From positions 1 through 57,373 of the IMG/VR virus record IMGVR_UViG_3300027708_000084: a stretch of DNA of 57,373 nucleotides. One strand, given 5' to 3'. This stretch comes from a virus. The notes beneath the pieces are model-generated. The model did no database searches. It was given only the letters and a program-made list of their open reading frames with translations, and was not told where the DNA came from. A program made the position numbers and the translations under genes. Shown one piece after another: positions 1-57,373 of the stretch (positions are counted from its first letter, which is position 1; every line of letters starts with the position of its first letter).

Positions 1-60
1 AAGCGCGCAAGCCTGCGGCGCCATAGTGGTCAACCTAAATTTTTTGAGTGTGGCGCGCCC

Positions 61-89
61 ATTATACAGTGGCCAAGCAAACTTGTCAA
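61..89 (-). promoter_or_regulatory. sigma70-type promoter reading left out of the window
   Basis: On the minus strand TTGACA (89-84) is followed by a 17-bp spacer and TATAAT (66-61). It would drive genes beyond the left edge and is divergent to the plus-strand promoter at 133. Confidence 0.7.
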
Positions 90-132
90 GTGTATTTTCA
101 ACACAATTAGCACAACACTCAAAAAAACTCAC

Positions 133-161
133 TTGTCCAAAATTTCAAAAAGTTTTATAAT
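133..161 (+). promoter_or_regulatory. sigma70-type promoter
   Basis: TTGTCC (133-138), 17-bp spacer, TATAAT (156-161), with C before the -35 as in most promoters of this phage. It lies 30 bp upstream of the 44-aa ORF at 191. Confidence 0.65.
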
Positions 162-190
162 TTCTTTATGAAATCAGGAAGGGGTCACAC

Positions 191-325
191 ATGACAGACA
201 GCGAATTTTTTGCCTTGGTTCAGGAGCAATGGTTTTGGGAAGTACAGGAAACAGAACTATCCAAAAAAGTTGCCCTTACCCAAGTACACAATGAAATTTT
301 TGATCTTGAAGATGTTCCCTTTTGA
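191..325 (+). CDS. small acidic-tailed phage protein, 44 aa
   Basis: Unrecognised short ORF with a good RBS (GGAAGGGG about 6 nt before ATG) just downstream of a strong promoter. The protein is acidic and ends in DLEDVPF, which resembles the acidic tip of bacterial SSB proteins (DDDIPF) that docks replication partners. That similarity is only a short linear motif. It is followed by a second promoter and the HTH gene at 377. Nothing else indicates function. Confidence 0.6.
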   Translation: MTDSEFFALVQEQWFWEVQETELSKKVALTQVHNEIFDLEDVPF

Positions 326-335
326 GTAGTATAAT
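306..335 (+). promoter_or_regulatory. sigma70-type promoter for the HTH gene
   Basis: TTGAAG (306-311), 18-bp spacer, TATAAT (330-335). It overlaps the end of the 44-aa ORF and points at the HTH gene starting at 377. Confidence 0.6.
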
Positions 336-376
336 ATTTCTTTAAACAGCGCAGAAACCAATTGAAAGGACATATG

Positions 377-685
377 ATGACTGCAACTAACACAAACTAC
401 ACACCCGAGATGACCATGGAAGTTGTTGCCAGCTACAAAGCTGGTGACACTGTGGAAATGATCGCGGAACGCACAGGTAAAAGTGTGCGAAGCATTGTTG
501 CCAAGCTGTCACGCGAAGGCGTGTACGTGGCAAAAAGCAAAGCCAAAGGCGTTGCTGCTCCCCGCAAGGCTGAGCTGATTACCGAGATTGCTACCGCAAT
601 CGGTACTAGCGAGGAATTGATCGAGTCGCTTGAAAAAGCTACCCGCGAAGCCTTGGAACTGATCGCAAAGGCTGTTAAAGCCTGA
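377..685 (+). CDS. small helix-turn-helix DNA-binding protein, 102 aa (paralog A)
   Basis: The N-terminal half (about residues 8-50) has a homeodomain/SANT-like HTH pattern: YTPE, then a YKAGDTVEMIA helix, then SVRSIVAKLSREGVY as the probable recognition helix. A second helical region (about 60-100) follows. Three other genes here (2178-2498 minus, 26000-26359, 29784-30530) share the S-x-R-S-x-x-AKL pattern, so this is a paralog family. Two ATGs are adjacent (374 and 377); 377 is preferred because AAAGGA sits 6 nt upstream of it. A role in phage transcription or DNA packaging is an inference. A terminator hairpin follows directly. Confidence 0.8.
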   Translation: MTATNTNYTPEMTMEVVASYKAGDTVEMIAERTGKSVRSIVAKLSREGVYVAKSKAKGVAAPRKAELITEIATAIGTSEELIESLEKATREALELIAKAVKA

Positions 686-693
686 TCGGTTTA

Positions 694-730
694 GGGTCAG
701 AAAATTCTATCTTGAAGTTCTGACCCTTTT
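694..730 (+). terminator. rho-independent terminator after the HTH gene
   Basis: GGGTCAGAA (694-702) pairs with TTCTGACCC (718-726), followed by TTTT. The loop and right arm contain the -35 and spacer of the next promoter. Confidence 0.75.
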
Positions 731-740
731 ATTGTATAAT
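712..740 (+). promoter_or_regulatory. promoter embedded in a terminator hairpin
   Basis: TTGAAG (712-717), 17-bp spacer, TATAAT (735-740). The -35 lies in the loop of the terminator at 694-730. It reads toward the 48-aa ORF at 769. Confidence 0.65.
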
Positions 741-768
741 ATTTATATAAACAGTCGGGAAGGGCTTA

Positions 769-915
769 ATGAATTGGCATGAAAGTGCCGCCCGTTTGTC
801 ATCGATCTCTTTGTCTACCAACCAGTCACTGTATGTCGACACACCTGCGAAGCTAGATCAATATGGCAACGATTGTTTATTTTCTCTTGATTTTAGTCAG
901 TTGATCGTGTTATAA
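769..915 (+). CDS. small hypothetical protein, 48 aa
   Basis: Unrecognised ORF with a good RBS (GGGAAGGG, 4-5 nt before ATG) downstream of a consensus promoter. The stop codon lies inside the -10 box of the next promoter (911-916). No signal peptide, membrane segment or motif is visible. It could be a leader peptide or simply a short early gene. Confidence 0.5.
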   Translation: MNWHESAARLSSISLSTNQSLYVDTPAKLDQYGNDCLFSLDFSQLIVL

Positions 916-916
916 T
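887..916 (+). promoter_or_regulatory. promoter for the large structured RNA
   Basis: TTGATT (887-892), 18-bp spacer, TATAAT (911-916), with a second overlapping TATAAT-like box just downstream (about 920-927). No usable ORF follows for more than 1 kb, so the expected product is the RNA at about 923-1954. Confidence 0.65.
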
Positions 917-1188
917 ATTATATAATTTAGTGAGTTGCTAGTTAACAAGAGCACTAGCGTAAAGCGTCTGAAATCATAAGCGCTTCTCTTAGATTGGGTG
1001 GAAAGCGGTCTTCAGCGCGATTGCGCTTTTGATGATACTTCCTTAATTGTGGTAAATATCCGAACCACAGCCCTTAGCCTCCATATATTAGTGACAACAT
1101 TAATATATGGGTGTTATGAGTGCCACGCACATGATTTGGCTTAACAACTTAATTGCAACCGAAATCTCTAGTTGCAGCCCTCCATTTT

Positions 1189-1263
1189 GCTGGGTTCGTC
1201 TATCGGTTAGGACGCTGCCCTTTCAAGGCGGAAAGACGAGTTCGATTCTCGTACCCAGTACCA
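1189..1263 (+). tRNA. tRNA-Glu (UUC), inside the large structured RNA region
   Basis: Full cloverleaf with anticodon TTC in the loop CTTTCAA, acceptor GCTGGGT pairing ACCCAGT (one G-U), T-loop TTCGATT and encoded CCA. A second tRNA-Glu(UUC) with a different sequence lies at 21465. This copy is far from the main tRNA cluster and sits within the structured RNA locus. Confidence 0.92.
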
Positions 1264-1915
1264 AACTTTTGTAGATTAGGAATTTTTTGGAGTCTATAAA
1301 ATTTTGGTAGTCTGTTTTTAGTTTAGTGTTATCAGGGTATCGCTACAAGACGTTGTAGCTACGCGACAGTAAGCGTGCGAGCAACACTGTCTGATATAAC
1401 CGCCATTCGCTTGTCAGTGCTAGCTACATTTTTGACAAATAGGCACGATAATGCTAAACTAAAAATAGAAGCAATCAACTTGCTTGGGTTGTGGAACCCG
1501 AAACGTTGAGGAGTTTTTGTGCGATTTGAACATCCTTAAACTAAATCACATAGCTTGACACAGCTTTACCATGTTAGTTTTAACTGTGTTCTTAGAACAG
1601 TTCGTTAATGCAAGGCTATCGATAACGGTCTGCCAGTGGCGTGTTGTGCCCCTAGCTATAGGTTAATTAGTTCCACAGTGAAAGAACACTCTAAAAATAC
1701 AGCCATCATCTAAGCAAAGAGCCACGGCAGTGGTAATGTGAGTAACCAATCTCACTGGCGCACTTAGCAAAACCCCCTGCAAGGATTTACAGTCCTTGGC
1801 TTCGACCCTAGGTTGTAGCGTATGTAGACCATAGGCGGTTTGGCATTAGGTAGTCGTCAGGCTTTAAATCTCAACCTTACATGGTAGCAGAGCCTTAAAA
1901 AACTTGATCAGTTTC

Positions 1916-1954
1916 AAAAGCCACCCAGCCACAAGCTCGGTGGCTTTTGTTTTG
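1916..1954 (+). terminator. strong terminator ending the structured RNA
   Basis: AAAAGCCACC (1916-1925) pairs perfectly with GGTGGCTTTT (1939-1948), followed by a T-rich tail. Confidence 0.85.
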
Positions 1955-1996
1955 CCTGAAATAAGCCACTTATAAAATTTTGCACGTGGCTGCGCC

Positions 1997-2025
1997 ATTT
2001 TACTAGTGCCAAACTGATTTGTCAA
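1997..2025 (-). promoter_or_regulatory. minus-strand promoter antisense to the structured RNA
   Basis: TTGACA (2025-2020), 17-bp spacer, TAAAAT (2002-1997). It would transcribe leftward into the terminator hairpin and the structured RNA locus. The region 1987-2033 resembles 51-97, which holds the other leftward TTGACA promoter. Confidence 0.5.
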
Positions 2026-2123
2026 GTGAATTTTCTTTGAAGTCTGACCCTAAGCCGCAACAAGTGTACATATCACACACGTTTCACAATTTTGTGTCGA
2101 AATTTCACCAAAATTAAAGCACG

Positions 2124-2156
2124 AAAAAAAGCCCACCTATTATCAAATAAGTGGGC
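2124..2156 (-). terminator. minus-strand terminator
   Basis: GTGGGC (2156-2151) and GCCCAC (2136-2131) form a stem extended by TTATT/AATA-type pairs and followed on the minus strand by a run of seven T. It ends the 3508-2178 operon. Confidence 0.8.
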
Positions 2157-2177
2157 AATTGGTCAAATTAAGTTGGA

Positions 2178-2498
2178 TTAACTCAGTTTAGGGTCAGATT
2201 TGTTGACTAAATTTCGTTCAATCATGAGTAGCACCTGCTTGTTGACCTTTTCTAGTGATTCTAGGAGCTCAAGGTTGCAGTTGAGCAGTTGTGCAATGCG
2301 TTCAATGTGCTCGGACTTTTTCACAGGCACCTCACCACGTTTGTTCAAGTACTGCTTTTTTTGGTACACACCCAAACTTGAGAGCTTGGCGATTATGCTA
2401 CGCTCTGGCACCTCGAGCTGTTGTGCAAGCTCTAAGACGGTCGCTCCCGCTTCATAGTCTTCTACTAATTTTTTGGTTGATTCTGGAGTATATTTCAT
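2178..2498 (-). CDS. small helix-turn-helix protein, 106 aa (paralog B)
   Basis: Clearly related to the gene at 377: YTPEST, YEAGATVLELAQQL and ERSIIAKLSSLGVY align to paralog A, and the C-terminal helical half (ELLESLEKVNKQVL) also matches. It starts at ATG 2498, two bases after the stop of the 335-aa gene, so the two are co-transcribed; a TTG 15 nt upstream is less likely. Probably a DNA-binding regulator or architectural protein (inference). Confidence 0.8.
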   Translation of the reverse strand: MKYTPESTKKLVEDYEAGATVLELAQQLEVPERSIIAKLSSLGVYQKKQYLNKRGEVPVKKSEHIERIAQLLNCNLELLESLEKVNKQVLLMIERNLVNKSDPKLS

Positions 2499-2500
2499 GC

Positions 2501-3508
2501 TTATACGTTCCAAGGTAATTCATTGCTAGTATCTTCTACTTTAAGTTTTTTTGTGATTGTGGGTTTCATGTTAAAAATATCCTCTGTGATTAGTGGTGTA
2601 GGCATTTGATCCCAATTATAGGGATTTAAAACCATACTGTTTGTGCGATTACTAGGATGTGCACACCAAATTTGAGTTAACATTACTTGAGCTAAATCAG
2701 GTACTTCTTCTAGAACTGTACCCTTAGTAGACCACAATTTGTGTGTGGTCATTGGATTTCGTTTAGAACCTTCTTTTTCTCCTGACATAATAGTCAATCC
2801 TTGATTACGTGCAGCTAATAGCTCTTCTCTGGTAAATTCTTGGCGTTCTAGTGTCATTGCATCGCACAATGATTTATTTACTACCCACCTTAAGGTAGTT
2901 TTATCCCACTTGGAGTATGGAATACTTTTATATAGCTTAAAAGCATAGGGTATAAGGGGAACTAGTGAGCAATATGGCTTGCTTTCTCCCTTATACTGTG
3001 TAGATAAATACGCACTACGGGCATCTAACATTAAAAATTGATATAAACCTCTGTCCCATTCGTTGCTAAAATCAAAAATATGATTTAACATTTTTCGACC
3101 ATCAATCTGACCCTCAGCTGTACAAACCTCAGCTAAAATCAGGTGTTTTTGCTGTAACCAAACTATAATCTGTGGCATTAGTGCGACTAGCACAGGTTTT
3201 AACCTGTACTTGGGAATCCATGTATCTTTGATGATTTCTTGAGTGACCTTTCGCCTGATTGCGGAAGCTTCTTCAGCGCTTAGCTGTTGCTGAGAAAATT
3301 GATCGGCAAAACTCGTTTCACTAGGAGCTTCCGAACTATTGCTGTAGTGTTGTTCTGCTTGCTCAACTTGCTGAAGGAACTTGCTCTCTAGATTCATTTC
3401 CTGCAATCGGATTTGCTCTTCTACAGCAAGCTCTACGCTTTGGTAGAGCTCTCGAAATGGTGTCTGATGTAACTGTTTTATATTAATTTTTTGTGTTAAA
3501 AAACTCAT
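2501..3508 (-). CDS. unrecognised phage protein, 335 aa, with LPWN tail
   Basis: Not a family I recognise. The N-terminal 90 residues are Gln/Glu-rich and probably coiled-coil; the middle (about 95-260) looks globular with conserved-looking W and Y residues. The C-terminus reads NELPWNV and resembles the end of the DnaB-like helicase in this window (SSDLPWNA), which hints at a shared partner or a replication role. It is the first gene after the promoter at 3839-3867 and a long structured leader, and is followed by the HTH paralog B. Confidence 0.75.
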   Translation of the reverse strand: MSFLTQKINIKQLHQTPFRELYQSVELAVEEQIRLQEMNLESKFLQQVEQAEQHYSNSSEAPSETSFADQFSQQQLSAEEASAIRRKVTQEIIKDTWIPKYRLKPVLVALMPQIIVWLQQKHLILAEVCTAEGQIDGRKMLNHIFDFSNEWDRGLYQFLMLDARSAYLSTQYKGESKPYCSLVPLIPYAFKLYKSIPYSKWDKTTLRWVVNKSLCDAMTLERQEFTREELLAARNQGLTIMSGEKEGSKRNPMTTHKLWSTKGTVLEEVPDLAQVMLTQIWCAHPSNRTNSMVLNPYNWDQMPTPLITEDIFNMKPTITKKLKVEDTSNELPWNV

Positions 3509-3722
3509 TTGGTATATACCTTGAATTGACCCTAAATTGCGGAAATCCGACTAGAGCAGGGTTACGCTAGAGTGGGACAGCTTGACCAGCCCTCTTCAGT
3601 TTAGGGTCGGGCAAAGCGAGAAAGTGCGTAGAAAACTCCAATTTACTTTAGATTACAAAAAACAAAAAAACATAGTAGTAGCCCTTTGCAACATTGTTAT
3701 CAATTGTGGGAAATTTATGCAT

Positions 3723-3800
3723 TTAACAACATTGCTCTCTGTAGCTACCTACGACGGGTACGGAGTCCCTTACGAAGTTCGCTCAGAGAGCTATTGTTAA
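3723..3800 (-). promoter_or_regulatory. structured 5' leader hairpin of the 335-aa gene
   Basis: TTAACAA (3723-3729) pairs with TTGTTAA (3794-3800) and GCTCTCTG (3734-3741) with CAGAGAGC (3784-3791), enclosing about 42 nt. On the minus strand this lies between the promoter at 3867-3839 and the start codon at 3508, in a leader of roughly 320 nt. It could be a cis-regulatory element or a small RNA. A 72-aa plus-strand ORF over the region was rejected. Confidence 0.5.
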
Positions 3801-3838
3801 ATTAAATTTCTTTGGTTATCTGTTATAACTTTTTATAT

Positions 3839-3867
3839 ATTATAACACACGTTTTTGTATTTTGCAA
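3839..3867 (-). promoter_or_regulatory. sigma70-type promoter for the 335-aa gene operon
   Basis: TTGCAA (3867-3862), 17-bp spacer, TATAAT (3844-3839) on the minus strand. The transcript would carry a leader of about 320 nt. Confidence 0.7.
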
Positions 3868-3887
3868 GATGTATTTTTATCAATGCT

Positions 3888-4127
3888 CTAGATACTAGGA
3901 TTGCTTTTTGCAAAAAAGTCGATTTTGTGGAATTGTTGCTGTGCGGCCAAGCTGTATTGCAGGAGTGTTAGGATTCCAAACAGCTGCAACCAGGTCAGTG
4001 GAAAACCACCCCAGTAGACTAGCAGCATCCAAGCTGGGTTTGTTAGCAGCAGGGCTATTACGATAAGCGTTAGCGCATAACGGACCAGCATGCAGGGTTT
4101 ACATGGTAACATATTCAGGGACTCCAT
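3888..4127 (-). CDS. small membrane protein, 79 aa
   Basis: Two hydrophobic segments are visible (about residues 15-36 and 40-61), preceded by a CKPC motif near the N-terminus. It overlaps the end of the upstream 81-aa gene; later in-frame ATGs (M6, M13) are possible starts. Function unknown; a two-TM membrane or host-lysis role is only a guess. Confidence 0.6.
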   Translation of the reverse strand: MESLNMLPCKPCMLVRYALTLIVIALLLTNPAWMLLVYWGGFPLTWLQLFGILTLLQYSLAAQQQFHKIDFFAKSNPSI

Positions 4128-4344
4128 TTACAAAGTTGATTTGGGTAATACGGCGACCACCAATAGTGCTGCCTAGGCCAATGCTTAGTTGTCCTGAGTA
4201 GTTGACTACCTGACAGTTGGTGGTGTCGTTGGTGACAAGCTTGCCGCCTTTGACTACAGTGCTTAACACTGGTTGACCTTGTAGTTGCCAGTGGTTGGGT
4301 GTGACCTCTACAAATTCGTAGTTTTCACCTTGACGATTTTTCAT
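4099..4344 (-). CDS. hypothetical protein, 81 aa
   Basis: Unrecognised beta-rich small protein with Gly/Thr/Val-rich strands and no membrane segment. It starts at ATG 4344 with AAGGAA about 7 nt upstream. Its 3' end overlaps the 79-aa membrane-protein gene by 29 nt, so the two are probably translated together. Confidence 0.6.
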   Translation of the reverse strand: MKNRQGENYEFVEVTPNHWQLQGQPVLSTVVKGGKLVTNDTTNCQVVNYSGQLSIGLGSTIGGRRITQINFVNGVPEYVTM

Positions 4345-4376
4345 GTGTGGGTTCCTTGGGTTCGTGAAATTTTGAG

Positions 4377-4405
4377 TTGACCTTGCGGTTGATACGTGCT
4401 ATACT
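4377..4405 (+). promoter_or_regulatory. promoter for the tail/adhesin operon
   Basis: TTGACC (4377-4382), 17-bp spacer, TATACT (4400-4405). It starts the operon 4429-7100. Confidence 0.75.
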
Positions 4406-4428
4406 GGTACAAAAATTTTGGAGACAGC

Positions 4429-4695
4429 ATGGCATATGGATTACAGATAAATGGTTTTGACTTTACCTATGGCGTTTATTCAGTTATACAAAAAGGCACA
4501 CTATATTACACAGTTATAGTAGACAAAGCAAATCATCCAGATATTAGGGAATGGCGTACTGTTTTTGTGCCACTAGGAATTCGTGATATTAGCAAAAACG
4601 AACTCAGACCCACAGTTGTAGAAATCAATAACACCATTGTAATGACACCTCCTGCAAGTGGCGTAGAACACTTGTACTTTGTTTTAGGAAGATAG
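4429..4695 (+). CDS. hypothetical tail-operon protein, 88 aa
   Basis: Beta-rich protein (MAYGLQINGFDF start) without a family I can name. ATG 4429 is chosen because GGAGA precedes it; an upstream in-frame TTG lies inside the -10 region of the promoter. It ends one base before the 678-aa gene. Short proteins of this kind often sit before fibre or adhesin genes in phages with modular tails, which is the basis of the placement. Confidence 0.65.
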   Translation: MAYGLQINGFDFTYGVYSVIQKGTLYYTVIVDKANHPDIREWRTVFVPLGIRDISKNELRPTVVEINNTIVMTPPASGVEHLYFVLGR

Positions 4696-4696
4696 T

Positions 4697-6733
4697 ATGG
4701 CAACACAAAGATGGGGCATTAAAACCCTGGATGATAATGGATATGTTAACCTGCACTCGGACTATAGTTCAGTTGTGTATGTGGGTGAAATGGCTCAAAG
4801 CACTGACCCAGTAAAACCCAACTACTTGGGAGATTATGCCATTGGCATACCTGAGAGCGTTAAAAACTCAAATTATCACATGGGTTATCTTATACAGTAC
4901 TTGATAACTGGCATAAGCACTGATTTTTTGGTGCCCTTTTACAAACCTAATTTTAGCCTGCAACAAATTTCCATACTAGACGTAGTTAGAAAGGACAACA
5001 CAACCTGGGCAGTTAACTTACTCTATAGCGGTGATATAGGCGCAGTACCCAGAGTATTTGCATTTGCTCCACTAAATGCACTGCCAATACCTGCTGCTGT
5101 AGCAGGTGAAACTGGACTACGTGTTTATGATCAGCAAGGTGGTTTAGTGTTTACTACTACCAAAAAACCACTACGAGTTGATGATGTGTTACAAATACTA
5201 CACCCCAGTTCAATTAAAACCAATGGTCGTGGCGGTTGTGGTGACGATCACGGGTGTCATGTTGATTTTACACCAAACCTGAGTTCAGACTATACTGGCA
5301 CAGTAACAAATACAAGCACTAAAATATATCACATTGTACCTAGTGCATATGGTGGTTTAGCCTATAGTAATAGTGGGAGCGGCACTAGAAGTTGTGGTTT
5401 TGCTGGCTGGGGTGAGCGTGAGTATGCTTGGGCATATCAAAGTTGGGCAAGTTATCGAGGTACATTGGGTCATGAGTTTGGTACACAAAAACATAAATCA
5501 GATTGGTACGGTGACTTTGCTGGAGCATATCATAGGTACCAAGAAGGTGATTGTGGAATTGGTGGTATTTTAGGTGCAATTTTAGGTGGGCTTTTAGCTG
5601 TGTTTACATTTGGTGCTAGTTTAGCACTTTTTGTAGGCGGAGCTTTAGTTGGCTGGGCAATAAGTGGAGTACCAAATGCTCCAGCATTAAAAGCATATCA
5701 AGCAGACCAAACGTTTGATACAAACAACCCAAGTAACTTAATTATTACTGATTTAAACTATTATACTAGCGAAGGTATTACTCAGCTACCACTAAGTTTT
5801 TACAATTTAATTGCTACAACCACCAGTGTAACTGAGGGCACTTCCATAACATTTGATGTAAGTGGATTTAATATTGTTAGTGGCACATACTACTGGACTA
5901 TTAACAACATTGGTACCGTTAATGCAGACTTTGTTAATGCTTCAGGATTTTTTAATATTTCAGGAAACAAGGGATCATTTGCCGTTAATATCTTACAAGA
6001 TAACCTTAATGAAAGTGACGAATACTTTACAGTAGAAATTCGCAGAGATAGTATTAATGGCCCAATTTTAAAAACTAGTTCAAATGTTAAAATACCTGCA
6101 AACGGTTGGATTATAACTCCTGCGGCTACAAAAATATATGAAGGTTTAACTGCAATAGTTAATGTAGATGTAGTTAATTTGGGTAGTATTAGTGGTACAT
6201 ACTACTGGAAAATTGAGCATATTAGTACAGCTCATTCAGACTTTACCAATAATTCAGGTACTGTTGTTATTGCAAACAGTAAAGGTAGTTTTACAATAAG
6301 TCCTATACAAGATTTTGCTAAAGAAACAGATGAAACATTTACAATATCTATTCGTAGTGGTAGTATTACTGGCCCAGTTATAACAACCAGTGATACAATT
6401 ACACTTGGTGGATTCGGAGGCGATAGTTATAAATTTGCAGTATCAACAGGCAGGGCTGATGCTCAATTTTTTTATTCAGGTGGAACAACAGAATGGATAC
6501 AAGAAAATATATATAATACTAATAATGGTCAAAGTTATGATAATGTTACTATTTATTATAATGGCTATGTTGGTAACTATCAAGGTGTTCCGTATAATAC
6601 AACTTCACTTAATAATGGTAAAGATAATACCTATTTTCGAGGATTCCAAATGGGTGTATATACCCAAGGTGAGATAGCACCTGGTGTACTTAGAGGACTT
6701 AGTAGTTGGTCAATAGTTAGAAGTGGTGGATAA
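4697..6733 (+). CDS. large tail/adhesin protein with two Calx-beta-like repeats, 678 aa
   Basis: Residues 1-280 form an unrecognised N-terminal region with aromatic and Gly-rich stretches and HGCH/GDC motifs. Residues about 285-330 are a glycine-rich hydrophobic segment (two possible membrane helices). Two tandem repeats follow at about 375-470 and 475-575, each with VTEGTSITFDV or IYEGLTAIVNV strands, a GTYYW motif and an acidic E-x-D-E-x-F stretch. This is the Calx-beta pattern of calcium-binding adhesion domains. The last 100 residues are Asn/Tyr-rich. RBS AGGAAG precedes the ATG. Likely a virion surface or receptor-binding protein (inference). Confidence 0.75.
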   Translation: MATQRWGIKTLDDNGYVNLHSDYSSVVYVGEMAQSTDPVKPNYLGDYAIGIPESVKNSNYHMGYLIQYLITGISTDFLVPFYKPNFSLQQISILDVVRKDNTTWAVNLLYSGDIGAVPRVFAFAPLNALPIPAAVAGETGLRVYDQQGGLVFTTTKKPLRVDDVLQILHPSSIKTNGRGGCGDDHGCHVDFTPNLSSDYTGTVTNTSTKIYHIVPSAYGGLAYSNSGSGTRSCGFAGWGEREYAWAYQSWASYRGTLGHEFGTQKHKSDWYGDFAGAYHRYQEGDCGIGGILGAILGGLLAVFTFGASLALFVGGALVGWAISGVPNAPALKAYQADQTFDTNNPSNLIITDLNYYTSEGITQLPLSFYNLIATTTSVTEGTSITFDVSGFNIVSGTYYWTINNIGTVNADFVNASGFFNISGNKGSFAVNILQDNLNESDEYFTVEIRRDSINGPILKTSSNVKIPANGWIITPAATKIYEGLTAIVNVDVVNLGSISGTYYWKIEHISTAHSDFTNNSGTVVIANSKGSFTISPIQDFAKETDETFTISIRSGSITGPVITTSDTITLGGFGGDSYKFAVSTGRADAQFFYSGGTTEWIQENIYNTNNGQSYDNVTIYYNGYVGNYQGVPYNTTSLNNGKDNTYFRGFQMGVYTQGEIAPGVLRGLSSWSIVRSGG

Positions 6734-6752
6734 TAATTAACAAGGAATTAAA

Positions 6753-7100
6753 GTGACAATTAAAACAGAATTTATAGTAGACTTAATAAAAAAATATGAT
6801 AATTATGCAGGATTTGAAAATGTTATTGCATACATTGAAGCCCGTTGGAAAATAACAGATTCAATGTATCCAAATGGCGCTGCTTATCACGTATTTAGGT
6901 GTAAACTAGATTTAACTAATTTACAACCAGATACATATAAACCTATTAGTGAAATAACAAATGAAGAAATGGAAGTGTGGTGTACCAAAACCATATCACA
7001 AAATGAAAAGATAAATATATTAAACAATGCTATTGGCACTATTATAGAATCTCACGAAATTAACAGCATGACTGTATACTATGTAAATCCCAATCGTTAG
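6753..7100 (+). CDS. hypothetical protein, 115 aa
   Basis: Begins with GTG (AAGGAA 5 nt upstream), 19 nt after the adhesin gene in the same operon. Mixed alpha/beta; no catalytic motif, signal peptide or membrane helix is visible. The context suggests an accessory or chaperone of the adhesin, but nothing in the sequence proves it. It is followed directly by a bidirectional terminator. Confidence 0.7.
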   Translation: MTIKTEFIVDLIKKYDNYAGFENVIAYIEARWKITDSMYPNGAAYHVFRCKLDLTNLQPDTYKPISEITNEEMEVWCTKTISQNEKINILNNAIGTIIESHEINSMTVYYVNPNR

Positions 7101-7106
7101 CCGTAT

Positions 7107-7140
7107 AAAAGCCCACAAATTTATTGTTTGTGGGCTTTTT
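7107..7140. terminator. bidirectional terminator
   Basis: AAAGCCCACAAA pairs with TTTGTGGGCTTT, with T-runs on both strands, between the convergent operons ending at 7100 and 7144. Confidence 0.85.
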
Positions 7141-7143
7141 ACT

Positions 7144-7389
7144 TTATATTAGCTGTTGCATTTTATTGTAAATAGACTGTTGACTTGTTTGCAAGTTAAT
7201 ATAGCCTTTGTGTTCAAGGGCAGCAAGAATTGCAAGAAAATCTTCTAGTTCACCAACAAGCTCTTGTTTATTAGTGGTTTTCCGATCAGGGTGGTGACTA
7301 TTGTCACCAAAACGATGAATTTTACTAATGGCTTGGATTACTTCAGCTGCTTCTTCCTGCAATTTGGCACCTAGTTCTCTTAACTCCAC
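7144..7389 (-). CDS. MazG-like nucleotide pyrophosphohydrolase, 81 aa
   Basis: The compact all-alpha NTP pyrophosphohydrolase pattern is visible: LQEEAAEVIQAISK in helix 1 and ELVGELEDFLAIL in helix 2, the ExxEE...ExxD metal-binding signature. Family members hydrolyse (d)NTPs to monophosphates, to clean the pool or change alarmone levels. It is the last gene of the minus-strand accessory operon and overlaps the upstream gene by 10 nt. At 81 aa it is near the minimal length of the fold. The substrate cannot be read from sequence. Confidence 0.8.
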   Translation of the reverse strand: MELRELGAKLQEEAAEVIQAISKIHRFGDNSHHPDRKTTNKQELVGELEDFLAILAALEHKGYINLQTSQQSIYNKMQQLI

Positions 7390-7718
7390 GATTGATGTAC
7401 CTCATGTATGCTTTCAATACCATCATACTCATGTATGTACCAGTTTGTTCCATCAGGAATTTCTACAACTTTTAGTGATGCAAAATTACCCCAGCTTTGT
7501 TCGCCTAAAAGTTCTACTACCTGAACCAAGTCTGGATCATCACGAACAATATCGTACTGACTAATATATTCATTGTTGGGACTATAGAATTCTTGTCCAA
7601 TAAAAGTGCTCTCATTGGGCACTATAACATATTCAATGTTTTTGAGTTTTAGGTAAGCTTCAAAAGCTTGTGCACTTAAACCAAAACCACCATACTCTGT
7701 GTTGATTACAATTTTCAT
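7380..7718 (-). CDS. conserved phage protein of unknown function, 112 aa
   Basis: Starts MKIVINTEYGGFGLS and contains RDDPDLVQVVELLGE and a C-terminal IHEYDGIESIHEVHQSW. This combination is a widespread small phage/bacterial family without a known function. The next gene (7767-8093) is a shorter relative with the same start. Probably cytosolic; no membrane segment. Confidence 0.75.
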   Translation of the reverse strand: MKIVINTEYGGFGLSAQAFEAYLKLKNIEYVIVPNESTFIGQEFYSPNNEYISQYDIVRDDPDLVQVVELLGEQSWGNFASLKVVEIPDGTNWYIHEYDGIESIHEVHQSWS

Positions 7719-7766
7719 GGTCTATGTCCTGTTGGAAAAGGCCAACTTGCCGTTGGCTTAGATTTT

Positions 7767-8093
7767 TTACATATCAGAGTTATCAGGCGTCGAAGCAGGT
7801 GTTTCATTGACAGTTTCCTTTTGTTTGACTGGTTTAGCAACGGGTGTCTCTGCAACTACAAGTTGTTCATAGCCATTTTCATCTACTACAATACCATACT
7901 GTTCGCCTAAGATTTCTAAGATAACTAATTCACAACCTAAACCGCAAGCAGTTGCACCCATTGTTTCTAGTGTTTCAATAAGTTGTGGACTATGACGTTC
8001 AATTTCAATATTACCACCTAAGGTAAGATAGTGTGTCATAGCAGGACCACTTAGTGAAAATGGGGCGGTTGTTTTGTTGATTACTACTTTCAT
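7767..8093 (-). CDS. diverged paralog of the MKVVIN family, 108 aa
   Basis: Begins MKVVINKTTAPFSLSGPA and shares the N-terminal layout with the 112-aa neighbour, but its C-terminal part is a low-complexity Pro/Thr/Lys tail (about residues 83-108). Looks like a tandem duplication followed by divergence. Function unknown. Confidence 0.7.
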   Translation of the reverse strand: MKVVINKTTAPFSLSGPAMTHYLTLGGNIEIERHSPQLIETLETMGATACGLGCELVILEILGEQYGIVVDENGYEQLVVAETPVAKPVKQKETVNETPASTPDNSDM

Positions 8094-8110
8094 GTTTTTC
8101 CTTTAGTGGG

Positions 8111-8764
8111 TTAGTCCCACAAGTTTTGATAATATTTTCCAAAAAGTTGGAAAGCGTTTTGTTTGCGAGCCTGGTGTGCTTTTAATCCTACTTCATCAAT
8201 TTGAATTCGATTCATTTTGGATTCAAAACTTTCACCTGCGACTTCCACACCGTGATTGTAGAACTTATCTGTGCTGTTATCATCACAGTGTTGCTCAAAA
8301 GCCCAGATCATTTCATCAAGCACATATGTCCAACGATAGTGCCAGTTGTCATCAGTGTCCCAATCATTCTCGCATTTATCACGAGCACCTGGTGCTGTTG
8401 AACGCAGTGGTGCTGGCACGTCTGCATCATCTACACTAGGAGCACCATGTTGCGTTGCTTTTAGCTGACGTAACATTGGCAACACAATAAGTGCTAGTGT
8501 ATGGTCTGCACTCCAAGTATCGTACTTGTCAATTTTAACATAAATTTGACGTTTGCGCTTGGACTCAATCCAATTACAAAAATTGGTTAACCAAGTGTTT
8601 GATCCATCTTTGCGTTCAGCAAGCCAAGTACCAAAATCATGTACCCAGTCCGCTTTGCTTTTAAAACCCGATTCATCTGTTTGTGGTTTAGCCCACCAAC
8701 AAAGTGCATCAGCAATTTGATAAGGACCAATCCAGTTGATGTAAGGTCCAATTTTTACTTTCAT
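8111..8764 (-). CDS. conserved phage hypothetical protein, 217 aa
   Basis: Contains the start VKIGPYINWIGPYQIAD, the core IDKYDTWSADHTLALIVLP, and YVLDEMIWAFEQHCDD. Together these mark a family recurrent in large phages and of unknown function. The region rich in Trp, Asp and His (about 140-165) could bind metal, but no known active site is recognisable. It overlaps the upstream gene by one base. Confidence 0.75.
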   Translation of the reverse strand: MKVKIGPYINWIGPYQIADALCWWAKPQTDESGFKSKADWVHDFGTWLAERKDGSNTWLTNFCNWIESKRKRQIYVKIDKYDTWSADHTLALIVLPMLRQLKATQHGAPSVDDADVPAPLRSTAPGARDKCENDWDTDDNWHYRWTYVLDEMIWAFEQHCDDNSTDKFYNHGVEVAGESFESKMNRIQIDEVGLKAHQARKQNAFQLFGKYYQNLWD

Positions 8765-9033
8765 TATGTATTCTCCTCTGGTCCGTAGTTGTCAAAATCT
8801 ATTCGTGTTTCATTCCAGTCTATTAGACTAGTCCAGTCTAAATCAGCTACACTGGGTGCAGTAGTATTAATAGCACTCCAGTAACCTGCTGTAAATGCCT
8901 GACGCATCCAGTAGTCACGATCATCCTGTGTGGGATTATTATTCATGTTGGCAGTAAAAACTTGACTGCGATTGCTGTTTTCTAAAGGATAGTTTTCGTC
9001 ATAAAACCAAGCATTAAATTTACGATTTATCAT
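8764..9033 (-). CDS. hypothetical protein, 89 aa
   Basis: Unrecognised, acidic and Trp/Tyr/Asn-rich, no membrane segment. It overlaps both neighbours by 1-4 nt within the minus-strand operon, which supports it being real. Confidence 0.65.
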   Translation of the reverse strand: MINRKFNAWFYDENYPLENSNRSQVFTANMNNNPTQDDRDYWMRQAFTAGYWSAINTTAPSVADLDWTSLIDWNETRIDFDNYGPEENT

Positions 9034-9224
9034 AACTTGGGTTCCTTTTGAACTGGAATTTCATGCACGGTTTTACCCTCAAGATCATAGATATTCCACT
9101 TAACTGTTTTCCAGTATTTGTGAAAAATGTTGTTTAGTGAAAGTATTAACAGTGCAAGTACAAACGCACCGCAACTAAATAAAATACTACAAACCAACCA
9201 ATTAACTCCTGCATCTAGTGTCAT
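9030..9224 (-). CDS. single-pass membrane protein, 64 aa
   Basis: Residues about 9-31 form one hydrophobic helix (WLVCSILFSCGAFVLALLIL), followed by a basic segment and a soluble tail. ATGA-type overlaps with both neighbours. Function unknown. Confidence 0.65.
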   Translation of the reverse strand: MTLDAGVNWLVCSILFSCGAFVLALLILSLNNIFHKYWKTVKWNIYDLEGKTVHEIPVQKEPKL

Positions 9225-9781
9225 GCTATTTCCTTTTCTTGATAATGTGTTTCACAAAGTGTACGAACCCAACCACCACTACGAGTTTCACCTGGGCTAC
9301 CGCATTGTTCACAAGTCACATCACTCATAGCTTCTGCTAGTGTAACCATGCCTGTTATGCGGTCATCACCGCCGTCATAGTAAAATCGTAGCGTGCCATA
9401 TTTTTCTTTGACTTGAGCGGCTACTACTTGTTGTACCAAGTCAGGTAGTTTACGAGGTTGATTGCGATCAATTTCAAATTCTACATTTTTAAGTGTTTGT
9501 TCGTCTACAACACCACCAAATGTATAATATTCAGTTAATTTAGTACGATCACCTGCTTGCGCTAGTGCTAGTGCATGGTTATAGTTTATAGCATTATTGT
9601 ACTTATGCTGACGCCAGTCAATGTAATGCTGAATTTGACTGCAAAGTTGATCTAGAATATTGTACCAACCATCTCCACAGTCAAAACCCCAGCACATTGC
9701 TGTGGTTGTCATGTCTGCGTAACGGTTTGCAAAAATTTTAGGATACTTGTCACAAAGTAGTTTGTCTAGTTCGGGTTTCAT
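9221..9781 (-). CDS. conserved phage protein with C-terminal zinc ribbon, 186 aa
   Basis: N-terminal half has CWGFDCGDGWYNILDQLC, a hallmark of a widespread phage hypothetical family; the middle contains VAAQVKEKYGTLRFYYDGG. The C-terminus holds CEQCGSPGE...LCETH, a probable zinc ribbon (about residues 159-178). No enzymatic function is known to me. Overlaps the SOD gene by 4 nt. Confidence 0.75.
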   Translation of the reverse strand: MKPELDKLLCDKYPKIFANRYADMTTTAMCWGFDCGDGWYNILDQLCSQIQHYIDWRQHKYNNAINYNHALALAQAGDRTKLTEYYTFGGVVDEQTLKNVEFEIDRNQPRKLPDLVQQVVAAQVKEKYGTLRFYYDGGDDRITGMVTLAEAMSDVTCEQCGSPGETRSGGWVRTLCETHYQEKEIA

Positions 9782-10392
9782 GTTGTTCCAGTTATAGAAT
9801 TTATACCTAAATTATTGTAGTATGTAAGTCTAGTATTAATAGTTTCCCAATTAATAATTTTCCACATATTTTTTAAATATTTAACTTTATCCCACTTGTA
9901 GTCAAGTGCCCAAGCGTGTTCCCATAAGTCAACTAAAAGAATAACATCATAGAAGGCTACTGGTAAATAGTGATTTTGAAAAATTCTAATATCACCTTCA
10001 CTATCTAAGAAAACCCACCCACTGCCTTCTAGCTGTAGTGCTGTATTTTCAAACTCTGTTTGAAATTCTTCAAAAGTTTTCCACCTTTTAACAATTACTT
10101 CAGCTGAAATACCAAAAGGTTTTGCATCCAAGTATGGCTCAACAAATAAGTCATTTTGAATATCTCCAGTAATATCTGGATTAGGAGTTGGAGGCTTAAA
10201 TTGTTCAAAAAACAAGTTATGTAGTGTAGCCCCAAATTTATTAAAATTTTCTCCACCTATACCATCATTATTTCTATTAACATAGCCTCTGGCAAGATTA
10301 TTATAGTGATAATCAAGTGTAGCAGAACTCATAACGGGTTCTAGTGCTTGAGTTTCATAAGGCAAAACTGTTAGTGTAATTTGATCTCTCAT
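9778..10392 (-). CDS. Fe/Mn-type superoxide dismutase, 204 aa
   Basis: All four metal ligands of the Fe/Mn SOD family can be placed: H29 (LDYHY), H58 (GATLHNLFF), D155 and H159 (VDLWEHAW). Other family signatures are LPYETQALEP near the start, GSGWVFL at 123-129 and LDYKW...YLKNMWKIINWE after the last ligand. Length (204) is near the usual 195-210, but the segment between the first two His is about 18 residues shorter than in E. coli SodB. Gly54 and His141 stand where metal-preference residues lie, so Fe, Mn or cambialistic use is open. Expected reaction: superoxide to peroxide plus oxygen. It overlaps genes on both sides. Confidence 0.85.
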   Translation of the reverse strand: MRDQITLTVLPYETQALEPVMSSATLDYHYNNLARGYVNRNNDGIGGENFNKFGATLHNLFFEQFKPPTPNPDITGDIQNDLFVEPYLDAKPFGISAEVIVKRWKTFEEFQTEFENTALQLEGSGWVFLDSEGDIRIFQNHYLPVAFYDVILLVDLWEHAWALDYKWDKVKYLKNMWKIINWETINTRLTYYNNLGINSITGTT

Positions 10393-10568
10393 TGATAGCC
10401 TCCACTAGCCTGTGCCATTAAGTAGTTGTATATTTCATCAACAGGCAACAGTCTTGGTATAGCATTAAAGTATTCGTTATAGCTGTCCCACCACAGTTCA
10501 GCATTAGCTTTGCCCACAAAGGCAATAACCAGTGCTTCACATCTTTGTATTTTTTGTTCTGTATTCAT
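10389..10568 (-). CDS. small hypothetical protein, 59 aa
   Basis: ATG at 10568 overlaps the stop of the upstream gene (TAATG) and its TGA overlaps the SOD start (ATGA), so it fits the operon exactly. The sequence (MNTEQKIQRCEALVIAF start, LWWDSYNEYF in the middle) is not a family I know. Probably a soluble helical protein. Confidence 0.7.
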   Translation of the reverse strand: MNTEQKIQRCEALVIAFVGKANAELWWDSYNEYFNAIPRLLPVDEIYNYLMAQASGGYQ

Positions 10569-10750
10569 TATTCAACTCCAAAATGTTTCTTTAGTTGTTC
10601 GGTATCAGCATACCATCCATTGTCAATCATTTCTTCAATTTTACGAGCACATTCCTGCACAATCAACTCGGCGAGTTTTTGAGCACGTAGGGCAATCTCA
10701 GGAGCTGCATATCCTGCTTTAAGCATTAGTTCTCGAATTCGTTCGTTCAT
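10568..10750 (-). CDS. MNERIRELM-family small protein, 60 aa
   Basis: Starts MNERIRELMLKAGY and ends KKHFGVE, with LAELIVQECARKIEEM in between. This is a common small phage family of unknown function. The upstream gene contains a second copy of the module, and a 27-bp stretch covering the MNERIRELM codons is identical in both. Confidence 0.75.
   Translation of the reverse strand: MNERIRELMLKAGYAAPEIALRAQKLAELIVQECARKIEEMIDNGWYADTEQLKKHFGVE
10724..10750 (-). repeat. 27-bp direct repeat, copy 1
   Basis: Identical to 10954-10980. It encodes the start of the MNERIRELM module in the 60-aa gene and marks a recent partial gene duplication. Confidence 0.85.
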
Positions 10751-11085
10751 ATATCATTTCCAAAGTAAGTGCTACGATTCCGTAATTGTTCATTTACACT
10801 GGATTCTTCAACTCCGAAATTTTTTAAAATCAAATCTGTGGACTTGTATGGTTCAGCACGGTCGGCAATCGCCGCACATTCCCGCACAATCAACTCGGCA
10901 AGGATTTCATCATAGATACCACGTGTTTCGCTGCATTTACGGTCAGCCTCTGCCATTAGTTCTCGAATTCGTTCGTTCATTTTAGGTTTGAGTTTGGGTG
11001 CATACGGACCTTTGCTACACACATGAGCCGCATCAAAATCTGGATAAGTGTCCCCGCAATGTGGGCAAGTAATTTGTTCATTCAT
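10747..11085 (-). CDS. zinc-finger plus MNERIRELM-module protein, 112 aa
   Basis: Residues 1-35 carry a zinc-finger-like CPHC...HVC pattern; from M36 the MNERIRELM module begins, with LAELIVRECAAIADRAEP and LKNFGVEES. The internal ATG could also serve as a start, giving a short form like the downstream paralog. Function unknown. Confidence 0.75.
   Translation of the reverse strand: MNEQITCPHCGDTYPDFDAAHVCSKGPYAPKLKPKMNERIRELMAEADRKCSETRGIYDEILAELIVRECAAIADRAEPYKSTDLILKNFGVEESSVNEQLRNRSTYFGNDI
10954..10980 (-). repeat. 27-bp direct repeat, copy 2
   Basis: Identical to 10724-10750, inside the 112-aa gene at its internal MNERIRELM module. Confidence 0.85.
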
Positions 11086-11327
11086 ACTATTTCCTTTGAT
11101 TTAATTTTCATGCCAACCCAAGTTCCACAAAATGCACCCATCATGGCAGGAATCAGCAACCAGTGGTTGGTAGTATAGCTGATAACAGCAAGACTGCCCA
11201 GCAAGTAACAAGGCATTGCCCAAAAACTAGCACCTAGTGCTTCACCATTACCTACACAACGTAGATAATAAGTGTACACTACATCAAGTGCAAACACAGC
11301 GCAAAAAGTTACAATAAAGTCAATCAT
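11082..11327 (-). CDS. three-helix membrane protein, 81 aa
   Basis: Three hydrophobic segments are visible (about residues 4-20, 33-52 and 55-74) with a short charged C-terminus (KIKSKEIV). ATGA-type overlaps on both sides. Function unknown; it could act in the inner membrane of the host. Confidence 0.7.
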   Translation of the reverse strand: MIDFIVTFCAVFALDVVYTYYLRCVGNGEALGASFWAMPCYLLGSLAVISYTTNHWLLIPAMMGAFCGTWVGMKIKSKEIV

Positions 11328-11533
11328 TAGTATGCTCCTTCATGATTATCAATAGCAGTAGACATATAAGGTTTATAACTTTCAACAACTTTTAACACAT
11401 CTGCTTCAGTTCCGTGCTTTTCAGCACTACGAAGTGCCCGATACAAGTCATGAATCAAGCCATGATACTCTAGGGCATTAAGATAAATTCGCGCTTCGTC
11501 ATTAGTTTCACAATTAATGGTAAGTGTAATCAT
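11327..11533 (-). CDS. conserved small phage protein, 68 aa
   Basis: Contains CETNDEARIYLNALEYHGLIHDLYRALR, a pattern seen in many phage early-region proteins (D-E-x-R-x-Y-L-N-A-x-E-Y). Function not known. A single-base overlap with the next gene supports translation. Confidence 0.7.
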   Translation of the reverse strand: MITLTINCETNDEARIYLNALEYHGLIHDLYRALRSAEKHGTEADVLKVVESYKPYMSTAIDNHEGAY

Positions 11534-11535
11534 AA

Positions 11536-11733
11536 TTAAGTCCTCGCATACTTGTTGAGTTGTTTAAGCATATTAAGATCGGTAACAGGCTGATAGTTAC
11601 TTTTAGCCATAGGCACAATACAATGTTTATATGCTCTGGCACGAAGCTCACCACAGTCTAAGCAAAAGTGAAAGCCTAATGCCCAGCGTGCTGGCGCTAC
11701 TACCTGTCCACAACTGACGCAATGTTTTTTCAT
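11536..11733 (-). CDS. zinc-ribbon phage protein, 65 aa
   Basis: Two CxxC pairs (CVSC and CLDC, about residues 5-27) form a probable zinc ribbon; the C-terminal KHCIVPMAKSNYQPVTDL segment is typical of a small phage family of unknown function. ATG 11733 is chosen because CGGAGA lies 6 nt upstream and the promoter at 11755-11783 is just before it; an upstream in-frame start lies inside the promoter. Confidence 0.75.
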   Translation of the reverse strand: MKKHCVSCGQVVAPARWALGFHFCLDCGELRARAYKHCIVPMAKSNYQPVTDLNMLKQLNKYART

Positions 11734-11754
11734 AATTTTCTCCGTTAAAGAAAT

Positions 11755-11783
11755 ATTATATAACAAAACTATTGCAAAATCAA
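11755..11783 (-). promoter_or_regulatory. promoter within the minus-strand accessory operon
   Basis: TTGATT (11783-11778), 17-bp spacer, TATAAT (11760-11755). It starts transcription at the zinc-ribbon gene and likely drives much of the run to 7144. Confidence 0.75.
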
Positions 11784-11786
11784 GTG

Positions 11787-12122
11787 TCAATCATCAGACT
11801 TTGTTTTCTTTATCTTGTCAGTTAGTATAGTTAGACTACGTTGATAAGCACCTACAAGTGCTTTTTGACCTACTAGCCATTCTGGTTTAAGCATTAATAT
11901 ATCTATTTCGTCTTCACTTACTAAAATAGGTTTAAGTGTATTATCAAACCAGCGTATTTTAAAACACTCTACTTTAATAAGTCTAGACCCTAAACTGGAG
12001 CCAGGGGGCGGTTTTAATTCTATACCAATAACACCGTTTCGTTCAGCACTTTCTATTATTTCAAGTGGTAAATCGAGCACAGTTATTGGTTCAAAATCTT
12101 TTGTGTAAATAATAATATTCAT
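11787..12122 (-). CDS. conserved phage hypothetical protein, 111 aa
   Basis: N-terminus MNIIIYTKDFEPITVLDLPL is characteristic of a small phage family; the C-terminal third is basic (TDKIKKTKSDD). Function unknown. It ends just upstream of the promoter at 11755-11783. Confidence 0.65.
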   Translation of the reverse strand: MNIIIYTKDFEPITVLDLPLEIIESAERNGVIGIELKPPPGSSLGSRLIKVECFKIRWFDNTLKPILVSEDEIDILMLKPEWLVGQKALVGAYQRSLTILTDKIKKTKSDD

Positions 12123-12180
12123 AATTTTGATGGGTATAAACTAGCAGAAATTTTTCTATGTGGTTATTCTACCACACAAC

Positions 12181-12222
12181 AAAAAAGCCAGCAAGCACAA
12201 ATTCTGTGGACCTGCTGGCTTT
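12181..12222 (-). terminator. minus-strand terminator
   Basis: AAAGCCAGCA pairs with TGCTGGCTTT; on the minus strand a run of six T follows. It separates the 12250-13591 genes from the rest of the accessory operon. Confidence 0.8.
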
Positions 12223-12249
12223 GACTATAGCTGACTTTTGCCGTTGGAA

Positions 12250-12477
12250 TCAATTTATATGCACACACTCACCAGGAGTACAAATTGTACATACTGGATT
12301 AAAATTTTGCATTTTTTTATTGCTTACCGACCATCTACCATCGCCTAAATCTTCCCAATATAGGGTATCCCCCGCTACCCAGCCTAATTCTGTGAGTATT
12401 TCAGGGGCAATATCAAAATATAGTCCACTGTCATCTTCTTTGACCACTACCAGTTGTTTAAATTCTTTTGTTACCAT
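12250..12477 (-). CDS. AbrB-like small protein, 75 aa
   Basis: Has a swapped-hairpin/AbrB-type look: a short N-terminal strand, then IAPEILTELGWVAGDTLYWEDLGDGRWSV. The C-terminal part carries three Cys and a His (CTICTPGECVH), perhaps metal-binding. AbrB-like proteins bind DNA, but many phage relatives are uncharacterised; treat the call as tentative. Overlaps thyX by 7 nt. Confidence 0.55.
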   Translation of the reverse strand: MVTKEFKQLVVVKEDDSGLYFDIAPEILTELGWVAGDTLYWEDLGDGRWSVSNKKMQNFNPVCTICTPGECVHIN

Positions 12478-13394
12478 GATGCCTCCCCAGGTATTGTTTT
12501 ACGAAATTGAACCCATCCACGCAAATTGCCTGACCATAGGTCACCGTTGGCATTAACGTGCGTAACTCCAGCTTGCCAAGTTTCAGGATCAAAGCAGTCC
12601 ATTAGCTCCAAGCTCATTGGCGTAGCCTGATGTTCAACTGGACTAGCATGGCAAGGCTCAGATTCAATTAGTTGAGCAAATATCTTTTTGGCTTTTTCAA
12701 CTGAGTAATCACTACGGCGATAGCTAACTTGTGCACAGCAGCTTGCACTTACTACTCTGGCTTCTAGGGCAGTTAGTGTTTCACCAGTTTGATCAAAATA
12801 CTCAAGCCTATCGCGACTATTTCGCTTAGTGGTTATATAGGGCAAATGCCACTCACCTGGGTGCAACAGTTGTGGCACACTGTTAATGTAGGTTTCTTTC
12901 ATTTTGCTTGCCAGCAACTGTATTTCAGGTTGTGCATCTGGATGTGCACGCAAGTAGAAAAAGTTATTCCACTCAGTTCCTGATATAACAGTTTTCATTG
13001 TCATCCAAGGTTCTGTAATACGATTAACTATCTGTTTGTGTACATCTAGTTCTGCAAGTTGCTGAGAGTAGTCTATGGCAGTATCCATAGCTTGTTCCCA
13101 GATTAACATAGCTTCCACAGTATCTGTAGCATCAATCTGTTCTCGGGCTTTCATGCCTGATTGATTTTTGCCCCAACTTACTGGTTGTGCAGGATTTTGT
13201 CTGATATGAGTGTGCATTGTTTGCACAGGAATAGCACGACTACTTGCACTATTTTTACTTAACATTCTGTGAGTGTTAAGTTCTGCTAAAATAAATCTTG
13301 GATACTCTATTTCCATAGTAACCATTCGATTGCCTGACATATTTACGGAATCAGCAATAATTTTAGCTGTAATCAATTCTTCTGGTGTTTTCAT
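12471..13394 (-). CDS. thyX: FAD-dependent thymidylate synthase (ThyX-like), 307 aa
   Basis: The ThyX motif is visible as HRMLSKNSASSR (residues 42-53); the classical motif begins RHR and here position 41 is Thr. VVSASCCAQVSYR and SPVEHQATPM add to the family match, and GNLRGWVQFRK is the region that binds nucleotide. ThyX makes dTMP from dUMP using methylene-tetrahydrofolate and FAD. At 307 aa it is longer than bacterial ThyX (about 220-250), as in other phage forms. Pairs logically with dUTPase and RNR at 42.8-45.3 kb. A variant product such as a hydroxymethyl base cannot be excluded. Confidence 0.85.
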   Translation of the reverse strand: MKTPEELITAKIIADSVNMSGNRMVTMEIEYPRFILAELNTHRMLSKNSASSRAIPVQTMHTHIRQNPAQPVSWGKNQSGMKAREQIDATDTVEAMLIWEQAMDTAIDYSQQLAELDVHKQIVNRITEPWMTMKTVISGTEWNNFFYLRAHPDAQPEIQLLASKMKETYINSVPQLLHPGEWHLPYITTKRNSRDRLEYFDQTGETLTALEARVVSASCCAQVSYRRSDYSVEKAKKIFAQLIESEPCHASPVEHQATPMSLELMDCFDPETWQAGVTHVNANGDLWSGNLRGWVQFRKTIPGEASW

Positions 13395-13591
13395 GCTACC
13401 CTAACTATAGTGGTTGTTAAATCAAGCCATACTCCTAGGCGGTCGGCTATGAGTACATCAATATCACGAACACTTGTGTATCTGTGAGATTCAGCATCAA
13501 TAAAGTCTTTGCCCATAAACCAGTCGTTTACGGCTGCAGATTTAGTTGCATACTGTCTGCCGTATGCTGGCAACAAGATTCTGCGTTTCAT
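13391..13591 (-). CDS. small hypothetical protein, 66 aa
   Basis: Starts MKRRILLPAYGRQYATK at ATG 13591 with AGGAT upstream; the longer in-frame reading would begin inside the promoter at 13616-13644. Unrecognised; the C-terminus overlaps thyX by 4 nt, so it is the first gene of the thyX transcript. Confidence 0.65.
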   Translation of the reverse strand: MKRRILLPAYGRQYATKSAAVNDWFMGKDFIDAESHRYTSVRDIDVLIADRLGVWLDLTTTIVRVA

Positions 13592-13615
13592 AGTTATCCT
13601 TTGTGTTAAAATAAT

Positions 13616-13644
13616 ATTATACAATATTTTGAGTGTTTGTTCAA
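13616..13644 (-). promoter_or_regulatory. promoter for the thyX transcript
   Basis: TTGAAC (13644-13639), 17-bp spacer, TATAAT (13621-13616). It overlaps the end of the upstream SleB-like gene. Confidence 0.75.
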
Positions 13645-14114
13645 GTGTAAAATAAGTGATTGCCAATCGCAGCAACTTTAGTTTTGGTTTTAGCCCAACT
13701 GGGTTTTACAGTGCGATTGTGAAAGTATTTTGCATTAAAGTTGGGCAGTCTTAGTTCACCACCAAGTACTGCACGCGCAATAATTAAAGAATTTTTCCAT
13801 TGCGTATAGTTTTTGTTACCGTTGGTATAGTCTTGGGTCCAAGAAAATTGACCTTTACTGTAGATTATACCACAAATTGTATTTTCAAATTTCCTACTGT
13901 GCAACCTATTAACAACCACTTGTGCAACTGCAATTTGCCCATGCCAAGGTTCTCCACGAGATTCCATGTAGATATTTAGTGCCAAGCACTCTACGTCGCT
14001 TTTGTTGAATTTTGTGTCTTTGATGGCGGGTGGGCGTCCTGCATTAGAAACATTGAATGTAAAAAACAGTCCTAGGGCTAGCAGTGACAGTTTAAGTTTG
14101 GTTATATGGTACAT
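13641..14114 (-). CDS. SleB-like cell-wall hydrolase with signal peptide, 157 aa
   Basis: An N-terminal signal sequence (KLKLSLLALGLFFTFNVSNAG, about residues 5-26) precedes the hydrolase_2/SleB domain: CLALNIYMESRGEPWHGQIA with the catalytic-type Glu, VAQVVVNRL, and CGIIYSKGQFSW. The family cleaves peptidoglycan glycan strands. It is separate from the lysis cassette at 49-51 kb, so it may act in entry, superinfection control or a second lysis step (inference). ATG 14114 is preferred (AAAGG upstream). Confidence 0.8.
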   Translation of the reverse strand: MYHITKLKLSLLALGLFFTFNVSNAGRPPAIKDTKFNKSDVECLALNIYMESRGEPWHGQIAVAQVVVNRLHSRKFENTICGIIYSKGQFSWTQDYTNGNKNYTQWKNSLIIARAVLGGELRLPNFNAKYFHNRTVKPSWAKTKTKVAAIGNHLFYT

Positions 14115-14307
14115 TGAGCTGCCTTTGTAGGTTACCAATAACAACATTGTTTTGTTCTAACTGTTGGCATAATGCAATTAAACTTCTAGCTGCTTGTAGG
14201 TTTAGGGCAGTAGGTGGAGTATTAACTTGATATTCTTGACCTTCTGCATTTGTGGCTGTGTAGCTATCTCCATGCTGCAATCGTTGAAGTAGTATGTTAA
14301 GATCCAT
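14092..14307 (-). CDS. hypothetical protein, 71 aa
   Basis: Helical, Gln/Leu-rich small protein (LLQRLQHGD start) with no recognised motif. First gene after the strong promoter at 14340-14368; overlaps the SleB-like gene by 23 nt. Confidence 0.65.
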   Translation of the reverse strand: MDLNILLQRLQHGDSYTATNAEGQEYQVNTPPTALNLQAARSLIALCQQLEQNNVVIGNLQRQLNVPYNQT

Positions 14308-14339
14308 GATTTATTTAGTGTATAGTTAAATGAACACAA

Positions 14340-14368
14340 ATTATAAACCATTGTTGTTGACTTGTCAA
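14340..14368 (-). promoter_or_regulatory. strong minus-strand promoter (divergent pair)
   Basis: Consensus TTGACA (14368-14363), 17-bp spacer, TATAAT (14345-14340). Together with 14415-14443 it forms the divergent switch between the leftward accessory operon and the rightward block. Confidence 0.85.
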
Positions 14369-14414
14369 GTGAAAAATTTTTACATCAAATTTACTGGTAT
14401 AAAAAATTTCAATA

Positions 14415-14443
14415 TTGACTAGGCCAAGGTAAAATGATATAAT
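14415..14443 (+). promoter_or_regulatory. strong plus-strand promoter (divergent pair)
   Basis: TTGACT (14415-14420), 17-bp spacer, TATAAT (14438-14443). It starts the rightward transcript at 14474. Confidence 0.8.
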
Positions 14444-14473
14444 TGTGATTCATAAAATTTTAGGGCACAAACA

Positions 14474-14662
14474 ATGACATTTAGTGAATTTATAAACAAA
14501 TGCTCTTATAGTGATTATATTAACTACTGCAACAAACATAGTTTACAGCCTATTTTTGATATGCGATTGGAAGTGCCTAAAAAATTATGTTGGTTAGTAG
14601 AACCCAAAGAACAAACAACTATAAATCAAAACAAAAGAAAACACAATGAACACATTAATTAA
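14474..14662 (+). CDS. small hypothetical protein, 62 aa
   Basis: Unrecognised, with a weak RBS (AGGG). Its position directly after a strong promoter and its 17-nt overlap with the next gene support translation. Confidence 0.55.
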   Translation: MTFSEFINKCSYSDYINYCNKHSLQPIFDMRLEVPKKLCWLVEPKEQTTINQNKRKHNEHIN

Positions 14663-15095
14663 AGATATACAACAGTTCATGGAACACAAAACAATGTTTG
14701 GTGATATTCCAGCAGAAATTAAACCTACAGGCACAGCACTAAAATTTGATCAAGATAAATTGCCACTGCACTTGTTAAGCACAGAAGCAATGAATCAAAC
14801 AGCTGCAGTTCTTGCCTTTGGCGCACAAAAATATTCTGAACACAACTGGCGCAATGGTTTTACATGGAGCCGACCCTTAGCTGCAGCAATGCGGCATATT
14901 ACAGCTTTTAACGATGGTGAAGACCGTGACCCTGAATCAGGACTGTCTCACTTAGCTCATGCAGCTTGCTGCATTATGTTTCTTTTAGAGTTTGAAAAAA
15001 CTCACCCTGAATTAGATGACCGATATAAACCAACCTTACCTGCTCTTAGCAAAACACCTGAATCGTTCGAGAAAAATCCTTACACAGGTCTGTGA
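14646..15095 (+). CDS. dATP/dGTP diphosphohydrolase-like protein, 149 aa
   Basis: Matches the phage family with ALKFDQDKLPLHLLS, VLAFGAQKYSEHNWRNGFTWSRPLAAAMRHI and DPESGLSHLAHAACCIMFLL. The conserved Lys, Glu, His and Asp residues fit the all-alpha nucleotide pyrophosphohydrolase fold (formerly DUF5664, dGTP_diPhyd_N). Likely hydrolyses dNTPs to monophosphates. In some phages such enzymes serve a modified-purine pathway, but no PurZ-like gene is in this window, so a general pool-control role is equally possible. Confidence 0.75.
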   Translation: MNTLIKDIQQFMEHKTMFGDIPAEIKPTGTALKFDQDKLPLHLLSTEAMNQTAAVLAFGAQKYSEHNWRNGFTWSRPLAAAMRHITAFNDGEDRDPESGLSHLAHAACCIMFLLEFEKTHPELDDRYKPTLPALSKTPESFEKNPYTGL

Positions 15096-15249
15096 AGAAT
15101 TAGACATTGACCCACTAGATATTGATGACGAAGTACTAGAACAACATATTCAAGAGTGTTGTAATTGCGGCATCTGGGGTACAAATCACAAACGAGACCT
15201 AGACGATTTTCCAATCTGTGATCTTTGTTTTAGACTAACAGGTGCATAA
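15016..15249 (+). CDS. zinc-ribbon phage protein, 77 aa
   Basis: Two Cys pairs (CCNCGIW and CDLC) separated by about 20 residues form a zinc ribbon; VCEELDIDPLDIDDEVLEQ precedes it. The reading frame overlaps the upstream gene by 80 nt and the start is uncertain; no in-frame ATG lies closer. Family widespread in phages, function unknown. Confidence 0.65.
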   Translation: MTDINQPYLLLAKHLNRSRKILTQVCEELDIDPLDIDDEVLEQHIQECCNCGIWGTNHKRDLDDFPICDLCFRLTGA

Positions 15250-15257
15250 AATTAATC

Positions 15258-15286
15258 TTGATTTACAAAGTTTTTTTGATTATAAT
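15258..15286 (+). promoter_or_regulatory. promoter for the UV endonuclease gene
   Basis: TTGATT (15258-15263), 17-bp spacer, TATAAT (15281-15286). Confidence 0.75.
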
Positions 15287-15317
15287 ATATGGTTAAACTT
15301 ATTATAAAAGGCTAAAA

Positions 15318-16322
15318 ATGTTTGACCAAAATGTACATCGTGTGGGATTTGCTTGTAAAATACAAACAAGCCATGATAAAGCTGATCCAAAATTAAATAC
15401 TAAATCAACTACTATTAGTTACTTAGCACGTCAAACACAAGCTAATGCCTATGGCAAATTGTGGGACTTGCTAGAACACAACATGACTACAATTCAAGCT
15501 CAACTTGTGTACCTAAGTAAACTTCCAAATAATCAACGTATGTTTAGGCTTACATCAGATGTATTGCCTGCGTACACGCATGAAGACTGGATGCCTTTTT
15601 ACTTTCAAGCAGACGTTGTTGCCTACTTAGAAAAACATTTAAGTAAGATTGGTGAATATGCGCGTGCAAACGATATTAGACTATCATTTCACCCAGGTCA
15701 ATACTGTGTGCTTGCATCAGAAAATCCTGGGGTAATTGAAAATTCAATCACAGAGTTTGAGTATCATGCTGACCTTATTCGCTACATGGGATATGGTCGT
15801 ACATTTCAAGACTTTAAGTGCAATGTACACGTAGGTGGTAAACTAGGTCCACAAGGTATTGTTGCAGCACTCAAGCGATTGAGTCCTGAAGCACGTAATA
15901 CTTTAACTATTGAAAATGCTGAGTTTACATGGGGCATTGATGCCAGTCTAGAGCTAGTAGAACACTGTGCCTTAGTACTTGACATTCACCATCACTGGAT
16001 TCACTCAGGTGAGTATATTCAACCAACTGATAGTCGTTTTAAACGTGTGTGTGACTCATGGCGTGGTGTTCGTCCTGTGATACACCTATCAACTAGCCGT
16101 GAAGATGTAATTGTAGATCATGACCCTAGTGTTCGACCAGATCTAGCACAACTAAAAGCCATGGGTTTTACAAGTGCTAAACTTCGTGCACACAGCGACT
16201 ACTGCTGGAATCAAGCAGTAAATAATTGGGCCTTGACATTTAGTACATATGCTGATATAATGGTTGAAGCAAAACAAAAAAATCTTGCAAGCAAACAATT
16301 GTTAGAACAAAATGTCCAATAA
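15318..16322 (+). CDS. uvsE: UV damage endonuclease (UVDE family), 334 aa
   Basis: Family motifs run in order: RVGFACKIQTS near the N-terminus, FRLTSDVLPAYTH, ARANDIRLSFHPGQYCVLASE, SITEFEYHADLIRYMG, VHVGGKLG, TIENAE and DIHHHWIH. These supply the His/Glu/Asp metal cluster of the TIM barrel. UVDE nicks 5' of UV photoproducts, starting an alternative excision-repair pathway. Length fits the family. It is useful to a phage in sunlit water (inference). Preceded by its own promoter and an AAGG RBS. Confidence 0.88.
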   Translation: MFDQNVHRVGFACKIQTSHDKADPKLNTKSTTISYLARQTQANAYGKLWDLLEHNMTTIQAQLVYLSKLPNNQRMFRLTSDVLPAYTHEDWMPFYFQADVVAYLEKHLSKIGEYARANDIRLSFHPGQYCVLASENPGVIENSITEFEYHADLIRYMGYGRTFQDFKCNVHVGGKLGPQGIVAALKRLSPEARNTLTIENAEFTWGIDASLELVEHCALVLDIHHHWIHSGEYIQPTDSRFKRVCDSWRGVRPVIHLSTSREDVIVDHDPSVRPDLAQLKAMGFTSAKLRAHSDYCWNQAVNNWALTFSTYADIMVEAKQKNLASKQLLEQNVQ

Positions 16323-16503
16323 AATTTTATTAAACAGACAGCAAGCAGAAAAATTTATAGAAGTTTATAAATTTTTCAAAGACACAGAAGCGTTTTACTT
16401 AGATGTAAAAGACGATGGAGAAGTAATGGTAACTTTTAGTTTAGCTGATAGCAACACTAACAAGTTAAACTTTAAACCTGCAGAATATGGGCGTGTGGTG
16501 TAA
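16312..16503 (+). CDS. small hypothetical protein overlapping a tRNA, 63 aa
   Basis: ATG lies inside the end of the UVDE gene, and the last 15 nt including the stop codon are inside tRNA-Leu(UAG), which starts at 16489. Lys/Asp-rich, no known motif. The overlap means its stop is set by the tRNA sequence. Confidence 0.6.
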   Translation: MSNKILLNRQQAEKFIEVYKFFKDTEAFYLDVKDDGEVMVTFSLADSNTNKLNFKPAEYGRVV

Positions 16504-16571
16504 TTGGTAGCCACGCTGGTCTTAGAAGCCAGTGCGTAAGCGTGTCAGTTCGAGTCTGACCATGCCCACCA
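16489..16571 (+). tRNA. tRNA-Leu (UAG)
   Basis: Class II cloverleaf; loop CTTAGAA gives anticodon TAG; acceptor GGGCGTG pairs CATGCCC (one G-U); T-arm GTCAG-TTCGAGT-CTGAC; CCA encoded. Confidence 0.93.
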
Positions 16572-16596
16572 AATTTTAATTTAAAGGAGTAAGCCA

Positions 16597-16800
16597 ATGG
16601 CTACAAATCCGCAACAAGTAACACTAGTTCCTCAGCCTGAGCAGTTTATAAATGACGAGACTCAAGGTGAGGTTATTAATCCACAAACAGGCATTGATGT
16701 AAGCGATGTATATCCAGGTAGCTTTGAACAAATGCCACTACAACAACGATATACTGGTAACGCTACATTTGAAGGCGACATGGGAAGATTGAGTCGTTAA
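16597..16800 (+). CDS. small hypothetical protein, 67 aa
   Basis: Gln/Pro/Asn-rich, soluble, with an excellent RBS (AAAGGAG, 8 nt before ATG). No family recognised. It forms a pair with the following Cys-rich gene (1 nt apart). Confidence 0.65.
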   Translation: MATNPQQVTLVPQPEQFINDETQGEVINPQTGIDVSDVYPGSFEQMPLQQRYTGNATFEGDMGRLSR

Positions 16801-16801
16801 T

Positions 16802-17119
16802 ATGCCTTGTATAAAATGTTCTAATGGTAAATACAAATATGGTGCACATGGTAACTGTGTTTTTGATACCTTAGAAGCCTGTCACGCAGCTGCTGCTGCA
16901 ATTCATATAGAGGATAAAATGGATAATAAAATGCCCAAAAAACCAAAACCAATGGCAATTGCCAAACCCAGTGGTCCGCACCTACCTGGACCTAGTCAAG
17001 TGGGTGATTCACCTGTTGGTATGCCTGTGCCTTATAAACCCACACAAACAGAAGGGTATCACGATCCTAGCTGTATGTGTGCTAGTTGTCAAATGGCATA
17101 CCCAATGGGAAGAATGTAA
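16802..17119 (+). CDS. Cys-rich small protein, 105 aa
   Basis: N-terminal CIKCSNGKYKYGAHGNCVFDTLEAC resembles a phage family with two to four metal-binding Cys; a Pro/Lys-rich linker follows and the C-terminus has CMCASC. Probably binds zinc. Similar short proteins occur near virion genes in other phages, but the role is unknown. Confidence 0.7.
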   Translation: MPCIKCSNGKYKYGAHGNCVFDTLEACHAAAAAIHIEDKMDNKMPKKPKPMAIAKPSGPHLPGPSQVGDSPVGMPVPYKPTQTEGYHDPSCMCASCQMAYPMGRM

Positions 17120-17124
17120 TTTTT

Positions 17125-17152
17125 AACTAAAGTAAATATACTTTAGTTTTTT
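17125..17152 (+). terminator. terminator after the Cys-rich gene
   Basis: AACTAAAG (17125-17132) pairs CTTTAGTT (17141-17148) followed by T-rich sequence; a second GCCCATA/TATGGGC hairpin lies just downstream. Confidence 0.6.
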
Positions 17153-17209
17153 GAGCCCATAGCCGAAAGGTATGGGCATTTATTTGTTTCTCGCTTAATA
17201 GGAGATAAT

Positions 17210-17644
17210 ATGAGAAATTTAGAAAACCTTTTTGGTTTTACTGGAGTTGATAAACACTTTGTAGGTTTTGATACTATTGCTGATCGTTTTGCTAAAATCA
17301 ATGCCGAACTTGCAAAAAATACCAGTTACCCACCCTATAATATTTGTAAGACGGGTGATACTAGTTATTTGATTGAAATGGCTGTTGCTGGTTTTAGTAA
17401 AAGTGAAATTGATATTGAAATTACTGAAGGTAAACTAGTTATCAAAGGTAACATAGATAGTGAAAAGTATTCTGAAAAAGAATACCTATTCAAGGGATTA
17501 GCTAACAGATCATTTACTAGAACTTTTGTACTAGAAGATGAAATTGAAATTAAAGGCGCAACTTTAGTAGATGGTATTCTTTCAATTGAATTAGAAAGAA
17601 TTGTTCCAGATACAAAGAAACCAACAAAAATTACTGTAAAGTAA
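17210..17644 (+). CDS. Hsp20-family small heat-shock protein, 144 aa
   Basis: Alpha-crystallin domain at about residues 40-140: YNICKTGDTSYLIEMAVAGFSKSEIDIEI, then LVIKG, YLFKGLANRSFTRTFVL and GILSIELERIVP. N-terminal arm LFGFTGVDKHF is typical of IbpA-like proteins found in cyanophages and T4-like phages. Holdase that keeps unfolded proteins soluble. RBS GGAG precedes ATG. Lies near the tmRNA and ClpP-like genes, consistent with a protein-quality theme. Confidence 0.88.
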   Translation: MRNLENLFGFTGVDKHFVGFDTIADRFAKINAELAKNTSYPPYNICKTGDTSYLIEMAVAGFSKSEIDIEITEGKLVIKGNIDSEKYSEKEYLFKGLANRSFTRTFVLEDEIEIKGATLVDGILSIELERIVPDTKKPTKITVK

Positions 17645-17716
17645 TATAAGGTAAAAGTGGCTTAAATTTATTTAAGCCACCATACATAATAAAATTAATT
17701 TAGTTTTATTATCTAT

Positions 17717-17800
17717 GCGAGGGTGGTGGAATGGTATACACAGCAGATTTAAAATCTGCCGCCGTAAGGCGTACGGGTTCGAGTCCCGTCTCTCGTACCA
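17717..17800 (+). tRNA. tRNA-Leu (UAA)
   Basis: Loop TTTAAAA gives anticodon TAA; class II variable arm; acceptor GCGAGGG pairs CTCTCGT (G-U at two positions); CCA encoded. Confidence 0.93.
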
Positions 17801-17805
17801 AATGT

Positions 17806-17879
17806 TGGGGGTTAGTTAAATGGTATAACCACGGATTTTGATTCCGTTATTACAAGTTCGATTCTTGTACCCTCTGCCA
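17806..17879 (+). tRNA. tRNA-Gln (UUG)
   Basis: Loop TTTTGAT gives anticodon TTG; acceptor TGGGGGT pairs ACCCTCT with an unpaired U1-U72, in line with GlnRS preference for a weak first pair; G73; CCA encoded. Confidence 0.9.
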
Positions 17880-17893
17880 AACCAAGTAAAATC

Positions 17894-18370
17894 ATGCGTA
17901 AACTTAATATAGAAGAAGTAAAAGAGTACATAAGCAATAGTTCTCCTGAAAGTAAGATTTATTTAGGAGTTGATAGTGAACGTGTAAACGTACAGGGTAA
18001 ATGGTATGCAGACTATACATTGGCAATTGTAATACACATTGATGGAAAACATGGATGTAAAATTTTTGGTGAAGTTGAACGAGAGCGAGACTGGGATCAA
18101 AAAGCCAATAAACCTTCAATGAGATTAATGCAAGAAGTATATAAAGTAAGCGAATTATTTCAAAAATTAAGCAGTGTACTAGAAGACAAACACGTTGAAG
18201 TACACTTGGATATTAATCCACAAGAACGATATAAATCTTCGGCTGTAGTACAACAAGCTGTAGGTTATATAAAAGGTACTTGTAATATACAAGCACAAAT
18301 AAAACCAAGGGCATTTGCTGCAAGTTATGCAGCAGATAGATTAAAATTTATATTAAGTAAACAAAAATGA
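17894..18370 (+). CDS. RNase H-like DUF458 (YkuK) family protein, 158 aa
   Basis: Recognisable by IYLGVDSERV near the start, DYTLAIVIHIDGKHGCKIFGE, RLMQEVYKVSEL and VEVHLDINPQERYKSSAVVQQAVGYI, then KPRAFAASYAADR. The D-x-D and E/D residues match the RNase H-like fold catalytic layout. Function in bacteria is poorly known (linked to sporulation or RNA processing). Starts 14 nt after tRNA-Gln. Confidence 0.75.
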   Translation: MRKLNIEEVKEYISNSSPESKIYLGVDSERVNVQGKWYADYTLAIVIHIDGKHGCKIFGEVERERDWDQKANKPSMRLMQEVYKVSELFQKLSSVLEDKHVEVHLDINPQERYKSSAVVQQAVGYIKGTCNIQAQIKPRAFAASYAADRLKFILSKQK

Positions 18371-18570
18371 CTGACAGATTTGACCTAGAACAAGATATTA
18401 TGAAATGCTGGAATGTTGTAGAAGATATTAAAAATCTTTATGATGTTAGTGACAGTTTAACTGAAGATCAGTTACAAAATTATTTACTTGGCTTGACTGC
18501 CATTTATGAAGTAAAATTTAATAAATTATGGGAATCATTTGAATATTGTATAAACAATAAACAAATATAA
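18367..18570 (+). CDS. small hypothetical protein, 67 aa
   Basis: ATGA overlap with the upstream gene; acidic, helical, no recognised motif. Confidence 0.6.
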   Translation: MTDRFDLEQDIMKCWNVVEDIKNLYDVSDSLTEDQLQNYLLGLTAIYEVKFNKLWESFEYCINNKQI

Positions 18571-18615
18571 ATGCAGAGCAATCTGCTTTCATCAATAACA
18601 AAAGAAGGAAATATT

Positions 18616-18840
18616 ATGCAAGGATTTAATAACCAAGGAGTTCCTGATTACATGAATCAAACTCCAAATGCACGTATGCAACAAGTACCAGAAACTGATG
18701 ATTTGCCTATGCTAACACCAGTACAAGGAGTTAACGACAATGCAAACAGCAATCATCAAGGTGATTTAGGTGGCGCTGTAATGAGCACGCAAACTATTAG
18801 TGAACCAGCAGAAACAAGTAAACTTGACACAAAAGCATAA
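18616..18840 (+). CDS. small hypothetical protein, 74 aa
   Basis: ATG 18616 chosen because AAGAAGGA lies 6-8 nt upstream; an in-frame ATG at 18571 has no RBS. Gln/Asn/Pro-rich, probably disordered. Its composition resembles the 67-aa protein at 16597. Confidence 0.6.
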   Translation: MQGFNNQGVPDYMNQTPNARMQQVPETDDLPMLTPVQGVNDNANSNHQGDLGGAVMSTQTISEPAETSKLDTKA

Positions 18841-18845
18841 TTTAT

Positions 18846-18919
18846 AAAGGCGGAGCCAGTTGGACGGGCACTGGATTGCAAATCCATGGAAGCAGGTTCG
18901 ATTCCTGTCGCCTTTTCCA
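18846..18919 (+). tRNA. tRNA-Cys (GCA)
   Basis: Loop TTGCAAA gives anticodon GCA; acceptor AAAGGCG pairs CGCCTTT; U73 as expected for tRNA-Cys; CCA encoded. Confidence 0.92.
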
Positions 18920-18938
18920 AAAACTTGAAAAGTATAAC

Positions 18939-19226
18939 ATGAAAAAACTAATTGTAGCAAGTTTAGTAGCATTGACTATTTGCACGGCAAACTCAGAAGC
19001 GTTTACTGCAGCAAAACCAATTCTTTGCGGTGAAACACAAGAAGTACTAGAATCCTTAAAAGATTTTAAGGAAACTATTGTGTATGCGGGCATTAATGGG
19101 GACAATCACTTAATAAGTGTATGGATTAATCCTTCTGCACAAACTGCTACAATTACTGAATCTAATAATCAAATAACTTGCATACTAACAATAATCAATA
19201 ATTTAAAATACAAAGAAATTTTTTAA
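18939..19226 (+). CDS. secreted/periplasmic small protein, 95 aa
   Basis: Signal peptide: KK, then LIVASLVALTICTANSEA (residues 4-21), cleavage expected near SEA-F. The mature part has two Cys (CGET... and ...TCILT) that could form a disulfide. No family recognised. ATG 18939 is chosen over an upstream start that would lie inside tRNA-Cys. Confidence 0.7.
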   Translation: MKKLIVASLVALTICTANSEAFTAAKPILCGETQEVLESLKDFKETIVYAGINGDNHLISVWINPSAQTATITESNNQITCILTIINNLKYKEIF

Positions 19227-19235
19227 GGAACCAAA

Positions 19236-20102
19236 ATGAAAATCGCAGTTTGCTCAGACTTGCACTTAGAGTTTGATACATTAACACTAAAAAATACTGA
19301 AAACGCACAAGTTTTAATCTTGGGCGGAGATATTTGCGTGGCTCGTGATTTACTGGACAAAGATAGCGTAGAAATATTTGACAGATTTGATCGTAGCGGT
19401 GGACTACACGAATTCTTCCAAATGTGCTGCCGTAACTTTAGTCACGTTGTGTATGTTGCTGGTAATCACGAGCACTACAACGGCGACTATGCCAAAACTT
19501 TTACAATTCTGCGTGATAGACTAGCGTACTTGCCCAACCTACACATCTTAGACAAACAAACATTTGTATTAGATGACGTTACCTTTATTGGCGGCACGCT
19601 GTGGACTGACATGAATAACGAAGACAGCATGACCTTACGTCATATCAAAGGCATGATGAATGATTTTCGTTGTGTCAATAATAGTAATAGTATAGTCAAT
19701 TTCAAGACGTTTGATGAAAATGGTAATGCTGAATTCAAAACACGTGTTGCTAAATTTTTACCAGAAGATGCTGTTGCAGACCACAAACTAATGATGAGTT
19801 ATGTTGCTGAAGTTATTTCAGGCAAATTTGACAAAAAGTTTGTGGTTGTTGGGCATCATGCTCCTAGTAAGGCATCAACTCATCCTCGCTATAAGTATGA
19901 AGAATTAATGAATGGTGCTTATAGCAGCGATCTAGATGACTTTATAATCGATCATCCACAAATCAAATTGTGGACTCATGGTCACACTCATGAAGACTTT
20001 GACTATCAAGTTGGCTCAACCAGAGTAGTTTGCAATCCACGTGGTTACGCAAACTATGAAGATCGTGCTGACAAGTTTCAGTTAAAGTTTGTAGAAGTAT
20101 AA
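19236..20102 (+). CDS. calcineurin-like metallophosphoesterase, 288 aa
   Basis: Metal-binding motifs in order: CSDLHLEF (5-12), LGGDICV (about 30), VAGNHEHYNGDY (about 73), GHHAPS (about 208) and THGHTHEDFDYQ (about 246). Acts on phosphoesters; the substrate cannot be inferred. Distinct from the SbcD/gp47-like protein at 38440. Ends 2-3 bp before the tmRNA acceptor piece. Confidence 0.85.
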   Translation: MKIAVCSDLHLEFDTLTLKNTENAQVLILGGDICVARDLLDKDSVEIFDRFDRSGGLHEFFQMCCRNFSHVVYVAGNHEHYNGDYAKTFTILRDRLAYLPNLHILDKQTFVLDDVTFIGGTLWTDMNNEDSMTLRHIKGMMNDFRCVNNSNSIVNFKTFDENGNAEFKTRVAKFLPEDAVADHKLMMSYVAEVISGKFDKKFVVVGHHAPSKASTHPRYKYEELMNGAYSSDLDDFIIDHPQIKLWTHGHTHEDFDYQVGSTRVVCNPRGYANYEDRADKFQLKFVEV

Positions 20103-20103
20103 T

Positions 20104-20440
20104 TTATTGTTGTATGAAGCAACGAGAACCGTGTCTTGGACGGGGGTGCGAATCCCCCCACCTCCACCATAAGGATTTTTATGTTTGATGAATGGCATTG
20201 GGTTTATCTATGGGGCATATTAATTTGGATAAATTATATGTTCTGTCTCATAAAAAGTCTTTATGATGGGGGTGACTAGTTTCGACAGGGCAAGTAGTAG
20301 CAGAGTGGACAACACATCAGAGCAGATGTTAAAACTAAACAAAAGTAAACGCAAACGACTCACAGTTCGCATTAGCAGCTTAAACACTGCTTAGGGTTTT
20401 TGGTAGGTTTCCTCGTAACAGAATAACCTACCGCTTTACT
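20104..20440 (+). ncRNA. ssrA: permuted two-piece tmRNA; tag ANDSQFALAA
   Basis: The gene is circularly permuted. The acceptor piece (about 20104-20169) comes first, with a T-arm GGGGG-TGCGAAT-CCCCC and CACCTCC-A-CCA end. The coding piece (20268 to about 20440) begins GGGGGTG, pairing 7/7 with CACCTCC including a G3-U70 wobble, the alanine identity signal. GTTTCGACAGG follows as in other tmRNAs. The resume codon GCA (20351) opens the tag ANDSQFALAA ending at TAA (20381-20383). The E. coli tag is ANDENYALAA. A pseudoknot-type stem lies at 20402-20409/20425-20432. Piece ends away from CCA and GGGGG are approximate. It rescues stalled ribosomes and tags products for ClpXP/ClpAP. Confidence 0.92.
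20181..20279 (+). CDS. small membrane ORF in the tmRNA intervening segment, 32 aa
   Basis: ATG 20181 with AAGGA 5 nt upstream, in the spacer that would be cut out between the two tmRNA pieces. The protein has one aromatic-rich hydrophobic stretch (VYLWGILIWINYMFCLI). Its last codons (GGG GGT GAC TAG) are read from the 5' end of the tmRNA coding piece, so ORF and tmRNA overlap by 12 nt. Could be real or chance; the RBS and composition favour real. Confidence 0.45.
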   Translation: MFDEWHWVYLWGILIWINYMFCLIKSLYDGGD

Positions 20441-20455
20441 AACGGATAAATAATT

Positions 20456-21064
20456 ATGGCAAATAAAAACACAAGCCTTTTTGACCCTAAACTGCTAGAT
20501 CTTGAAGGTGGTACAAATCACTTTTGCAAATCAGCTGCAAAATTGTATGAATTTTACCTAAGTGGTGACATTGGTTCACCTGAAGAATATATTGAATGGT
20601 TTGATGTTATTCGTAATGCCACATCCAGTGATACTATTCGCATCTACATTAACAGTGCAGGCGGAGATCTTTATACAACTCTACAATTTTTGCGTGTAAT
20701 GGGCGAAACTCAAGCCGAAATAATTACCAGTGTAGAAGGCGCTTGCATGAGTGCTGCTACTATGATATTTTTAAGCGGACACGTTCATGAAGTAACACCG
20801 CACTCACTATTTATGTTTCACAACTACAGTGCAGGAACATTTGGCAAAGGCGGAGAAATGTATGACCAAGTACAATTTGAACGCCGTTGGTCAGAAAACT
20901 TTATGGTAGAAGTGTACAAAGATTTTCTAACTGAAGACGAAATCAAATCTATGTTGAACAACAAAGACATTTGGTTAAGTTCTGAGGAAGTAATAAGCCG
21001 ACTAGAAGTAATCTACAAAAAACTAGAAGCTAAAAGAAATGATGTTGTGGCGTCTGTGGACTAA
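20456..21064 (+). CDS. ClpP-like serine protease, 202 aa
   Basis: ClpP/crotonase fold: IRIYINSAGGDLYTTLQFL (61-79) is the ClpP oxyanion/GGD segment; GACMSAATMIFLSG places the nucleophile at S99; MFHNYSAG gives H122; DIWLSSEEVI gives a probable D171. Length is the usual ClpP size. Some phage relatives are prohead proteases, but this one stands alone and sits directly downstream of the tmRNA, whose tags are ClpXP/ClpAP substrates. A functional link is an inference. RBS is weak (GGAT). Confidence 0.85.
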   Translation: MANKNTSLFDPKLLDLEGGTNHFCKSAAKLYEFYLSGDIGSPEEYIEWFDVIRNATSSDTIRIYINSAGGDLYTTLQFLRVMGETQAEIITSVEGACMSAATMIFLSGHVHEVTPHSLFMFHNYSAGTFGKGGEMYDQVQFERRWSENFMVEVYKDFLTEDEIKSMLNNKDIWLSSEEVISRLEVIYKKLEAKRNDVVASVD

Positions 21065-21194
21065 GGCCTTAGGTGACAAATCAGGCAGTACAAATCGTGA
21101 AGCAGATTATATTGCACTAATTCGTACTGCAATAGTATTGCTTAGTATAATAGCTAACATAGTTATTATACTAGGCGTAATCAGACATTGGTGA
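21039..21194 (+). CDS. small membrane protein, 51 aa
   Basis: ATGATG at 21039/21042 overlaps the end of the ClpP-like gene in another frame. The N-terminal RLWTKALGDKSGSTNREADYIALIRT part resembles small phage membrane proteins; residues about 32-49 are a membrane helix. Function unknown. Confidence 0.65.
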   Translation: MMLWRLWTKALGDKSGSTNREADYIALIRTAIVLLSIIANIVIILGVIRHW

Positions 21195-21198
21195 ACAC

Positions 21199-21459
21199 AT
21201 GGCTATTAGTTTTAAAAGTATAAAATCAACCAACTTAGGTATGTTGGATAAAATCACAACAGGCAAACTACAAGGTTGCCGAGTGTGTGATGTTATACCA
21301 GATCACTATGAATACCTAATCTGGGCAGAAAAATCTGGATTACTAAAGTTTAATACAGAAACAACAAAGTTTATACAGCAACAGGCAGGTTATGTTGAAA
21401 AACAACGTCACTATGACGAAGAAGTCAAGCCTTGGCTAGACGAAGACATTCCATTTTAA
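21199..21459 (+). CDS. hypothetical protein with SSB-like tail, 86 aa
   Basis: Has CRVCDVIPDHYEYLIW, a pattern known from phage zinc-less small proteins, and ends EVKPWLDEDIPF, very like the SSB C-terminal tip (DDDIPF). It could dock onto host SSB partners (inference). Ends 5 nt before tRNA-Glu. Confidence 0.65.
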   Translation: MAISFKSIKSTNLGMLDKITTGKLQGCRVCDVIPDHYEYLIWAEKSGLLKFNTETTKFIQQQAGYVEKQRHYDEEVKPWLDEDIPF

Positions 21460-21464
21460 TTATC

Positions 21465-21540
21465 ATCCCTATCATCTAGCGGCCAAGGATAGCAGGTTTT
21501 CAGCCTGTTCACGTGGGTTCGAATCCCGCTAGGGATGCCA
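21465..21540 (+). tRNA. tRNA-Glu (UUC), second copy
   Basis: Loop TTTTCAG gives anticodon TTC; acceptor ATCCCTA pairs TAGGGAT; G73; CCA encoded. Different in sequence from the Glu tRNA at 1189. Confidence 0.92.
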
Positions 21541-21546
21541 AAATTT

Positions 21547-21620
21547 GCGGGTAAGCCTAAGGTAGGACGCCAGCCTTCCAAGCTGCGCTGAGTGGAGTTC
21601 GATTCTCCCTACCCGCTCCA
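21547..21620 (+). tRNA. tRNA-Gly (UCC)
   Basis: Loop CTTCCAA gives anticodon TCC; acceptor GCGGGTA pairs TACCCGC; U73; CCA encoded. The 27-43 pair of the anticodon stem is a C-C mismatch. Confidence 0.9.
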
Positions 21621-21634
21621 CTTAAGGATATGCT

Positions 21635-21937
21635 ATGAAAAAAGAAATTGCTGATTATATTAATGCGGTAGATAGTTTTATTAAAAGCATTAAAATAAAA
21701 ACAGGTGATAGTGTTAGTTGGTCTAGCAGCGGAGGTTCTGCGCGTGGCAAAATAACAAAAATAATTACCAGTGGCAGTGAAAATATTCCTGGCAGTAGTT
21801 TTAAAATTACAGGTACTCCTGAAGACCCAGGTGCTCTTATTCGTGTATACAGACCTGATGCTGATGGCAAGTATAAACCCACAGATACTATTGTTGGACA
21901 CAAAGTCAGCAGTCTTAATAAAATTGCAGACTTATAG
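21635..21937 (+). CDS. DUF2945/HVA1-like small protein, 100 aa
   Basis: GDSVSWSSSGGSARGKITKI, IPGSSFKITGTPEDPGALIRVY and PTDTIVGHKVSSLNKI match the hypervirulence-associated TUDOR-like (DUF2945) family, a small SH3-like barrel. Role in phages unknown. RBS AAGGA upstream. Confidence 0.8.
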   Translation: MKKEIADYINAVDSFIKSIKIKTGDSVSWSSSGGSARGKITKIITSGSENIPGSSFKITGTPEDPGALIRVYRPDADGKYKPTDTIVGHKVSSLNKIADL

Positions 21938-22008
21938 TCAGTTCCTATGTGACTTTAAAAAAGGCCGCGACAACGCCAACGGTTTAGCGTAAGGTAACAG
22001 TTGGATTT

Positions 22009-22083
22009 GCATCCTTAGCTCAGCGGTAGAGCAGTGCTTTTACACGGCAAAGGTCGGCGGTTCGAACCCGTCAGGATGTACCA
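22009..22083 (+). tRNA. tRNA-Val (UAC)
   Basis: Anticodon TAC in loop TTTACAC; acceptor GCATCCT pairs AGGATGT; T-arm ends in encoded CCA. The 27-43 pair is a G-A mismatch. Confidence 0.88.
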
Positions 22084-22118
22084 AGATAGCCTATCAGATA
22101 GAACAGAAGATAAAACAC

Positions 22119-23567
22119 ATGAATTTTTTAGGAATACATACTGGTACACATGATTCTAATTTTACCTTTACAAGCGGTAAAAATATAAGGTATTTTAAAT
22201 CTGAAAGATTTAAACAGATAAAACATCACGCTTACTACGGTATTACTACTGAATTACTAAATGATTTAAAAAATTTTGGTATAGATATAAACAAACTAGA
22301 CGCTGTAGCAATATCAGGTCAGTTTAATTTGACAGATGCCGAAGAAAAACAATATCACTTATTAAAACAAACAGTATTTAACTGCGCTACTTACAGCGTA
22401 AATCACCATTATAGTCACGCATTAAGTTGTTTTCCTTTAGAAAATTATAATTTAGTTACTAAAAAATTTGTATTAGATGGAGCTGGTGTAAGCTCCTCTT
22501 CTGAAAAGCAGGATTACGAAACTATTTCAGTTTTTGATAATCAGGGAATTGTATTAAAAAAATATAGATTACCAGAAGTAATGTCTTTAGGTAGGGCGCT
22601 TAGAATTCTTGGGCAACATTGGAATCTAGAGGGCCATAGAACCGACCATGCGGGCAAGTTAATGGCATATCAGTCATATGGAAAAATTGACCTCTGTCTT
22701 ATAAAGCAACTTGAAAATCTAAATATAACACAAATAGAAAAATTATTTTCAAATCCCCCAACAGAACCCTGTCACGATTGGTTAAGAAATAGGCATTTTA
22801 TTAGTGAAAAAATAATTAATGACTTTTTTAAGTATTTAGCTTTAAATAGTGAATATATTTCTTACTCAGGTGGAGTAGCACATAATATACTAATTAACTC
22901 TCAGTTAAAACAGTGGAATAATAATATTGTTATTCCACCTCATTGTGGAGACGACGGAATATCATTAGGTCTAGTAGAGTTACTAAGACAAATATATCAA
23001 CAAGAACCTTTTATTAATACTGGATTTCCTTACTGGCAACAAGATGAAGTTAAAGAGCTGCCATCAAAAACAGTAATTAAAAAAGCAGCAGAAATGATTG
23101 CTAATGGTAAAATAATTGGTTGGTGCCAGGGTAAAGGTGAAATAGGTGCAAGAGCTTTAGGCAATCGCTCTATATTAATGAGAGCAGATCTGGTAGATGG
23201 AAAAGACATAATAAATACTAAAGTAAAACATCGAGAACACTATAGGCCTTTTGGGTGCAGCATTCTATTAGAAGATACAAATAAACACATGGACTGTAAT
23301 TTTTATAGCCCATATATGTTATACAGTGTTAATGTATCTGATTCATCTCTTAAATCTATAACTCACGTAGACGGAACCACTAGGCCTCAAACAGTAGTAG
23401 ATGGGTTGTTTTCAGAACTATTACTTGAAGTAAAAAAATTAACAGGTTCTTCTATAGTTTTAAATACTTCACTAAATGTTAATGGATTTCCAATAGCTAC
23501 ACCAGAATATGCTATAAATCTTAAACATAAACTAGATGGATTATTTATAGGCAATAGTTATATTTAA
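22119..23567 (+). CDS. NodU/TobZ-family carbamoyltransferase, 482 aa
   Basis: C-terminal half (about 315-475) matches the family strongly: GEIGARALGNRSILMRADLVDGKDIINTKVKHREHYRPFG, then HVDGTTRPQTVVDGL, GSSIVLNTSLNVNGFPI and TPEYAI. The N-terminal half has the YrdC-less Kae1-type fold, with SVNHHYSHALSCF and AISGQFNL. These enzymes move a carbamoyl group from carbamoyl-phosphate/ATP to a hydroxyl. In some phages related enzymes decorate hydroxymethylated bases; here the substrate is unknown. Shorter than NodU (about 560 aa). It sits in the tRNA cluster with a weak RBS. Confidence 0.82.
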   Translation: MNFLGIHTGTHDSNFTFTSGKNIRYFKSERFKQIKHHAYYGITTELLNDLKNFGIDINKLDAVAISGQFNLTDAEEKQYHLLKQTVFNCATYSVNHHYSHALSCFPLENYNLVTKKFVLDGAGVSSSSEKQDYETISVFDNQGIVLKKYRLPEVMSLGRALRILGQHWNLEGHRTDHAGKLMAYQSYGKIDLCLIKQLENLNITQIEKLFSNPPTEPCHDWLRNRHFISEKIINDFFKYLALNSEYISYSGGVAHNILINSQLKQWNNNIVIPPHCGDDGISLGLVELLRQIYQQEPFINTGFPYWQQDEVKELPSKTVIKKAAEMIANGKIIGWCQGKGEIGARALGNRSILMRADLVDGKDIINTKVKHREHYRPFGCSILLEDTNKHMDCNFYSPYMLYSVNVSDSSLKSITHVDGTTRPQTVVDGLFSELLLEVKKLTGSSIVLNTSLNVNGFPIATPEYAINLKHKLDGLFIGNSYI

Positions 23568-23583
23568 TTAAGTACTAATATAT

Positions 23584-23659
23584 GGCTTTAAAGTGTTCAC
23601 GGACGCACGCCACACTGTCACTGTGGAAGAGTGGGGATCGTTACCCCCTAAAGCCGCCA
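23584..23659 (+). tRNA. tRNA-Asp (GUC), unusual T-arm
   Basis: Loop CTGTCAC gives anticodon GTC; acceptor GGCTTTA pairs TAAAGCC; G73; CCA encoded. The T-loop reads ATCGTTA instead of TTCGAAT (A54 and U58 reversed) and pair 49-65 is mismatched. Confidence 0.82.
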
Positions 23660-23663
23660 ATAT

Positions 23664-23739
23664 CTCTCTAAAGTGTTATCAGGTTGCATCCGCGGTTTGG
23701 GGCCGTGTGGTCTTGGTTCAAATCCAAGTAGGGAGACCA
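23664..23739 (+). tRNA. tRNA-Pro (UGG)
   Basis: Loop TTTGGGG gives anticodon TGG; acceptor CTCTCTA pairs TAGGGAG with one T-G; A73; CCA encoded. Confidence 0.9.
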
Positions 23740-23751
23740 GTTTGTTTTGGC

Positions 23752-23825
23752 GTGGCCATGTTGTAATGGTAGCAACCTAGACTGTGACTCTGGTAGTATG
23801 GGTTCGAAACCCATTGGTCACCCCA
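23752..23825 (+). tRNA. tRNA-His (GUG)
   Basis: Loop CTGTGAC gives anticodon GTG; acceptor GTGGCCA pairs TGGTCAC; C73; CCA encoded. The base at -1 is C, so the usual encoded G-1:C73 pair of bacterial tRNA-His is absent. Confidence 0.88.
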
Positions 23826-23836
23826 AAGCAAATTAA

Positions 23837-23910
23837 GTCTCGTAAGTGTTATGGTAGCACATTAGTCTCCAAAACTAAGGGCGGCGGTTCGACTCCGTCA
23901 CGGGATACCA
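23837..23910 (+). tRNA. tRNA-Trp (CCA)
   Basis: Loop CTCCAAA gives anticodon CCA; acceptor GTCTCGT pairs ACGGGAT; A73; CCA encoded. Confidence 0.92.
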
Positions 23911-23919
23911 AATTTAAAC

Positions 23920-23948
23920 TTGAAGTTTTTTTAAAAAAATTTTATAAT
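23920..23948 (+). promoter_or_regulatory. promoter inside the tRNA cluster
   Basis: TTGAAG (23920-23925), 17-bp spacer, TATAAT (23943-23948). It drives the 69-aa gene and the downstream tRNAs. Confidence 0.7.
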
Positions 23949-23967
23949 ATATTCTTTAAGGAAAAAT

Positions 23968-24177
23968 ATGGCTAAAGCATATACAAAAGAATTTTTAGTT
24001 GACGCTTTCTTGTCTAGATATGTGTGTTTGGGATCGGTTGTGCTTGCTTCAATGCGAGTAATGGCTGAAAACCACTACGATAGTGTAGGCAAAGAAAAGT
24101 TTCGCACAAGTGCTTCGCTAGATGCAGAAGCAATTAAAAAGTATGTCGCAGAGTATGGAAGTGGTCTATCCGTCTAG
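23968..24177 (+). CDS. small hypothetical protein overlapping tRNA-Met, 69 aa
   Basis: Good RBS (AAGGAAAA). No known family. The last 31 nt, including TAG, lie inside tRNA-Met (24147-24223). Possibly translated from the tRNA precursor before processing, so translation and tRNA maturation would compete. Confidence 0.6.
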   Translation: MAKAYTKEFLVDAFLSRYVCLGSVVLASMRVMAENHYDSVGKEKFRTSASLDAEAIKKYVAEYGSGLSV

Positions 24178-24223
24178 TCTCATAAGCTAGAAATCGCAGG
24201 TTCGAATCCTGCCTCTGCTACCA
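24147..24223 (+). tRNA. tRNA-Met (CAU), first copy
   Basis: Loop CTCATAA gives anticodon CAT; stem pairs from position 2 (GCAGAG/CTCTGC). Position 1 is C opposite U72, an unpaired first pair reminiscent of initiator tRNA, but the GGG/CCC anticodon stem of initiators is absent. A lysidine-type tRNA-Ile is also possible. Confidence 0.85.
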
Positions 24224-24227
24224 AATT

Positions 24228-24314
24228 GGAGAATGAGAAGCATTGGCGACTTCAGCAGACTGTAAATCTGTAGCCCCCAGGGGCAACGGGGTTCGAATCC
24301 CTGATTCTCCACCA
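24228..24314 (+). tRNA. tRNA-Tyr (GUA)
   Basis: Class II; loop CTGTAAA gives anticodon GTA; acceptor GGAGAAT pairs ATTCTCC; A73; CCA encoded. Confidence 0.93.
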
Positions 24315-24321
24315 AGTATAT

Positions 24322-24396
24322 CTCGCCTTAGTATAATGGATAATACATTAGGCTTCTACCCTACGAATGTGGGTTCGATTCCTGCAGGCGAGACCA
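24322..24396 (+). tRNA. tRNA-Arg (UCU)
   Basis: Loop CTTCTAC gives anticodon TCT (reads AGA/AGG); acceptor CTCGCCT pairs AGGCGAG; A73; CCA encoded. AGA is a frequent codon in AT-rich phage genes. Confidence 0.92.
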
Positions 24397-24403
24397 ATAA
24401 TAT

Positions 24404-24583
24404 ATGAATAATGAAAATTTAGTTTATCGCCTAAGAAAACGTGCTGAAATTCGCAGGCAAATACCAACACGAAAATCTGTGCAAGAAAATGCACCTGATA
24501 GAATTGCAGACTTGTTAGAAGAAGCTGCTAATATAATAGAATTGTTGGAGAGTGGGCAGGATGGTAATGCAACAGATTGCTAA
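24404..24583 (+). CDS. small helical protein overlapping tRNA-Ser, 59 aa
   Basis: Begins MNNENLVYRLRKRAEIRRQI, with PDRIADLLEEAANIIELLE: a known small phage family pattern (short coiled coil). No clear RBS. The last 37 nt, including TAA, lie inside tRNA-Ser (24547-24633). Confidence 0.65.
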   Translation: MNNENLVYRLRKRAEIRRQIPTRKSVQENAPDRIADLLEEAANIIELLESGQDGNATDC

Positions 24584-24633
24584 TCTGTCATCCAGAAATG
24601 GGTGAGTGGGTTCGACTCCCACACTCTCCGCCA
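24547..24633 (+). tRNA. tRNA-Ser (GCU)
   Basis: Class II; loop TTGCTAA gives anticodon GCT; acceptor GGAGAGT pairs ACTCTCC; G73; CCA encoded. Confidence 0.93.
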
Positions 24634-24638
24634 ATTAT

Positions 24639-24713
24639 TGCCACGTAGCTCAGAGGCAGAGCAATCGGTTGATAACCGATAGGCCGACATTTCGAAATTG
24701 TCCGTGGCAACCA
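24639..24713 (+). tRNA. tRNA-Ile (GAU)
   Basis: Loop TTGATAA gives anticodon GAT; acceptor TGCCACG pairs CGTGGCA; A73; CCA encoded. Confidence 0.92.
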
Positions 24714-24718
24714 AACGC

Positions 24719-24795
24719 GCGCTGATAGCTCAGTTGGTCAGAGCAGGCGACTCATAATCGCTTGGTCGGGGGTTCAAGTCCCTCTCGGCGTACCA
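24719..24795 (+). tRNA. tRNA-Met (CAU), second copy
   Basis: Loop CTCATAA gives anticodon CAT; acceptor GCGCTGA pairs TCGGCGT; A73; CCA encoded. Looks like elongator tRNA-Met; a lysidine-modified Ile tRNA is not excluded. Confidence 0.88.
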
Positions 24796-24798
24796 CTC

Positions 24799-24824
24799 AA
24801 CCCAGCTACCTAGCTGGGTTTTTT
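24799..24824 (+). terminator. terminator of the tRNA cluster
   Basis: AACCCAGC pairs GCTGGGTT, followed by T-run. Confidence 0.85.
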
Positions 24825-24841
24825 GATTCAAAAAAATAATC

Positions 24842-24870
24842 TTGAACTTTTATGCTAATTTTAGTATAAT
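24842..24870 (+). promoter_or_regulatory. promoter for the replication-block early genes
   Basis: TTGAAC (24842-24847), 17-bp spacer, TATAAT (24865-24870). Confidence 0.75.
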
Positions 24871-24906
24871 ATAATCTTTCCATAACCAACCAACCAAAGG
24901 AAACAA

Positions 24907-25197
24907 ATGAAATACTATTTCGGACAAGTAGACAGTGATGATGTAGACAATTACGGAGACGAAGGTCTTTTTGAGTATGCTGGTGACCAGTACTACAGTT
25001 CAGTTGAATTTAATGGAGAAGATGACTTTGTTATTTCTGATTCAGTGGGTCGTAGCATCCCTATGTCAGTTAATCACATTGGTTTACTTATTCAAGTTTT
25101 AGAAGGAATAAGAGATTCAATTGAAACCATTGAAAATGGTAAAGCAGAACAAGAAGCAGTCGAAGACGAAGACAATATTACTGTATTTGAGTGGTAA
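24907..25197 (+). CDS. acidic hypothetical protein, 96 aa
   Basis: Very acidic (Asp/Glu-rich throughout, tail EAVEDEDNITVFEW), soluble, with RBS AAAGGAAA. Acidic early phage proteins sometimes mimic DNA, but there is no direct evidence here. Confidence 0.65.
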   Translation: MKYYFGQVDSDDVDNYGDEGLFEYAGDQYYSSVEFNGEDDFVISDSVGRSIPMSVNHIGLLIQVLEGIRDSIETIENGKAEQEAVEDEDNITVFEW

Positions 25198-25203
25198 TCC
25201 CTA

Positions 25204-25395
25204 GTGAAAAAAACAGTTACAGAAACAAAAGTAAATACTCAATATCAGCCAACTAGACTAAATAAGTTGAAAAAGCTTCTTGAAGATAATCCTAATAATA
25301 AACAACTTCAAGAAGCTGTAACTAAAATTGCAACAACTTTGCCTGAGGGCAAGGTTGATTTTAGTATTGCGGCTCGTGTAAATTGGAAACCTTAA
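25204..25395 (+). CDS. small hypothetical protein, 63 aa
   Basis: Starts GTG (25204); Lys/Leu-rich helix then a short C-terminal strand. The stop overlaps the ATG of the next gene (TAATG). Unknown family. Confidence 0.55.
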   Translation: MKKTVTETKVNTQYQPTRLNKLKKLLEDNPNNKQLQEAVTKIATTLPEGKVDFSIAARVNWKP

Positions 25396-25652
25396 TGACT
25401 ATATTTGAATGGTATTTATTAATTGCCTTAACAACTTCGATTTATAGTATGTTTGATGTGTATATTCCAGTAATGCAAACAGCTAAAAGTAATTCAGTAA
25501 ATAATGTGTTAACCAATAACTTTTTTCTGAGTTGTTTTATATTTTTTTGCATTACCATGATTATTACACCTTTTATTATTGCTCCACTGTTAATTCCTAG
25601 TATGAACGCTAGGTTTCGTGAGAGTTTGTTAAACAACATAAGCCAAGAGTAA
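25395..25652 (+). CDS. two-helix membrane protein, 85 aa
   Basis: Hydrophobic helices at about residues 3-22 and 42-67 separated by a polar loop. Start at ATG 25395, overlapping the upstream stop. Function unknown. Confidence 0.65.
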   Translation: MTIFEWYLLIALTTSIYSMFDVYIPVMQTAKSNSVNNVLTNNFFLSCFIFFCITMIITPFIIAPLLIPSMNARFRESLLNNISQE

Positions 25653-25662
25653 AAATTTAAAT

Positions 25663-25691
25663 TTGAATATTGTGTTATTGTATTGTATAAT
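25663..25691 (+). promoter_or_regulatory. promoter
   Basis: TTGAAT (25663-25668), 17-bp spacer, TATAAT (25686-25691). It drives the 90-aa gene and the HTH gene C. Confidence 0.75.
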
Positions 25692-25717
25692 ATATCTTTA
25701 TTCAAAGGAAAACATCA

Positions 25718-25990
25718 ATGAAAATTAAAGAATTTACTTATACCAAGCCAAATGGCGATGTATCTCAACGTACTATAGTAGAGTTGGTCACTCCTACTGA
25801 ACACATTGAAGGTATTGATATTAGTGAATTGAGCATGGACTCTTACGCAGAGTTTGTTCAACAACTGAGTGAACTTGAAAAAGAAATCTATAACAAGCGT
25901 ACAGAGTTGTACAATCAATTTGACCTCAAACATAATTACAGAAGGTTTGTACCTAGTCGTATGACCAATGTAGTAACCGACTACGAATAA
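25718..25990 (+). CDS. hypothetical protein, 90 aa
   Basis: N-terminal beta part then a helical part (EFVQQLSELEKEIYNKRTELYNQF) likely to be coiled-coil. RBS AAAGGAAA. In operon with the HTH gene C (9 nt gap). Function unknown. Confidence 0.65.
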   Translation: MKIKEFTYTKPNGDVSQRTIVELVTPTEHIEGIDISELSMDSYAEFVQQLSELEKEIYNKRTELYNQFDLKHNYRRFVPSRMTNVVTDYE

Positions 25991-25999
25991 GGAAATAAA

Positions 26000-26359
26000 A
26001 TGGCATCAGCATGGACCGATGAATTGAAAGCGTCTGTTATTGAAAAATACGAGGGCGCAGAACCAACACCAGAAACATCAACAGAAATTATCAAAGATAT
26101 TGCAGAAGAAATCGAAATGTCTCCTAACGGAGTTCGTATGGTTCTTGTGCAAGCAGGTGTTTATGTTAAAAAAGAAGCAGGTACTTCTAGTACTAAAACA
26201 TCAACAAAGAAAGACGGCGACAAGCCAGCTCGTGTTAGCAAAGAAGATTCAATTGCAGCATTGCGTACAGCATTGATTGACGCTAACAAACCCGTTGATG
26301 AAGATATTTTGTCTAAATTAACAGGTAAAGCAGCAGTTTACTTTTTAAGCGTACTCTAA
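26000..26359 (+). CDS. helix-turn-helix protein, 119 aa (paralog C)
   Basis: Begins AWTDELKASVIEKYEG and has IIKDIAEEIEMSPNGVRMVLVQAGVYVKKE, aligned with the other three HTH paralogs. A Lys/Thr/Ser linker (75-85) leads to a C-terminal helix (EDSIAALRTALIDANKPVDEDILSKL). RBS AAGGAAAT. Ends at a terminator. DNA binding is inferred from the family pattern. Confidence 0.75.
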   Translation: MASAWTDELKASVIEKYEGAEPTPETSTEIIKDIAEEIEMSPNGVRMVLVQAGVYVKKEAGTSSTKTSTKKDGDKPARVSKEDSIAALRTALIDANKPVDEDILSKLTGKAAVYFLSVL

Positions 26360-26365
26360 TTATTT

Positions 26366-26390
26366 AAGGCGGCTTTGTGCCGCCTTTTTT
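26366..26390 (+). terminator. terminator
   Basis: AAGGCGGC pairs GCCGCCTT, followed by TTTT. Confidence 0.85.
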
Positions 26391-26405
26391 ATTTCAAGGA
26401 CTAAA

Positions 26406-27032
26406 ATGGCAACTAAAAAACGAAGCGAATTAGAACAAGAATTGATGACTGACGCTAATATTTTGCGAGTTATTGGATTGCTTGAGCCTAAAGATACTGC
26501 TACAAAACCTATTACTAAAAAAGATGCTTGCCAAATTTTAGGCATGGCATATAATACTACACGTCTTGCTACAATTATAGAAGAATTTAAACAAAAACGT
26601 GAACGTGATCAAAAACGCAGAGCAGAACTGCGGGGTAAACCAGCCACTAAAGACGAAATTTGCTATATTATTCAAGAGTATTTAGAAGGTAAACCAATTG
26701 ACTCTATTTCAAAGTCAACTTATCGTGGTACAACATTTATTAAATCAATTTTAGAAGATCACGCTGTACCAATTCGTGTGCCTGGGCATACTTACTTTAA
26801 CCCTCAACTGATTCCAGATGGAGCTGTTCGTGACAGATTTCAAATTGGTGAAGTAGTTTATTCAGCACGATATGATTCTACTGCTCGTATTGATGCAGAA
26901 CAAAAAACCGATAAACATGGGTATGTTTATCGTGTATGGCTGCTTGCTGACAACTGGAAACAAAGTGCCTATCAAGAAGCCACAGAACTTGCCTCGCTGC
27001 AACATTTGCGTGAAATTGGAGTACGTATATAA
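26406..27032 (+). CDS. putative DNA-binding phage protein, 208 aa
   Basis: ACQILGMAYNTTRLATIIEEF reads as a helix-turn-helix near residues 40-60, followed by a basic helix (KQKRERDQKRRAELRGK) and a C-terminal domain with a conserved-looking beta core (IPDGAVRDRFQIGEVVYS). Phage homologues exist, but I cannot name a function. RBS CAAGGA upstream. Confidence 0.65.
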   Translation: MATKKRSELEQELMTDANILRVIGLLEPKDTATKPITKKDACQILGMAYNTTRLATIIEEFKQKRERDQKRRAELRGKPATKDEICYIIQEYLEGKPIDSISKSTYRGTTFIKSILEDHAVPIRVPGHTYFNPQLIPDGAVRDRFQIGEVVYSARYDSTARIDAEQKTDKHGYVYRVWLLADNWKQSAYQEATELASLQHLREIGVRI

Positions 27033-27319
27033 TGGATGAAAATATTCACTATAACAAAACCATTGATGAAAACATGGACAAAGGCTTTCAGGTTCGATTA
27101 GTAGTCAATGAATTTAAAAACGTAGAATATATTCAGCTACGCAAGTATTTTTTAACCTATGAGGGTGATTGGCAAGCTAGTCGTGAAGGTATTTCAATCC
27201 CAGCAACTATTGAGAACATCTATGGATTATTAGACGGCCTTCTTGACATCTGCGCCAAAGCAGAAGGCGATGATATTATCAGACACTATGCTGCTAAAAT
27301 ATTGATTGAAGAAAATTAA
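27032..27319 (+). CDS. hypothetical protein, 95 aa
   Basis: Starts at ATG 27032 overlapping the upstream stop (TAATG). The fold looks like a PC4-type beta sheet plus helix: FQVRLVVNEFKNVEYIQLRKYFLTYEGDWQASREGISI. That resembles transcriptional-coactivator PC4 (ssDNA-binding) proteins, but the match is only by eye. Confidence 0.55.
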   Translation: MDENIHYNKTIDENMDKGFQVRLVVNEFKNVEYIQLRKYFLTYEGDWQASREGISIPATIENIYGLLDGLLDICAKAEGDDIIRHYAAKILIEEN

Positions 27320-27321
27320 AC

Positions 27322-27350
27322 TTGTTTTGTTTATTTAATAATGGTATAAT
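27322..27350 (+). promoter_or_regulatory. promoter
   Basis: TTGTTT (27322-27327), 17-bp spacer, TATAAT (27345-27350), upstream of the amidotransferase-like gene. Confidence 0.75.
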
Positions 27351-27374
27351 ATTCTTTTAAAGAAAGGAATAATC

Positions 27375-28013
27375 ATGAAACCAACAATAGCAGTTTTTAT
27401 TCACGATCCTTGGTGCGAGACCGATTGCGGCTTAGCAATGGCAGATTATTTTAAAAAGTATTTTACTGTAAAAATCATAGACTTAGATCACATAAACTCA
27501 GAGTTTCTAAACACAGTAGATGTGTTAGCACTTCCTGGTGGCATGGGTGATGCGGATGATTTTCACAATGTTTTTAGTTCTGCACAAATTAAAACTGTGC
27601 AAGACTGGGTATCTAATGGCGGTAAATACTTAGGCATTTGCATGGGTGCTTACTGGGCTGGCCCAAACTACTTTAATTTGGTTGTAGATTTAGAGGTTGA
27701 GCAGTATATTGCACAACCAACCGCAGATATTACAACTGATGAACCAACATTTGCTAACATAACTTGGAATAATGTTCCATACAATATGTACTTCTATGAT
27801 GGTTGTGCTATTTTAGGTAATGATATGGAAGTTGTAGCTGAGTATGCAAATGGTGATGCTATGGCTGCTATTCAGGAAAATGTAGGCATGATAGGTTGTC
27901 ATCCTGAAAGTGCAGAGTGGTGGTTTACTAGTGTTGATATGGATGCCTCACTGTTTGACCCACAACATGGTGAATTAATGTGTAATTTTGTACAAAGGTT
28001 AATAAACAAATGA
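27375..28013 (+). CDS. class I glutamine amidotransferase-like protein (BPL_N family), 212 aa
   Basis: ALPGGMGDADDF (about 53-64) and GKYLGICMGAYWAGPNYF (about 85-102), with the nucleophilic Cys in GICMG, are the class I glutamine amidotransferase nucleophile elbow. MYFYDGCAIL and IGCHPESAEWW follow, the latter with a His-x-Glu pair. The family is grouped with biotin-ligase N-terminal-type proteins. Whether it hydrolyses glutamine here is unknown. RBS AAAGGA. Confidence 0.8.
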   Translation: MKPTIAVFIHDPWCETDCGLAMADYFKKYFTVKIIDLDHINSEFLNTVDVLALPGGMGDADDFHNVFSSAQIKTVQDWVSNGGKYLGICMGAYWAGPNYFNLVVDLEVEQYIAQPTADITTDEPTFANITWNNVPYNMYFYDGCAILGNDMEVVAEYANGDAMAAIQENVGMIGCHPESAEWWFTSVDMDASLFDPQHGELMCNFVQRLINK

Positions 28014-28960
28014 CCAAGATTGAACAGTTTTTAGATTCCGCTTCAAAAGCTTATTATGCTGGTAGTCCTATTATTAGTGATGAACAGTTTGATAAGTTAG
28101 CGGATTCTATTGGCTATAATAAAGTAGGCTCAAAGCAGCATGAAAACAAGGAAAAACACTTATACCCAATGTACAGTCTTCAAAAATACTACGAAGACGA
28201 GGGAGTAAAACCGCTTGAAGGCATCAAAGATTTATCTTATAGTGTTAAACTTGATGGTGCTGCGGTTAGTTTACTTTACATAGATGGGCATTTAACCCGA
28301 GCACTAACTCGTGGCGATGGCACAGAAGGTCAGCTTATCACAGATAAGCTATTAGCCACTAAATTAGTGCCACTTGAAATCCCCTATAAGGGAGTAATCC
28401 AAATTACTGGAGAAATAGTAGCACCGATTAATATTGAAAATAGTCGTAACTATGCTGCTGGTTCACTAAATTTAAAAGATTTAAACGAATTTAAAACTCG
28501 TGCTCTTAGCTTTTTTGCCTATGGTGTTCAACCATGCCTACGCGATACTTTTGACCAAGACATGGCAGAATTAAAATCTTATGGTTTTGGTGTAATCAAG
28601 GAAAATGATTTAGATAAAATATTTCCTTGTGATGGTATTGTATTTCGTGTAAATAATAATAAACAATTTTACGAACTAGGATACACAGCCAAACACCCAA
28701 AAGGTGCTTTTGCTAAAAAGGAAAGAGCTGCTCATGTAGAAACTAAACTATTAGATGTTGAGTGGCAAGTAGGAAAAAGCGGAAAAGTAACCCCAGTTGC
28801 AATCTTAGAACCAGTTTATATTGGTGATGCACTTGTAAGTAGAGCTACACTAAACAACCCAGGTTTTATAGAATCACTAGACCTTCGTATAGGTGACACA
28901 GTTGCAGTGATTAGGTCTGGAGAAATTATTCCTTGTATTTTACATAAAGTAGATGCTTAA
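28010..28960 (+). CDS. ligA: NAD-dependent DNA ligase, adenylation + OB part, 316 aa
   Basis: The N-terminal half of a LigA-type ligase: YYAGSPIISDEQFDKL (domain Ia, NMN binding), then YSVKLDGAAVS with K80 as the AMP-accepting lysine. GELVAPxN-like GEIVAPINI, CDGIVFRVN and PKGAFAKKE follow, then an OB-like domain VGKSGKVTPVAILEPVYIGDALV. Domains after OB are encoded by the next gene. Phage T5 has a comparable two-gene NAD ligase. ATG is 4 nt inside the upstream gene's end. Confidence 0.9.
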   Translation: MTKIEQFLDSASKAYYAGSPIISDEQFDKLADSIGYNKVGSKQHENKEKHLYPMYSLQKYYEDEGVKPLEGIKDLSYSVKLDGAAVSLLYIDGHLTRALTRGDGTEGQLITDKLLATKLVPLEIPYKGVIQITGEIVAPINIENSRNYAAGSLNLKDLNEFKTRALSFFAYGVQPCLRDTFDQDMAELKSYGFGVIKENDLDKIFPCDGIVFRVNNNKQFYELGYTAKHPKGAFAKKERAAHVETKLLDVEWQVGKSGKVTPVAILEPVYIGDALVSRATLNNPGFIESLDLRIGDTVAVIRSGEIIPCILHKVDA

Positions 28961-28978
28961 GGCATAAGAAATTTTGAC

Positions 28979-29007
28979 TTGTTAAATGTTCCTAAAATCA
29001 GTATAAT
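28979..29007 (+). promoter_or_regulatory. promoter between the two ligase genes
   Basis: TTGTTA (28979-28984), 17-bp spacer, TATAAT (29002-29007). It lets the C-terminal ligase part be made separately. Confidence 0.75.
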
Positions 29008-29031
29008 ATATATTCAAATTGATGAGAAACC

Positions 29032-29787
29032 ATGAAAATTGAAATACCTGTAAACTGTCCTTGCTGTTCGTATACACTTGAGATGATTAACGATCAACTC
29101 TTTTGTAGAAACACGGCTTGTGATGCACAGCTTACCAAAAAAGTTGAGCATTTCTGCAAGACTTTGGGTATCAAAGGCATGGGTGCTAAAACTATTGACA
29201 AATTAGGTTTGGCTGATATTACAGAGATTTTTTACTTAGATGAAGATCAAGTATCTAGTGCTCTGTCAAGTAAAGTATTAGCCACAAAATTAATCAATGA
29301 AATAGAAAAAGCCAAACAAGTTGATTTAGCCACAATTATTACATCATTTTCTATACCATTAGTAGGCAATACTGCCTCTAAAAAGATTTGTGCAGCCATC
29401 AATAATATTGATGAAATTACCTATGACAAATGTCGTGAGGCAGGTTTAGGCGATAAAGTTTCACAAAATCTAGTATCATGGTTAGAATCTGAGTTTCTAG
29501 AAGTAAGAGAATTCCTACCCTTCTCTTTTACTTCAGTAAAAGTCCAATTACAGAGTGGCGGAAAGTCCGTCTGTATTACTGGAAAACTATCTTCTTATAA
29601 GACAAAATCAGAAGCCTACAAAGCATTAGAAGAGGCAGGTTTCAAAGTTACGGAAACAGTAACGAAATCTACTGATTATCTTGTTGATGAAGATAGTAAG
29701 GGAAGCGCAAAACGTAAAAAAGCCGATGAACTCGGTATTACAATTATCCAAAACCTAAACACTTTCTTGAAAGAAAAACAAAAATGA
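29032..29787 (+). CDS. ligB: NAD-dependent DNA ligase, Zn finger + HhH + BRCT part, 251 aa
   Basis: A CPCC...FCRNTACDAQ zinc finger (about residues 9-34), then helix-hairpin-helix repeats (LGIKGMGAKTIDKL, FSIPLVGNTASKKI and AGLGDKVSQNLV). The last 75 residues (about 176-250) form a BRCT domain (GGKSVCITGKLSSYKTKSEAYK..., STDYLVDEDSKGSAKRKKADELG). This completes the ligase begun at 28010. Overlaps the next HTH gene by 4 nt. Confidence 0.9.
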   Translation: MKIEIPVNCPCCSYTLEMINDQLFCRNTACDAQLTKKVEHFCKTLGIKGMGAKTIDKLGLADITEIFYLDEDQVSSALSSKVLATKLINEIEKAKQVDLATIITSFSIPLVGNTASKKICAAINNIDEITYDKCREAGLGDKVSQNLVSWLESEFLEVREFLPFSFTSVKVQLQSGGKSVCITGKLSSYKTKSEAYKALEEAGFKVTETVTKSTDYLVDEDSKGSAKRKKADELGITIIQNLNTFLKEKQK

Positions 29788-30530
29788 CAGAAAAAGCTAA
29801 AAAATGGAGTGACGACGCCGTTGACCAAATGTTGAAAATCGTTAATGGTGAAAGTCCCGTATCAGTTGGCAAAGTTGAAACCGTTGCAGAAATCCTTGGT
29901 TTTACAACACGATCAGTTGCCAGCAAATTGCGTCAAATGGACTTTGAAGTTGCTTCTATGGCTAAAGAAAAAACCAGCACATTTACAGCTGAAGAAGGCG
30001 AAGCTCTTGCCAAGTATGTAAAAGCTCACGCAGGCGAACTTACATACAAAGACATTGCCAGTAATTTTGCAAATGGACAATTCTCCGCAAAAGAAATCCA
30101 AGGCAAACTATTGGCTTTGGAATTGACTGGTTCAGTTAAGCCAGCCGAAAAAGTTGAAGCAGCTCGTAGCTATACAGAAGCTGAAGAAACTACATTTATC
30201 AAAATGGCTGAAAGCGGTGCTTACATTGAAGAAATCGCTGCTAAACTTGGTAAGGAAATTGCCAGTGTTCGTGGTAAAGCACTCAGTTTGACACGCAAAG
30301 GTCAAATCAGCAAGATTCCCGCACAACGTGAATCACACGCTAAAGAGTCAGTTGATCCAGTAGCCGCACTAGGCTCTGCAATTACAACTATGACTGTTGC
30401 TGAGATCGCTAAAGCTGTTGATAAAACAGAACGTGGTCTTCGTACTTTGCTTACCCGTCGTGGTATCAAAGTTGTAGACTATGATGGCGCTGCCAAAAAA
30501 GCTAAAGCAGAAGCTAAAGCCGCTGCTTAA
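29784..30530 (+). CDS. multi-repeat helix-turn-helix protein, 248 aa (paralog D)
   Basis: Three or more copies of the family HTH unit: KWSDDAVDQMLKI...VAEILGFTTRSVASKLRQM (5-50), FTAEEGEALAKYVKAH...DIASNFANGQFSAKEIQGKLLAL (60-112) and YTEAEETTFIKMAESGAYIEEIAAKLGKEIASVRGKALSLTRKG (130-172). A further HTH-like unit (MTVAEIAKAVDKTERGLRTLLTRRGI, about 205-230) precedes an Ala/Lys-rich tail. Multiple repeats suggest DNA compaction or binding over long stretches (inference). Confidence 0.75.
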   Translation: MTEKAKKWSDDAVDQMLKIVNGESPVSVGKVETVAEILGFTTRSVASKLRQMDFEVASMAKEKTSTFTAEEGEALAKYVKAHAGELTYKDIASNFANGQFSAKEIQGKLLALELTGSVKPAEKVEAARSYTEAEETTFIKMAESGAYIEEIAAKLGKEIASVRGKALSLTRKGQISKIPAQRESHAKESVDPVAALGSAITTMTVAEIAKAVDKTERGLRTLLTRRGIKVVDYDGAAKKAKAEAKAAA

Positions 30531-30547
30531 TATAGTTTAAACCATGT

Positions 30548-30581
30548 AGCCCAAGAGTCTATAATAACTCTTGGGCTTTTT
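30548..30581 (+). terminator. terminator
   Basis: AGCCCAAGAGT pairs ACTCTTGGGCT with following TTTT; ends the ligase/HTH transcript. Confidence 0.88.
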
Positions 30582-30598
30582 ACTTTGGAGATCAGTAA

Positions 30599-30898
30599 GT
30601 GAAAGTAAAAATTACATACCACGATAACGAGTCGTTTACTGTTGAAGAAGTAGTAAAACAAGCAGTCCATAATTATGGTAAAATGGCGCAAGTAGAAGTA
30701 ATGCCTGAGTCAACAATGGCATACGATTACTTGTACTTTGGATTGCAACAGTTAATTACTCATGAGCAGTTGAGTATGCTTTTTGATAAAGATCCTACAT
30801 ATCAAAAAGAATTAAAAAAATTAAGAGAGCAAGTTCTTTATAAAGTAACTGAAATTATAGATCAAGTCATTATTGATAATGAAGCTAAGGTAAGTTAA
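30599..30898 (+). CDS. hypothetical protein, 99 aa
   Basis: Starts with GTG (30599) after TTGGAG. Mixed fold with a helical C-terminus (YQKELKKLREQVLYKVTEIIDQVI). Immediately precedes the helicase gene. Unrecognised; a helicase-loader role is only suggested by position. Confidence 0.6.
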   Translation: MKVKITYHDNESFTVEEVVKQAVHNYGKMAQVEVMPESTMAYDYLYFGLQQLITHEQLSMLFDKDPTYQKELKKLREQVLYKVTEIIDQVIIDNEAKVS

Positions 30899-30899
30899 T

Positions 30900-32291
30900 A
30901 TGGATGTTTCAGCCGTTGTTCTAAATAAGCTACTTAGCGAGCAAAGCCTAGATATATGGGCAAAGCTAAAGCTTGTGTTTTTAGACCCGGCCTACTCAAG
31001 CATATATTCGATTGTTAATAAGCATTACGAGAAGTACAATAAACTTCCTAGCTTTGATGATCTTGAGCTTACCCTTAGAGAAGGTCCGTCAGCAAAAACA
31101 CTGGCAACTTTAAAGTTAACAGAAGTTCCAGAAGTATCAGCAGAAATAGCGTTAGACGCTCTCATAGACCACTATACTCAAAACGAAACAATAAAATTAT
31201 TAGATAAATTTGTAGATAAGTTACCACTCTACGACTCTAATGAAATCAAAGAAAATTTATCTTCAATTGCACTAACTATTGAAGAAAAAACGCATACTAG
31301 TGAAAAAGTATTCACTATGTCAGATATGCTATTATTTCAACACCCCGAGGACCTTGCCAAAGAACGTGTGTTTTTGGGTCTTAACAATACTTTTGATGCA
31401 GTATTGGGTGGTGTTGCACGTCAAGAATTAATACTAATAGGCGGTAAGCGTGGTTCTGGTAAATCTATTACCAGTTCAAATATTTTTGTTAATCAATATG
31501 AGATGGGCAACAGTTGCCTGTACTTTAGTATTGAAATGACTGCGCAAGAAACAAACCAAAGAAACTTGGCTATCTTGGCCAACGTTGACTTACAAAATTT
31601 AAAACAAAATAAACTAACAGATGACGAAGTACTACGAATAGTAAAAGCCAGAGCAGGAATGTTTGAAAGCGCAGATGAATTAGTTTCCGATTATCTGCGC
31701 CATCGAGACAGATTTAAGTTTGAAGAAACATTAGTTAGAAACTTTGCTCTTAAACCAGAAAATCAGATGGTTATTGTTGATGACAGAGACTTAACTCTTG
31801 GAAATATTGACTTACACATAGGCAAAATGAAAGCTAGATTTGGAGATAAACTAGCGGTTGTAGTAGTAGATTATATAAATCAAATTAAAATTGAAGGTAG
31901 TTCACAGTATGATTGGCAACCACAAATTGAAGTGTCCAAAAAGCTTAAAAATCTTGCACGCAAATACGAAGTGGTCGTGGTCTCACCATATCAAATTGAT
32001 GCTAGCGGTGAAGCTCGCTTTGCAAAAGGACTACTTGATGCCGCAGACATTGCACTTGTTATGGAAGCCCATGATAAAGATCAACAAGCAATATCCTTTG
32101 AAACCACTAAAATTCGTGGTGGCAAAGAAATGGCCTTTACCTGTCCCATTAATTGGGATACCTTACGCATCTCGCCACAGTCTCTTGACAAACCTGCAAG
32201 TAAAGAAATTATTAAAAAAGCTGGATCGTCTAAAAAGTCAACAGACTCCGTAAAAGATGAACAATCCAGTGACTTACCTTGGAACGCATAA
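30900..32291 (+). CDS. dnaB: DnaB-like replicative helicase, 463 aa
   Basis: The RecA core has Walker A GGKRGSGKS (about 181-189), Walker B VVVVDYINQIK, and further DnaB motifs (VVVSPYQID, IALVMEAHDKD, KIRGGKE). The N-terminal 150 residues are the domain that contacts primase. The C-terminus SSDLPWNA resembles the tail of the 335-aa protein at 2501. Overlaps the primase by one base (TAATG). Confidence 0.88.
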   Translation: MDVSAVVLNKLLSEQSLDIWAKLKLVFLDPAYSSIYSIVNKHYEKYNKLPSFDDLELTLREGPSAKTLATLKLTEVPEVSAEIALDALIDHYTQNETIKLLDKFVDKLPLYDSNEIKENLSSIALTIEEKTHTSEKVFTMSDMLLFQHPEDLAKERVFLGLNNTFDAVLGGVARQELILIGGKRGSGKSITSSNIFVNQYEMGNSCLYFSIEMTAQETNQRNLAILANVDLQNLKQNKLTDDEVLRIVKARAGMFESADELVSDYLRHRDRFKFEETLVRNFALKPENQMVIVDDRDLTLGNIDLHIGKMKARFGDKLAVVVVDYINQIKIEGSSQYDWQPQIEVSKKLKNLARKYEVVVVSPYQIDASGEARFAKGLLDAADIALVMEAHDKDQQAISFETTKIRGGKEMAFTCPINWDTLRISPQSLDKPASKEIIKKAGSSKKSTDSVKDEQSSDLPWNA

Positions 32292-33145
32292 TGAGTGATC
32301 CAGTACTAGAACTAATACAAAAGAATAACTTAGCTTTTACAGTGAGTGGCCGAGACTACCTAATTGGTTGTTTAAATCCAGAACATCCAGATAGTAATCC
32401 TAGTTTTCGTGTAGATAGGATTAGTGGTGTAGCACACTGTTTTGCTTGTGGATTTAAAACTAACATATTTAAATATTATGGAGTTTTTACTAATCCTGTA
32501 CCAATCAAGATAGCAAAACTAAAAGAAAAACTACAGGAAATAAAAGCGTATTCAGGCAACTTAGAAATACCTTCAGGCGCTACTCCCTATACTAAACCTT
32601 TTAGAGGAATATCTGTAAAAACACTACAACACTTTAATGCTTTCTACACACATCAAGTTGAAAAACTAGTAGACAGAATTATATTTCCAATTACAGATGT
32701 AACTGGTAGAACCGTAGTTTATGTTGGTAGACATACCTTAAGTAATGGTAATCCAAGGTATCTTAATTACCCTAGTGGTGTTCAGATTCCGCTATTTCCT
32801 GCACAATTACCCTCAGCTGGAAAAAGTTTAGTAATTGTAGAAGGCATATTTGATATGCTTAACTTGTACGATAAAGGTTTAACAAATGTAACTTGTGCCT
32901 TTGGTACTAACACACTACAAAATAACACAGTACAAAAACTACTGCCGTTTAAGGCTCAGGGCGTAACACACATCTATCTTATGTTTGATGGTGATGAAGC
33001 TGGAGAAAAAGCAATGTTTACTCTAAAACCCATAATAGAAGAATGTGGTTTTATAGTTGAAAATATTGTACTACCTGATGGCAGTGACCCTGGTGAACTA
33101 TCTGAAGAAGATGTAAAATCCACCATAGAATATATTAAAAAATAA
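32291..33145 (+). CDS. dnaG: DnaG-type primase, 284 aa
   Basis: N-terminal zinc-binding domain (YLIGCLNPEHPDSNPSFRVD...HCFACGFKTN, CHC2 type, about 20-55), then a TOPRIM domain with LVIVEGIFDMLNL, TCAFGTNTL and YLMFDGDEAGEKAM (about 180-245). Short compared with bacterial DnaG (about 580 aa) because the helicase-binding C-terminal domain is missing, as in many phages. Start at ATG 32291 overlapping the helicase stop. Confidence 0.87.
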   Translation: MSDPVLELIQKNNLAFTVSGRDYLIGCLNPEHPDSNPSFRVDRISGVAHCFACGFKTNIFKYYGVFTNPVPIKIAKLKEKLQEIKAYSGNLEIPSGATPYTKPFRGISVKTLQHFNAFYTHQVEKLVDRIIFPITDVTGRTVVYVGRHTLSNGNPRYLNYPSGVQIPLFPAQLPSAGKSLVIVEGIFDMLNLYDKGLTNVTCAFGTNTLQNNTVQKLLPFKAQGVTHIYLMFDGDEAGEKAMFTLKPIIEECGFIVENIVLPDGSDPGELSEEDVKSTIEYIKK

Positions 33146-33147
33146 AC

Positions 33148-33176
33148 TTGAATTGTTAGCCCAAATACGCTATAAT
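33148..33176 (+). promoter_or_regulatory. promoter for DNA polymerase
   Basis: TTGAAT (33148-33153), 17-bp spacer, TATAAT (33171-33176). Confidence 0.8.
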
Positions 33177-33196
33177 AAAGTATTACAAGGAAAATT

Positions 33197-35479
33197 ATGA
33201 CAAAAATTGCACTCATTGATAAAGCACCCAATAAAACTAGATATTCAGAGTATTTTGAGTTTGAGTTTGACCACTATCATATGTCAAGCAAACCCATAAC
33301 AAAACTGTTGAAAAAAGACGTAGATCTTGAAGTAGACTTAAGCGAGTACAATTTTGTTATCTTGGTAGGGTCAGAAGCTGCCAAAGAGTACGCTAAAATT
33401 ACGTCGGTAACAAACATGGCTGGACAGCTTGTTAATGATAAATTTATTGCTATTTCAAATCCCAGTATGCTGTCGTTTAAACCTGAAGGTAAGCCAGACT
33501 TTCAACGTGCTTGTGATAGAATTCACAAGTACATTAAAGGCGATATTAAACCTACAGTTAGCGGAGATTATTCTGGTATTAATAGTACCAAGGAAGCCAA
33601 AGCTTATTTAGAAGAAATTATTGCTAATGCAAGTGGTTATGTGGCTTGGGACACAGAAACAACAGCACTTTATCCCAGAGATGGTTATGTTTTAGGTGTA
33701 TCTTTAACCTACAAAACTCATCAAGGCAGATATATCTCCACAGATTGCCTTGATGAAGAGTGCATGGAGTTGCTGAACACTATTGCTCGTGATTTTATAA
33801 CTGTGTTTCACAACATGAAATTTGACTACAAGATGATTAAGTATCATCTTGGAATTGAGTTTGATCGTAGCAGAGTTCATGACACTATGTTGTTACACTA
33901 CGTACTTGATGAAAATGATACACACGGCTTAAAGCCACTAGCACTTAAGTACACAGATTATGGTGACTATGACAGTGAACTAGATTCTTTTAAAAAGGAT
34001 TATTGTAACACGCACGGTATGCTACAAGATGACTTTAGCTATGACTTGATTCCTTTTGACATTATTTCACAATACGCTAGTATTGATACTGCTGTTACTT
34101 TTGACTTGTTTAACAAGTTTTGGCCTATTGTACAAAAGAATGACAAATTTAGATCAGTATATGAAAATTTACTAGTTAAAGGCACACTATTCTTAATGGA
34201 CATGGAAGAAGTAGGTATTCCTATTAGCCGTGAACGCATGGAAGCTGCAAACACTTACTTAAATGAAAAGATTCAAGAAGCAAAAGAAACTATTTATACC
34301 TTTGATGAAGTAAAACAGTTTGAGCAAGACCAAGGCAAAATCTTTAACCCTAACTCTGTACTTCAACTAAGAACAATCTTATTTGACTACCTTAAATTAA
34401 AGCATACTGGTAAGAAGACTGCAACTGGTGCAATTTCCACTGATGCAGAAGTGCTTGAAGAACTTAGCGAACAACACCGCTTACCTGCAGCTATTCTAAA
34501 TGTACGTAAACTGGGCAAAATTCAGAATACTTATATACAAAAAATTCTTCCAGAATTGGACAAAGATGATAGAATTCGTACTAACTTTAACCTTATTTTT
34601 ACCACATCTGGCAGGTTGTCTAGTAGCGGTAAGTTTAATGCCCAGCAGATACCGCGAGATGATCCAATTATTAAAGGATGCATCCGAGCTCCACTTGGCT
34701 ATAAAATTGTAAGCCAAGACTTGGCTACAGCAGAAATGTATTACGCTGCTGTGTTAAGTGGCGACACAAACTTGCAGCAAGTTTTTATTAGCAAAGGTGA
34801 TTTTCACTCAACTATTGCTAAAATGGTGTTTGATTTAGTTTGTCAAGTAGAAGATGTTAAAAAACTATTTGGCGATAAGCGTCAAAGTGCTAAAGCAATT
34901 TCTTTTGGAATTTTATATGGTAGTGGACCACAAAAAGTATCAGACACGGTATCAAAAGCAACAGGAGAAACCTATGGCGTTGACAGGGCTAAAGAAGATA
35001 TTAAAAGTTATTTTACAAAATTTAGTGGACTTAAAACTTGGCTTAATTCTCGCAAAGAGTTTATTCAAGAAAACGGCTATACTTATAGTTTTTTTGGTCG
35101 CAAGCGCAGGCTGCCTAATGTGTTTAGCACAGACAAAGGTATTGCCGCCCACGAAGTTAGGTCAGGCATCAATTCGGAGATCCAATCTATTGCTAGTGAT
35201 ATAAACTTATTGGCTGCAATAGACACTGCCAATGAAATATCTGCTAAAGGTTTAGATGCTAAAATATTTATGCTTGTACATGACTCTATTGTTGCACTAG
35301 TAAAAGACGAGTGTGTAGAAGAATACTGTGAAATCTTAAAACGTAACACACAAAAAGATCGTGGTTGCTCTATAAAAGGCTGCCCTATTGGAGTAGATCA
35401 AGATATTGGTCAAGATTACTCCTTTGATAAGTTTGAAGGATACTATGAACTTAGAGAAAATAGTTTGGCCCGTATTTAG
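33197..35479 (+). CDS. polA: family A DNA polymerase with 3'-5' exonuclease, 760 aa
   Basis: Exonuclease motifs: WDTETTAL (D152, E154), FHNMKFDYKMIK (exo II), SQYASIDTAVTF (exo III). Polymerase motif A is SQDLATAEMYYAAV (D508, E513), motif B KRQSAKAISFGILYGSG, motif C MLVHDSIVALV (H695 D696 S697). The second acid of the usual HDE is Ser, a variation seen in some phage enzymes. No 5'-3' exo domain (a separate FEN gene is at 41966). T5- and T7-like in size. RBS AAGGAAAA. Confidence 0.92.
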   Translation: MTKIALIDKAPNKTRYSEYFEFEFDHYHMSSKPITKLLKKDVDLEVDLSEYNFVILVGSEAAKEYAKITSVTNMAGQLVNDKFIAISNPSMLSFKPEGKPDFQRACDRIHKYIKGDIKPTVSGDYSGINSTKEAKAYLEEIIANASGYVAWDTETTALYPRDGYVLGVSLTYKTHQGRYISTDCLDEECMELLNTIARDFITVFHNMKFDYKMIKYHLGIEFDRSRVHDTMLLHYVLDENDTHGLKPLALKYTDYGDYDSELDSFKKDYCNTHGMLQDDFSYDLIPFDIISQYASIDTAVTFDLFNKFWPIVQKNDKFRSVYENLLVKGTLFLMDMEEVGIPISRERMEAANTYLNEKIQEAKETIYTFDEVKQFEQDQGKIFNPNSVLQLRTILFDYLKLKHTGKKTATGAISTDAEVLEELSEQHRLPAAILNVRKLGKIQNTYIQKILPELDKDDRIRTNFNLIFTTSGRLSSSGKFNAQQIPRDDPIIKGCIRAPLGYKIVSQDLATAEMYYAAVLSGDTNLQQVFISKGDFHSTIAKMVFDLVCQVEDVKKLFGDKRQSAKAISFGILYGSGPQKVSDTVSKATGETYGVDRAKEDIKSYFTKFSGLKTWLNSRKEFIQENGYTYSFFGRKRRLPNVFSTDKGIAAHEVRSGINSEIQSIASDINLLAAIDTANEISAKGLDAKIFMLVHDSIVALVKDECVEEYCEILKRNTQKDRGCSIKGCPIGVDQDIGQDYSFDKFEGYYELRENSLARI

Positions 35480-35978
35480 ACTAGGTGAAAAAACTCCGCA
35501 AACAGAAGACGGTGTAACGTACTATGCTACTGAGTATGAAGATTTAGATACCAATGAGCATAGTGCAGTTATGCGGATAGTTGATGATAAAAGCATAAAT
35601 AAAGAAACCCTAAGTCGCAGAAGGCTACAATTATTGGTTGAAGGCGTAAAGCTTTTTCCTATTAATAAAGCAGTGTATTTTCTAGGTGATTTGCTAAAAT
35701 TAGCTAAAAATACTACTTGGTTTATTGACAGCCATGGAACGGTATTTCAGTATAAAAAGACTCGGCGAGTTAAATTGTTAGTGCAAGAAATAACTAAAGT
35801 TTTACCAACTAACGGCTTAGGTGCAGTTATAGAACTTAAAAATATACCACAAAGATTTAAAACTGCTTTTAAACCAAATGATGATGATACTTACGCTGCT
35901 GTACTATATTCAAACCATTGTTATATATTATATGGTTTGTACAAAGACAAACCAAAAGAAAGTTGGAGATTAATTTAA
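35445..35978 (+). CDS. hypothetical protein, 177 aa
   Basis: Starts at ATG 35445 inside the polymerase gene end and overlaps the helicase start (TAATG). Contains RRRLQLLVEGVKLF and VYFLGDLLKLAKNTTWFIDSHGTVFQY. Not recognised. Position between polymerase and helicase suggests a replication accessory (inference). Confidence 0.65.
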   Translation: MNLEKIVWPVFRLGEKTPQTEDGVTYYATEYEDLDTNEHSAVMRIVDDKSINKETLSRRRLQLLVEGVKLFPINKAVYFLGDLLKLAKNTTWFIDSHGTVFQYKKTRRVKLLVQEITKVLPTNGLGAVIELKNIPQRFKTAFKPNDDDTYAAVLYSNHCYILYGLYKDKPKESWRLI

Positions 35979-37288
35979 TGGCTAAGGCTATAATATCTAA
36001 TCGTATATACATGGATAATCCAGGTGTAGAAGAAACCAAAGCCATACTTAAAGCATTAACTTATAAAATTAACAAAGATACTGGGTCTAAGAAATTTTCC
36101 ACAGTAGAAACAATTAAAAATTATAGGTTACTACCACGCGGTATTTTATCTATTCCACAGGGCAGACATGATTTAATTCCCACAGAGTATGAAATTACAG
36201 ATAAAAGAATTTTTGTACCAGCTCCTTTTCCAAACCCAAAATTCCCGCTTAGACCAGAACAGCAAATTGTTTTTGACGAAATTTCAGACACAGTTTTTAT
36301 CAATGCTCTTGTTGGATGGGGAAAGACTTTTACAGCCCTACACCTTGCACACAAGTTTGGGCAAAAAACCTTGGTTATTACCCACACCGCAGCCCTCAGA
36401 GATCAGTGGGCAGAAGAAGTTGAAGTTTTATTTGGACATAAACCTGGAATCATTGGCGGTGGACAAGTTGACCACGAAGACCACTTTATAACAGTTGCCA
36501 ATATTCAAACACTAGTCAAATACACTAGTCAACTTGCCAAAGAGTTTGGTACTATTATCTTGGATGAAGCCCACCACTGTCCTGCCACTACATTTGCATC
36601 AACTATTGACTGTTTTCATGCCAGATATAGAATTGCGCTAAGTGGCACAATGATTCGCAAAGATCAAAAACACATTGTATTTCGCGACTATTTTGGAGAT
36701 CATGTAGTTAAACCACCTCAATCTAATACTCTTACTCCTCAGGTTAAGATTATAAAACCAGGAATTATATTAAAACCCAACGCTACTTGGGTAGAAAAAA
36801 TCAATTATCTTACGCAAGACGACGACTATCGCCGCTTTATTGCAAGTATTGCATTAACTCAAATGGCTGCAGGACACAGAGTATTAGTAATTGCAGATCG
36901 TGTAGAATTCTTAGAAAAGGTTTCAGAATATGTTGGTGACGAAAGTGTGTTGGTTGTTGGTGGGTCAGAAAGTCAAGAACGACAGCTTGCCAAACGACAG
37001 CTTGCCAAAGAACAATTACTTAGTGGAGAAAAGAAGTGTGTTTGCGGCTCAAGACAAATATTCTCAGAAGGCATATCTATTAACTCGTTGTCCTGCGTTA
37101 TTTTAGCAGTTCCTATGAGCAATGATAGTCTACTAGAACAAATTGTAGGGCGAATACAGCGTATTCATGAAGAAAAACTTACACCTTTAGTAATAGACAT
37201 AAATTTTTCTGGATATGCTGACAAGAAGCAAAATAATGATAGGTTAGGTCTTTATATGCGTAAAGGTTGGGAAATCATTACAGTTTGA
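35978..37288 (+). CDS. SF2 (UvsW/RAD3-like) DNA helicase, 436 aa
   Basis: Walker A ALVGWGKTFTALHLA (about 108-122), motif II IILDEAHHCPATTF (about 192-205), TAT-type SGTMIRKDQ, and motif VI QIVGRIQRIHEE (about 385-396), with VCGSRQIFSEGISI before it. Phage relatives remodel forks and Holliday junctions (T4 UvsW, T5 D10). A short in-frame tandem duplication gives QLAKRQLAKEQ at about 334-344. Length is about 70 aa shorter than T4 UvsW. Confidence 0.85.
   Translation: MAKAIISNRIYMDNPGVEETKAILKALTYKINKDTGSKKFSTVETIKNYRLLPRGILSIPQGRHDLIPTEYEITDKRIFVPAPFPNPKFPLRPEQQIVFDEISDTVFINALVGWGKTFTALHLAHKFGQKTLVITHTAALRDQWAEEVEVLFGHKPGIIGGGQVDHEDHFITVANIQTLVKYTSQLAKEFGTIILDEAHHCPATTFASTIDCFHARYRIALSGTMIRKDQKHIVFRDYFGDHVVKPPQSNTLTPQVKIIKPGIILKPNATWVEKINYLTQDDDYRRFIASIALTQMAAGHRVLVIADRVEFLEKVSEYVGDESVLVVGGSESQERQLAKRQLAKEQLLSGEKKCVCGSRQIFSEGISINSLSCVILAVPMSNDSLLEQIVGRIQRIHEEKLTPLVIDINFSGYADKKQNNDRLGLYMRKGWEIITV
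36978..37013 (+). repeat. short tandem duplication in the helicase gene
   Basis: CGACAGCTTGCCAAA occurs twice in tandem, giving two QLAK units. In frame, so it does not break the gene. Confidence 0.75.
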
Positions 37289-37300
37289 TGAAAAATTCAC

Positions 37301-37329
37301 TTGTCTAGAAATCCTTAAAGTGGTATAAT
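37301..37329 (+). promoter_or_regulatory. promoter
   Basis: TTGTCT (37301-37306), 17-bp spacer, TATAAT (37324-37329), upstream of the 133-aa gene and SSB. Confidence 0.78.
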
Positions 37330-37351
37330 ATTATCTAGAGAATAGCACACA

Positions 37352-37753
37352 ATGACTACTCTATTTTTCAACATATTAGTCCTGGAACAAGAAACTAATT
37401 GTAACCCAGACTATATGATGCGAGCTCTTTATTTTTATTGGCAAAATAAAACATTACCTAAAACAAAATATAGTGTTTATAAACCCATTACAAAATCATT
37501 AGCTGGCAGTAGTTTTCTACTAAATCCAAAAGACTTTTTTAAAGATAAAACTACAGATATTCGGTATTTAGCTCAATATCTAAGATTATGTGGTCGCAGA
37601 GACTATCAATTATATAAACTACAACACATTAAATACTTAGATCTGAGCTACTTTACTGATTTAAACTTAAATGCATTGGATACTAATCCATTGCTAGAAA
37701 TAACAAACGAACAAATAAAATTCAAATACGAGGAATTAACAAATGGCAATTAG
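37352..37753 (+). CDS. hypothetical protein, 133 aa
   Basis: Lys/Tyr/Leu-rich, no signal peptide, no recognised motif; overlaps the SSB gene by 11 nt and shares its promoter. In T4, regulators of gp32 and helicase loaders sit near the SSB gene, but there is no motif proof here. Confidence 0.6.
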   Translation: MTTLFFNILVLEQETNCNPDYMMRALYFYWQNKTLPKTKYSVYKPITKSLAGSSFLLNPKDFFKDKTTDIRYLAQYLRLCGRRDYQLYKLQHIKYLDLSYFTDLNLNALDTNPLLEITNEQIKFKYEELTNGN

Positions 37754-38384
37754 CTTTAAAAATACTAAAGGCAAAGCACAATCAAATAAGGTTGAAGCCT
37801 TTGAGTACAAAGACGGAGAAAATTCAGTACGATTAATTGGTGGTATTCTTCCACGATATATTTACTGGTTAAAAGGCACTAACAACAAAGATATTCCTAT
37901 TGAGTGCTTGGCATTTAGCCGTGAAAAAGAAAAGTTTGATAATCTTGAAAAAGATCATGTTCAAGAGTTCTATCCCGAAGCTAAATGTGCTTGGAGTTAT
38001 TCAATTAATTGCATTGACCCAAAAGATGGTAAAGTCAAAGCTCTTAACTTAAAGAAAAAATTATTTGAGCAAATTATGGCAGCCGCAGAAGACTTGGGTG
38101 ATCCTACCGATTTTGATACAGGTTGGGATGTAGTGTTTAAACGCACTAAAACAGGTCCACTAGCGTTTAACGTTGAATATCAACTACAAGTTTTGCGCTG
38201 CAAACCACGTAAACTTTCAGAAGCAGAACGTGAATTAGCTAATGCTGAAAAAACAATTGATGAAAAATATCCACGTCCTACAGAAGCTGAAGTGCTAGCA
38301 TTACTGCAAAAAATTAGTTCTGGTACTGACGATGAAGGTCAATCAGAGTCTGAAAAAGAAGCAGTAAAAGACTTAGTAGAATAA
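37743..38384 (+). CDS. gp32-like single-stranded DNA-binding protein, 213 aa
   Basis: Hallmarks of large-phage gp32-type SSBs: ENSVRLIGGILPRYIYWLKG, IPIECLAFSREKEKF, KCAWSYSINCIDPKDGKVKALNLKKKLFEQI, DLGDPTDFDTGWDVVFKRTKTGPLAFNVEY. OB-fold core, about 20-150. C-terminal 50 residues are acidic (ISSGTDDEGQSESEKEAV). Classic zinc residues of T4 gp32 are not obvious. Terminator follows. Confidence 0.8.
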   Translation: MAISFKNTKGKAQSNKVEAFEYKDGENSVRLIGGILPRYIYWLKGTNNKDIPIECLAFSREKEKFDNLEKDHVQEFYPEAKCAWSYSINCIDPKDGKVKALNLKKKLFEQIMAAAEDLGDPTDFDTGWDVVFKRTKTGPLAFNVEYQLQVLRCKPRKLSEAERELANAEKTIDEKYPRPTEAEVLALLQKISSGTDDEGQSESEKEAVKDLVE

Positions 38385-38393
38385 ATAACACAG

Positions 38394-38426
38394 GCCTGGT
38401 AAACTTATAGCTTACCAGGCTTTTTT
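38394..38426 (+). terminator. terminator after SSB
   Basis: GCCTGGTA (38394-38401) pairs TACCAGGC (38413-38420), followed by six T. Confidence 0.88.
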
Positions 38427-38439
38427 GTCTAAAAAAATA

Positions 38440-39393
38440 ATGAAAATACTTTTCACAGCAGATGTTCACATAAAATTAGGGCAAAAGAACGTACCTATAG
38501 AGTGGGCAAAAAATCGATTTAATATGCTTTGGGAACAACTCAAACAACAACAAAAACAATGCGACTTATTTGTTGTAGGTGGTGACATATTTGATAAATT
38601 ACCTAATATGGAAGAACTAGAAACTTACTTTGATTTCGTTTCTAGTTGTCAAGTGGAAACTATAATTTATCCAGGTAATCATGAAGCCGTTAAAAAAGAC
38701 ACAACTTTTTTATCAAATTTAAAAATTGTAACAAGTCGCCTTAATCCTTTAGTTAGAATTGTAGATGACTTTTATACGTATAAAGGCGTTGATTTCGTTC
38801 CCTACAATAAACTAAAAGAACTTGAAAAAACGGAATTTAGTTTTGCCAAAAAAGTTTTGTGTACCCACGTAAGGGGAGAAATTCCTCCTCATGTTAAACC
38901 TGAGATTGATCTTGATGTATTCAATAAATGGGAAGTGGTACTCGCTGGCGATCTACATTCTTATGATAATTGTCAGCGTAATATCTTATATCCTGGAAGT
39001 CCTATTACTACCAGTTTTCACCGTAATTTAGTAGATACTGGTACTATACTGTTTGATACAGATAGCACAGAACATCAATGGTTAAAATTAGAATTGCCAC
39101 AATTAATTCGTAAAACTGTTGGTGTACATGATGAAAAGCCTGCTACTCAATTTCATCATACAATGTATGAAATTGAAGGCGATATGCAAGAATTAGCAGA
39201 GTTAGAAAACTCTGATTTAATAGATAAAAAAGTTATAAAACGAGCCACAGAGTCTGCCTTAATCCTAGACCCTACTATGAGCTTATCGGAAGAAGTTTCC
39301 GAATATTTAACATTTATTTTACAACTACCACAACCAACAGTAGAAAACGTACTAAAGGAAATGCAAAATTATGCAGACAAATTCGAACAATAA
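38440..39393 (+). CDS. recombination nuclease, SbcD/Mre11-like (T4 gp47-type), 317 aa
   Basis: Metallophosphoesterase motifs: LFTADVHIKLG (about 4-14), FVVGGDIFDKL, IIYPGNHEAV, VLCTHVRGE, VLAGDLHSYDN. The partner SbcC/gp46-like gene follows at 39613 after a glutaredoxin gene. Together they resect or process DNA ends. ATG 38440 has no clear RBS; an in-frame TTG at 38425 lies inside the terminator tail. Confidence 0.85.
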   Translation: MKILFTADVHIKLGQKNVPIEWAKNRFNMLWEQLKQQQKQCDLFVVGGDIFDKLPNMEELETYFDFVSSCQVETIIYPGNHEAVKKDTTFLSNLKIVTSRLNPLVRIVDDFYTYKGVDFVPYNKLKELEKTEFSFAKKVLCTHVRGEIPPHVKPEIDLDVFNKWEVVLAGDLHSYDNCQRNILYPGSPITTSFHRNLVDTGTILFDTDSTEHQWLKLELPQLIRKTVGVHDEKPATQFHHTMYEIEGDMQELAELENSDLIDKKVIKRATESALILDPTMSLSEEVSEYLTFILQLPQPTVENVLKEMQNYADKFEQ

Positions 39394-39616
39394 TCTTACA
39401 GTAGAACTATGGTCACAGCCCAACTGCCCTGCCTGTGAACAAGCAAAAAATTTACTAGTTTCTAGGGGCATAGCATATCAAGTAAAAATGCTAAATGTAG
39501 ATATTACCAAAGAAGAGTTTTATGCTCGTTTGCCCGATGCACGCTCAGTACCGCAAGTATTTATTAATAACGAACATATTGGCGGATTAGCAGAACTAAC
39601 AAATGCATTAAGATGA
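39371..39616 (+). CDS. glutaredoxin, 81 aa
   Basis: LWSQPNCPACEQAKNLL has the redox CPAC site (about 18-21), SVPQVFINNEHIGGLAEL has the cis-Pro TVP-like loop and GG motif. Thioredoxin fold, about 80 residues as usual. Likely recycles the ribonucleotide reductase (43290). Overlaps both neighbours. Confidence 0.88.
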   Translation: MQTNSNNNLTVELWSQPNCPACEQAKNLLVSRGIAYQVKMLNVDITKEEFYARLPDARSVPQVFINNEHIGGLAELTNALR

Positions 39617-41451
39617 TTACATTAAAAACATTACGATGGTCTAATGCTTTTAGTTATGGCAAAGATAATAGTGTATGTTTTATTAGTGGCCCACTAACCC
39701 AATTGGTTGGAAAAAACGGTCACGGTAAATCTAGTATTGCTTTAATCCTAGAAGAAGTACTGTTTAATAAAAATAGCAAAGGCATTAAAAAAGCCGACAT
39801 ACTTAATCGTTATACCAAAGATAAAAGTTATACAATAGAATTAGACTTTGAAAAAGACGGAGTAGACTATCAAATTAAAACTACTCGTGGTACTACGCAA
39901 GCCGTAAAATTATTTAAATTTAACAACGATATTTCAGCACACACAGCCACAGCAACTTACAAGATGATTGAAGACATTATAGGTTTTGATCATAAAACGT
40001 TTGCACAAATTGTGTATCAATCAAATGCCAGTAGTTTAGAATTTTTAACTGCGCCAGACACGGCTAGAAAAAAGTTCCTTATAGAATTACTTAACCTAGG
40101 CAAGTATACCAAAGCGCAAGAAATATTCAAAGAAGTAGCCAGTAACCTTAACAAAGATATAGTTGCTGTTGACACACAAGTAAAAACAATAAGTAGTTGG
40201 CTAGACAAGTACAGTAGTACTAACTTAACACAAAAAACAATAATAGAAGTACCAGTATTAGATGAAACATTAATTGCCGAGCAAGCTAATATTGAAAACA
40301 AATTAAAAACTCTAGAACAAACCAATAAAAAAATTACTGCAAATAATACTTATAAACAAATACAAAACAATTTAAAAGTATTTCCAATACCAGATAAACC
40401 TGACTCTGTAGATAGCACACTAAAAGTTAGTGCTGAGGAAGCTAATACTGAACAAATAGAATTAAATAAAACTATCAGAGATTCTCAAACTTTTGTAACA
40501 AAAATGAATGGATTATCTGGTACTTGTCCTACTTGTTTACAAACTATTGATGAATCTAAAATTGCAAGTTTATTAGCAGAACAAGAAGATTTGCAACAAA
40601 AAGCTAAAATTAGAAAGCAAGAAGCTGATAAAATTATATCAGAGTATAGTACTCAACAAACAAAATATAAAAATCAACTTTTTGATTATGATAAAGCTAT
40701 AAAAGCCAAAGAAGAATGGGAGAAGTATCATTCTTTGATTGATACAGAATTATCAGAAGATTTATTAGACAAGAATGAACTTGAATCTAAGTTTACAGCA
40801 CTTCAAATTGCAGTAACTAATATTAAAACTGCTATTACCCAAGCAGAAAAAAATAACCGTGAAGCAGAAGCGCATAATACTAAAACTGAAATTATTTCTA
40901 AGCAGTTAATAGAAATGGGCGAAGAATTAGAAAAATATTCTGGTACTTTACATGAGCTATCTGAAAAGATGGGTATTATAAATATTCTTAATAAAACATT
41001 TTCAACAACAGGTTTAGTTGCCTACAAAATTGAGTGTTTGGTCAAAGATCTAGAAGAATTAACCAATCAGTACTTGGTAGACTTAAGTGATGGTAGATTT
41101 CAAATAGCTTTTCGTATTAGTGCCAGTGATAAATTAAATGTAGTTATCACTGACAACGGCAAAGATATTGATATTCTTGCACTTAGCGGAGGAGAACGTG
41201 CTAGAGTAAATGTAGCTACACTACTGGCTATTCGCAAATTAATGCAATCTCTGTCAAGTTCTAGAATTAACTTATTAATTCTAGATGAAACTGTAGAAAC
41301 ACTAGATGTTGATGGAAAAGAAAAATTAGTAGAAGTTTTATTAACCGAAGAGTACTTAAATACTTTTATTGTATCTCACGGATTTACTCATCCTCTACTA
41401 GAAAAAATAAATGTTATTAAGAAAAATAATATTTCACAAATAGAGGCATAG
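39613..41451 (+). CDS. recombination ATPase, SbcC/Rad50-like (T4 gp46-type), 612 aa
   Basis: N-terminal Walker A LVGKNGHGKSSIALIL (about 33-48); long coiled coil (about 190-440) with a zinc-hook CPTC near residue 305; C-terminal signature LALSGGERARVNVATLL and Walker B LLILDETVETLD (about 556-567). Partner of the gp47-like nuclease at 38440. Confidence 0.9.
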   Translation: MITLKTLRWSNAFSYGKDNSVCFISGPLTQLVGKNGHGKSSIALILEEVLFNKNSKGIKKADILNRYTKDKSYTIELDFEKDGVDYQIKTTRGTTQAVKLFKFNNDISAHTATATYKMIEDIIGFDHKTFAQIVYQSNASSLEFLTAPDTARKKFLIELLNLGKYTKAQEIFKEVASNLNKDIVAVDTQVKTISSWLDKYSSTNLTQKTIIEVPVLDETLIAEQANIENKLKTLEQTNKKITANNTYKQIQNNLKVFPIPDKPDSVDSTLKVSAEEANTEQIELNKTIRDSQTFVTKMNGLSGTCPTCLQTIDESKIASLLAEQEDLQQKAKIRKQEADKIISEYSTQQTKYKNQLFDYDKAIKAKEEWEKYHSLIDTELSEDLLDKNELESKFTALQIAVTNIKTAITQAEKNNREAEAHNTKTEIISKQLIEMGEELEKYSGTLHELSEKMGIINILNKTFSTTGLVAYKIECLVKDLEELTNQYLVDLSDGRFQIAFRISASDKLNVVITDNGKDIDILALSGGERARVNVATLLAIRKLMQSLSSSRINLLILDETVETLDVDGKEKLVEVLLTEEYLNTFIVSHGFTHPLLEKINVIKKNNISQIEA

Positions 41452-41452
41452 T

Positions 41453-41911
41453 ATGACAGTTGATCCAAGAGCCAAAGGTGCTAGAACCGAAACAACAGTG
41501 CGAGATTTACTTCGAAAGCACACAAATTTAAATTGGGAAAAAATACCTGGATCTGGGGCGCTTGACCCTAAACATCAGCTTAAAGGCGATTTATATGTAC
41601 CTGGGCGCACTAACTTGTGGTGTACTGAAGTAAAAGGGTATGCTAAGGATCACCTTACCAGCAATATTTTAACTGGTAAGAGCCCTCAGTTAATAGAATT
41701 TTGGAAACAAGCTATTCGTCAAGGTGAGCAAGTAGGCAAAAAACCTTTGCTAATATTTAAATACGATCGCAGCAAGGTATTTGTAGCCTTTAAAGAAATG
41801 CCTACAGATAATGAGTACAGATACGTATTTGTAAATTGTGATCAGCATGAATTCTATATAGCACTCTTAGAAGACTGGTTAACACATGAGCAACCAGAAT
41901 TTGTCACTTGA
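41453..41911 (+). CDS. Holliday-junction resolvase-like PD-(D/E)xK nuclease, 152 aa
   Basis: PRAKGARTETTVRDLLRK (Glu in helix 1), IPGSGALDPKHQLKGDLYVPG (Asp), CTEVKGYAKDHL (E-x-K) form the PD-(D/E)xK active site, in the Hjc-like arrangement used by phage resolvases. Cuts branched DNA. Starts one base after the gp46-like gene. Confidence 0.75.
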   Translation: MTVDPRAKGARTETTVRDLLRKHTNLNWEKIPGSGALDPKHQLKGDLYVPGRTNLWCTEVKGYAKDHLTSNILTGKSPQLIEFWKQAIRQGEQVGKKPLLIFKYDRSKVFVAFKEMPTDNEYRYVFVNCDQHEFYIALLEDWLTHEQPEFVT

Positions 41912-41936
41912 ATTTTCTAGTAAAATATTGTATAAT
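41908..41936 (+). promoter_or_regulatory. promoter
   Basis: TTGAAT (41908-41913), 17-bp spacer, TATAAT (41931-41936), upstream of FEN, dUTPase and RNR. Confidence 0.8.
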
Positions 41937-41965
41937 TATGTCTTAAATCACAGAAAAGAACGCAA

Positions 41966-42811
41966 ATGAAATCATTTCAAGAAATTAACCAAGACAATAA
42001 TACATTACTTATTGTAGATTCACTAAACTTAGCCTTTCGCTATAAACACAGTGGCGCTACAGATTTTGCTGAAGACTACTTACGCACAGTAAATAGCTTA
42101 AAGAAAAGCTATAAAGCATCACACGTTATTATAGCTTGCGATCAAGGTTCTAGTACTTATAGAAAAGCACTGTACCCAGAGTATAAACAAAATCGCAAAG
42201 ATAAACAAGCCGAACAAACTGATGCGGAAAACGCAGCTTTTGAGTTATTCTTCGAAGACTTCTTGGCTACACTCGAACACATTAAAACAAACACAGACTA
42301 TCCTATTATTAAGTTTCAAGGTGTAGAAGCAGACGATATAGCAGCATATATTGTTTCAAAGAAAAAAACACTTCCTTTTGACGAGATATGGCTAGTGTCC
42401 TCAGACAAAGACTGGGATTTACTGGTTCAGCCCAAAGTATCAAGATTTAGCTATGTTACCAGAAAGGAAGTTACCCATGAAAATTGGGAAAATCACTATG
42501 AGTGGTCTCAAGAAGAATATATTAGTATTAAGTGTCTTATGGGGGATACTGGAGACAATATTTTTGGTGTACCTAGTGTGGGGCCAAAACGAGCCACTAG
42601 CTTGGTTAAAGAATTTGGATCTACCTGGGACATTATTGCAAGTATTCCCTTAAGTGGCAAGTACAAGTATATTCAAGAGCTAAATAAGTGCAAAGACCAA
42701 CTAGTGGTAAACTACCAGTTAATGGATTTAGTTACGCACTGTGAAGAAGCAGTTGGCACAGAAAATTGTAAAACAATAGATGAAATTTTGGAAAAGTATA
42801 TAAATGAGTAA
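41966..42811 (+). CDS. 5'-3' exonuclease / flap endonuclease (T5 D15-like FEN), 281 aa
   Basis: LLIVDSLNLAFRYK (first Asp), VIIACDQGSSTYRKALYPEYKQNR (metal and basic helix), FQGVEADDIAAYI (E-x-DD), WLVSSDKDWDLLV, and helix-hairpin-helix MGDTGDNIFGVPSVGPKRATSLV. These are the FEN catalytic residues in order. Supplies the 5' nuclease missing from the DNA polymerase. Confidence 0.88.
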   Translation: MKSFQEINQDNNTLLIVDSLNLAFRYKHSGATDFAEDYLRTVNSLKKSYKASHVIIACDQGSSTYRKALYPEYKQNRKDKQAEQTDAENAAFELFFEDFLATLEHIKTNTDYPIIKFQGVEADDIAAYIVSKKKTLPFDEIWLVSSDKDWDLLVQPKVSRFSYVTRKEVTHENWENHYEWSQEEYISIKCLMGDTGDNIFGVPSVGPKRATSLVKEFGSTWDIIASIPLSGKYKYIQELNKCKDQLVVNYQLMDLVTHCEEAVGTENCKTIDEILEKYINE

Positions 42812-43280
42812 TTTTATAAATATTAATCAAAACTACGACCACAGCCGTGGAGTAGCCATAAAACAAGTAATTGAGTGTCTAGTAGAAGACAAAACATTTT
42901 TACCAAAACGTGCTAATCCCACAGATGCTGGTGCAGATTTAATGAGCACTGAAGCTTGTGAGATTTATCCCAACGAACAAAAAATGATTGATACAGGAGT
43001 AGCGGTAAAAATTCCAGAAGGCTACGCAGGCTTTGTTTTTAACAGAAGCAGTCAGGGAAAAAAGGGAATTACTATCCCTCACTCAGTAGGCGTTATTGAC
43101 AGCGACTATCGTGGAAACATAAAAATAATTTTAAAAAACACCAGCGAAGATCGCTATGAAATTAAAGTAGGCGACAGAATTGCACAACTGGTAATTTTAC
43201 CAGTTTTATTGCCTGCATTTGTAGATGCATGGAATGATACGGAACGCGGTACTGGCGGATTTGGCAGTACTGGTAAATAA
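42804..43280 (+). CDS. dut: dUTPase, 158 aa
   Basis: The five trimeric dUTPase motifs are visible: ADLMSTEACEIYP (I), GFVFNRSSQGKKGI (II), GVIDSDYRGNIKI (III), VGDRIAQLVILP (IV) and RGTGGFGSTGK (V). Converts dUTP to dUMP, feeding ThyX and excluding uracil from DNA. Overlaps the FEN gene by 8 nt. Confidence 0.93.
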   Translation: MSNFININQNYDHSRGVAIKQVIECLVEDKTFLPKRANPTDAGADLMSTEACEIYPNEQKMIDTGVAVKIPEGYAGFVFNRSSQGKKGITIPHSVGVIDSDYRGNIKIILKNTSEDRYEIKVGDRIAQLVILPVLLPAFVDAWNDTERGTGGFGSTGK

Positions 43281-43289
43281 AGGATAAAG

Positions 43290-45254
43290 ATGACAATAAG
43301 CACAAGAGCTCAAGTAATTACACGCAGAACATATAATAGGCCTACAAGCGATGATGGTCAAGAGTTTGAAACGTGGCAAGAAACAGTTGCCAGAGTTATT
43401 GACCATCAAGAGTGGTTGTGGCAACGAGCAGCAAAACGTGAATTAAATGACCTAGAATACGCAGAACTTTACGACCTTGAGCAACTTATGCTAGATCGCA
43501 AAGTATTAATGAGTGGTCGTACGCTTTGGTTGGGCGGTACAAACGTAGCCAAAACACGTGAAGCATCACAATTTAATTGTAGTTTTACAAATGTAGAAAC
43601 AGTGTATGATGTAGTAGACGTGTTATGGTTGCTATTACAAGGTTGTGGCGTAGGTTTCAAACCAATTGTTGGTACATTAAATGGTTTTTCAAAACCTATT
43701 AAAAATATTCGCACAATTAGATCTACTCGTACTGCCAAAGGTGGTAATGAGCACAACACAGAAACTTGGGATGCAGAAACAGCTACTTGGACACTGCAAA
43801 TTGGTGATAGTGCAGAAGCTTGGGCCAAGTCTATCGGCAAGTTGTTAGCAGGTAAATACCCAGCAAATACACTGGTATTAGATTTTTCACAATTACGCCC
43901 CGCAGGGGAAAGGTTAAAAGGTTATGGTTGGATTTCTTCGGGCGATAGCGCAATTAGTACTGCTTATCTTGCTATCGCCAATATACTTAATGGCCGTGCT
44001 GATAGTTTACTGTCTAGGATGGATATTTTGGACATTGTTAATCATCTTGGCACTATTTTATCCAGTCGCCGCAGTGCTGAAATTGCCCTTTTTGACTACG
44101 GACAACCAGAATGGGAAGAATTTGCCGTAGCTAAAAAAGACTGGTGGTTACATAATAATGCACACCGCACACAGTCAAACAACAGTTTAGTATTCAAAGA
44201 AAAACCGTTGCGTTCAGATTTAGAACGCATTTTTTCAATGATGCAAGAAGCTGGTGGAAGCGAACCAGGATTTATAAATGAAGTTGAAGCCTTACGACGT
44301 GCCCCTTGGTTTAAAGGAGCAAATCCCTGTGTAGAAATCTTACTTGGAAATAAAAGTTTCTGTAACCTTACCGAAACTGACATTGCCAAGTTTAAAGGAG
44401 ACACCGCTGGTTTGCACAGTGCAATTAGATTAGCTGCTCGTGCAAACTACCGACAAACTTGTGTTAATCTTCAAGACGGAATACTACAAGAAGCTTGGCA
44501 CTTAAACAACTACTTTATGCGATTATGTGGTGTAGGTTTAACAGGTATTGCAATGCGACCAGACATGGGCAGTTATGATTACGAATACCTAAAGCGCACA
44601 GCAACAGGTGCTGCTATTGGCATGGCTCAAGAACTAGGATTGCCTAGTCCAAAAAATATTACTTGTGTTAAACCAAGTGGCACGCTAAGCAAAATCATGG
44701 ATACTACCGAAGGCGTACACAAGCCGCTGGGCAAGTATATTTTTAATAATGTGCAATTTTCAAAACATGATCCAGTAGTAGAAAAACTGCGTGAAGCAAA
44801 CTACAGAGTAATCAACCACCCTGTTGATGATTCAGGAGTGTTAGTAACTTTTCCAGTAGCTTGGGACGGTGTGCCTTTTGACAATGTTGCTGGCAAAGAA
44901 GTTAACTTAGAGTCAGCAGTAGTACAACTAGAACGATATAAATTGTTGCAAACTAGTTGGAATCAACAAAATACTAGTGTAACAATTAGTTATGATCCCA
45001 CTGAAGTACCAGCAATTATTGACTGGTTGTTAGTTAACTGGGATTGTTATGTAGGCGTTAGTTTTATCTATAGAACCGATCCTACTAAAACAGCAAAAGA
45101 TCTTGGTTACTTATACCTTCCACAAGAAGTCGTAACTCAACAAGATTATGAAGAATATGTAAAAACCCTATCAGTAGTTGATCTTAACAATACAAATAGT
45201 TTTGATGAGATCACAGATGCTGAATGTGCAACTGGAGCTTGTCCCGTAAAATGA
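43290..45254 (+). CDS. nrdJ: class II (B12-dependent) monomeric ribonucleotide reductase, 654 aa
   Basis: LMSGRTLWLGGT and ASQFNCSFTNVETVYDVVD (first redox Cys and substrate site), GVGFKPI, NPCVEILLGNKSFCNLTE (radical-transfer Cys), KPSGTLSKIMDTTEG, and the C-terminal CATGACPVK redox pair. Length and layout fit the monomeric adenosylcobalamin-dependent RTPR. It makes dNTPs from NTPs, needs cobalamin from the host but no radical-generating small subunit. Glutaredoxin is at 39371. Confidence 0.9.
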   Translation: MTISTRAQVITRRTYNRPTSDDGQEFETWQETVARVIDHQEWLWQRAAKRELNDLEYAELYDLEQLMLDRKVLMSGRTLWLGGTNVAKTREASQFNCSFTNVETVYDVVDVLWLLLQGCGVGFKPIVGTLNGFSKPIKNIRTIRSTRTAKGGNEHNTETWDAETATWTLQIGDSAEAWAKSIGKLLAGKYPANTLVLDFSQLRPAGERLKGYGWISSGDSAISTAYLAIANILNGRADSLLSRMDILDIVNHLGTILSSRRSAEIALFDYGQPEWEEFAVAKKDWWLHNNAHRTQSNNSLVFKEKPLRSDLERIFSMMQEAGGSEPGFINEVEALRRAPWFKGANPCVEILLGNKSFCNLTETDIAKFKGDTAGLHSAIRLAARANYRQTCVNLQDGILQEAWHLNNYFMRLCGVGLTGIAMRPDMGSYDYEYLKRTATGAAIGMAQELGLPSPKNITCVKPSGTLSKIMDTTEGVHKPLGKYIFNNVQFSKHDPVVEKLREANYRVINHPVDDSGVLVTFPVAWDGVPFDNVAGKEVNLESAVVQLERYKLLQTSWNQQNTSVTISYDPTEVPAIIDWLLVNWDCYVGVSFIYRTDPTKTAKDLGYLYLPQEVVTQQDYEEYVKTLSVVDLNNTNSFDEITDAECATGACPVK

Positions 45255-45421
45255 ACGAAGAAGCAATATTTAATATAAGATTAACTTTAACTGAAGCTAA
45301 TACTATACTAGAAGCTTTACAAGAACTTCCAGCAAAGATCTGTAATCCTCTAGCTACAAGCATTAAGTCTCAAGCGGAACAACAGCTGCAAGAGATGAGT
45401 ATTAAACCAGAACAAGAATAA
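45251..45421 (+). CDS. small hypothetical protein, 56 aa
   Basis: ATGA overlap with the RNR stop. LTLTEANTILEALQELPAKICNPL is a phage small-helical pattern (many have a LTxxEANxIL start). No proven function. Confidence 0.7.
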   Translation: MNEEAIFNIRLTLTEANTILEALQELPAKICNPLATSIKSQAEQQLQEMSIKPEQE

Positions 45422-45436
45422 ATTTTATCCAAAAAG

Positions 45437-45470
45437 AAAAGCCCCGTAGATTTTGTCTACGGGGCTTTTT
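45437..45470 (+). terminator. terminator after the RNR operon
   Basis: GCCCCGTAGA pairs TCTACGGGGC with A-run before and T-run after; ends the replication block. Confidence 0.9.
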
Positions 45471-45565
45471 GTTTGCGGAACATAATTAGCAACGTTTTAT
45501 TTATCCTGTTACTGGAATTAAAAAGTTGCTATACTATAATACTCCTGAAACCCTAAAAACTATCA

Positions 45566-45594
45566 TTGACTAGAAATAATATTTATGCTATAAT
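45566..45594 (+). promoter_or_regulatory. promoter for the Gly/Gln-rich protein, with hairpin leader
   Basis: TTGACT (45566-45571), 17-bp spacer, TATAAT (45589-45594). Two perfect hairpins follow in the leader (AGTCGAAA/TTTCGACT about 45602-45620; GTGATAC/GTATCAC about 45626-45642) before the RBS AAGGAG. Confidence 0.78.
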
Positions 45595-45660
45595 TATCGC
45601 AAGTCGAAAAAATTTCGACTGCGCGTGATACGCAGTATCACTATATCCAAGGAGCTGTAA

Positions 45661-46647
45661 TTGGCAGACGATACAGTAGAAAGCGTACCAGTAGATAGTA
45701 CAACAACAGGAACTACAGCTGCACAAGCAGATGTAGAAAAAGCTGTTACTAATGATCTAGTGAGTGCGCTAAATCAGCAAGCTGATCAAGCTCGTAAATA
45801 CTACGAGAAATTAGCAAAACAAATTAAACAAGTTGCTAGTAATGCAACAACATCTTTAGGAGATAAAAATATGGCAGAAGTATTAAACCCAAGCGGAATG
45901 ATGATGGCTGGTGGTGGAGACGGCGGTTTAGGTTTTGGAAGTGGTGGCGGATTGATTGGCGGATTGATTTTAGGTAGTTTACTACGCAACGGTCAAGGCG
46001 GATTATTTGGCGGTGGAGAAAGTGGCGGTGCAGCAGCAGCACTACGTTCACCTCCAGAACAAGCAGCAGCCAATATGTCATTGATGCAATCAATTGGTCA
46101 AGTTGACAAAGCAGTGGCTGTAGGTCAAGCAGCAATGGAAGCTTCACAAGCTCAACAAACTATTGGTATTACCAATCAATTTAATGCTACAACAGGTAGT
46201 TTAGTTAATCGTATTGATGGCGTAAAAGATGCTGTTAATGCAAATGCAGTTGCAGTAATGCAACAACTAAATCAAGTTAACACAAATATGTTAGTTGGTT
46301 TTAATAACACAGAACGTGCTATTACGGCTGATGGTACTACTACTCGTGCATTGATTGTAAGTCAATACGAACAAACATTAAATCGTCAACTAACTGATGC
46401 AAATGCAGAAATTATTGAGCTACGTGGCGACAGTCGTCTACAAGCAGCTACTAACGGTATTAATGTTACTACTACAAATAATATTAATCAAATGCAGCAA
46501 CAAGCTCAGCAACAACAACAGTATGGCCAACTGGCTAATTTGATCTATGGTCTTGGTCAGTCAATTCGTTCAACTAATGAAGCAATCAATGTTGGAAGCG
46601 GCACACTAACTGCTAGCCCAGCTAATACTAATACTAACATTCGTTAA
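45661..46647 (+). CDS. Gly- and Gln-rich phage protein, 328 aa, with TTG start
   Basis: Starts TTG at 45661 with AAGGAGCTG just upstream. Residues 1-70 are acidic and partly coiled-coil (VEKAVTNDLVSALNQQADQARK), 75-125 are glycine-rich with a hydrophobic segment (GGLIGGLILGSLL), 130-270 helical, then a Gln/Asn tract. An internal ATG at 45871 has its own RBS (GGAGATAAAAAT) and could give a 258-aa form. Structural or virion-associated role is an inference; no family recognised. Confidence 0.7.
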   Translation: MADDTVESVPVDSTTTGTTAAQADVEKAVTNDLVSALNQQADQARKYYEKLAKQIKQVASNATTSLGDKNMAEVLNPSGMMMAGGGDGGLGFGSGGGLIGGLILGSLLRNGQGGLFGGGESGGAAAALRSPPEQAAANMSLMQSIGQVDKAVAVGQAAMEASQAQQTIGITNQFNATTGSLVNRIDGVKDAVNANAVAVMQQLNQVNTNMLVGFNNTERAITADGTTTRALIVSQYEQTLNRQLTDANAEIIELRGDSRLQAATNGINVTTTNNINQMQQQAQQQQQYGQLANLIYGLGQSIRSTNEAINVGSGTLTASPANTNTNIR

Positions 46648-46653
46648 TTAGTT

Positions 46654-46688
46654 AAGCCCCCTCAGCCACAAGCAGTGGGGGCTTTTTT
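46654..46688 (+). terminator. terminator
   Basis: AAGCCCCC (46654-46661) pairs GGGGGCTT (46677-46684) with T-run. Confidence 0.88.
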
Positions 46689-46703
46689 ACAAGGAGAAAA
46701 CGA

Positions 46704-47165
46704 ATGGCAACTTTAACAGACTTACAAGCTTGGACCAGAAAATCTTTTGCAACAACTTATGGATTTTTGTTACTGGCTCAATGTTATCACTGGAACTTTG
46801 AAAGTAACAGTAATTTAATATACTTTGACTTATTTGGTAATATTTATAAAGAAGTAGATAAAAGTCTTGAACCTTTTGCAGACCATGTAAGAAGTGTGCG
46901 AGCATATGTTCCATCAAAGTTTACAAATTTAATGGAACTATCAAGTGTAGACACAGACCCTAAGTATGCAGGAATGTGGCCTACAGCTGAAGAAATGAAT
47001 TCTGCGCTTTATTTAGCTAATGGTAAAGTAAATACAGATTTAGTAACTACTTACAAAATGGCGGAAGAATTAGAAGAATTTGGTTTAGCTAATTTTTTAA
47101 GTGAACGCATGGATCAACACCGTAAACATGGATGGTTACTTTACTCAAAAATGAAAGTAGCATAG
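46704..47165 (+). CDS. Dps/ferritin-like protein, 153 aa
   Basis: Residues 15-70 have a Dps-like pattern: LLLAQCYHWNFESNSNLIYFDLFGNIYKEVDKSLEPFADHVRSVRAYVP. Compare the HWNFES/HWNVES stretch of the second Dps-like protein at 47272-48063. Family proteins form 12-mer shells that store iron and protect DNA. Some acidic ferroxidase residues (E, D in helix B) are present, but the full site is not assured by eye. RBS AAGGAGAA. Confidence 0.72.
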   Translation: MATLTDLQAWTRKSFATTYGFLLLAQCYHWNFESNSNLIYFDLFGNIYKEVDKSLEPFADHVRSVRAYVPSKFTNLMELSSVDTDPKYAGMWPTAEEMNSALYLANGKVNTDLVTTYKMAEELEEFGLANFLSERMDQHRKHGWLLYSKMKVA

Positions 47166-47231
47166 TATGTTTCAAACACAATCACAAACACAAGGAATTG
47201 CACCTTACTTGCTGGAATATAGTTAATTAGT

Positions 47232-47270
47232 AAAAAAGCCCCTAAGTAGCAATACTTAGGGGCTTTTTTT
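47232..47270. terminator. bidirectional terminator between convergent Dps genes
   Basis: AAAAAAGCCCCTAAGTA pairs TACTTAGGGGCTTTTTT; runs of T on both strands. Confidence 0.9.
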
Positions 47271-47271
47271 A

Positions 47272-48063
47272 TCAAAACTTTTGACTGGCTTTTAACATCC
47301 AGTTGTGTGATTTGTGTGCAGTAATACGATCTGCTAAGAAATTTTGAAAACCAAATTCTGTGTATAAACCACACATATTATATGCTGAATTTAATACATC
47401 AATTACTGTACCGTTATCCATTAGTAATGTATTAACCATAGTATCCGTGTCTATGGGCGCTATGCTATCCTCAATTAGTGAATACTCAGCTAATTGCTCT
47501 AAACCTGCTGGTACAAATAAATCTAGTGTACGAACATTTTCTGCAAAACCATCAATTGATTCGTATACTTCGGTATAAATACGTTCAAATAGTAAGTGAT
47601 ACTCATAAAAATCACGTGACTCAACGTTCCAGTGAAAATTAGCTGCTTTTAGGTAAAAGCTAAACTCAGTAGCAAAAGCTGCTAAGATTGTTTTTTGAAA
47701 TTCTGTCATTGTTTGATCCATATTTAAACTCTTATTTTCACGTTGATTCATAATATGATCACGTTTTTGTGCAGCCCAAGTTTGACCACCATCTCCGCCC
47801 CATAAGTCCCAAGCTACTCTGCCTTTACTAGGAAAACCTTCTTCACCGCTTGAAAATCCAGTAGCTTGTTTATCAACTTCATGTCGGCTAAAAAATGAGT
47901 GCATACGAAGTACAGTTGAAGCAGTTAGCGGTTCACGATTTTTTAGTTGATTAGCGCGAGCCAATCCCACTAGTGTACCGCCAGGTTTACCATCTGCGTG
48001 CCATTGTAGTGCTCGTTTGGCTGCACTTGCCATGCCCTCTGTGGGCGTATATGTTTCTGCCAT
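47272..48063 (-). CDS. fusion of a phage head-module-like domain and a Dps-like domain, 263 aa
   Basis: Residues about 1-100 (GMASAAKRALQWHADGKPGGTLVGLARANQL, SFFSRHEVDKQATG, RVAWDLWGGDGGQTWAAQKRD) match a module often found in phage head-related proteins. Residues about 115-263 form a Dps/ferritin-like domain (FAAEFSFYLKAANFHWNVESRDFYEYHLLFERIY-type). Such a fusion could bring Dps to the virion or to phage DNA (inference). Convergent to the other Dps gene. Confidence 0.75.
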   Translation of the reverse strand: MAETYTPTEGMASAAKRALQWHADGKPGGTLVGLARANQLKNREPLTASTVLRMHSFFSRHEVDKQATGFSSGEEGFPSKGRVAWDLWGGDGGQTWAAQKRDHIMNQRENKSLNMDQTMTEFQKTILAAFATEFSFYLKAANFHWNVESRDFYEYHLLFERIYTEVYESIDGFAENVRTLDLFVPAGLEQLAEYSLIEDSIAPIDTDTMVNTLLMDNGTVIDVLNSAYNMCGLYTEFGFQNFLADRITAHKSHNWMLKASQKF

Positions 48064-48087
48064 AATTATAATACCTATAAAAACACT

Positions 48088-48116
48088 ATTATACCACTTT
48101 AGGAGTAGTCACACAA
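48088..48116 (-). promoter_or_regulatory. promoter for the Dps-fusion gene
   Basis: TTGTGT (48116-48111), 17-bp spacer, TATAAT (48093-48088) on the minus strand. Confidence 0.75.
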
Positions 48117-48128
48117 GTGTAAAATTTG

Positions 48129-48842
48129 TTAATCTTTGTAGGCAATAATTACTTGCTTACACATTTTTGAACGTACAATATCGTCATCTAAAAATCTAAT
48201 TACTTCAATTCCTGGTAGTCCCTCTAGGCGTTTAACAGCATCTAGCAGTCCTGAATCTTGAATATCACACTGATAGGGATCACCACTTAAAATCATTTTG
48301 CAGTTTTTGCCTATGCGCGATAAAAGCATTTTAAACTCAGTTTTGGTCATATTTTGCACTTCATCTACTAAGATAATGGCATCTTCAAAACTTGCACCAC
48401 GCATAAATCCCAGTGGTTTAGGCTCAATTGCTTTTGCCTTTAATGAGTATTCATACAATCCTGTGCCTAGTGCACGTTTAAATACTTGAGTAAAAGGATC
48501 TAAATAAGGCGCGTATTTTTCATCTAATTCGCCAGGTAAAAATCCCAGCCCACGTCCTGTTTCTACGTTAGGTCTGGTTAAAATAATTTTATTGATTTTT
48601 TTATAGTACAACTGTTCTGCAGCATAATTAGCTGCCACAAATGTTTTACCTGTGCCTGCCGAACCAATGCCAAAAATAATATCACAACTTTTAATTGCTT
48701 CCAAATATTCGCCTTGAATAAAATTTAGTGGTCTAATTGGCACAAACTTTGTAACTGGTGGTCCGTCTGGAAATAAATCTTCTTGATATTGCTCAAATGC
48801 TTGTTGTTGTTTTTTACGAGCTTTTTTACCTGAATTTGTCAT
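48129..48842 (-). CDS. phoH: PhoH-like ATPase, 237 aa
   Basis: Walker A GIGSAGTGKTFVAAN (about 58-72), RPNVETGRGLGFLPG, EDAIILVDEVQNMT (Walker B, about 155-168), LSGDPYQCDIQDSGL. PhoH-like proteins are common in marine and freshwater phages; their role (RNA/NTPase, phosphate stress) is unsettled. N-terminal 30 residues are basic. Confidence 0.9.
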   Translation of the reverse strand: MTNSGKKARKKQQQAFEQYQEDLFPDGPPVTKFVPIRPLNFIQGEYLEAIKSCDIIFGIGSAGTGKTFVAANYAAEQLYYKKINKIILTRPNVETGRGLGFLPGELDEKYAPYLDPFTQVFKRALGTGLYEYSLKAKAIEPKPLGFMRGASFEDAIILVDEVQNMTKTEFKMLLSRIGKNCKMILSGDPYQCDIQDSGLLDAVKRLEGLPGIEVIRFLDDDIVRSKMCKQVIIAYKD

Positions 48843-48857
48843 AAAATATCCTAAAAG

Positions 48858-49013
48858 TTATTTCTTCTTTTTCTTTACAGACTCTGGAACTTTATGCCCT
48901 TTTAACATATGGTGTGTTTTACATTTTGGTTTGCAACTGCCAGCAGGTTTAGCTAATGCTGGTGTAATTGTTAGTGCTAGTATGGCGCACAAAACTACAA
49001 ATAATTTTTTCAT
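48858..49013 (-). CDS. small secreted Lys/Cys protein, 51 aa
   Basis: Signal peptide MKKLFVVLCAILALTITPALA followed by a short basic mature part with CKPKCKTHH and a KKKKK end. ATGA overlap with the upstream gene. Unknown role; may bind metal in the periplasm. Confidence 0.65.
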   Translation of the reverse strand: MKKLFVVLCAILALTITPALAKPAGSCKPKCKTHHMLKGHKVPESVKKKKK

Positions 49014-49351
49014 AATTCAGGATCTTTCTTAACAGGAATAACTGATGTTGGTTTAGTTGGTGACGCAACGGTTTGAGCTTGATTTAACTTTTCTTGTGTG
49101 CGACCAAAAGCAGCAATACCAAGAACAGCACCCATTGCAATATGATATAATCCAGCACCCTGTAAGGTTAGGGGTTGCCATTGTGTTTGTACACTGCCAT
49201 GGCTTATTGCTTGTAGTAAACTCCAAAGTATTGGAAATAATACAAAATCAGCTATACAAGTACCCATATAAGTCCAACCCATCATTGGACGCCACCTAGT
49301 GTTCATCCAATGTTCTTTTTGTTCTTCACTCGTTGAGGATTCTATGCCCAT
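49010..49351 (-). CDS. holin-like membrane protein (3TM GTA-holin type), 113 aa
   Basis: Three hydrophobic segments (about 22-45, 62-85 and 85-97) and the core RPMMGWTYMGTCIADFVLFPILWSLL, typical of 3TM phage/gene-transfer-agent holins. Start ATG 49351 has AAGGAG 5 nt upstream. Holins time lysis by opening the inner membrane. Its place next to the spanins and endolysin supports the call. Confidence 0.75.
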   Translation of the reverse strand: MGIESSTSEEQKEHWMNTRWRPMMGWTYMGTCIADFVLFPILWSLLQAISHGSVQTQWQPLTLQGAGLYHIAMGAVLGIAAFGRTQEKLNQAQTVASPTKPTSVIPVKKDPEL

Positions 49352-50099
49352 TAGCACTCCTTTTTATTTCTCTGTGAGGGATTATGTCTTGCCCAAATTC
49401 AGGGTATCTTTGCTGCCTATCTTGAGCTACCAACATCATTAAATACATAAATATTATGATTATCCATAAAATACTACATCCAACTACGGCTTGTTGTGTT
49501 AGTTTACGATTTCTTGCCAACCGCCTAGCTTCTTCAACACGAAAACGTTGCATTTGAATGGCAACTAAACTTTTTTGTTCTTTGCCAATTTTTATCATCA
49601 TTTCATTAACTTCAGTCCAAAGTGCACCCAATTCAGGCGGACATTGATAGATCATTAATTCTTGCAGTTCAGTGCCCATTTGTTCTAGTTGTTTACGCAT
49701 CAGCACACGTTGTAGTGCACGTTTGCCTAGACTTGAATCACCTTGATAAATTTCAGTACGACTACGGCGTTCTTCTTCTTCAAAAACTGCTATGCATTTA
49801 TAGTAGTTGTCATAGTAAGTACCTAAATGTTCACCAATCTGTTGGTAAACATTTGTGGTATTGCCATCGTGTTTGTTTAACTCAATAACACGATTTTTTT
49901 CTTGAACATATTGATTTCGTTGTTCTGTGCTGGCTGGTTTATCTGGCGGATGTTTTTTATGAAACTGATCTTCTAGATCTTTTAAAACACTTTTGACATC
50001 ACCAGCAGCACCTTTTATATCTTTGTAAAGTTTACATCCAGCTTTAACAGCACTAACAGCACCATTAGCCAAAGCAAAAAGTGTTACTGGATCAATCAT
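49326..50099 (-). CDS. coiled-coil phage protein with C-terminal membrane helix, 257 aa
   Basis: N-terminal PVTLFALANGAVSAVKAGCKLYKDIKG resembles a phage lysis/tail-tip family; residues about 95-200 are heavily charged and coiled coil; residues about 208-228 are a membrane helix (GCSILWIIIIFMYLMML). Located between spanin and holin genes, so a lysis-cassette role is possible but unproven. Confidence 0.7.
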   Translation of the reverse strand: MIDPVTLFALANGAVSAVKAGCKLYKDIKGAAGDVKSVLKDLEDQFHKKHPPDKPASTEQRNQYVQEKNRVIELNKHDGNTTNVYQQIGEHLGTYYDNYYKCIAVFEEEERRSRTEIYQGDSSLGKRALQRVLMRKQLEQMGTELQELMIYQCPPELGALWTEVNEMMIKIGKEQKSLVAIQMQRFRVEEARRLARNRKLTQQAVVGCSILWIIIIFMYLMMLVAQDRQQRYPEFGQDIIPHREIKRSANGHRILNE

Positions 50100-50107
50100 A
50101 GCCGTTC

Positions 50108-50671
50108 CTACTTAGCAGATTCGTATATTTGTTTTTGAGTCTTATACCACTCCTGCCAAGCTTTTAATTTTTCTGCCAACTCATAATAAGTGGCATAATT
50201 AACAACTACTGTGTCAAGGAGCTCACTGGCTTTAACATTTGAGGAGGTTCCAGCAGTATCTCGGGCACTTGAGGCCACGGCATTTTGACTGGCACTGTTG
50301 TGGAGCATGACTGCAGATTCAGGCAAAACGCAGCTACTATCAAGCTCTTTGATAATTTGTGTTTTGATAATATCTCTGTTAACATATTCAATCTCTTTTA
50401 CTTTTTTGATTTTGGTTACCGTTTTGGTTTGTATTTCCTGATTAACTTTAGCAGATTGTTGTTGAATTACTGCAGCCTGCTCTTTAAGCTTGGACACTTC
50501 AGTTTTCCAAGATTGTTGACTCATATTCCAACTTAAGCATCCAACACAAAAAACTACAACCAAAAAATTACCGTTGCGCCAATGTTGACTATAACTAAAC
50601 CAAACAGCAAGGGTACTAAAAGTCAACAGTGTTAAATATACCCAGTAGGGAATCCACTCTAAGATCCACAT
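50108..50671 (-). CDS. Rz: i-spanin (Rz-like), 187 aa
   Basis: Two N-terminal hydrophobic segments (about 8-24 and 34-50), then a long periplasmic coiled coil (QQSWKTEVSKLKEQAAVIQQQSAKVNQEIQTK). It bridges to the outer-membrane o-spanin nested in frame +1. Together they fuse the two membranes at lysis. Confidence 0.75.
   Translation of the reverse strand: MWILEWIPYWVYLTLLTFSTLAVWFSYSQHWRNGNFLVVVFCVGCLSWNMSQQSWKTEVSKLKEQAAVIQQQSAKVNQEIQTKTVTKIKKVKEIEYVNRDIIKTQIIKELDSSCVLPESAVMLHNSASQNAVASSARDTAGTSSNVKASELLDTVVVNYATYYELAEKLKAWQEWYKTQKQIYESAK
50206..50391 (-). CDS. Rz1: o-spanin lipoprotein (Rz1-like), nested in Rz, 61 aa
   Basis: Entirely inside the i-spanin gene in another frame. Signal sequence SLIVAAFCLNLQSC with a lipobox ending in Cys (residue 29), then a short Pro-rich stretch (VPVKMPWPQVPEILLEPPQM) typical of Rz1. 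Overlapping Rz/Rz1 architecture is well known. Confidence 0.8.
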   Translation of the reverse strand: MNMLTEILSKHKLSKSLIVAAFCLNLQSCSTTVPVKMPWPQVPEILLEPPQMLKPVSSLTQ

Positions 50672-51273
50672 AGTATTTCCTTGATGTGTTCATACTTGGC
50701 CTCGCGGTCTTCTAAGCCAATATAGCCACCATTAATACGTTTGGTCATTGCTTTAATATCGCCAGTATCAGCTAATTGATTAAGACTATTAGTTTCCCAA
50801 AACCAGCAAGCCGATTGTACTGCTCCCTCAAAGGTTGCTAAGTAATCAACCGCCTGTTCTAGGCTGCACTCCATTGAATCAGCAAAAGCTTGGTAGTTGT
50901 TACGACCTGTTAATTGAATCAATCCACGGCCACAGTAGCGATAACCATCACCTGAACTTTCGTCACCATTACCCATGCGATCAGCATACACGCGATTAGC
51001 AATCTTTTCAGGTTGCTTAGCGTATTGTTCAGCAAGTTCTTGGGTAGGAAAGTACTTTGCAAATACCTTTTGCAAACTTTCTGCTCGGTAGTTTAAGTTT
51101 TCACGAATAGCAGTAAACTCAGCGCTTTCATGAGCGCATTGTGCAATAAATGCTGCAATGCGCTCAGGAGTGTTGATGTTGTATTCAGGCAATAGCTGCT
51201 CTAGCGCTTGTTGCCACTGTTCTGCATTAGGATTTTTAGGAATAATTTGTTTTAATTGATTAAGTGAGATCAT
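50659..51273 (-). CDS. GH19 chitinase-type endolysin, 204 aa
   Basis: IAAFIAQCAHESAEFTAIRENLNY (catalytic Glu in HES), RYCGRGLIQLTGRNNYQAFADS and SACWFWETNSLNQLADTGD are glycoside-hydrolase 19 signatures. Degrades peptidoglycan; length about 200 as in phage lysozymes. Overlaps the i-spanin gene. Confidence 0.9.
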   Translation of the reverse strand: MISLNQLKQIIPKNPNAEQWQQALEQLLPEYNINTPERIAAFIAQCAHESAEFTAIRENLNYRAESLQKVFAKYFPTQELAEQYAKQPEKIANRVYADRMGNGDESSGDGYRYCGRGLIQLTGRNNYQAFADSMECSLEQAVDYLATFEGAVQSACWFWETNSLNQLADTGDIKAMTKRINGGYIGLEDREAKYEHIKEILCGS

Positions 51274-51280
51274 ATAATCC

Positions 51281-53269
51281 TTAAATAAACATTTGATGGT
51301 TTGGAGTTTTTGTTACAAAATACTGTACAACTGCTAAACCTTGTCCACCTTTAGGATTCATTGTAGTGTCACCAACAACAACTAAGCCATTATATGCATT
51401 ATAGTACGTATTTGCAGTACTCGACCAACTGGTAGTACCAGTACCACCACCACCACCATATTTACCAGGAGCTGCAGCTAAGCTAGTGTAATTGTTATCA
51501 TACGAAAATTGATACGATCCAGTACCAGTTGCATAATTCCTAATTCTTCCAGCACCGCCACTACCTGATCCAGGTCCAAACGTAGTACTACCTGTAGGAT
51601 TCCATTCTGTAATTACATCTGTACTACCCGCGCCACCTTTTGTATTAGCTAAAGCAGTAACATAGTAAGTAGGGGGCGTACCAGTGGTCTGATTAAGTGG
51701 TGTTGCTGTATAATAGTAACTAGCTCCACCTCCGCCACTACCATTGCTGCCTACTCCAGCAGGTATACTACTGTCATAAGTTACACCTACTCCACCTGCA
51801 GTACCTGTTCTACTTGCACCGCCATTGCTGCCTGCTTTACCTGTAACTTGAGCAGCATTACCACCACCATTTGCGGCACCACCACCACCACTACCACCAC
51901 CAGCACCAGTACCAGCACTACCAGTAATACCAGTACTAGTACTTAAATAGTATCCACTAGCACCATTACCTCCAGGACCATTAGGCCCTGCACAACCGCC
52001 ACCACCAGCACCACCCATTTTATAATCTTGATAAAAAACACTGTCTGCAAGACTATACGTAGTTCCGCCGTTACCACCGCTATAAGTTATTTGACCTATA
52101 CTGTTACTGGCTTGACCGCCAAGACTATATATTGGAACTATTGCATTGCTAGAAGAAAAAGATTGTATAAATGGTAGAGCACCTTCCGCTAAAACACCAT
52201 TATTTATACTAGTAGGTACTGCATTGGTTTTATTAACCCAAGTTCTGTTGTTTGTTGAAGAAGACACACTTGGTACATTTATATATAAAACATCACCTGT
52301 ATTTATTTTTAAAATACTGCTGGCATAAGCACCACCACCACCAGCATAGCTTGTATAGAAAGTAAAATTACCATTACCTGGATTTATATTATTATAATAT
52401 AAATAAAGATAACTACTTGCACCAGGACCTAAACATTCTACTTTAGCTGCGTTTACACCAAAAGGTACTCTAAGATTACTAGTACCTGTGGTACTAAATA
52501 CGTGTAAATATTTACCTTGTGATGGTAGTTGTGGTGTAAAAGTAATAACAATTAAACCATTATATCCTTTACCAGTACCATAAGTGTTGCCTTGGTAACC
52601 GCCCCCACCATAAGGTGAATTTAAGGTTAGGGTTGTGCCACTTGATTTACCTTGACTATAGCTACCACCACCACCAGAACCACCTGCTGGACCAAATTGT
52701 TTGCCTAGATAATCAGTATAAATTAAACTCATACTACCAGCTGTTTGACCTGAAGTGCCACTAATATTGCTACCAGTACCTCCATATGAGCCAGTACCAC
52801 CATTTGCTGAGCCGCCAGGTCCGCCTTCATTGCCATATCCGCCACTAGTAGAGCTTGGTACATCACCACCAGCACCGTTTGGTCCTGCGGCTCCACCACA
52901 AGCATATCCCCTTGCATCACCTTTACCACCACTATATGCACCTGTGCTAGGTATACAATTAGCTGCTAGACCTTGTGAGGCAGTAGTATTAAGTCCGCTA
53001 CGACCACCAGCTGCTAATATGCCTTGCGCTGTACTAGTAGGTGCAGCATTAGTACTAATATTCATCCAGGTTGAATCAACCCAATTTAAATATACTGTTT
53101 GCCCAGCAGTTAATGTTAAGTTGGTTTTAGTATATGCACCGCCTCCGTTGCTACCACCTCCACCACCACCTGGACCTATGGCCTCTACCTGAACAGTGCC
53201 ATAACAATCAGGCGGAACAACCCAAGTATTACCTTGAGTATAATCTAATCCAATTACAACTGTTGCCAT
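51281..53269 (-). CDS. glycine-rich tail-fibre/adhesin protein, 662 aa
   Basis: Long stretches of Gly/Ser/Thr/Asn with repeated GGAGG and GGGGG motifs and few large residues; N-terminal start MATVVIGLDYTQGNTW. Repeated fold units (VEAIGPGGGGGGSNGGG and VECLGPGASSYL) suggest a duplicated glycine-rich adhesin. Likely a virion tail fibre or receptor-binding tip, as glycine-rich tips occur in many phages (inference). Confidence 0.7.
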   Translation of the reverse strand: MATVVIGLDYTQGNTWVVPPDCYGTVQVEAIGPGGGGGGSNGGGAYTKTNLTLTAGQTVYLNWVDSTWMNISTNAAPTSTAQGILAAGGRSGLNTTASQGLAANCIPSTGAYSGGKGDARGYACGGAAGPNGAGGDVPSSTSGGYGNEGGPGGSANGGTGSYGGTGSNISGTSGQTAGSMSLIYTDYLGKQFGPAGGSGGGGSYSQGKSSGTTLTLNSPYGGGGYQGNTYGTGKGYNGLIVITFTPQLPSQGKYLHVFSTTGTSNLRVPFGVNAAKVECLGPGASSYLYLYYNNINPGNGNFTFYTSYAGGGGAYASSILKINTGDVLYINVPSVSSSTNNRTWVNKTNAVPTSINNGVLAEGALPFIQSFSSSNAIVPIYSLGGQASNSIGQITYSGGNGGTTYSLADSVFYQDYKMGGAGGGGCAGPNGPGGNGASGYYLSTSTGITGSAGTGAGGGSGGGGAANGGGNAAQVTGKAGSNGGASRTGTAGGVGVTYDSSIPAGVGSNGSGGGGASYYYTATPLNQTTGTPPTYYVTALANTKGGAGSTDVITEWNPTGSTTFGPGSGSGGAGRIRNYATGTGSYQFSYDNNYTSLAAAPGKYGGGGGTGTTSWSSTANTYYNAYNGLVVVGDTTMNPKGGQGLAVVQYFVTKTPNHQMFI

Positions 53270-53637
53270 TATTCAGGCTCCTTTGCTACAGTGTCCAAAT
53301 TATTTAAAATATTTTTAGGATATTGAATTCCTGCAGGAATTTGGCTGTGATCATAAATATCTTCTTGTTTTTCTCCACGAATGGGATGTATACAGTAAGC
53401 AACTGTACCTGGCTCAATTGCTTCAATTTCATGCACTTTATCTTTTGCAATAAAAATAATATGTGGTGCACGAAAAACTGTTGAAATACCTTCTACAGTT
53501 ACTTTTACTGATCCTGTGGCAACTAGTGTAGGATGATCAAATTTGTGCGAATGACCTTGCATTTTATCGCCTGGATTTTCAAAATGCATTTGTTTTACCC
53601 ACAAATTACTTACTAAAATAATATCTTGATTTAACAT
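53269..53637 (-). CDS. cupin-fold protein, 122 aa
   Basis: GHSHKFDHPTLVATGSVKV (metal-type HxH...) and FIAKDKVHEIEAIEPGTVAYCIHP fit a small cupin barrel with two or three His. Found between a 2OG oxygenase and a fibre gene; could modify fibre or act as sensor. Catalysis not proven. Confidence 0.68.
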   Translation of the reverse strand: MLNQDIILVSNLWVKQMHFENPGDKMQGHSHKFDHPTLVATGSVKVTVEGISTVFRAPHIIFIAKDKVHEIEAIEPGTVAYCIHPIRGEKQEDIYDHSQIPAGIQYPKNILNNLDTVAKEPE

Positions 53638-54197
53638 TTATTTTCCCATTCTGTATCTTTAATTTGGAAGCCAAACATCCACAATATTCGCGAACTGGTT
53701 CCTGTTACTGTAGTAACACTATGTTTATATTTACTTGCTAAATAGCAGTGCAGGTCGCCTTGACCAACATTTATTGTATTATTATTAACCGTTAGTACAG
53801 CACCACTATCCGCCATTTGTGTTATAATATTACAACGAAGTACGTGACAACCACCCATTTCAAGCGGATCACTATGGTAGTAAACATCTCCACCTGGTAG
53901 TGTATTACTTACTACAATACCATGCTTACCTCCGCCCAATATACTTATAGGTTCAATATTTAAACTCAATTGTTTACGTATACGTTCTTGTATTTTATAT
54001 GCTAAACTACAATAACTATCAAATCTATCCGCATAAAGTCTAGTAGTTAGTCTTCCATTATACCCAACCTTTCCACCAGTGGTTATTCCTGAATCCAACC
54101 ATTTGTTTTCTATGGCTTTTTTTACCCAAGTATTAAGTATATTGCACTCCTCTTGGGTAATAAAATTAGGTATAATAGTTACCACGTTATCATTCAT
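53631..54197 (-). CDS. 2OG-Fe(II) oxygenase (prolyl-hydroxylase-like), 188 aa
   Basis: HSD ligands in VYYHSDPLEMG (about 106-116), second His in YKHSVTTVTG, Arg in SSRILWMFGF: the H-x-D...H...R double-stranded beta-helix pattern of 2OG-Fe(II) oxygenases. N-terminal ITQEECNILNTWV is also typical. Substrate unknown; it is flanked by collagen-like fibre genes, whose Gly-x-y repeats are the classic substrate of prolyl hydroxylases (inference). Confidence 0.78.
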   Translation of the reverse strand: MNDNVVTIIPNFITQEECNILNTWVKKAIENKWLDSGITTGGKVGYNGRLTTRLYADRFDSYCSLAYKIQERIRKQLSLNIEPISILGGGKHGIVVSNTLPGGDVYYHSDPLEMGGCHVLRCNIITQMADSGAVLTVNNNTINVGQGDLHCYLASKYKHSVTTVTGTSSRILWMFGFQIKDTEWENKC

Positions 54198-54457
54198 AAT
54201 GGCTCAGCAATAGCAGCTACGTGATCACGTATTTCGTTATCATTAGTAGCGGTTTGATAATTTATTGGTTGATTATCCATAGTAGTAACGCCCCAGTTTG
54301 TAGCTTTTATTTCTTTTGGTTTAGAGTATGGATGACCAATAAGATATACTATAGAATCATCGTGTTCAATCCAGTAGTCTTCTTCTGTATTACCAGTATA
54401 TGGTTGTTCAGCTGTAGTATTTACAAATCCATTGTAAATTCTTGTGTAAACTATCAT
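54194..54457 (-). CDS. small fibre-operon protein, 87 aa
   Basis: Begins MIVYTRIYNGFVNTTAEQP at ATG 54457, overlapping the upstream stop. Acidic, no known motif; probably a small structural or chaperone protein of the fibre cluster. Confidence 0.55.
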   Translation of the reverse strand: MIVYTRIYNGFVNTTAEQPYTGNTEEDYWIEHDDSIVYLIGHPYSKPKEIKATNWGVTTMDNQPINYQTATNDNEIRDHVAAIAEPL

Positions 54458-54975
54458 ACTTCTACACCTACGCCAGTTACATCCCAAGTTGAATCAGTTG
54501 AATTATAAATACAATTTACATAAGTTAATTTACTTGCTGTTGTGGTTGATGTAGGTAATGTAGTATTTATAACCCTAAATCGATTAGTACCCATAACAGT
54601 CCAACTTAAATTGCACACAGTACCACTATCACGAATTCTAAAAACTACTCTTTGACCATTAGCAGGGCTACTATTACTGTCCAATGCAATATTGCAAGTT
54701 ACACCTGTATTACCGCAAGTAATATTAATTTGATCATAAGCAGCACTTGACCAAGTTAAACTTGTTTGGTTAGTAGTTGTTGTTTGTGATTGAACACGTG
54801 GAGTGTATGCACTAGTAGTTTGATAGTAAGCAAGCGAGGTCCAAGCTGTTGAGCCATCACCAATTTTTATTTTTAATGTGTCTGTTTCTAAGGCAAGTTC
54901 GCCTTGAGCTAACACAGTATTTGCCGTAGTCCATTGTGCAGCAGTAGCACGTCTTAGTTGTATTTGTATAGCCAT
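54454..54975 (-). CDS. fibre protein with Mtd-type N-terminal domain, 173 aa
   Basis: N-terminal IQLRRATAAQWTTANTVLAQGELALETDTLKIKIGDGSTAWTSLAY (about 5-50) is the hyaluronate-lyase/major-tropism-determinant type N-terminal repeat found in many phage fibres. A beta-rich C-terminal part follows. Likely a virion fibre component. Confidence 0.78.
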   Translation of the reverse strand: MAIQIQLRRATAAQWTTANTVLAQGELALETDTLKIKIGDGSTAWTSLAYYQTTSAYTPRVQSQTTTTNQTSLTWSSAAYDQINITCGNTGVTCNIALDSNSSPANGQRVVFRIRDSGTVCNLSWTVMGTNRFRVINTTLPTSTTTASKLTYVNCIYNSTDSTWDVTGVGVEV

Positions 54976-55727
54976 TAAGTTATTCCTCCAGCATCTATAG
55001 CTGTTGTGCCTGTGTAAACAGAATTATAAAAACCACCATCAACATTATAAGGAGTTGATCCACCTGCAGCAGGGGTGCTCCATTGTGTTGCATAATCAGT
55101 GGCGCTTGTTTTAGTTAATACTTGACCAGTAGTACCGCCAGTGGGAACACCTTGTCCGTTTGTGCCTGCGGAACCTGTTGCACCTGTTGCACCTGCAGCA
55201 CCTGCAGCACCTGCAGCACCTGCAGCACCTTGCGGTATTGTAAAGTTTAAAACTGCTGCATTAGCAGTTCCAGTATTAGTTATTGTAACAGAAGTACCTG
55301 CAGCACCTGTGGTAACTGTTCCTAAACTAATAGTGCCTGCAGCACCTCCGCTGAGTTTAAGTTGTCCAGTACTGTTTGTTGTTTGCCAACCGCTACCATG
55401 TGTATAAGTTAATTTATCACCAACACTTAGGGTAGCAGTTAAAATTTTATAAGTAGTTGCTGTGTCTAGTAATCTAATTGTAACTGTTTTATCAGCTGTA
55501 TCAGCGTTTACCACAGATACCATGTCAATATCTCTGATAGTAGATGCAGCAGGTGCGCTACAGATAGTTACTGCAGTTGTGCCATTTGAATTTGAAACCT
55601 GTGTGGCTCCTAAATATGAAGTGGCTGTTTGATCTGAGTACGAAACAACAATTTGCATTGCTGCAGTTGTTTGTGCAGCATCAAGCAGTAGTTGTAACGA
55701 TCTATTTGTTGAGTCTAGTCTAATCAT
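54975..55727 (-). CDS. collagen-like fibre protein, 250 aa
   Basis: Contains an in-frame collagen-like Gly-x-y tract (GAAGAAGAAGATGATGSAG, about residues 167-185) and beta-rich flanks. The plus-strand sequence has short tandem CCTGCAGCA repeats at about 55183-55228. Ends just upstream of the next fibre gene stop. Confidence 0.72.
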   Translation of the reverse strand: MIRLDSTNRSLQLLLDAAQTTAAMQIVVSYSDQTATSYLGATQVSNSNGTTAVTICSAPAASTIRDIDMVSVVNADTADKTVTIRLLDTATTYKILTATLSVGDKLTYTHGSGWQTTNSTGQLKLSGGAAGTISLGTVTTGAAGTSVTITNTGTANAAVLNFTIPQGAAGAAGAAGAAGATGATGSAGTNGQGVPTGGTTGQVLTKTSATDYATQWSTPAAGGSTPYNVDGGFYNSVYTGTTAIDAGGIT

Positions 55728-55733
55728 AATTTT

Positions 55734-57373
55734 TTATCCATGTGCTGCTGCAAAAGCAAGAGTGCTTGGGCCTCCGCTAGCTGTTGAAGATCCATTAACT
55801 ACTGTAAATGTAGAGCTAGTACTATCACTATAACTAATTGTATAAGTATCTGTTGAACCTGCAGTACCATCACCAGCGGTTCTACTTATAGAACTAATAC
55901 CACGACCATTTGTGCCCGCAGTACCATTACTACCATTAACTACTGTAAAAGTACTTGTAGTTGAATCACTGTAAGTAATAGTATAAGTATCTGTACTACC
56001 AGCTAAACCAGTTCCACTGGTTCTTGAAATAGTAGAAATACCCTTACCAGTAGCACCTGTAGCACCCGTAGCACCTGTAGTACCCGTAGCACCATTACTA
56101 CCATTAACTACTGTAAAAGTAGAATTAGTTGAGTCGCTATAACTAATAGTATAAGTATCAGTACTACCAGCTAAGCCAGTTCCACTAGTTCTAGTTATTG
56201 AGTTAATACCACGACCATTAGCGCCTGTTGCACCCGTACTACCTGTAGCACCTGTACTACCTTGAGCACCATTACTACCATTAACTACTGTAAAAGTACT
56301 TGTAGTTGAATCACTATATGTAATAGTATAAGTATCTGTACTACCAGCTAAACCAGTTCCACTGGTTCTTGAAATAGTAGAAATACCTTTACCAGTAGCA
56401 CCTTGAGCACCTGTAGCACCTTGAGCACCCGTAGCACCTTGAGCACCCGTAGCACCATCATTACCATTAGTACCATTAACTACTCTAAAAGTTGAAGTAG
56501 TTGAATCACTGTAAGTAATAGTATATGTATCAGTTGAACCTGCAGTTCCAGTACCACTGGTTCTAGCTATTGCATTAATAGCTCGTCCATTAGTACCATT
56601 ACTACCATTAGTTACACTAAAAGTACTTGTAGTTGAATCACTGTAAGTAATAGTGTAGGTATCTGTAGTACCTGCGGCACCTGTTCCACTAGTTCTGGCT
56701 ATTGAATTAATACCTTTACTACCATTAACTACTGTAAAGGTACTTGTAGTTGAATCGCTATAGGTAATAGTATAGGTATCTGTAGTACCAGCAGCACCTG
56801 TTCCGCTAGTTCTGGCTATTGCATTAATGCCTCGCCCATTAGTACCATTACTACCATTACTACCATTAACTACTGTAAAAGTACTTGTAGTTGAATCACT
56901 ATAGGTAATAGTATAAGTATCAGTACTACCAACAACCCCTGTTCCACTGGTTCTGGCTATTGAACTAATAGCTCTGCCAGAGGTGCCCTTAAAGTTACCA
57001 ATTATAGAGTAAACACCGCTGGTTCTTTTATAAATATCACTTGTAGTAGTATTTAAGTAGAAGTCACCATCTATACCTAATGTATTTGATGGAACTATTG
57101 TACCGTTTCTCCATATAATTCGATTGGCTTGTAGTGCATAATTACTAGCACTTTGAACATAATCTGCGGCTTGTGGTAATAGAACATTTTTAATATTATT
57201 TTCAGTAGTAAGTGCACCACTTGCAGAAAGAGTTGCTCTATCAGCAGCAATTCCTGCTGCCTGTGCATACGAATTAGCATTTTGAGAAGATGTTAGTACT
57301 TGATCTGCTTCAGCTACTGCTACATTCTTTGCTTCTACTGCAGTTGTAGCAGCGCTTGCAGCACTTGCACTTG
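55734..57373 (-). CDS. repeat-rich tail-fibre gene, 5' end beyond window, about 545 aa visible
   Basis: One minus-strand frame stays open from the window end (57373) to TAA at 55734-55736. Residues near the edge form an Ala-rich coil (AEADQVLTSSQNANSYAQAAG). The rest consists of about eight tandem units of roughly 30-45 residues containing TDTYTITYSDSTTSTFTV and RTSGTG, joined by Gly-Asn/Gly-Thr collagen-like spacers. No start codon lies inside the window, so the true length is unknown. Likely a long, flexible tail fibre. Confidence 0.82.
   Translation of the reverse strand, partial: SASAASAATTAVEAKNVAVAEADQVLTSSQNANSYAQAAGIAADRATLSASGALTTENNIKNVLLPQAADYVQSASNYALQANRIIWRNGTIVPSNTLGIDGDFYLNTTTSDIYKRTSGVYSIIGNFKGTSGRAISSIARTSGTGVVGSTDTYTITYSDSTTSTFTVVNGSNGSNGTNGRGINAIARTSGTGAAGTTDTYTITYSDSTTSTFTVVNGSKGINSIARTSGTGAAGTTDTYTITYSDSTTSTFSVTNGSNGTNGRAINAIARTSGTGTAGSTDTYTITYSDSTTSTFRVVNGTNGNDGATGAQGATGAQGATGAQGATGKGISTISRTSGTGLAGSTDTYTITYSDSTTSTFTVVNGSNGAQGSTGATGSTGATGANGRGINSITRTSGTGLAGSTDTYTISYSDSTNSTFTVVNGSNGATGTTGATGATGATGKGISTISRTSGTGLAGSTDTYTITYSDSTTSTFTVVNGSNGTAGTNGRGISSISRTAGDGTAGSTDTYTISYSDSTSSTFTVVNGSSTASGGPSTLAFAAAHG

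Follow-up and report, generated by a model that had tools for sequence, protein, structure and literature searches.

A circularly permuted tmRNA gene beside a ClpP-like peptidase gene in a phage contig

The tmRNA gene and its surroundings

The stretch of DNA analysed here (hereafter, the window) is an IMG/VR virus record, 57,373 bases long. Among its encoded proteins are matches to phage DNA polymerase, DnaB-like helicase, primase, an SbcCD pair, ribonucleotide reductase, endolysin and tail proteins, and the viral origin of the record together with the phage replication genes bears out the attribution of its tmRNA to a phage in an earlier note on this DNA. A NAD-dependent ligase is split over neighbouring ORFs (28010-28960 and 29032-29787) beside a D5-like regulator, which, by analogy with T5, suggests a T5-like replication module. 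The window is probably a genome fragment because head genes are absent among the proteins scanned; related contigs of about 100 kb exist.

ARAGORN places the tmRNA gene in a cluster of over a dozen tRNA genes; its composition and flanks are as follows.

19236-20102, + strand: metallophosphoesterase ORF, ending about 6 nt before the tmRNA (protein matches)
20108-20169, + strand: tmRNA acceptor piece, with the P2 5' strands, T arm, acceptor 3' strand and CCA (RF04321/RF01850 alignment; sequence)
20108-20112, + strand: distal P2 5' strand, partner 20310-20314 (relatives' pairing)
20132-20138, + strand: proximal P2 5' strand, partner 20286-20292 (relatives' pairing)
20142-20158, + strand: T arm GGGGG-TGCGAAT-CCCCC, stem 20142-20146/20154-20158, residue 55 = G at 20148 (sequence; relatives)
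20159-20169, + strand: acceptor 3' strand CACCTCC (20159-20165), A73 (20166) and CCA (20167-20169) (7/7 pairs with 20268-20274)
20170-20267, + strand: spacer of 98 nt, predicted to be removed in maturation, with complementary ends that lengthen the acceptor helix (fold; end-swap comparison)
20268-20438, + strand: tmRNA coding piece (mRNA-like domain), 3' limit approximate (RF01850 extent)
20268-20274, + strand: acceptor 5' strand GGGGGTG, holding G3 of the G3-U70 wobble (sequence; relatives)
20275-20289, + strand: D-loop region ACTAG-TTTCGAC-AGG, residue 18 = A at 20278 (sequence; relatives)
20280-20289, + strand: TTTCGACAGG (sequence)
20351-20383, + strand: tag frame, with resume GCA at 20351, ANDSQFALAA at 20351-20380 and TAA at 20381-20383 (ARAGORN)
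20402-20432, + strand: 3' hairpin GGTAGGTT...AACCTACC of the coding piece (relatives' pairing; fold)
20456-21064, + strand: ClpP-like peptidase ORF, 202 aa, triad S99-H122-D171 (Pfam, PHROG, Foldseek)

Rfam covariance models and ARAGORN agree on a circularly permuted (two-piece) tmRNA gene at about 20108-20438. The model RF04321 (tmRNA_permuted), which unites three older permuted tmRNA models (PMC11915505), matches over its complete length (model positions 1-213) at 20108-20383 with 119.7 bits (E=7.8e-23; curated cut-off, 47 bits), and RF01850 (beta_tmRNA) matches at 20045-20438 with 112.2 bits (E=2.2e-33; cut-off, 84 bits). The terminal G+C-rich hairpin of RF01850 is missing (at the 3' end, the alignment skips about 20 positions of the model), and for this reason we file the RNA as a permuted tmRNA with beta affinity rather than as a full beta_tmRNA. 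Membership in the alpha type (RF01849) was rejected at 49.4 bits, just below the cut-off of 50; with the RF01849 consensus, the window shares A18-G55 and the 3' motif AACAGAA. A standard one-piece tmRNA is excluded by the position of the CCA end, upstream of the coding piece, and by the fact that the permuted models alone match. ARAGORN calls a permuted tmRNA with the tag ANDSQFALAA.

The earlier note, made from the sequence alone, had placed such a gene at 20104-20440 and named the permuted Rfam models and ARAGORN as checks; the models match far beyond chance, ARAGORN concurs, and its span is a good one, given a core of 20108-20383 in the models and an extension to 20438 with the 3' hairpin region. 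The anatomy that it described also stands: the acceptor piece with CCA comes first, CACCTCC and GGGGGTG form seven pairs including the G3-U70 wobble (20270:20163), and the coding piece contains TTTCGACAGG, the resume GCA, the tag and TAA, so that a resume alanine codon, a hydrophobic tag end in -AA and a stop are all in place.

A scan for a promoter-like site upstream of the tmRNA gave nothing above chance. Several other genes of this block merit mention. An Hsp20 small heat-shock ORF (17210-17644; Pfam PF00011) is a second proteostasis gene; a large Nol-like carbamoyltransferase ORF (22119-23567; PHROG 1601, E=5e-125) resides inside the tRNA cluster; and a weak tRNA at 21547-21617 (30.8 bits; cut-off, 29), beside a tRNA-Glu and uncalled by ARAGORN, is possibly decaying or odd.

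Pairing between the two pieces

Two collections of relatives, one of 74 loci similar to the downstream protein and one of at least 120 viral contigs matching the tag pattern, together gave 78-79 distinct phage tmRNAs that were separable into two pieces. Among 78 distinct sequences, all 7 positions of P1 are paired in 78 of 78, with 4 of the 7 pairs doubly changed, a completeness that is partly by construction since the set admitted only tmRNAs with acceptor strands that the extraction script could pair. The variety of P1 pair types and the P2 helices are free of this bias: proximal P2 is 97% paired and distal P2 96%, with 5 doubly changed pairs in each. When the partners are slid by 1-2 bases, pairing is 20-62%, compared with 96-100% in the true registers of P1 and P2, the helices whose pairing the earlier note had wished to see examined. 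The 78 sequences are kin, so the counts of changes do not represent independent events, but the register controls retain the same relatedness. These compensatory changes between the pieces add to the model scores in favour of the two-piece reading. The wobble G3-U70 is invariant (78/78), the T stem is 100% paired with double changes in all 5 pairs, the hairpin 3' of P2 is 82% paired, and the 3' hairpin of the coding piece is 81% paired with 6 doubly changed pairs; the CCA and the resume frame are preserved. Covariation shows two pieces that would be held together by the acceptor stem and P2.

The spacer yields a further comparison. The energy of pairing between the two spacer ends averages -12.8 kcal/mol within the same phage vs -6.3 (sd 3.0) when ends are swapped between phages, the precursor fold is more stable than those of shuffled sequences (z=-2.86), and in the free fold, the acceptor helix runs into the spacer. 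The complementarity of the spacer ends matches a putative precursor in which the acceptor helix is lengthened through the spacer, and is consistent with a mature RNA that would consist of two pieces.

Residues 18 and 55, which reside in different pieces, change together. T-loop residue 55, in the acceptor piece, is G in 50 of the 78 relatives and U in 28; D-loop residue 18, in the coding piece, is A in exactly the 50 with G55 and G in exactly the 28 with U55, with no exception (in 2 of the 50 A18 sequences, one inserted base shifts the alignment, with the AG motif kept). Both states are seen across five different acceptor-stem backgrounds, which indicates that the switch was repeated or else spread by recombination. 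The window has A18-G55 (20278, 20148), the state of the Rfam alpha consensus, and G18-U55 is found in the Rfam beta consensus and in Cupriavidus. In tRNA, the contact between the D-loop and the T-loop is G18-Psi55. We read the 18:55 co-variation as probably reflecting this contact, with the A-G pairing itself putative; spread as it is over two separate RNA pieces, the co-variation lets the D-loop/T-loop contact of tmRNA be studied in a clean experiment of nature.

Tag, ClpP-like neighbour and proposed function

The tag is carried by at least 120 viral contigs. In contrast, among 84,980 prokaryote species genomes (one genome per species, contigs of at least 3 kb), the pattern AND-[S/T and similar]-QFALAA-TAA, with TAA obligatory, matched a single contig, L076, of 3,040 bases, which carries a tmRNA followed by a ClpP-like ORF within a 0.9-Mb MAG. 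No other permuted tmRNA was found in that MAG, and none over the cut-off in the rest of its class (188 genomes). Most simply, L076 would be a misbinned phage contig and, as such, names no host. The tag thus looks restricted to viruses and could be used as a marker for aquatic phage tmRNAs; other phage tmRNAs encode neighbouring tags, such as ANDNTYALAA and ANDQVYALAA. The tag sequence was not found in the published papers searched, a partial literature outside which lie subscription journals and most preprints. For the contigs L027/L192 (the same contig), L130 and L150, ARAGORN reports the longer tags VKTKQKVNANDSQFALAA, VNANDSQFALAA and AKKVNANDSQFALAA, which are probably not true extensions but the outcome of an upstream resume codon picked by the program.

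The ClpP-like ORF starts at 20456, 23 nt past the end of the 3' hairpin (20432). It matches Pfam PF00574 (CLP_protease) with 44.9 bits (cut-off, 20.2) and PHROG 1827 (E=8e-63), and Ser99, His122 and Asp171, which align with the triad of a solved ClpP, are invariant in 30 phage relatives. The predicted model has a mean pLDDT of 82.8, and its best PDB matches in Foldseek are all ClpP chains (TM 0.57-0.62, E ~1e-9), a moderate fit. By family and by Clp protease annotation, the ORF resembles the ClpP-like proteases of phages XacN1 and ICP1 (PHROG 1827); Xanthomonas phage XacN1 and Vibrio phage ICP1 provide the nearest cultured matches, with identity below 60% to any cultured phage record. Unlike these cultured-phage proteases, the window ClpP adjoins a tmRNA.

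In about two dozen distinct contigs, a permuted tmRNA precedes clpP by no more than ~200 nt. ARAGORN identifies this arrangement in the window and in L003, L005, L006, L009, L011-L014, L016, L018-L021, L025, L026, L031, L033, L038 and L076, the covariance model in L010, L029 and L073, and paired searches in L085. Because many of these contigs were found through ClpP, the tag-found set gives a fairer view of adjacency: a ClpP-like match is present in 14 of the 28 others that reach 50 kb, although the weak ones (42-54 bits) may be other ClpP-fold proteases, and 6 of the 14 matches are on the same strand within ~2.2 kb downstream of the tmRNA. The tmRNA does not need clpP, which is missing from about half of these long tmRNA-positive contigs. 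Nor was a tmRNA found beside clpP in nine clpP-positive relatives (L022, L028, L030, L032, L034-L037 and L072), where tRNAs are present. No report of the tmRNA-clpP adjacency was found in titles and abstracts on tmRNA, phage and ClpP, a body of literature that most preprints and subscription journals lie outside.

A search of 22 related records, the window included, found no SmpB, whereas ten control genomes gave the protein, so the host must supply it. No ClpX/ClpA C-terminal domain was found in the window; 5 of the 22 records have such a domain, and each of these five is 110 kb or longer. The source contigs of L114, L115, L153, L190 and L194 (112-349 kb) combine a tmRNA with an ANDSQFALAA-type tag, a ClpP-like match and a ClpX/ClpA-type C-terminal domain.

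Judging from structure and family, the gene very likely encodes a working permuted tmRNA that uses the SmpB, AlaRS and RNase P of the host, and we hold with equal assurance the joint proposition that such a working tmRNA is carried by a tailed phage genome with a T5-like replication module. Specifically, a single transcript would run through the tRNA/tmRNA cluster, with the ends of the 98-nt spacer lengthening the acceptor helix. Host RNase P would cut the 5' end of the coding piece, host 3' processing would bare the encoded CCA, and the acceptor stem and P2 would keep the pieces together. Charged by host AlaRS via G3-U70, the tmRNA would be delivered by SmpB and EF-Tu of the host to ribosomes that have stalled on broken mRNA, such as host message decaying in infection; translation would resume at GCA and append ANDSQFALAA, freeing the ribosome for phage messages. 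The LAA end would route the tagged product to Clp proteases; the earlier note had phrased this step as redirection to ClpXP/ClpAP, and the inference is sound. Degradation might then be boosted by the adjacent phage ClpP, which probably shares the transcript of the tmRNA and would act with host ClpX or ClpA, a plausible prediction to which we give somewhat less than an even chance. The full arrangement, in which a widespread group of aquatic phages carries a tag-and-degrade cassette, with the tmRNA writing a phage-only tag and ClpP from the same or a nearby transcript degrading the tagged products, is possible but unlikely; if true, proteolysis in phage time would be in part independent of the tag and the protease pool of the host. 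For the benefit that a phage draws from a tmRNA, earlier suggestions include the upkeep of the hijacked translation machinery and amino-acid recycling from tagged host proteins (PMC9004378). The recurrent tmRNA-clpP neighbourhood, the nearly virus-only tag and the lack of phage SmpB lead us to another, testable idea, that phages bring the tag and the peptidase and borrow the loader.

The strongest alternative, which has nearly an even chance of being correct, accepts a working tmRNA and assigns the neighbouring ClpP an unrelated job, such as maturing the capsid or turning over particular host proteins, with the adjacency reflecting a conserved tRNA-rich gene order. ClpP-like folds indeed act as head maturation proteases (PHROG 1684/94/133 matches), and the occurrence of tmRNA and clpP each without the other in the contigs described above fits this explanation. 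The specific role of a capsid protease is disfavoured, however, because a separate S78 prohead protease lies far from clpP in 8 of 12 related records, and the block is no head-gene region.

A much less probable explanation makes the RNA a decoy or inhibitor of host trans-translation that would titrate SmpB or sit on ribosomes, a role put forward for the TLD-only RNA described in mycobacteriophage DS6A (PMC4131195, PMC11915505). The phage tag is unlike bacterial tags, as could be expected of a decoy, but the mRNA-like domain is complete in the relatives, where its clean resume frame, hydrophobic end and stop, needless for that purpose, have all been kept. Least credible is a passenger acquired from a host along with the adjoining tRNAs and under no selection, for although the gene is set in a tRNA cluster and host tmRNA genes are known phage insertion sites (cited in PMC9004378), neutral drift would break the P1 pairs that compensatory changes maintain over divergent phages, and the tag so common on viral contigs is essentially absent from species genomes.

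Permuted tmRNAs in other phages and bacteria

Phage two-piece tmRNAs are already known as a kind, and the window adds another member. In the 2022 survey of Buchholz et al., tmRNA was detected in 402 of 18,146 phage genomes, and the 133 distinct structures included 53 two-piece ones, of which marine or aquatic samples supplied 50 (PMC9004378). Given these numbers and the many viral contigs with the present tag, the statement in the earlier note that phage tmRNAs are usually one-piece is out of date; its identification of a permuted, proteobacterial-type tmRNA holds, whereas the supposed rarity in phages does not, and the phage clpP just past the 3' hairpin had been overlooked. To this the present comparison adds a tag that looks restricted to viruses, the repeated presence of clpP next to the tmRNA and the co-variation of residues 18 and 55, none of which was found in the partial literature searched.

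Melnitz (a Methylophilales phage, L229) and Mosig (a Pelagibacter phage, L228) likewise encode permuted tmRNAs with the CCA-bearing acceptor piece first and scores above the RF04321 cut-off (PMC9004378). Unlike the window, both are alpha-type (RF01849 over the cut-off), their tags, ANDNYVPVDYALAA and GEDNFALAA, differ, and the next gene is a late-transcription coactivator or an accessory gene rather than clpP; Melnitz additionally has a glutamine riboswitch. Betaproteobacterial two-piece tmRNAs (RF01850; Cupriavidus L225 and L231) share gene order, anatomy and length class with the window but have the tag ANDEKFALAA, G18-U55 and the beta terminal hairpin, and score 284-289 bits with RF01850 vs 112 for the window. 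Huge phages, also large and environmental, reportedly carry both tmRNA and SmpB (Al-Shayeb et al. 2020, PMC7162821), in contrast to the SmpB-less set examined here. In a tree of 232 columns, to be read loosely given the short sequence, the window clusters with other environmental phage tmRNAs; the nearest named reference is Cupriavidus, at 0.95 substitutions/site, and the others, including cultured phages, are beyond 1.4.

Four permuted tmRNAs missed by ARAGORN were found with RF04321: L008 (189-519), L010 (5521-5851), L029 (2127-2439) and L073 (5040-5820), the last with an unusually long spacer. Direct DNA matches of the window tmRNA in cultured phages were none at E<=1e-5 and short matches alone at E<=10, yet the latter led to unannotated permuted tmRNAs in Alcaligenes phage QDWS595 (L226, OK149171.2; 2945-3292), Ruegeria phage RpAliso (L230, OR257569.1; 2864-3207), Caulobacter phage phiCbK (L232, JX163858.1; 1439-1878) and Xanthomonas phage Rb1 (L227, PQ569993.1; 2966-3394). 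The tmRNA of Xanthomonas is one-piece, so the permuted form in Rb1 would differ from that of its host.
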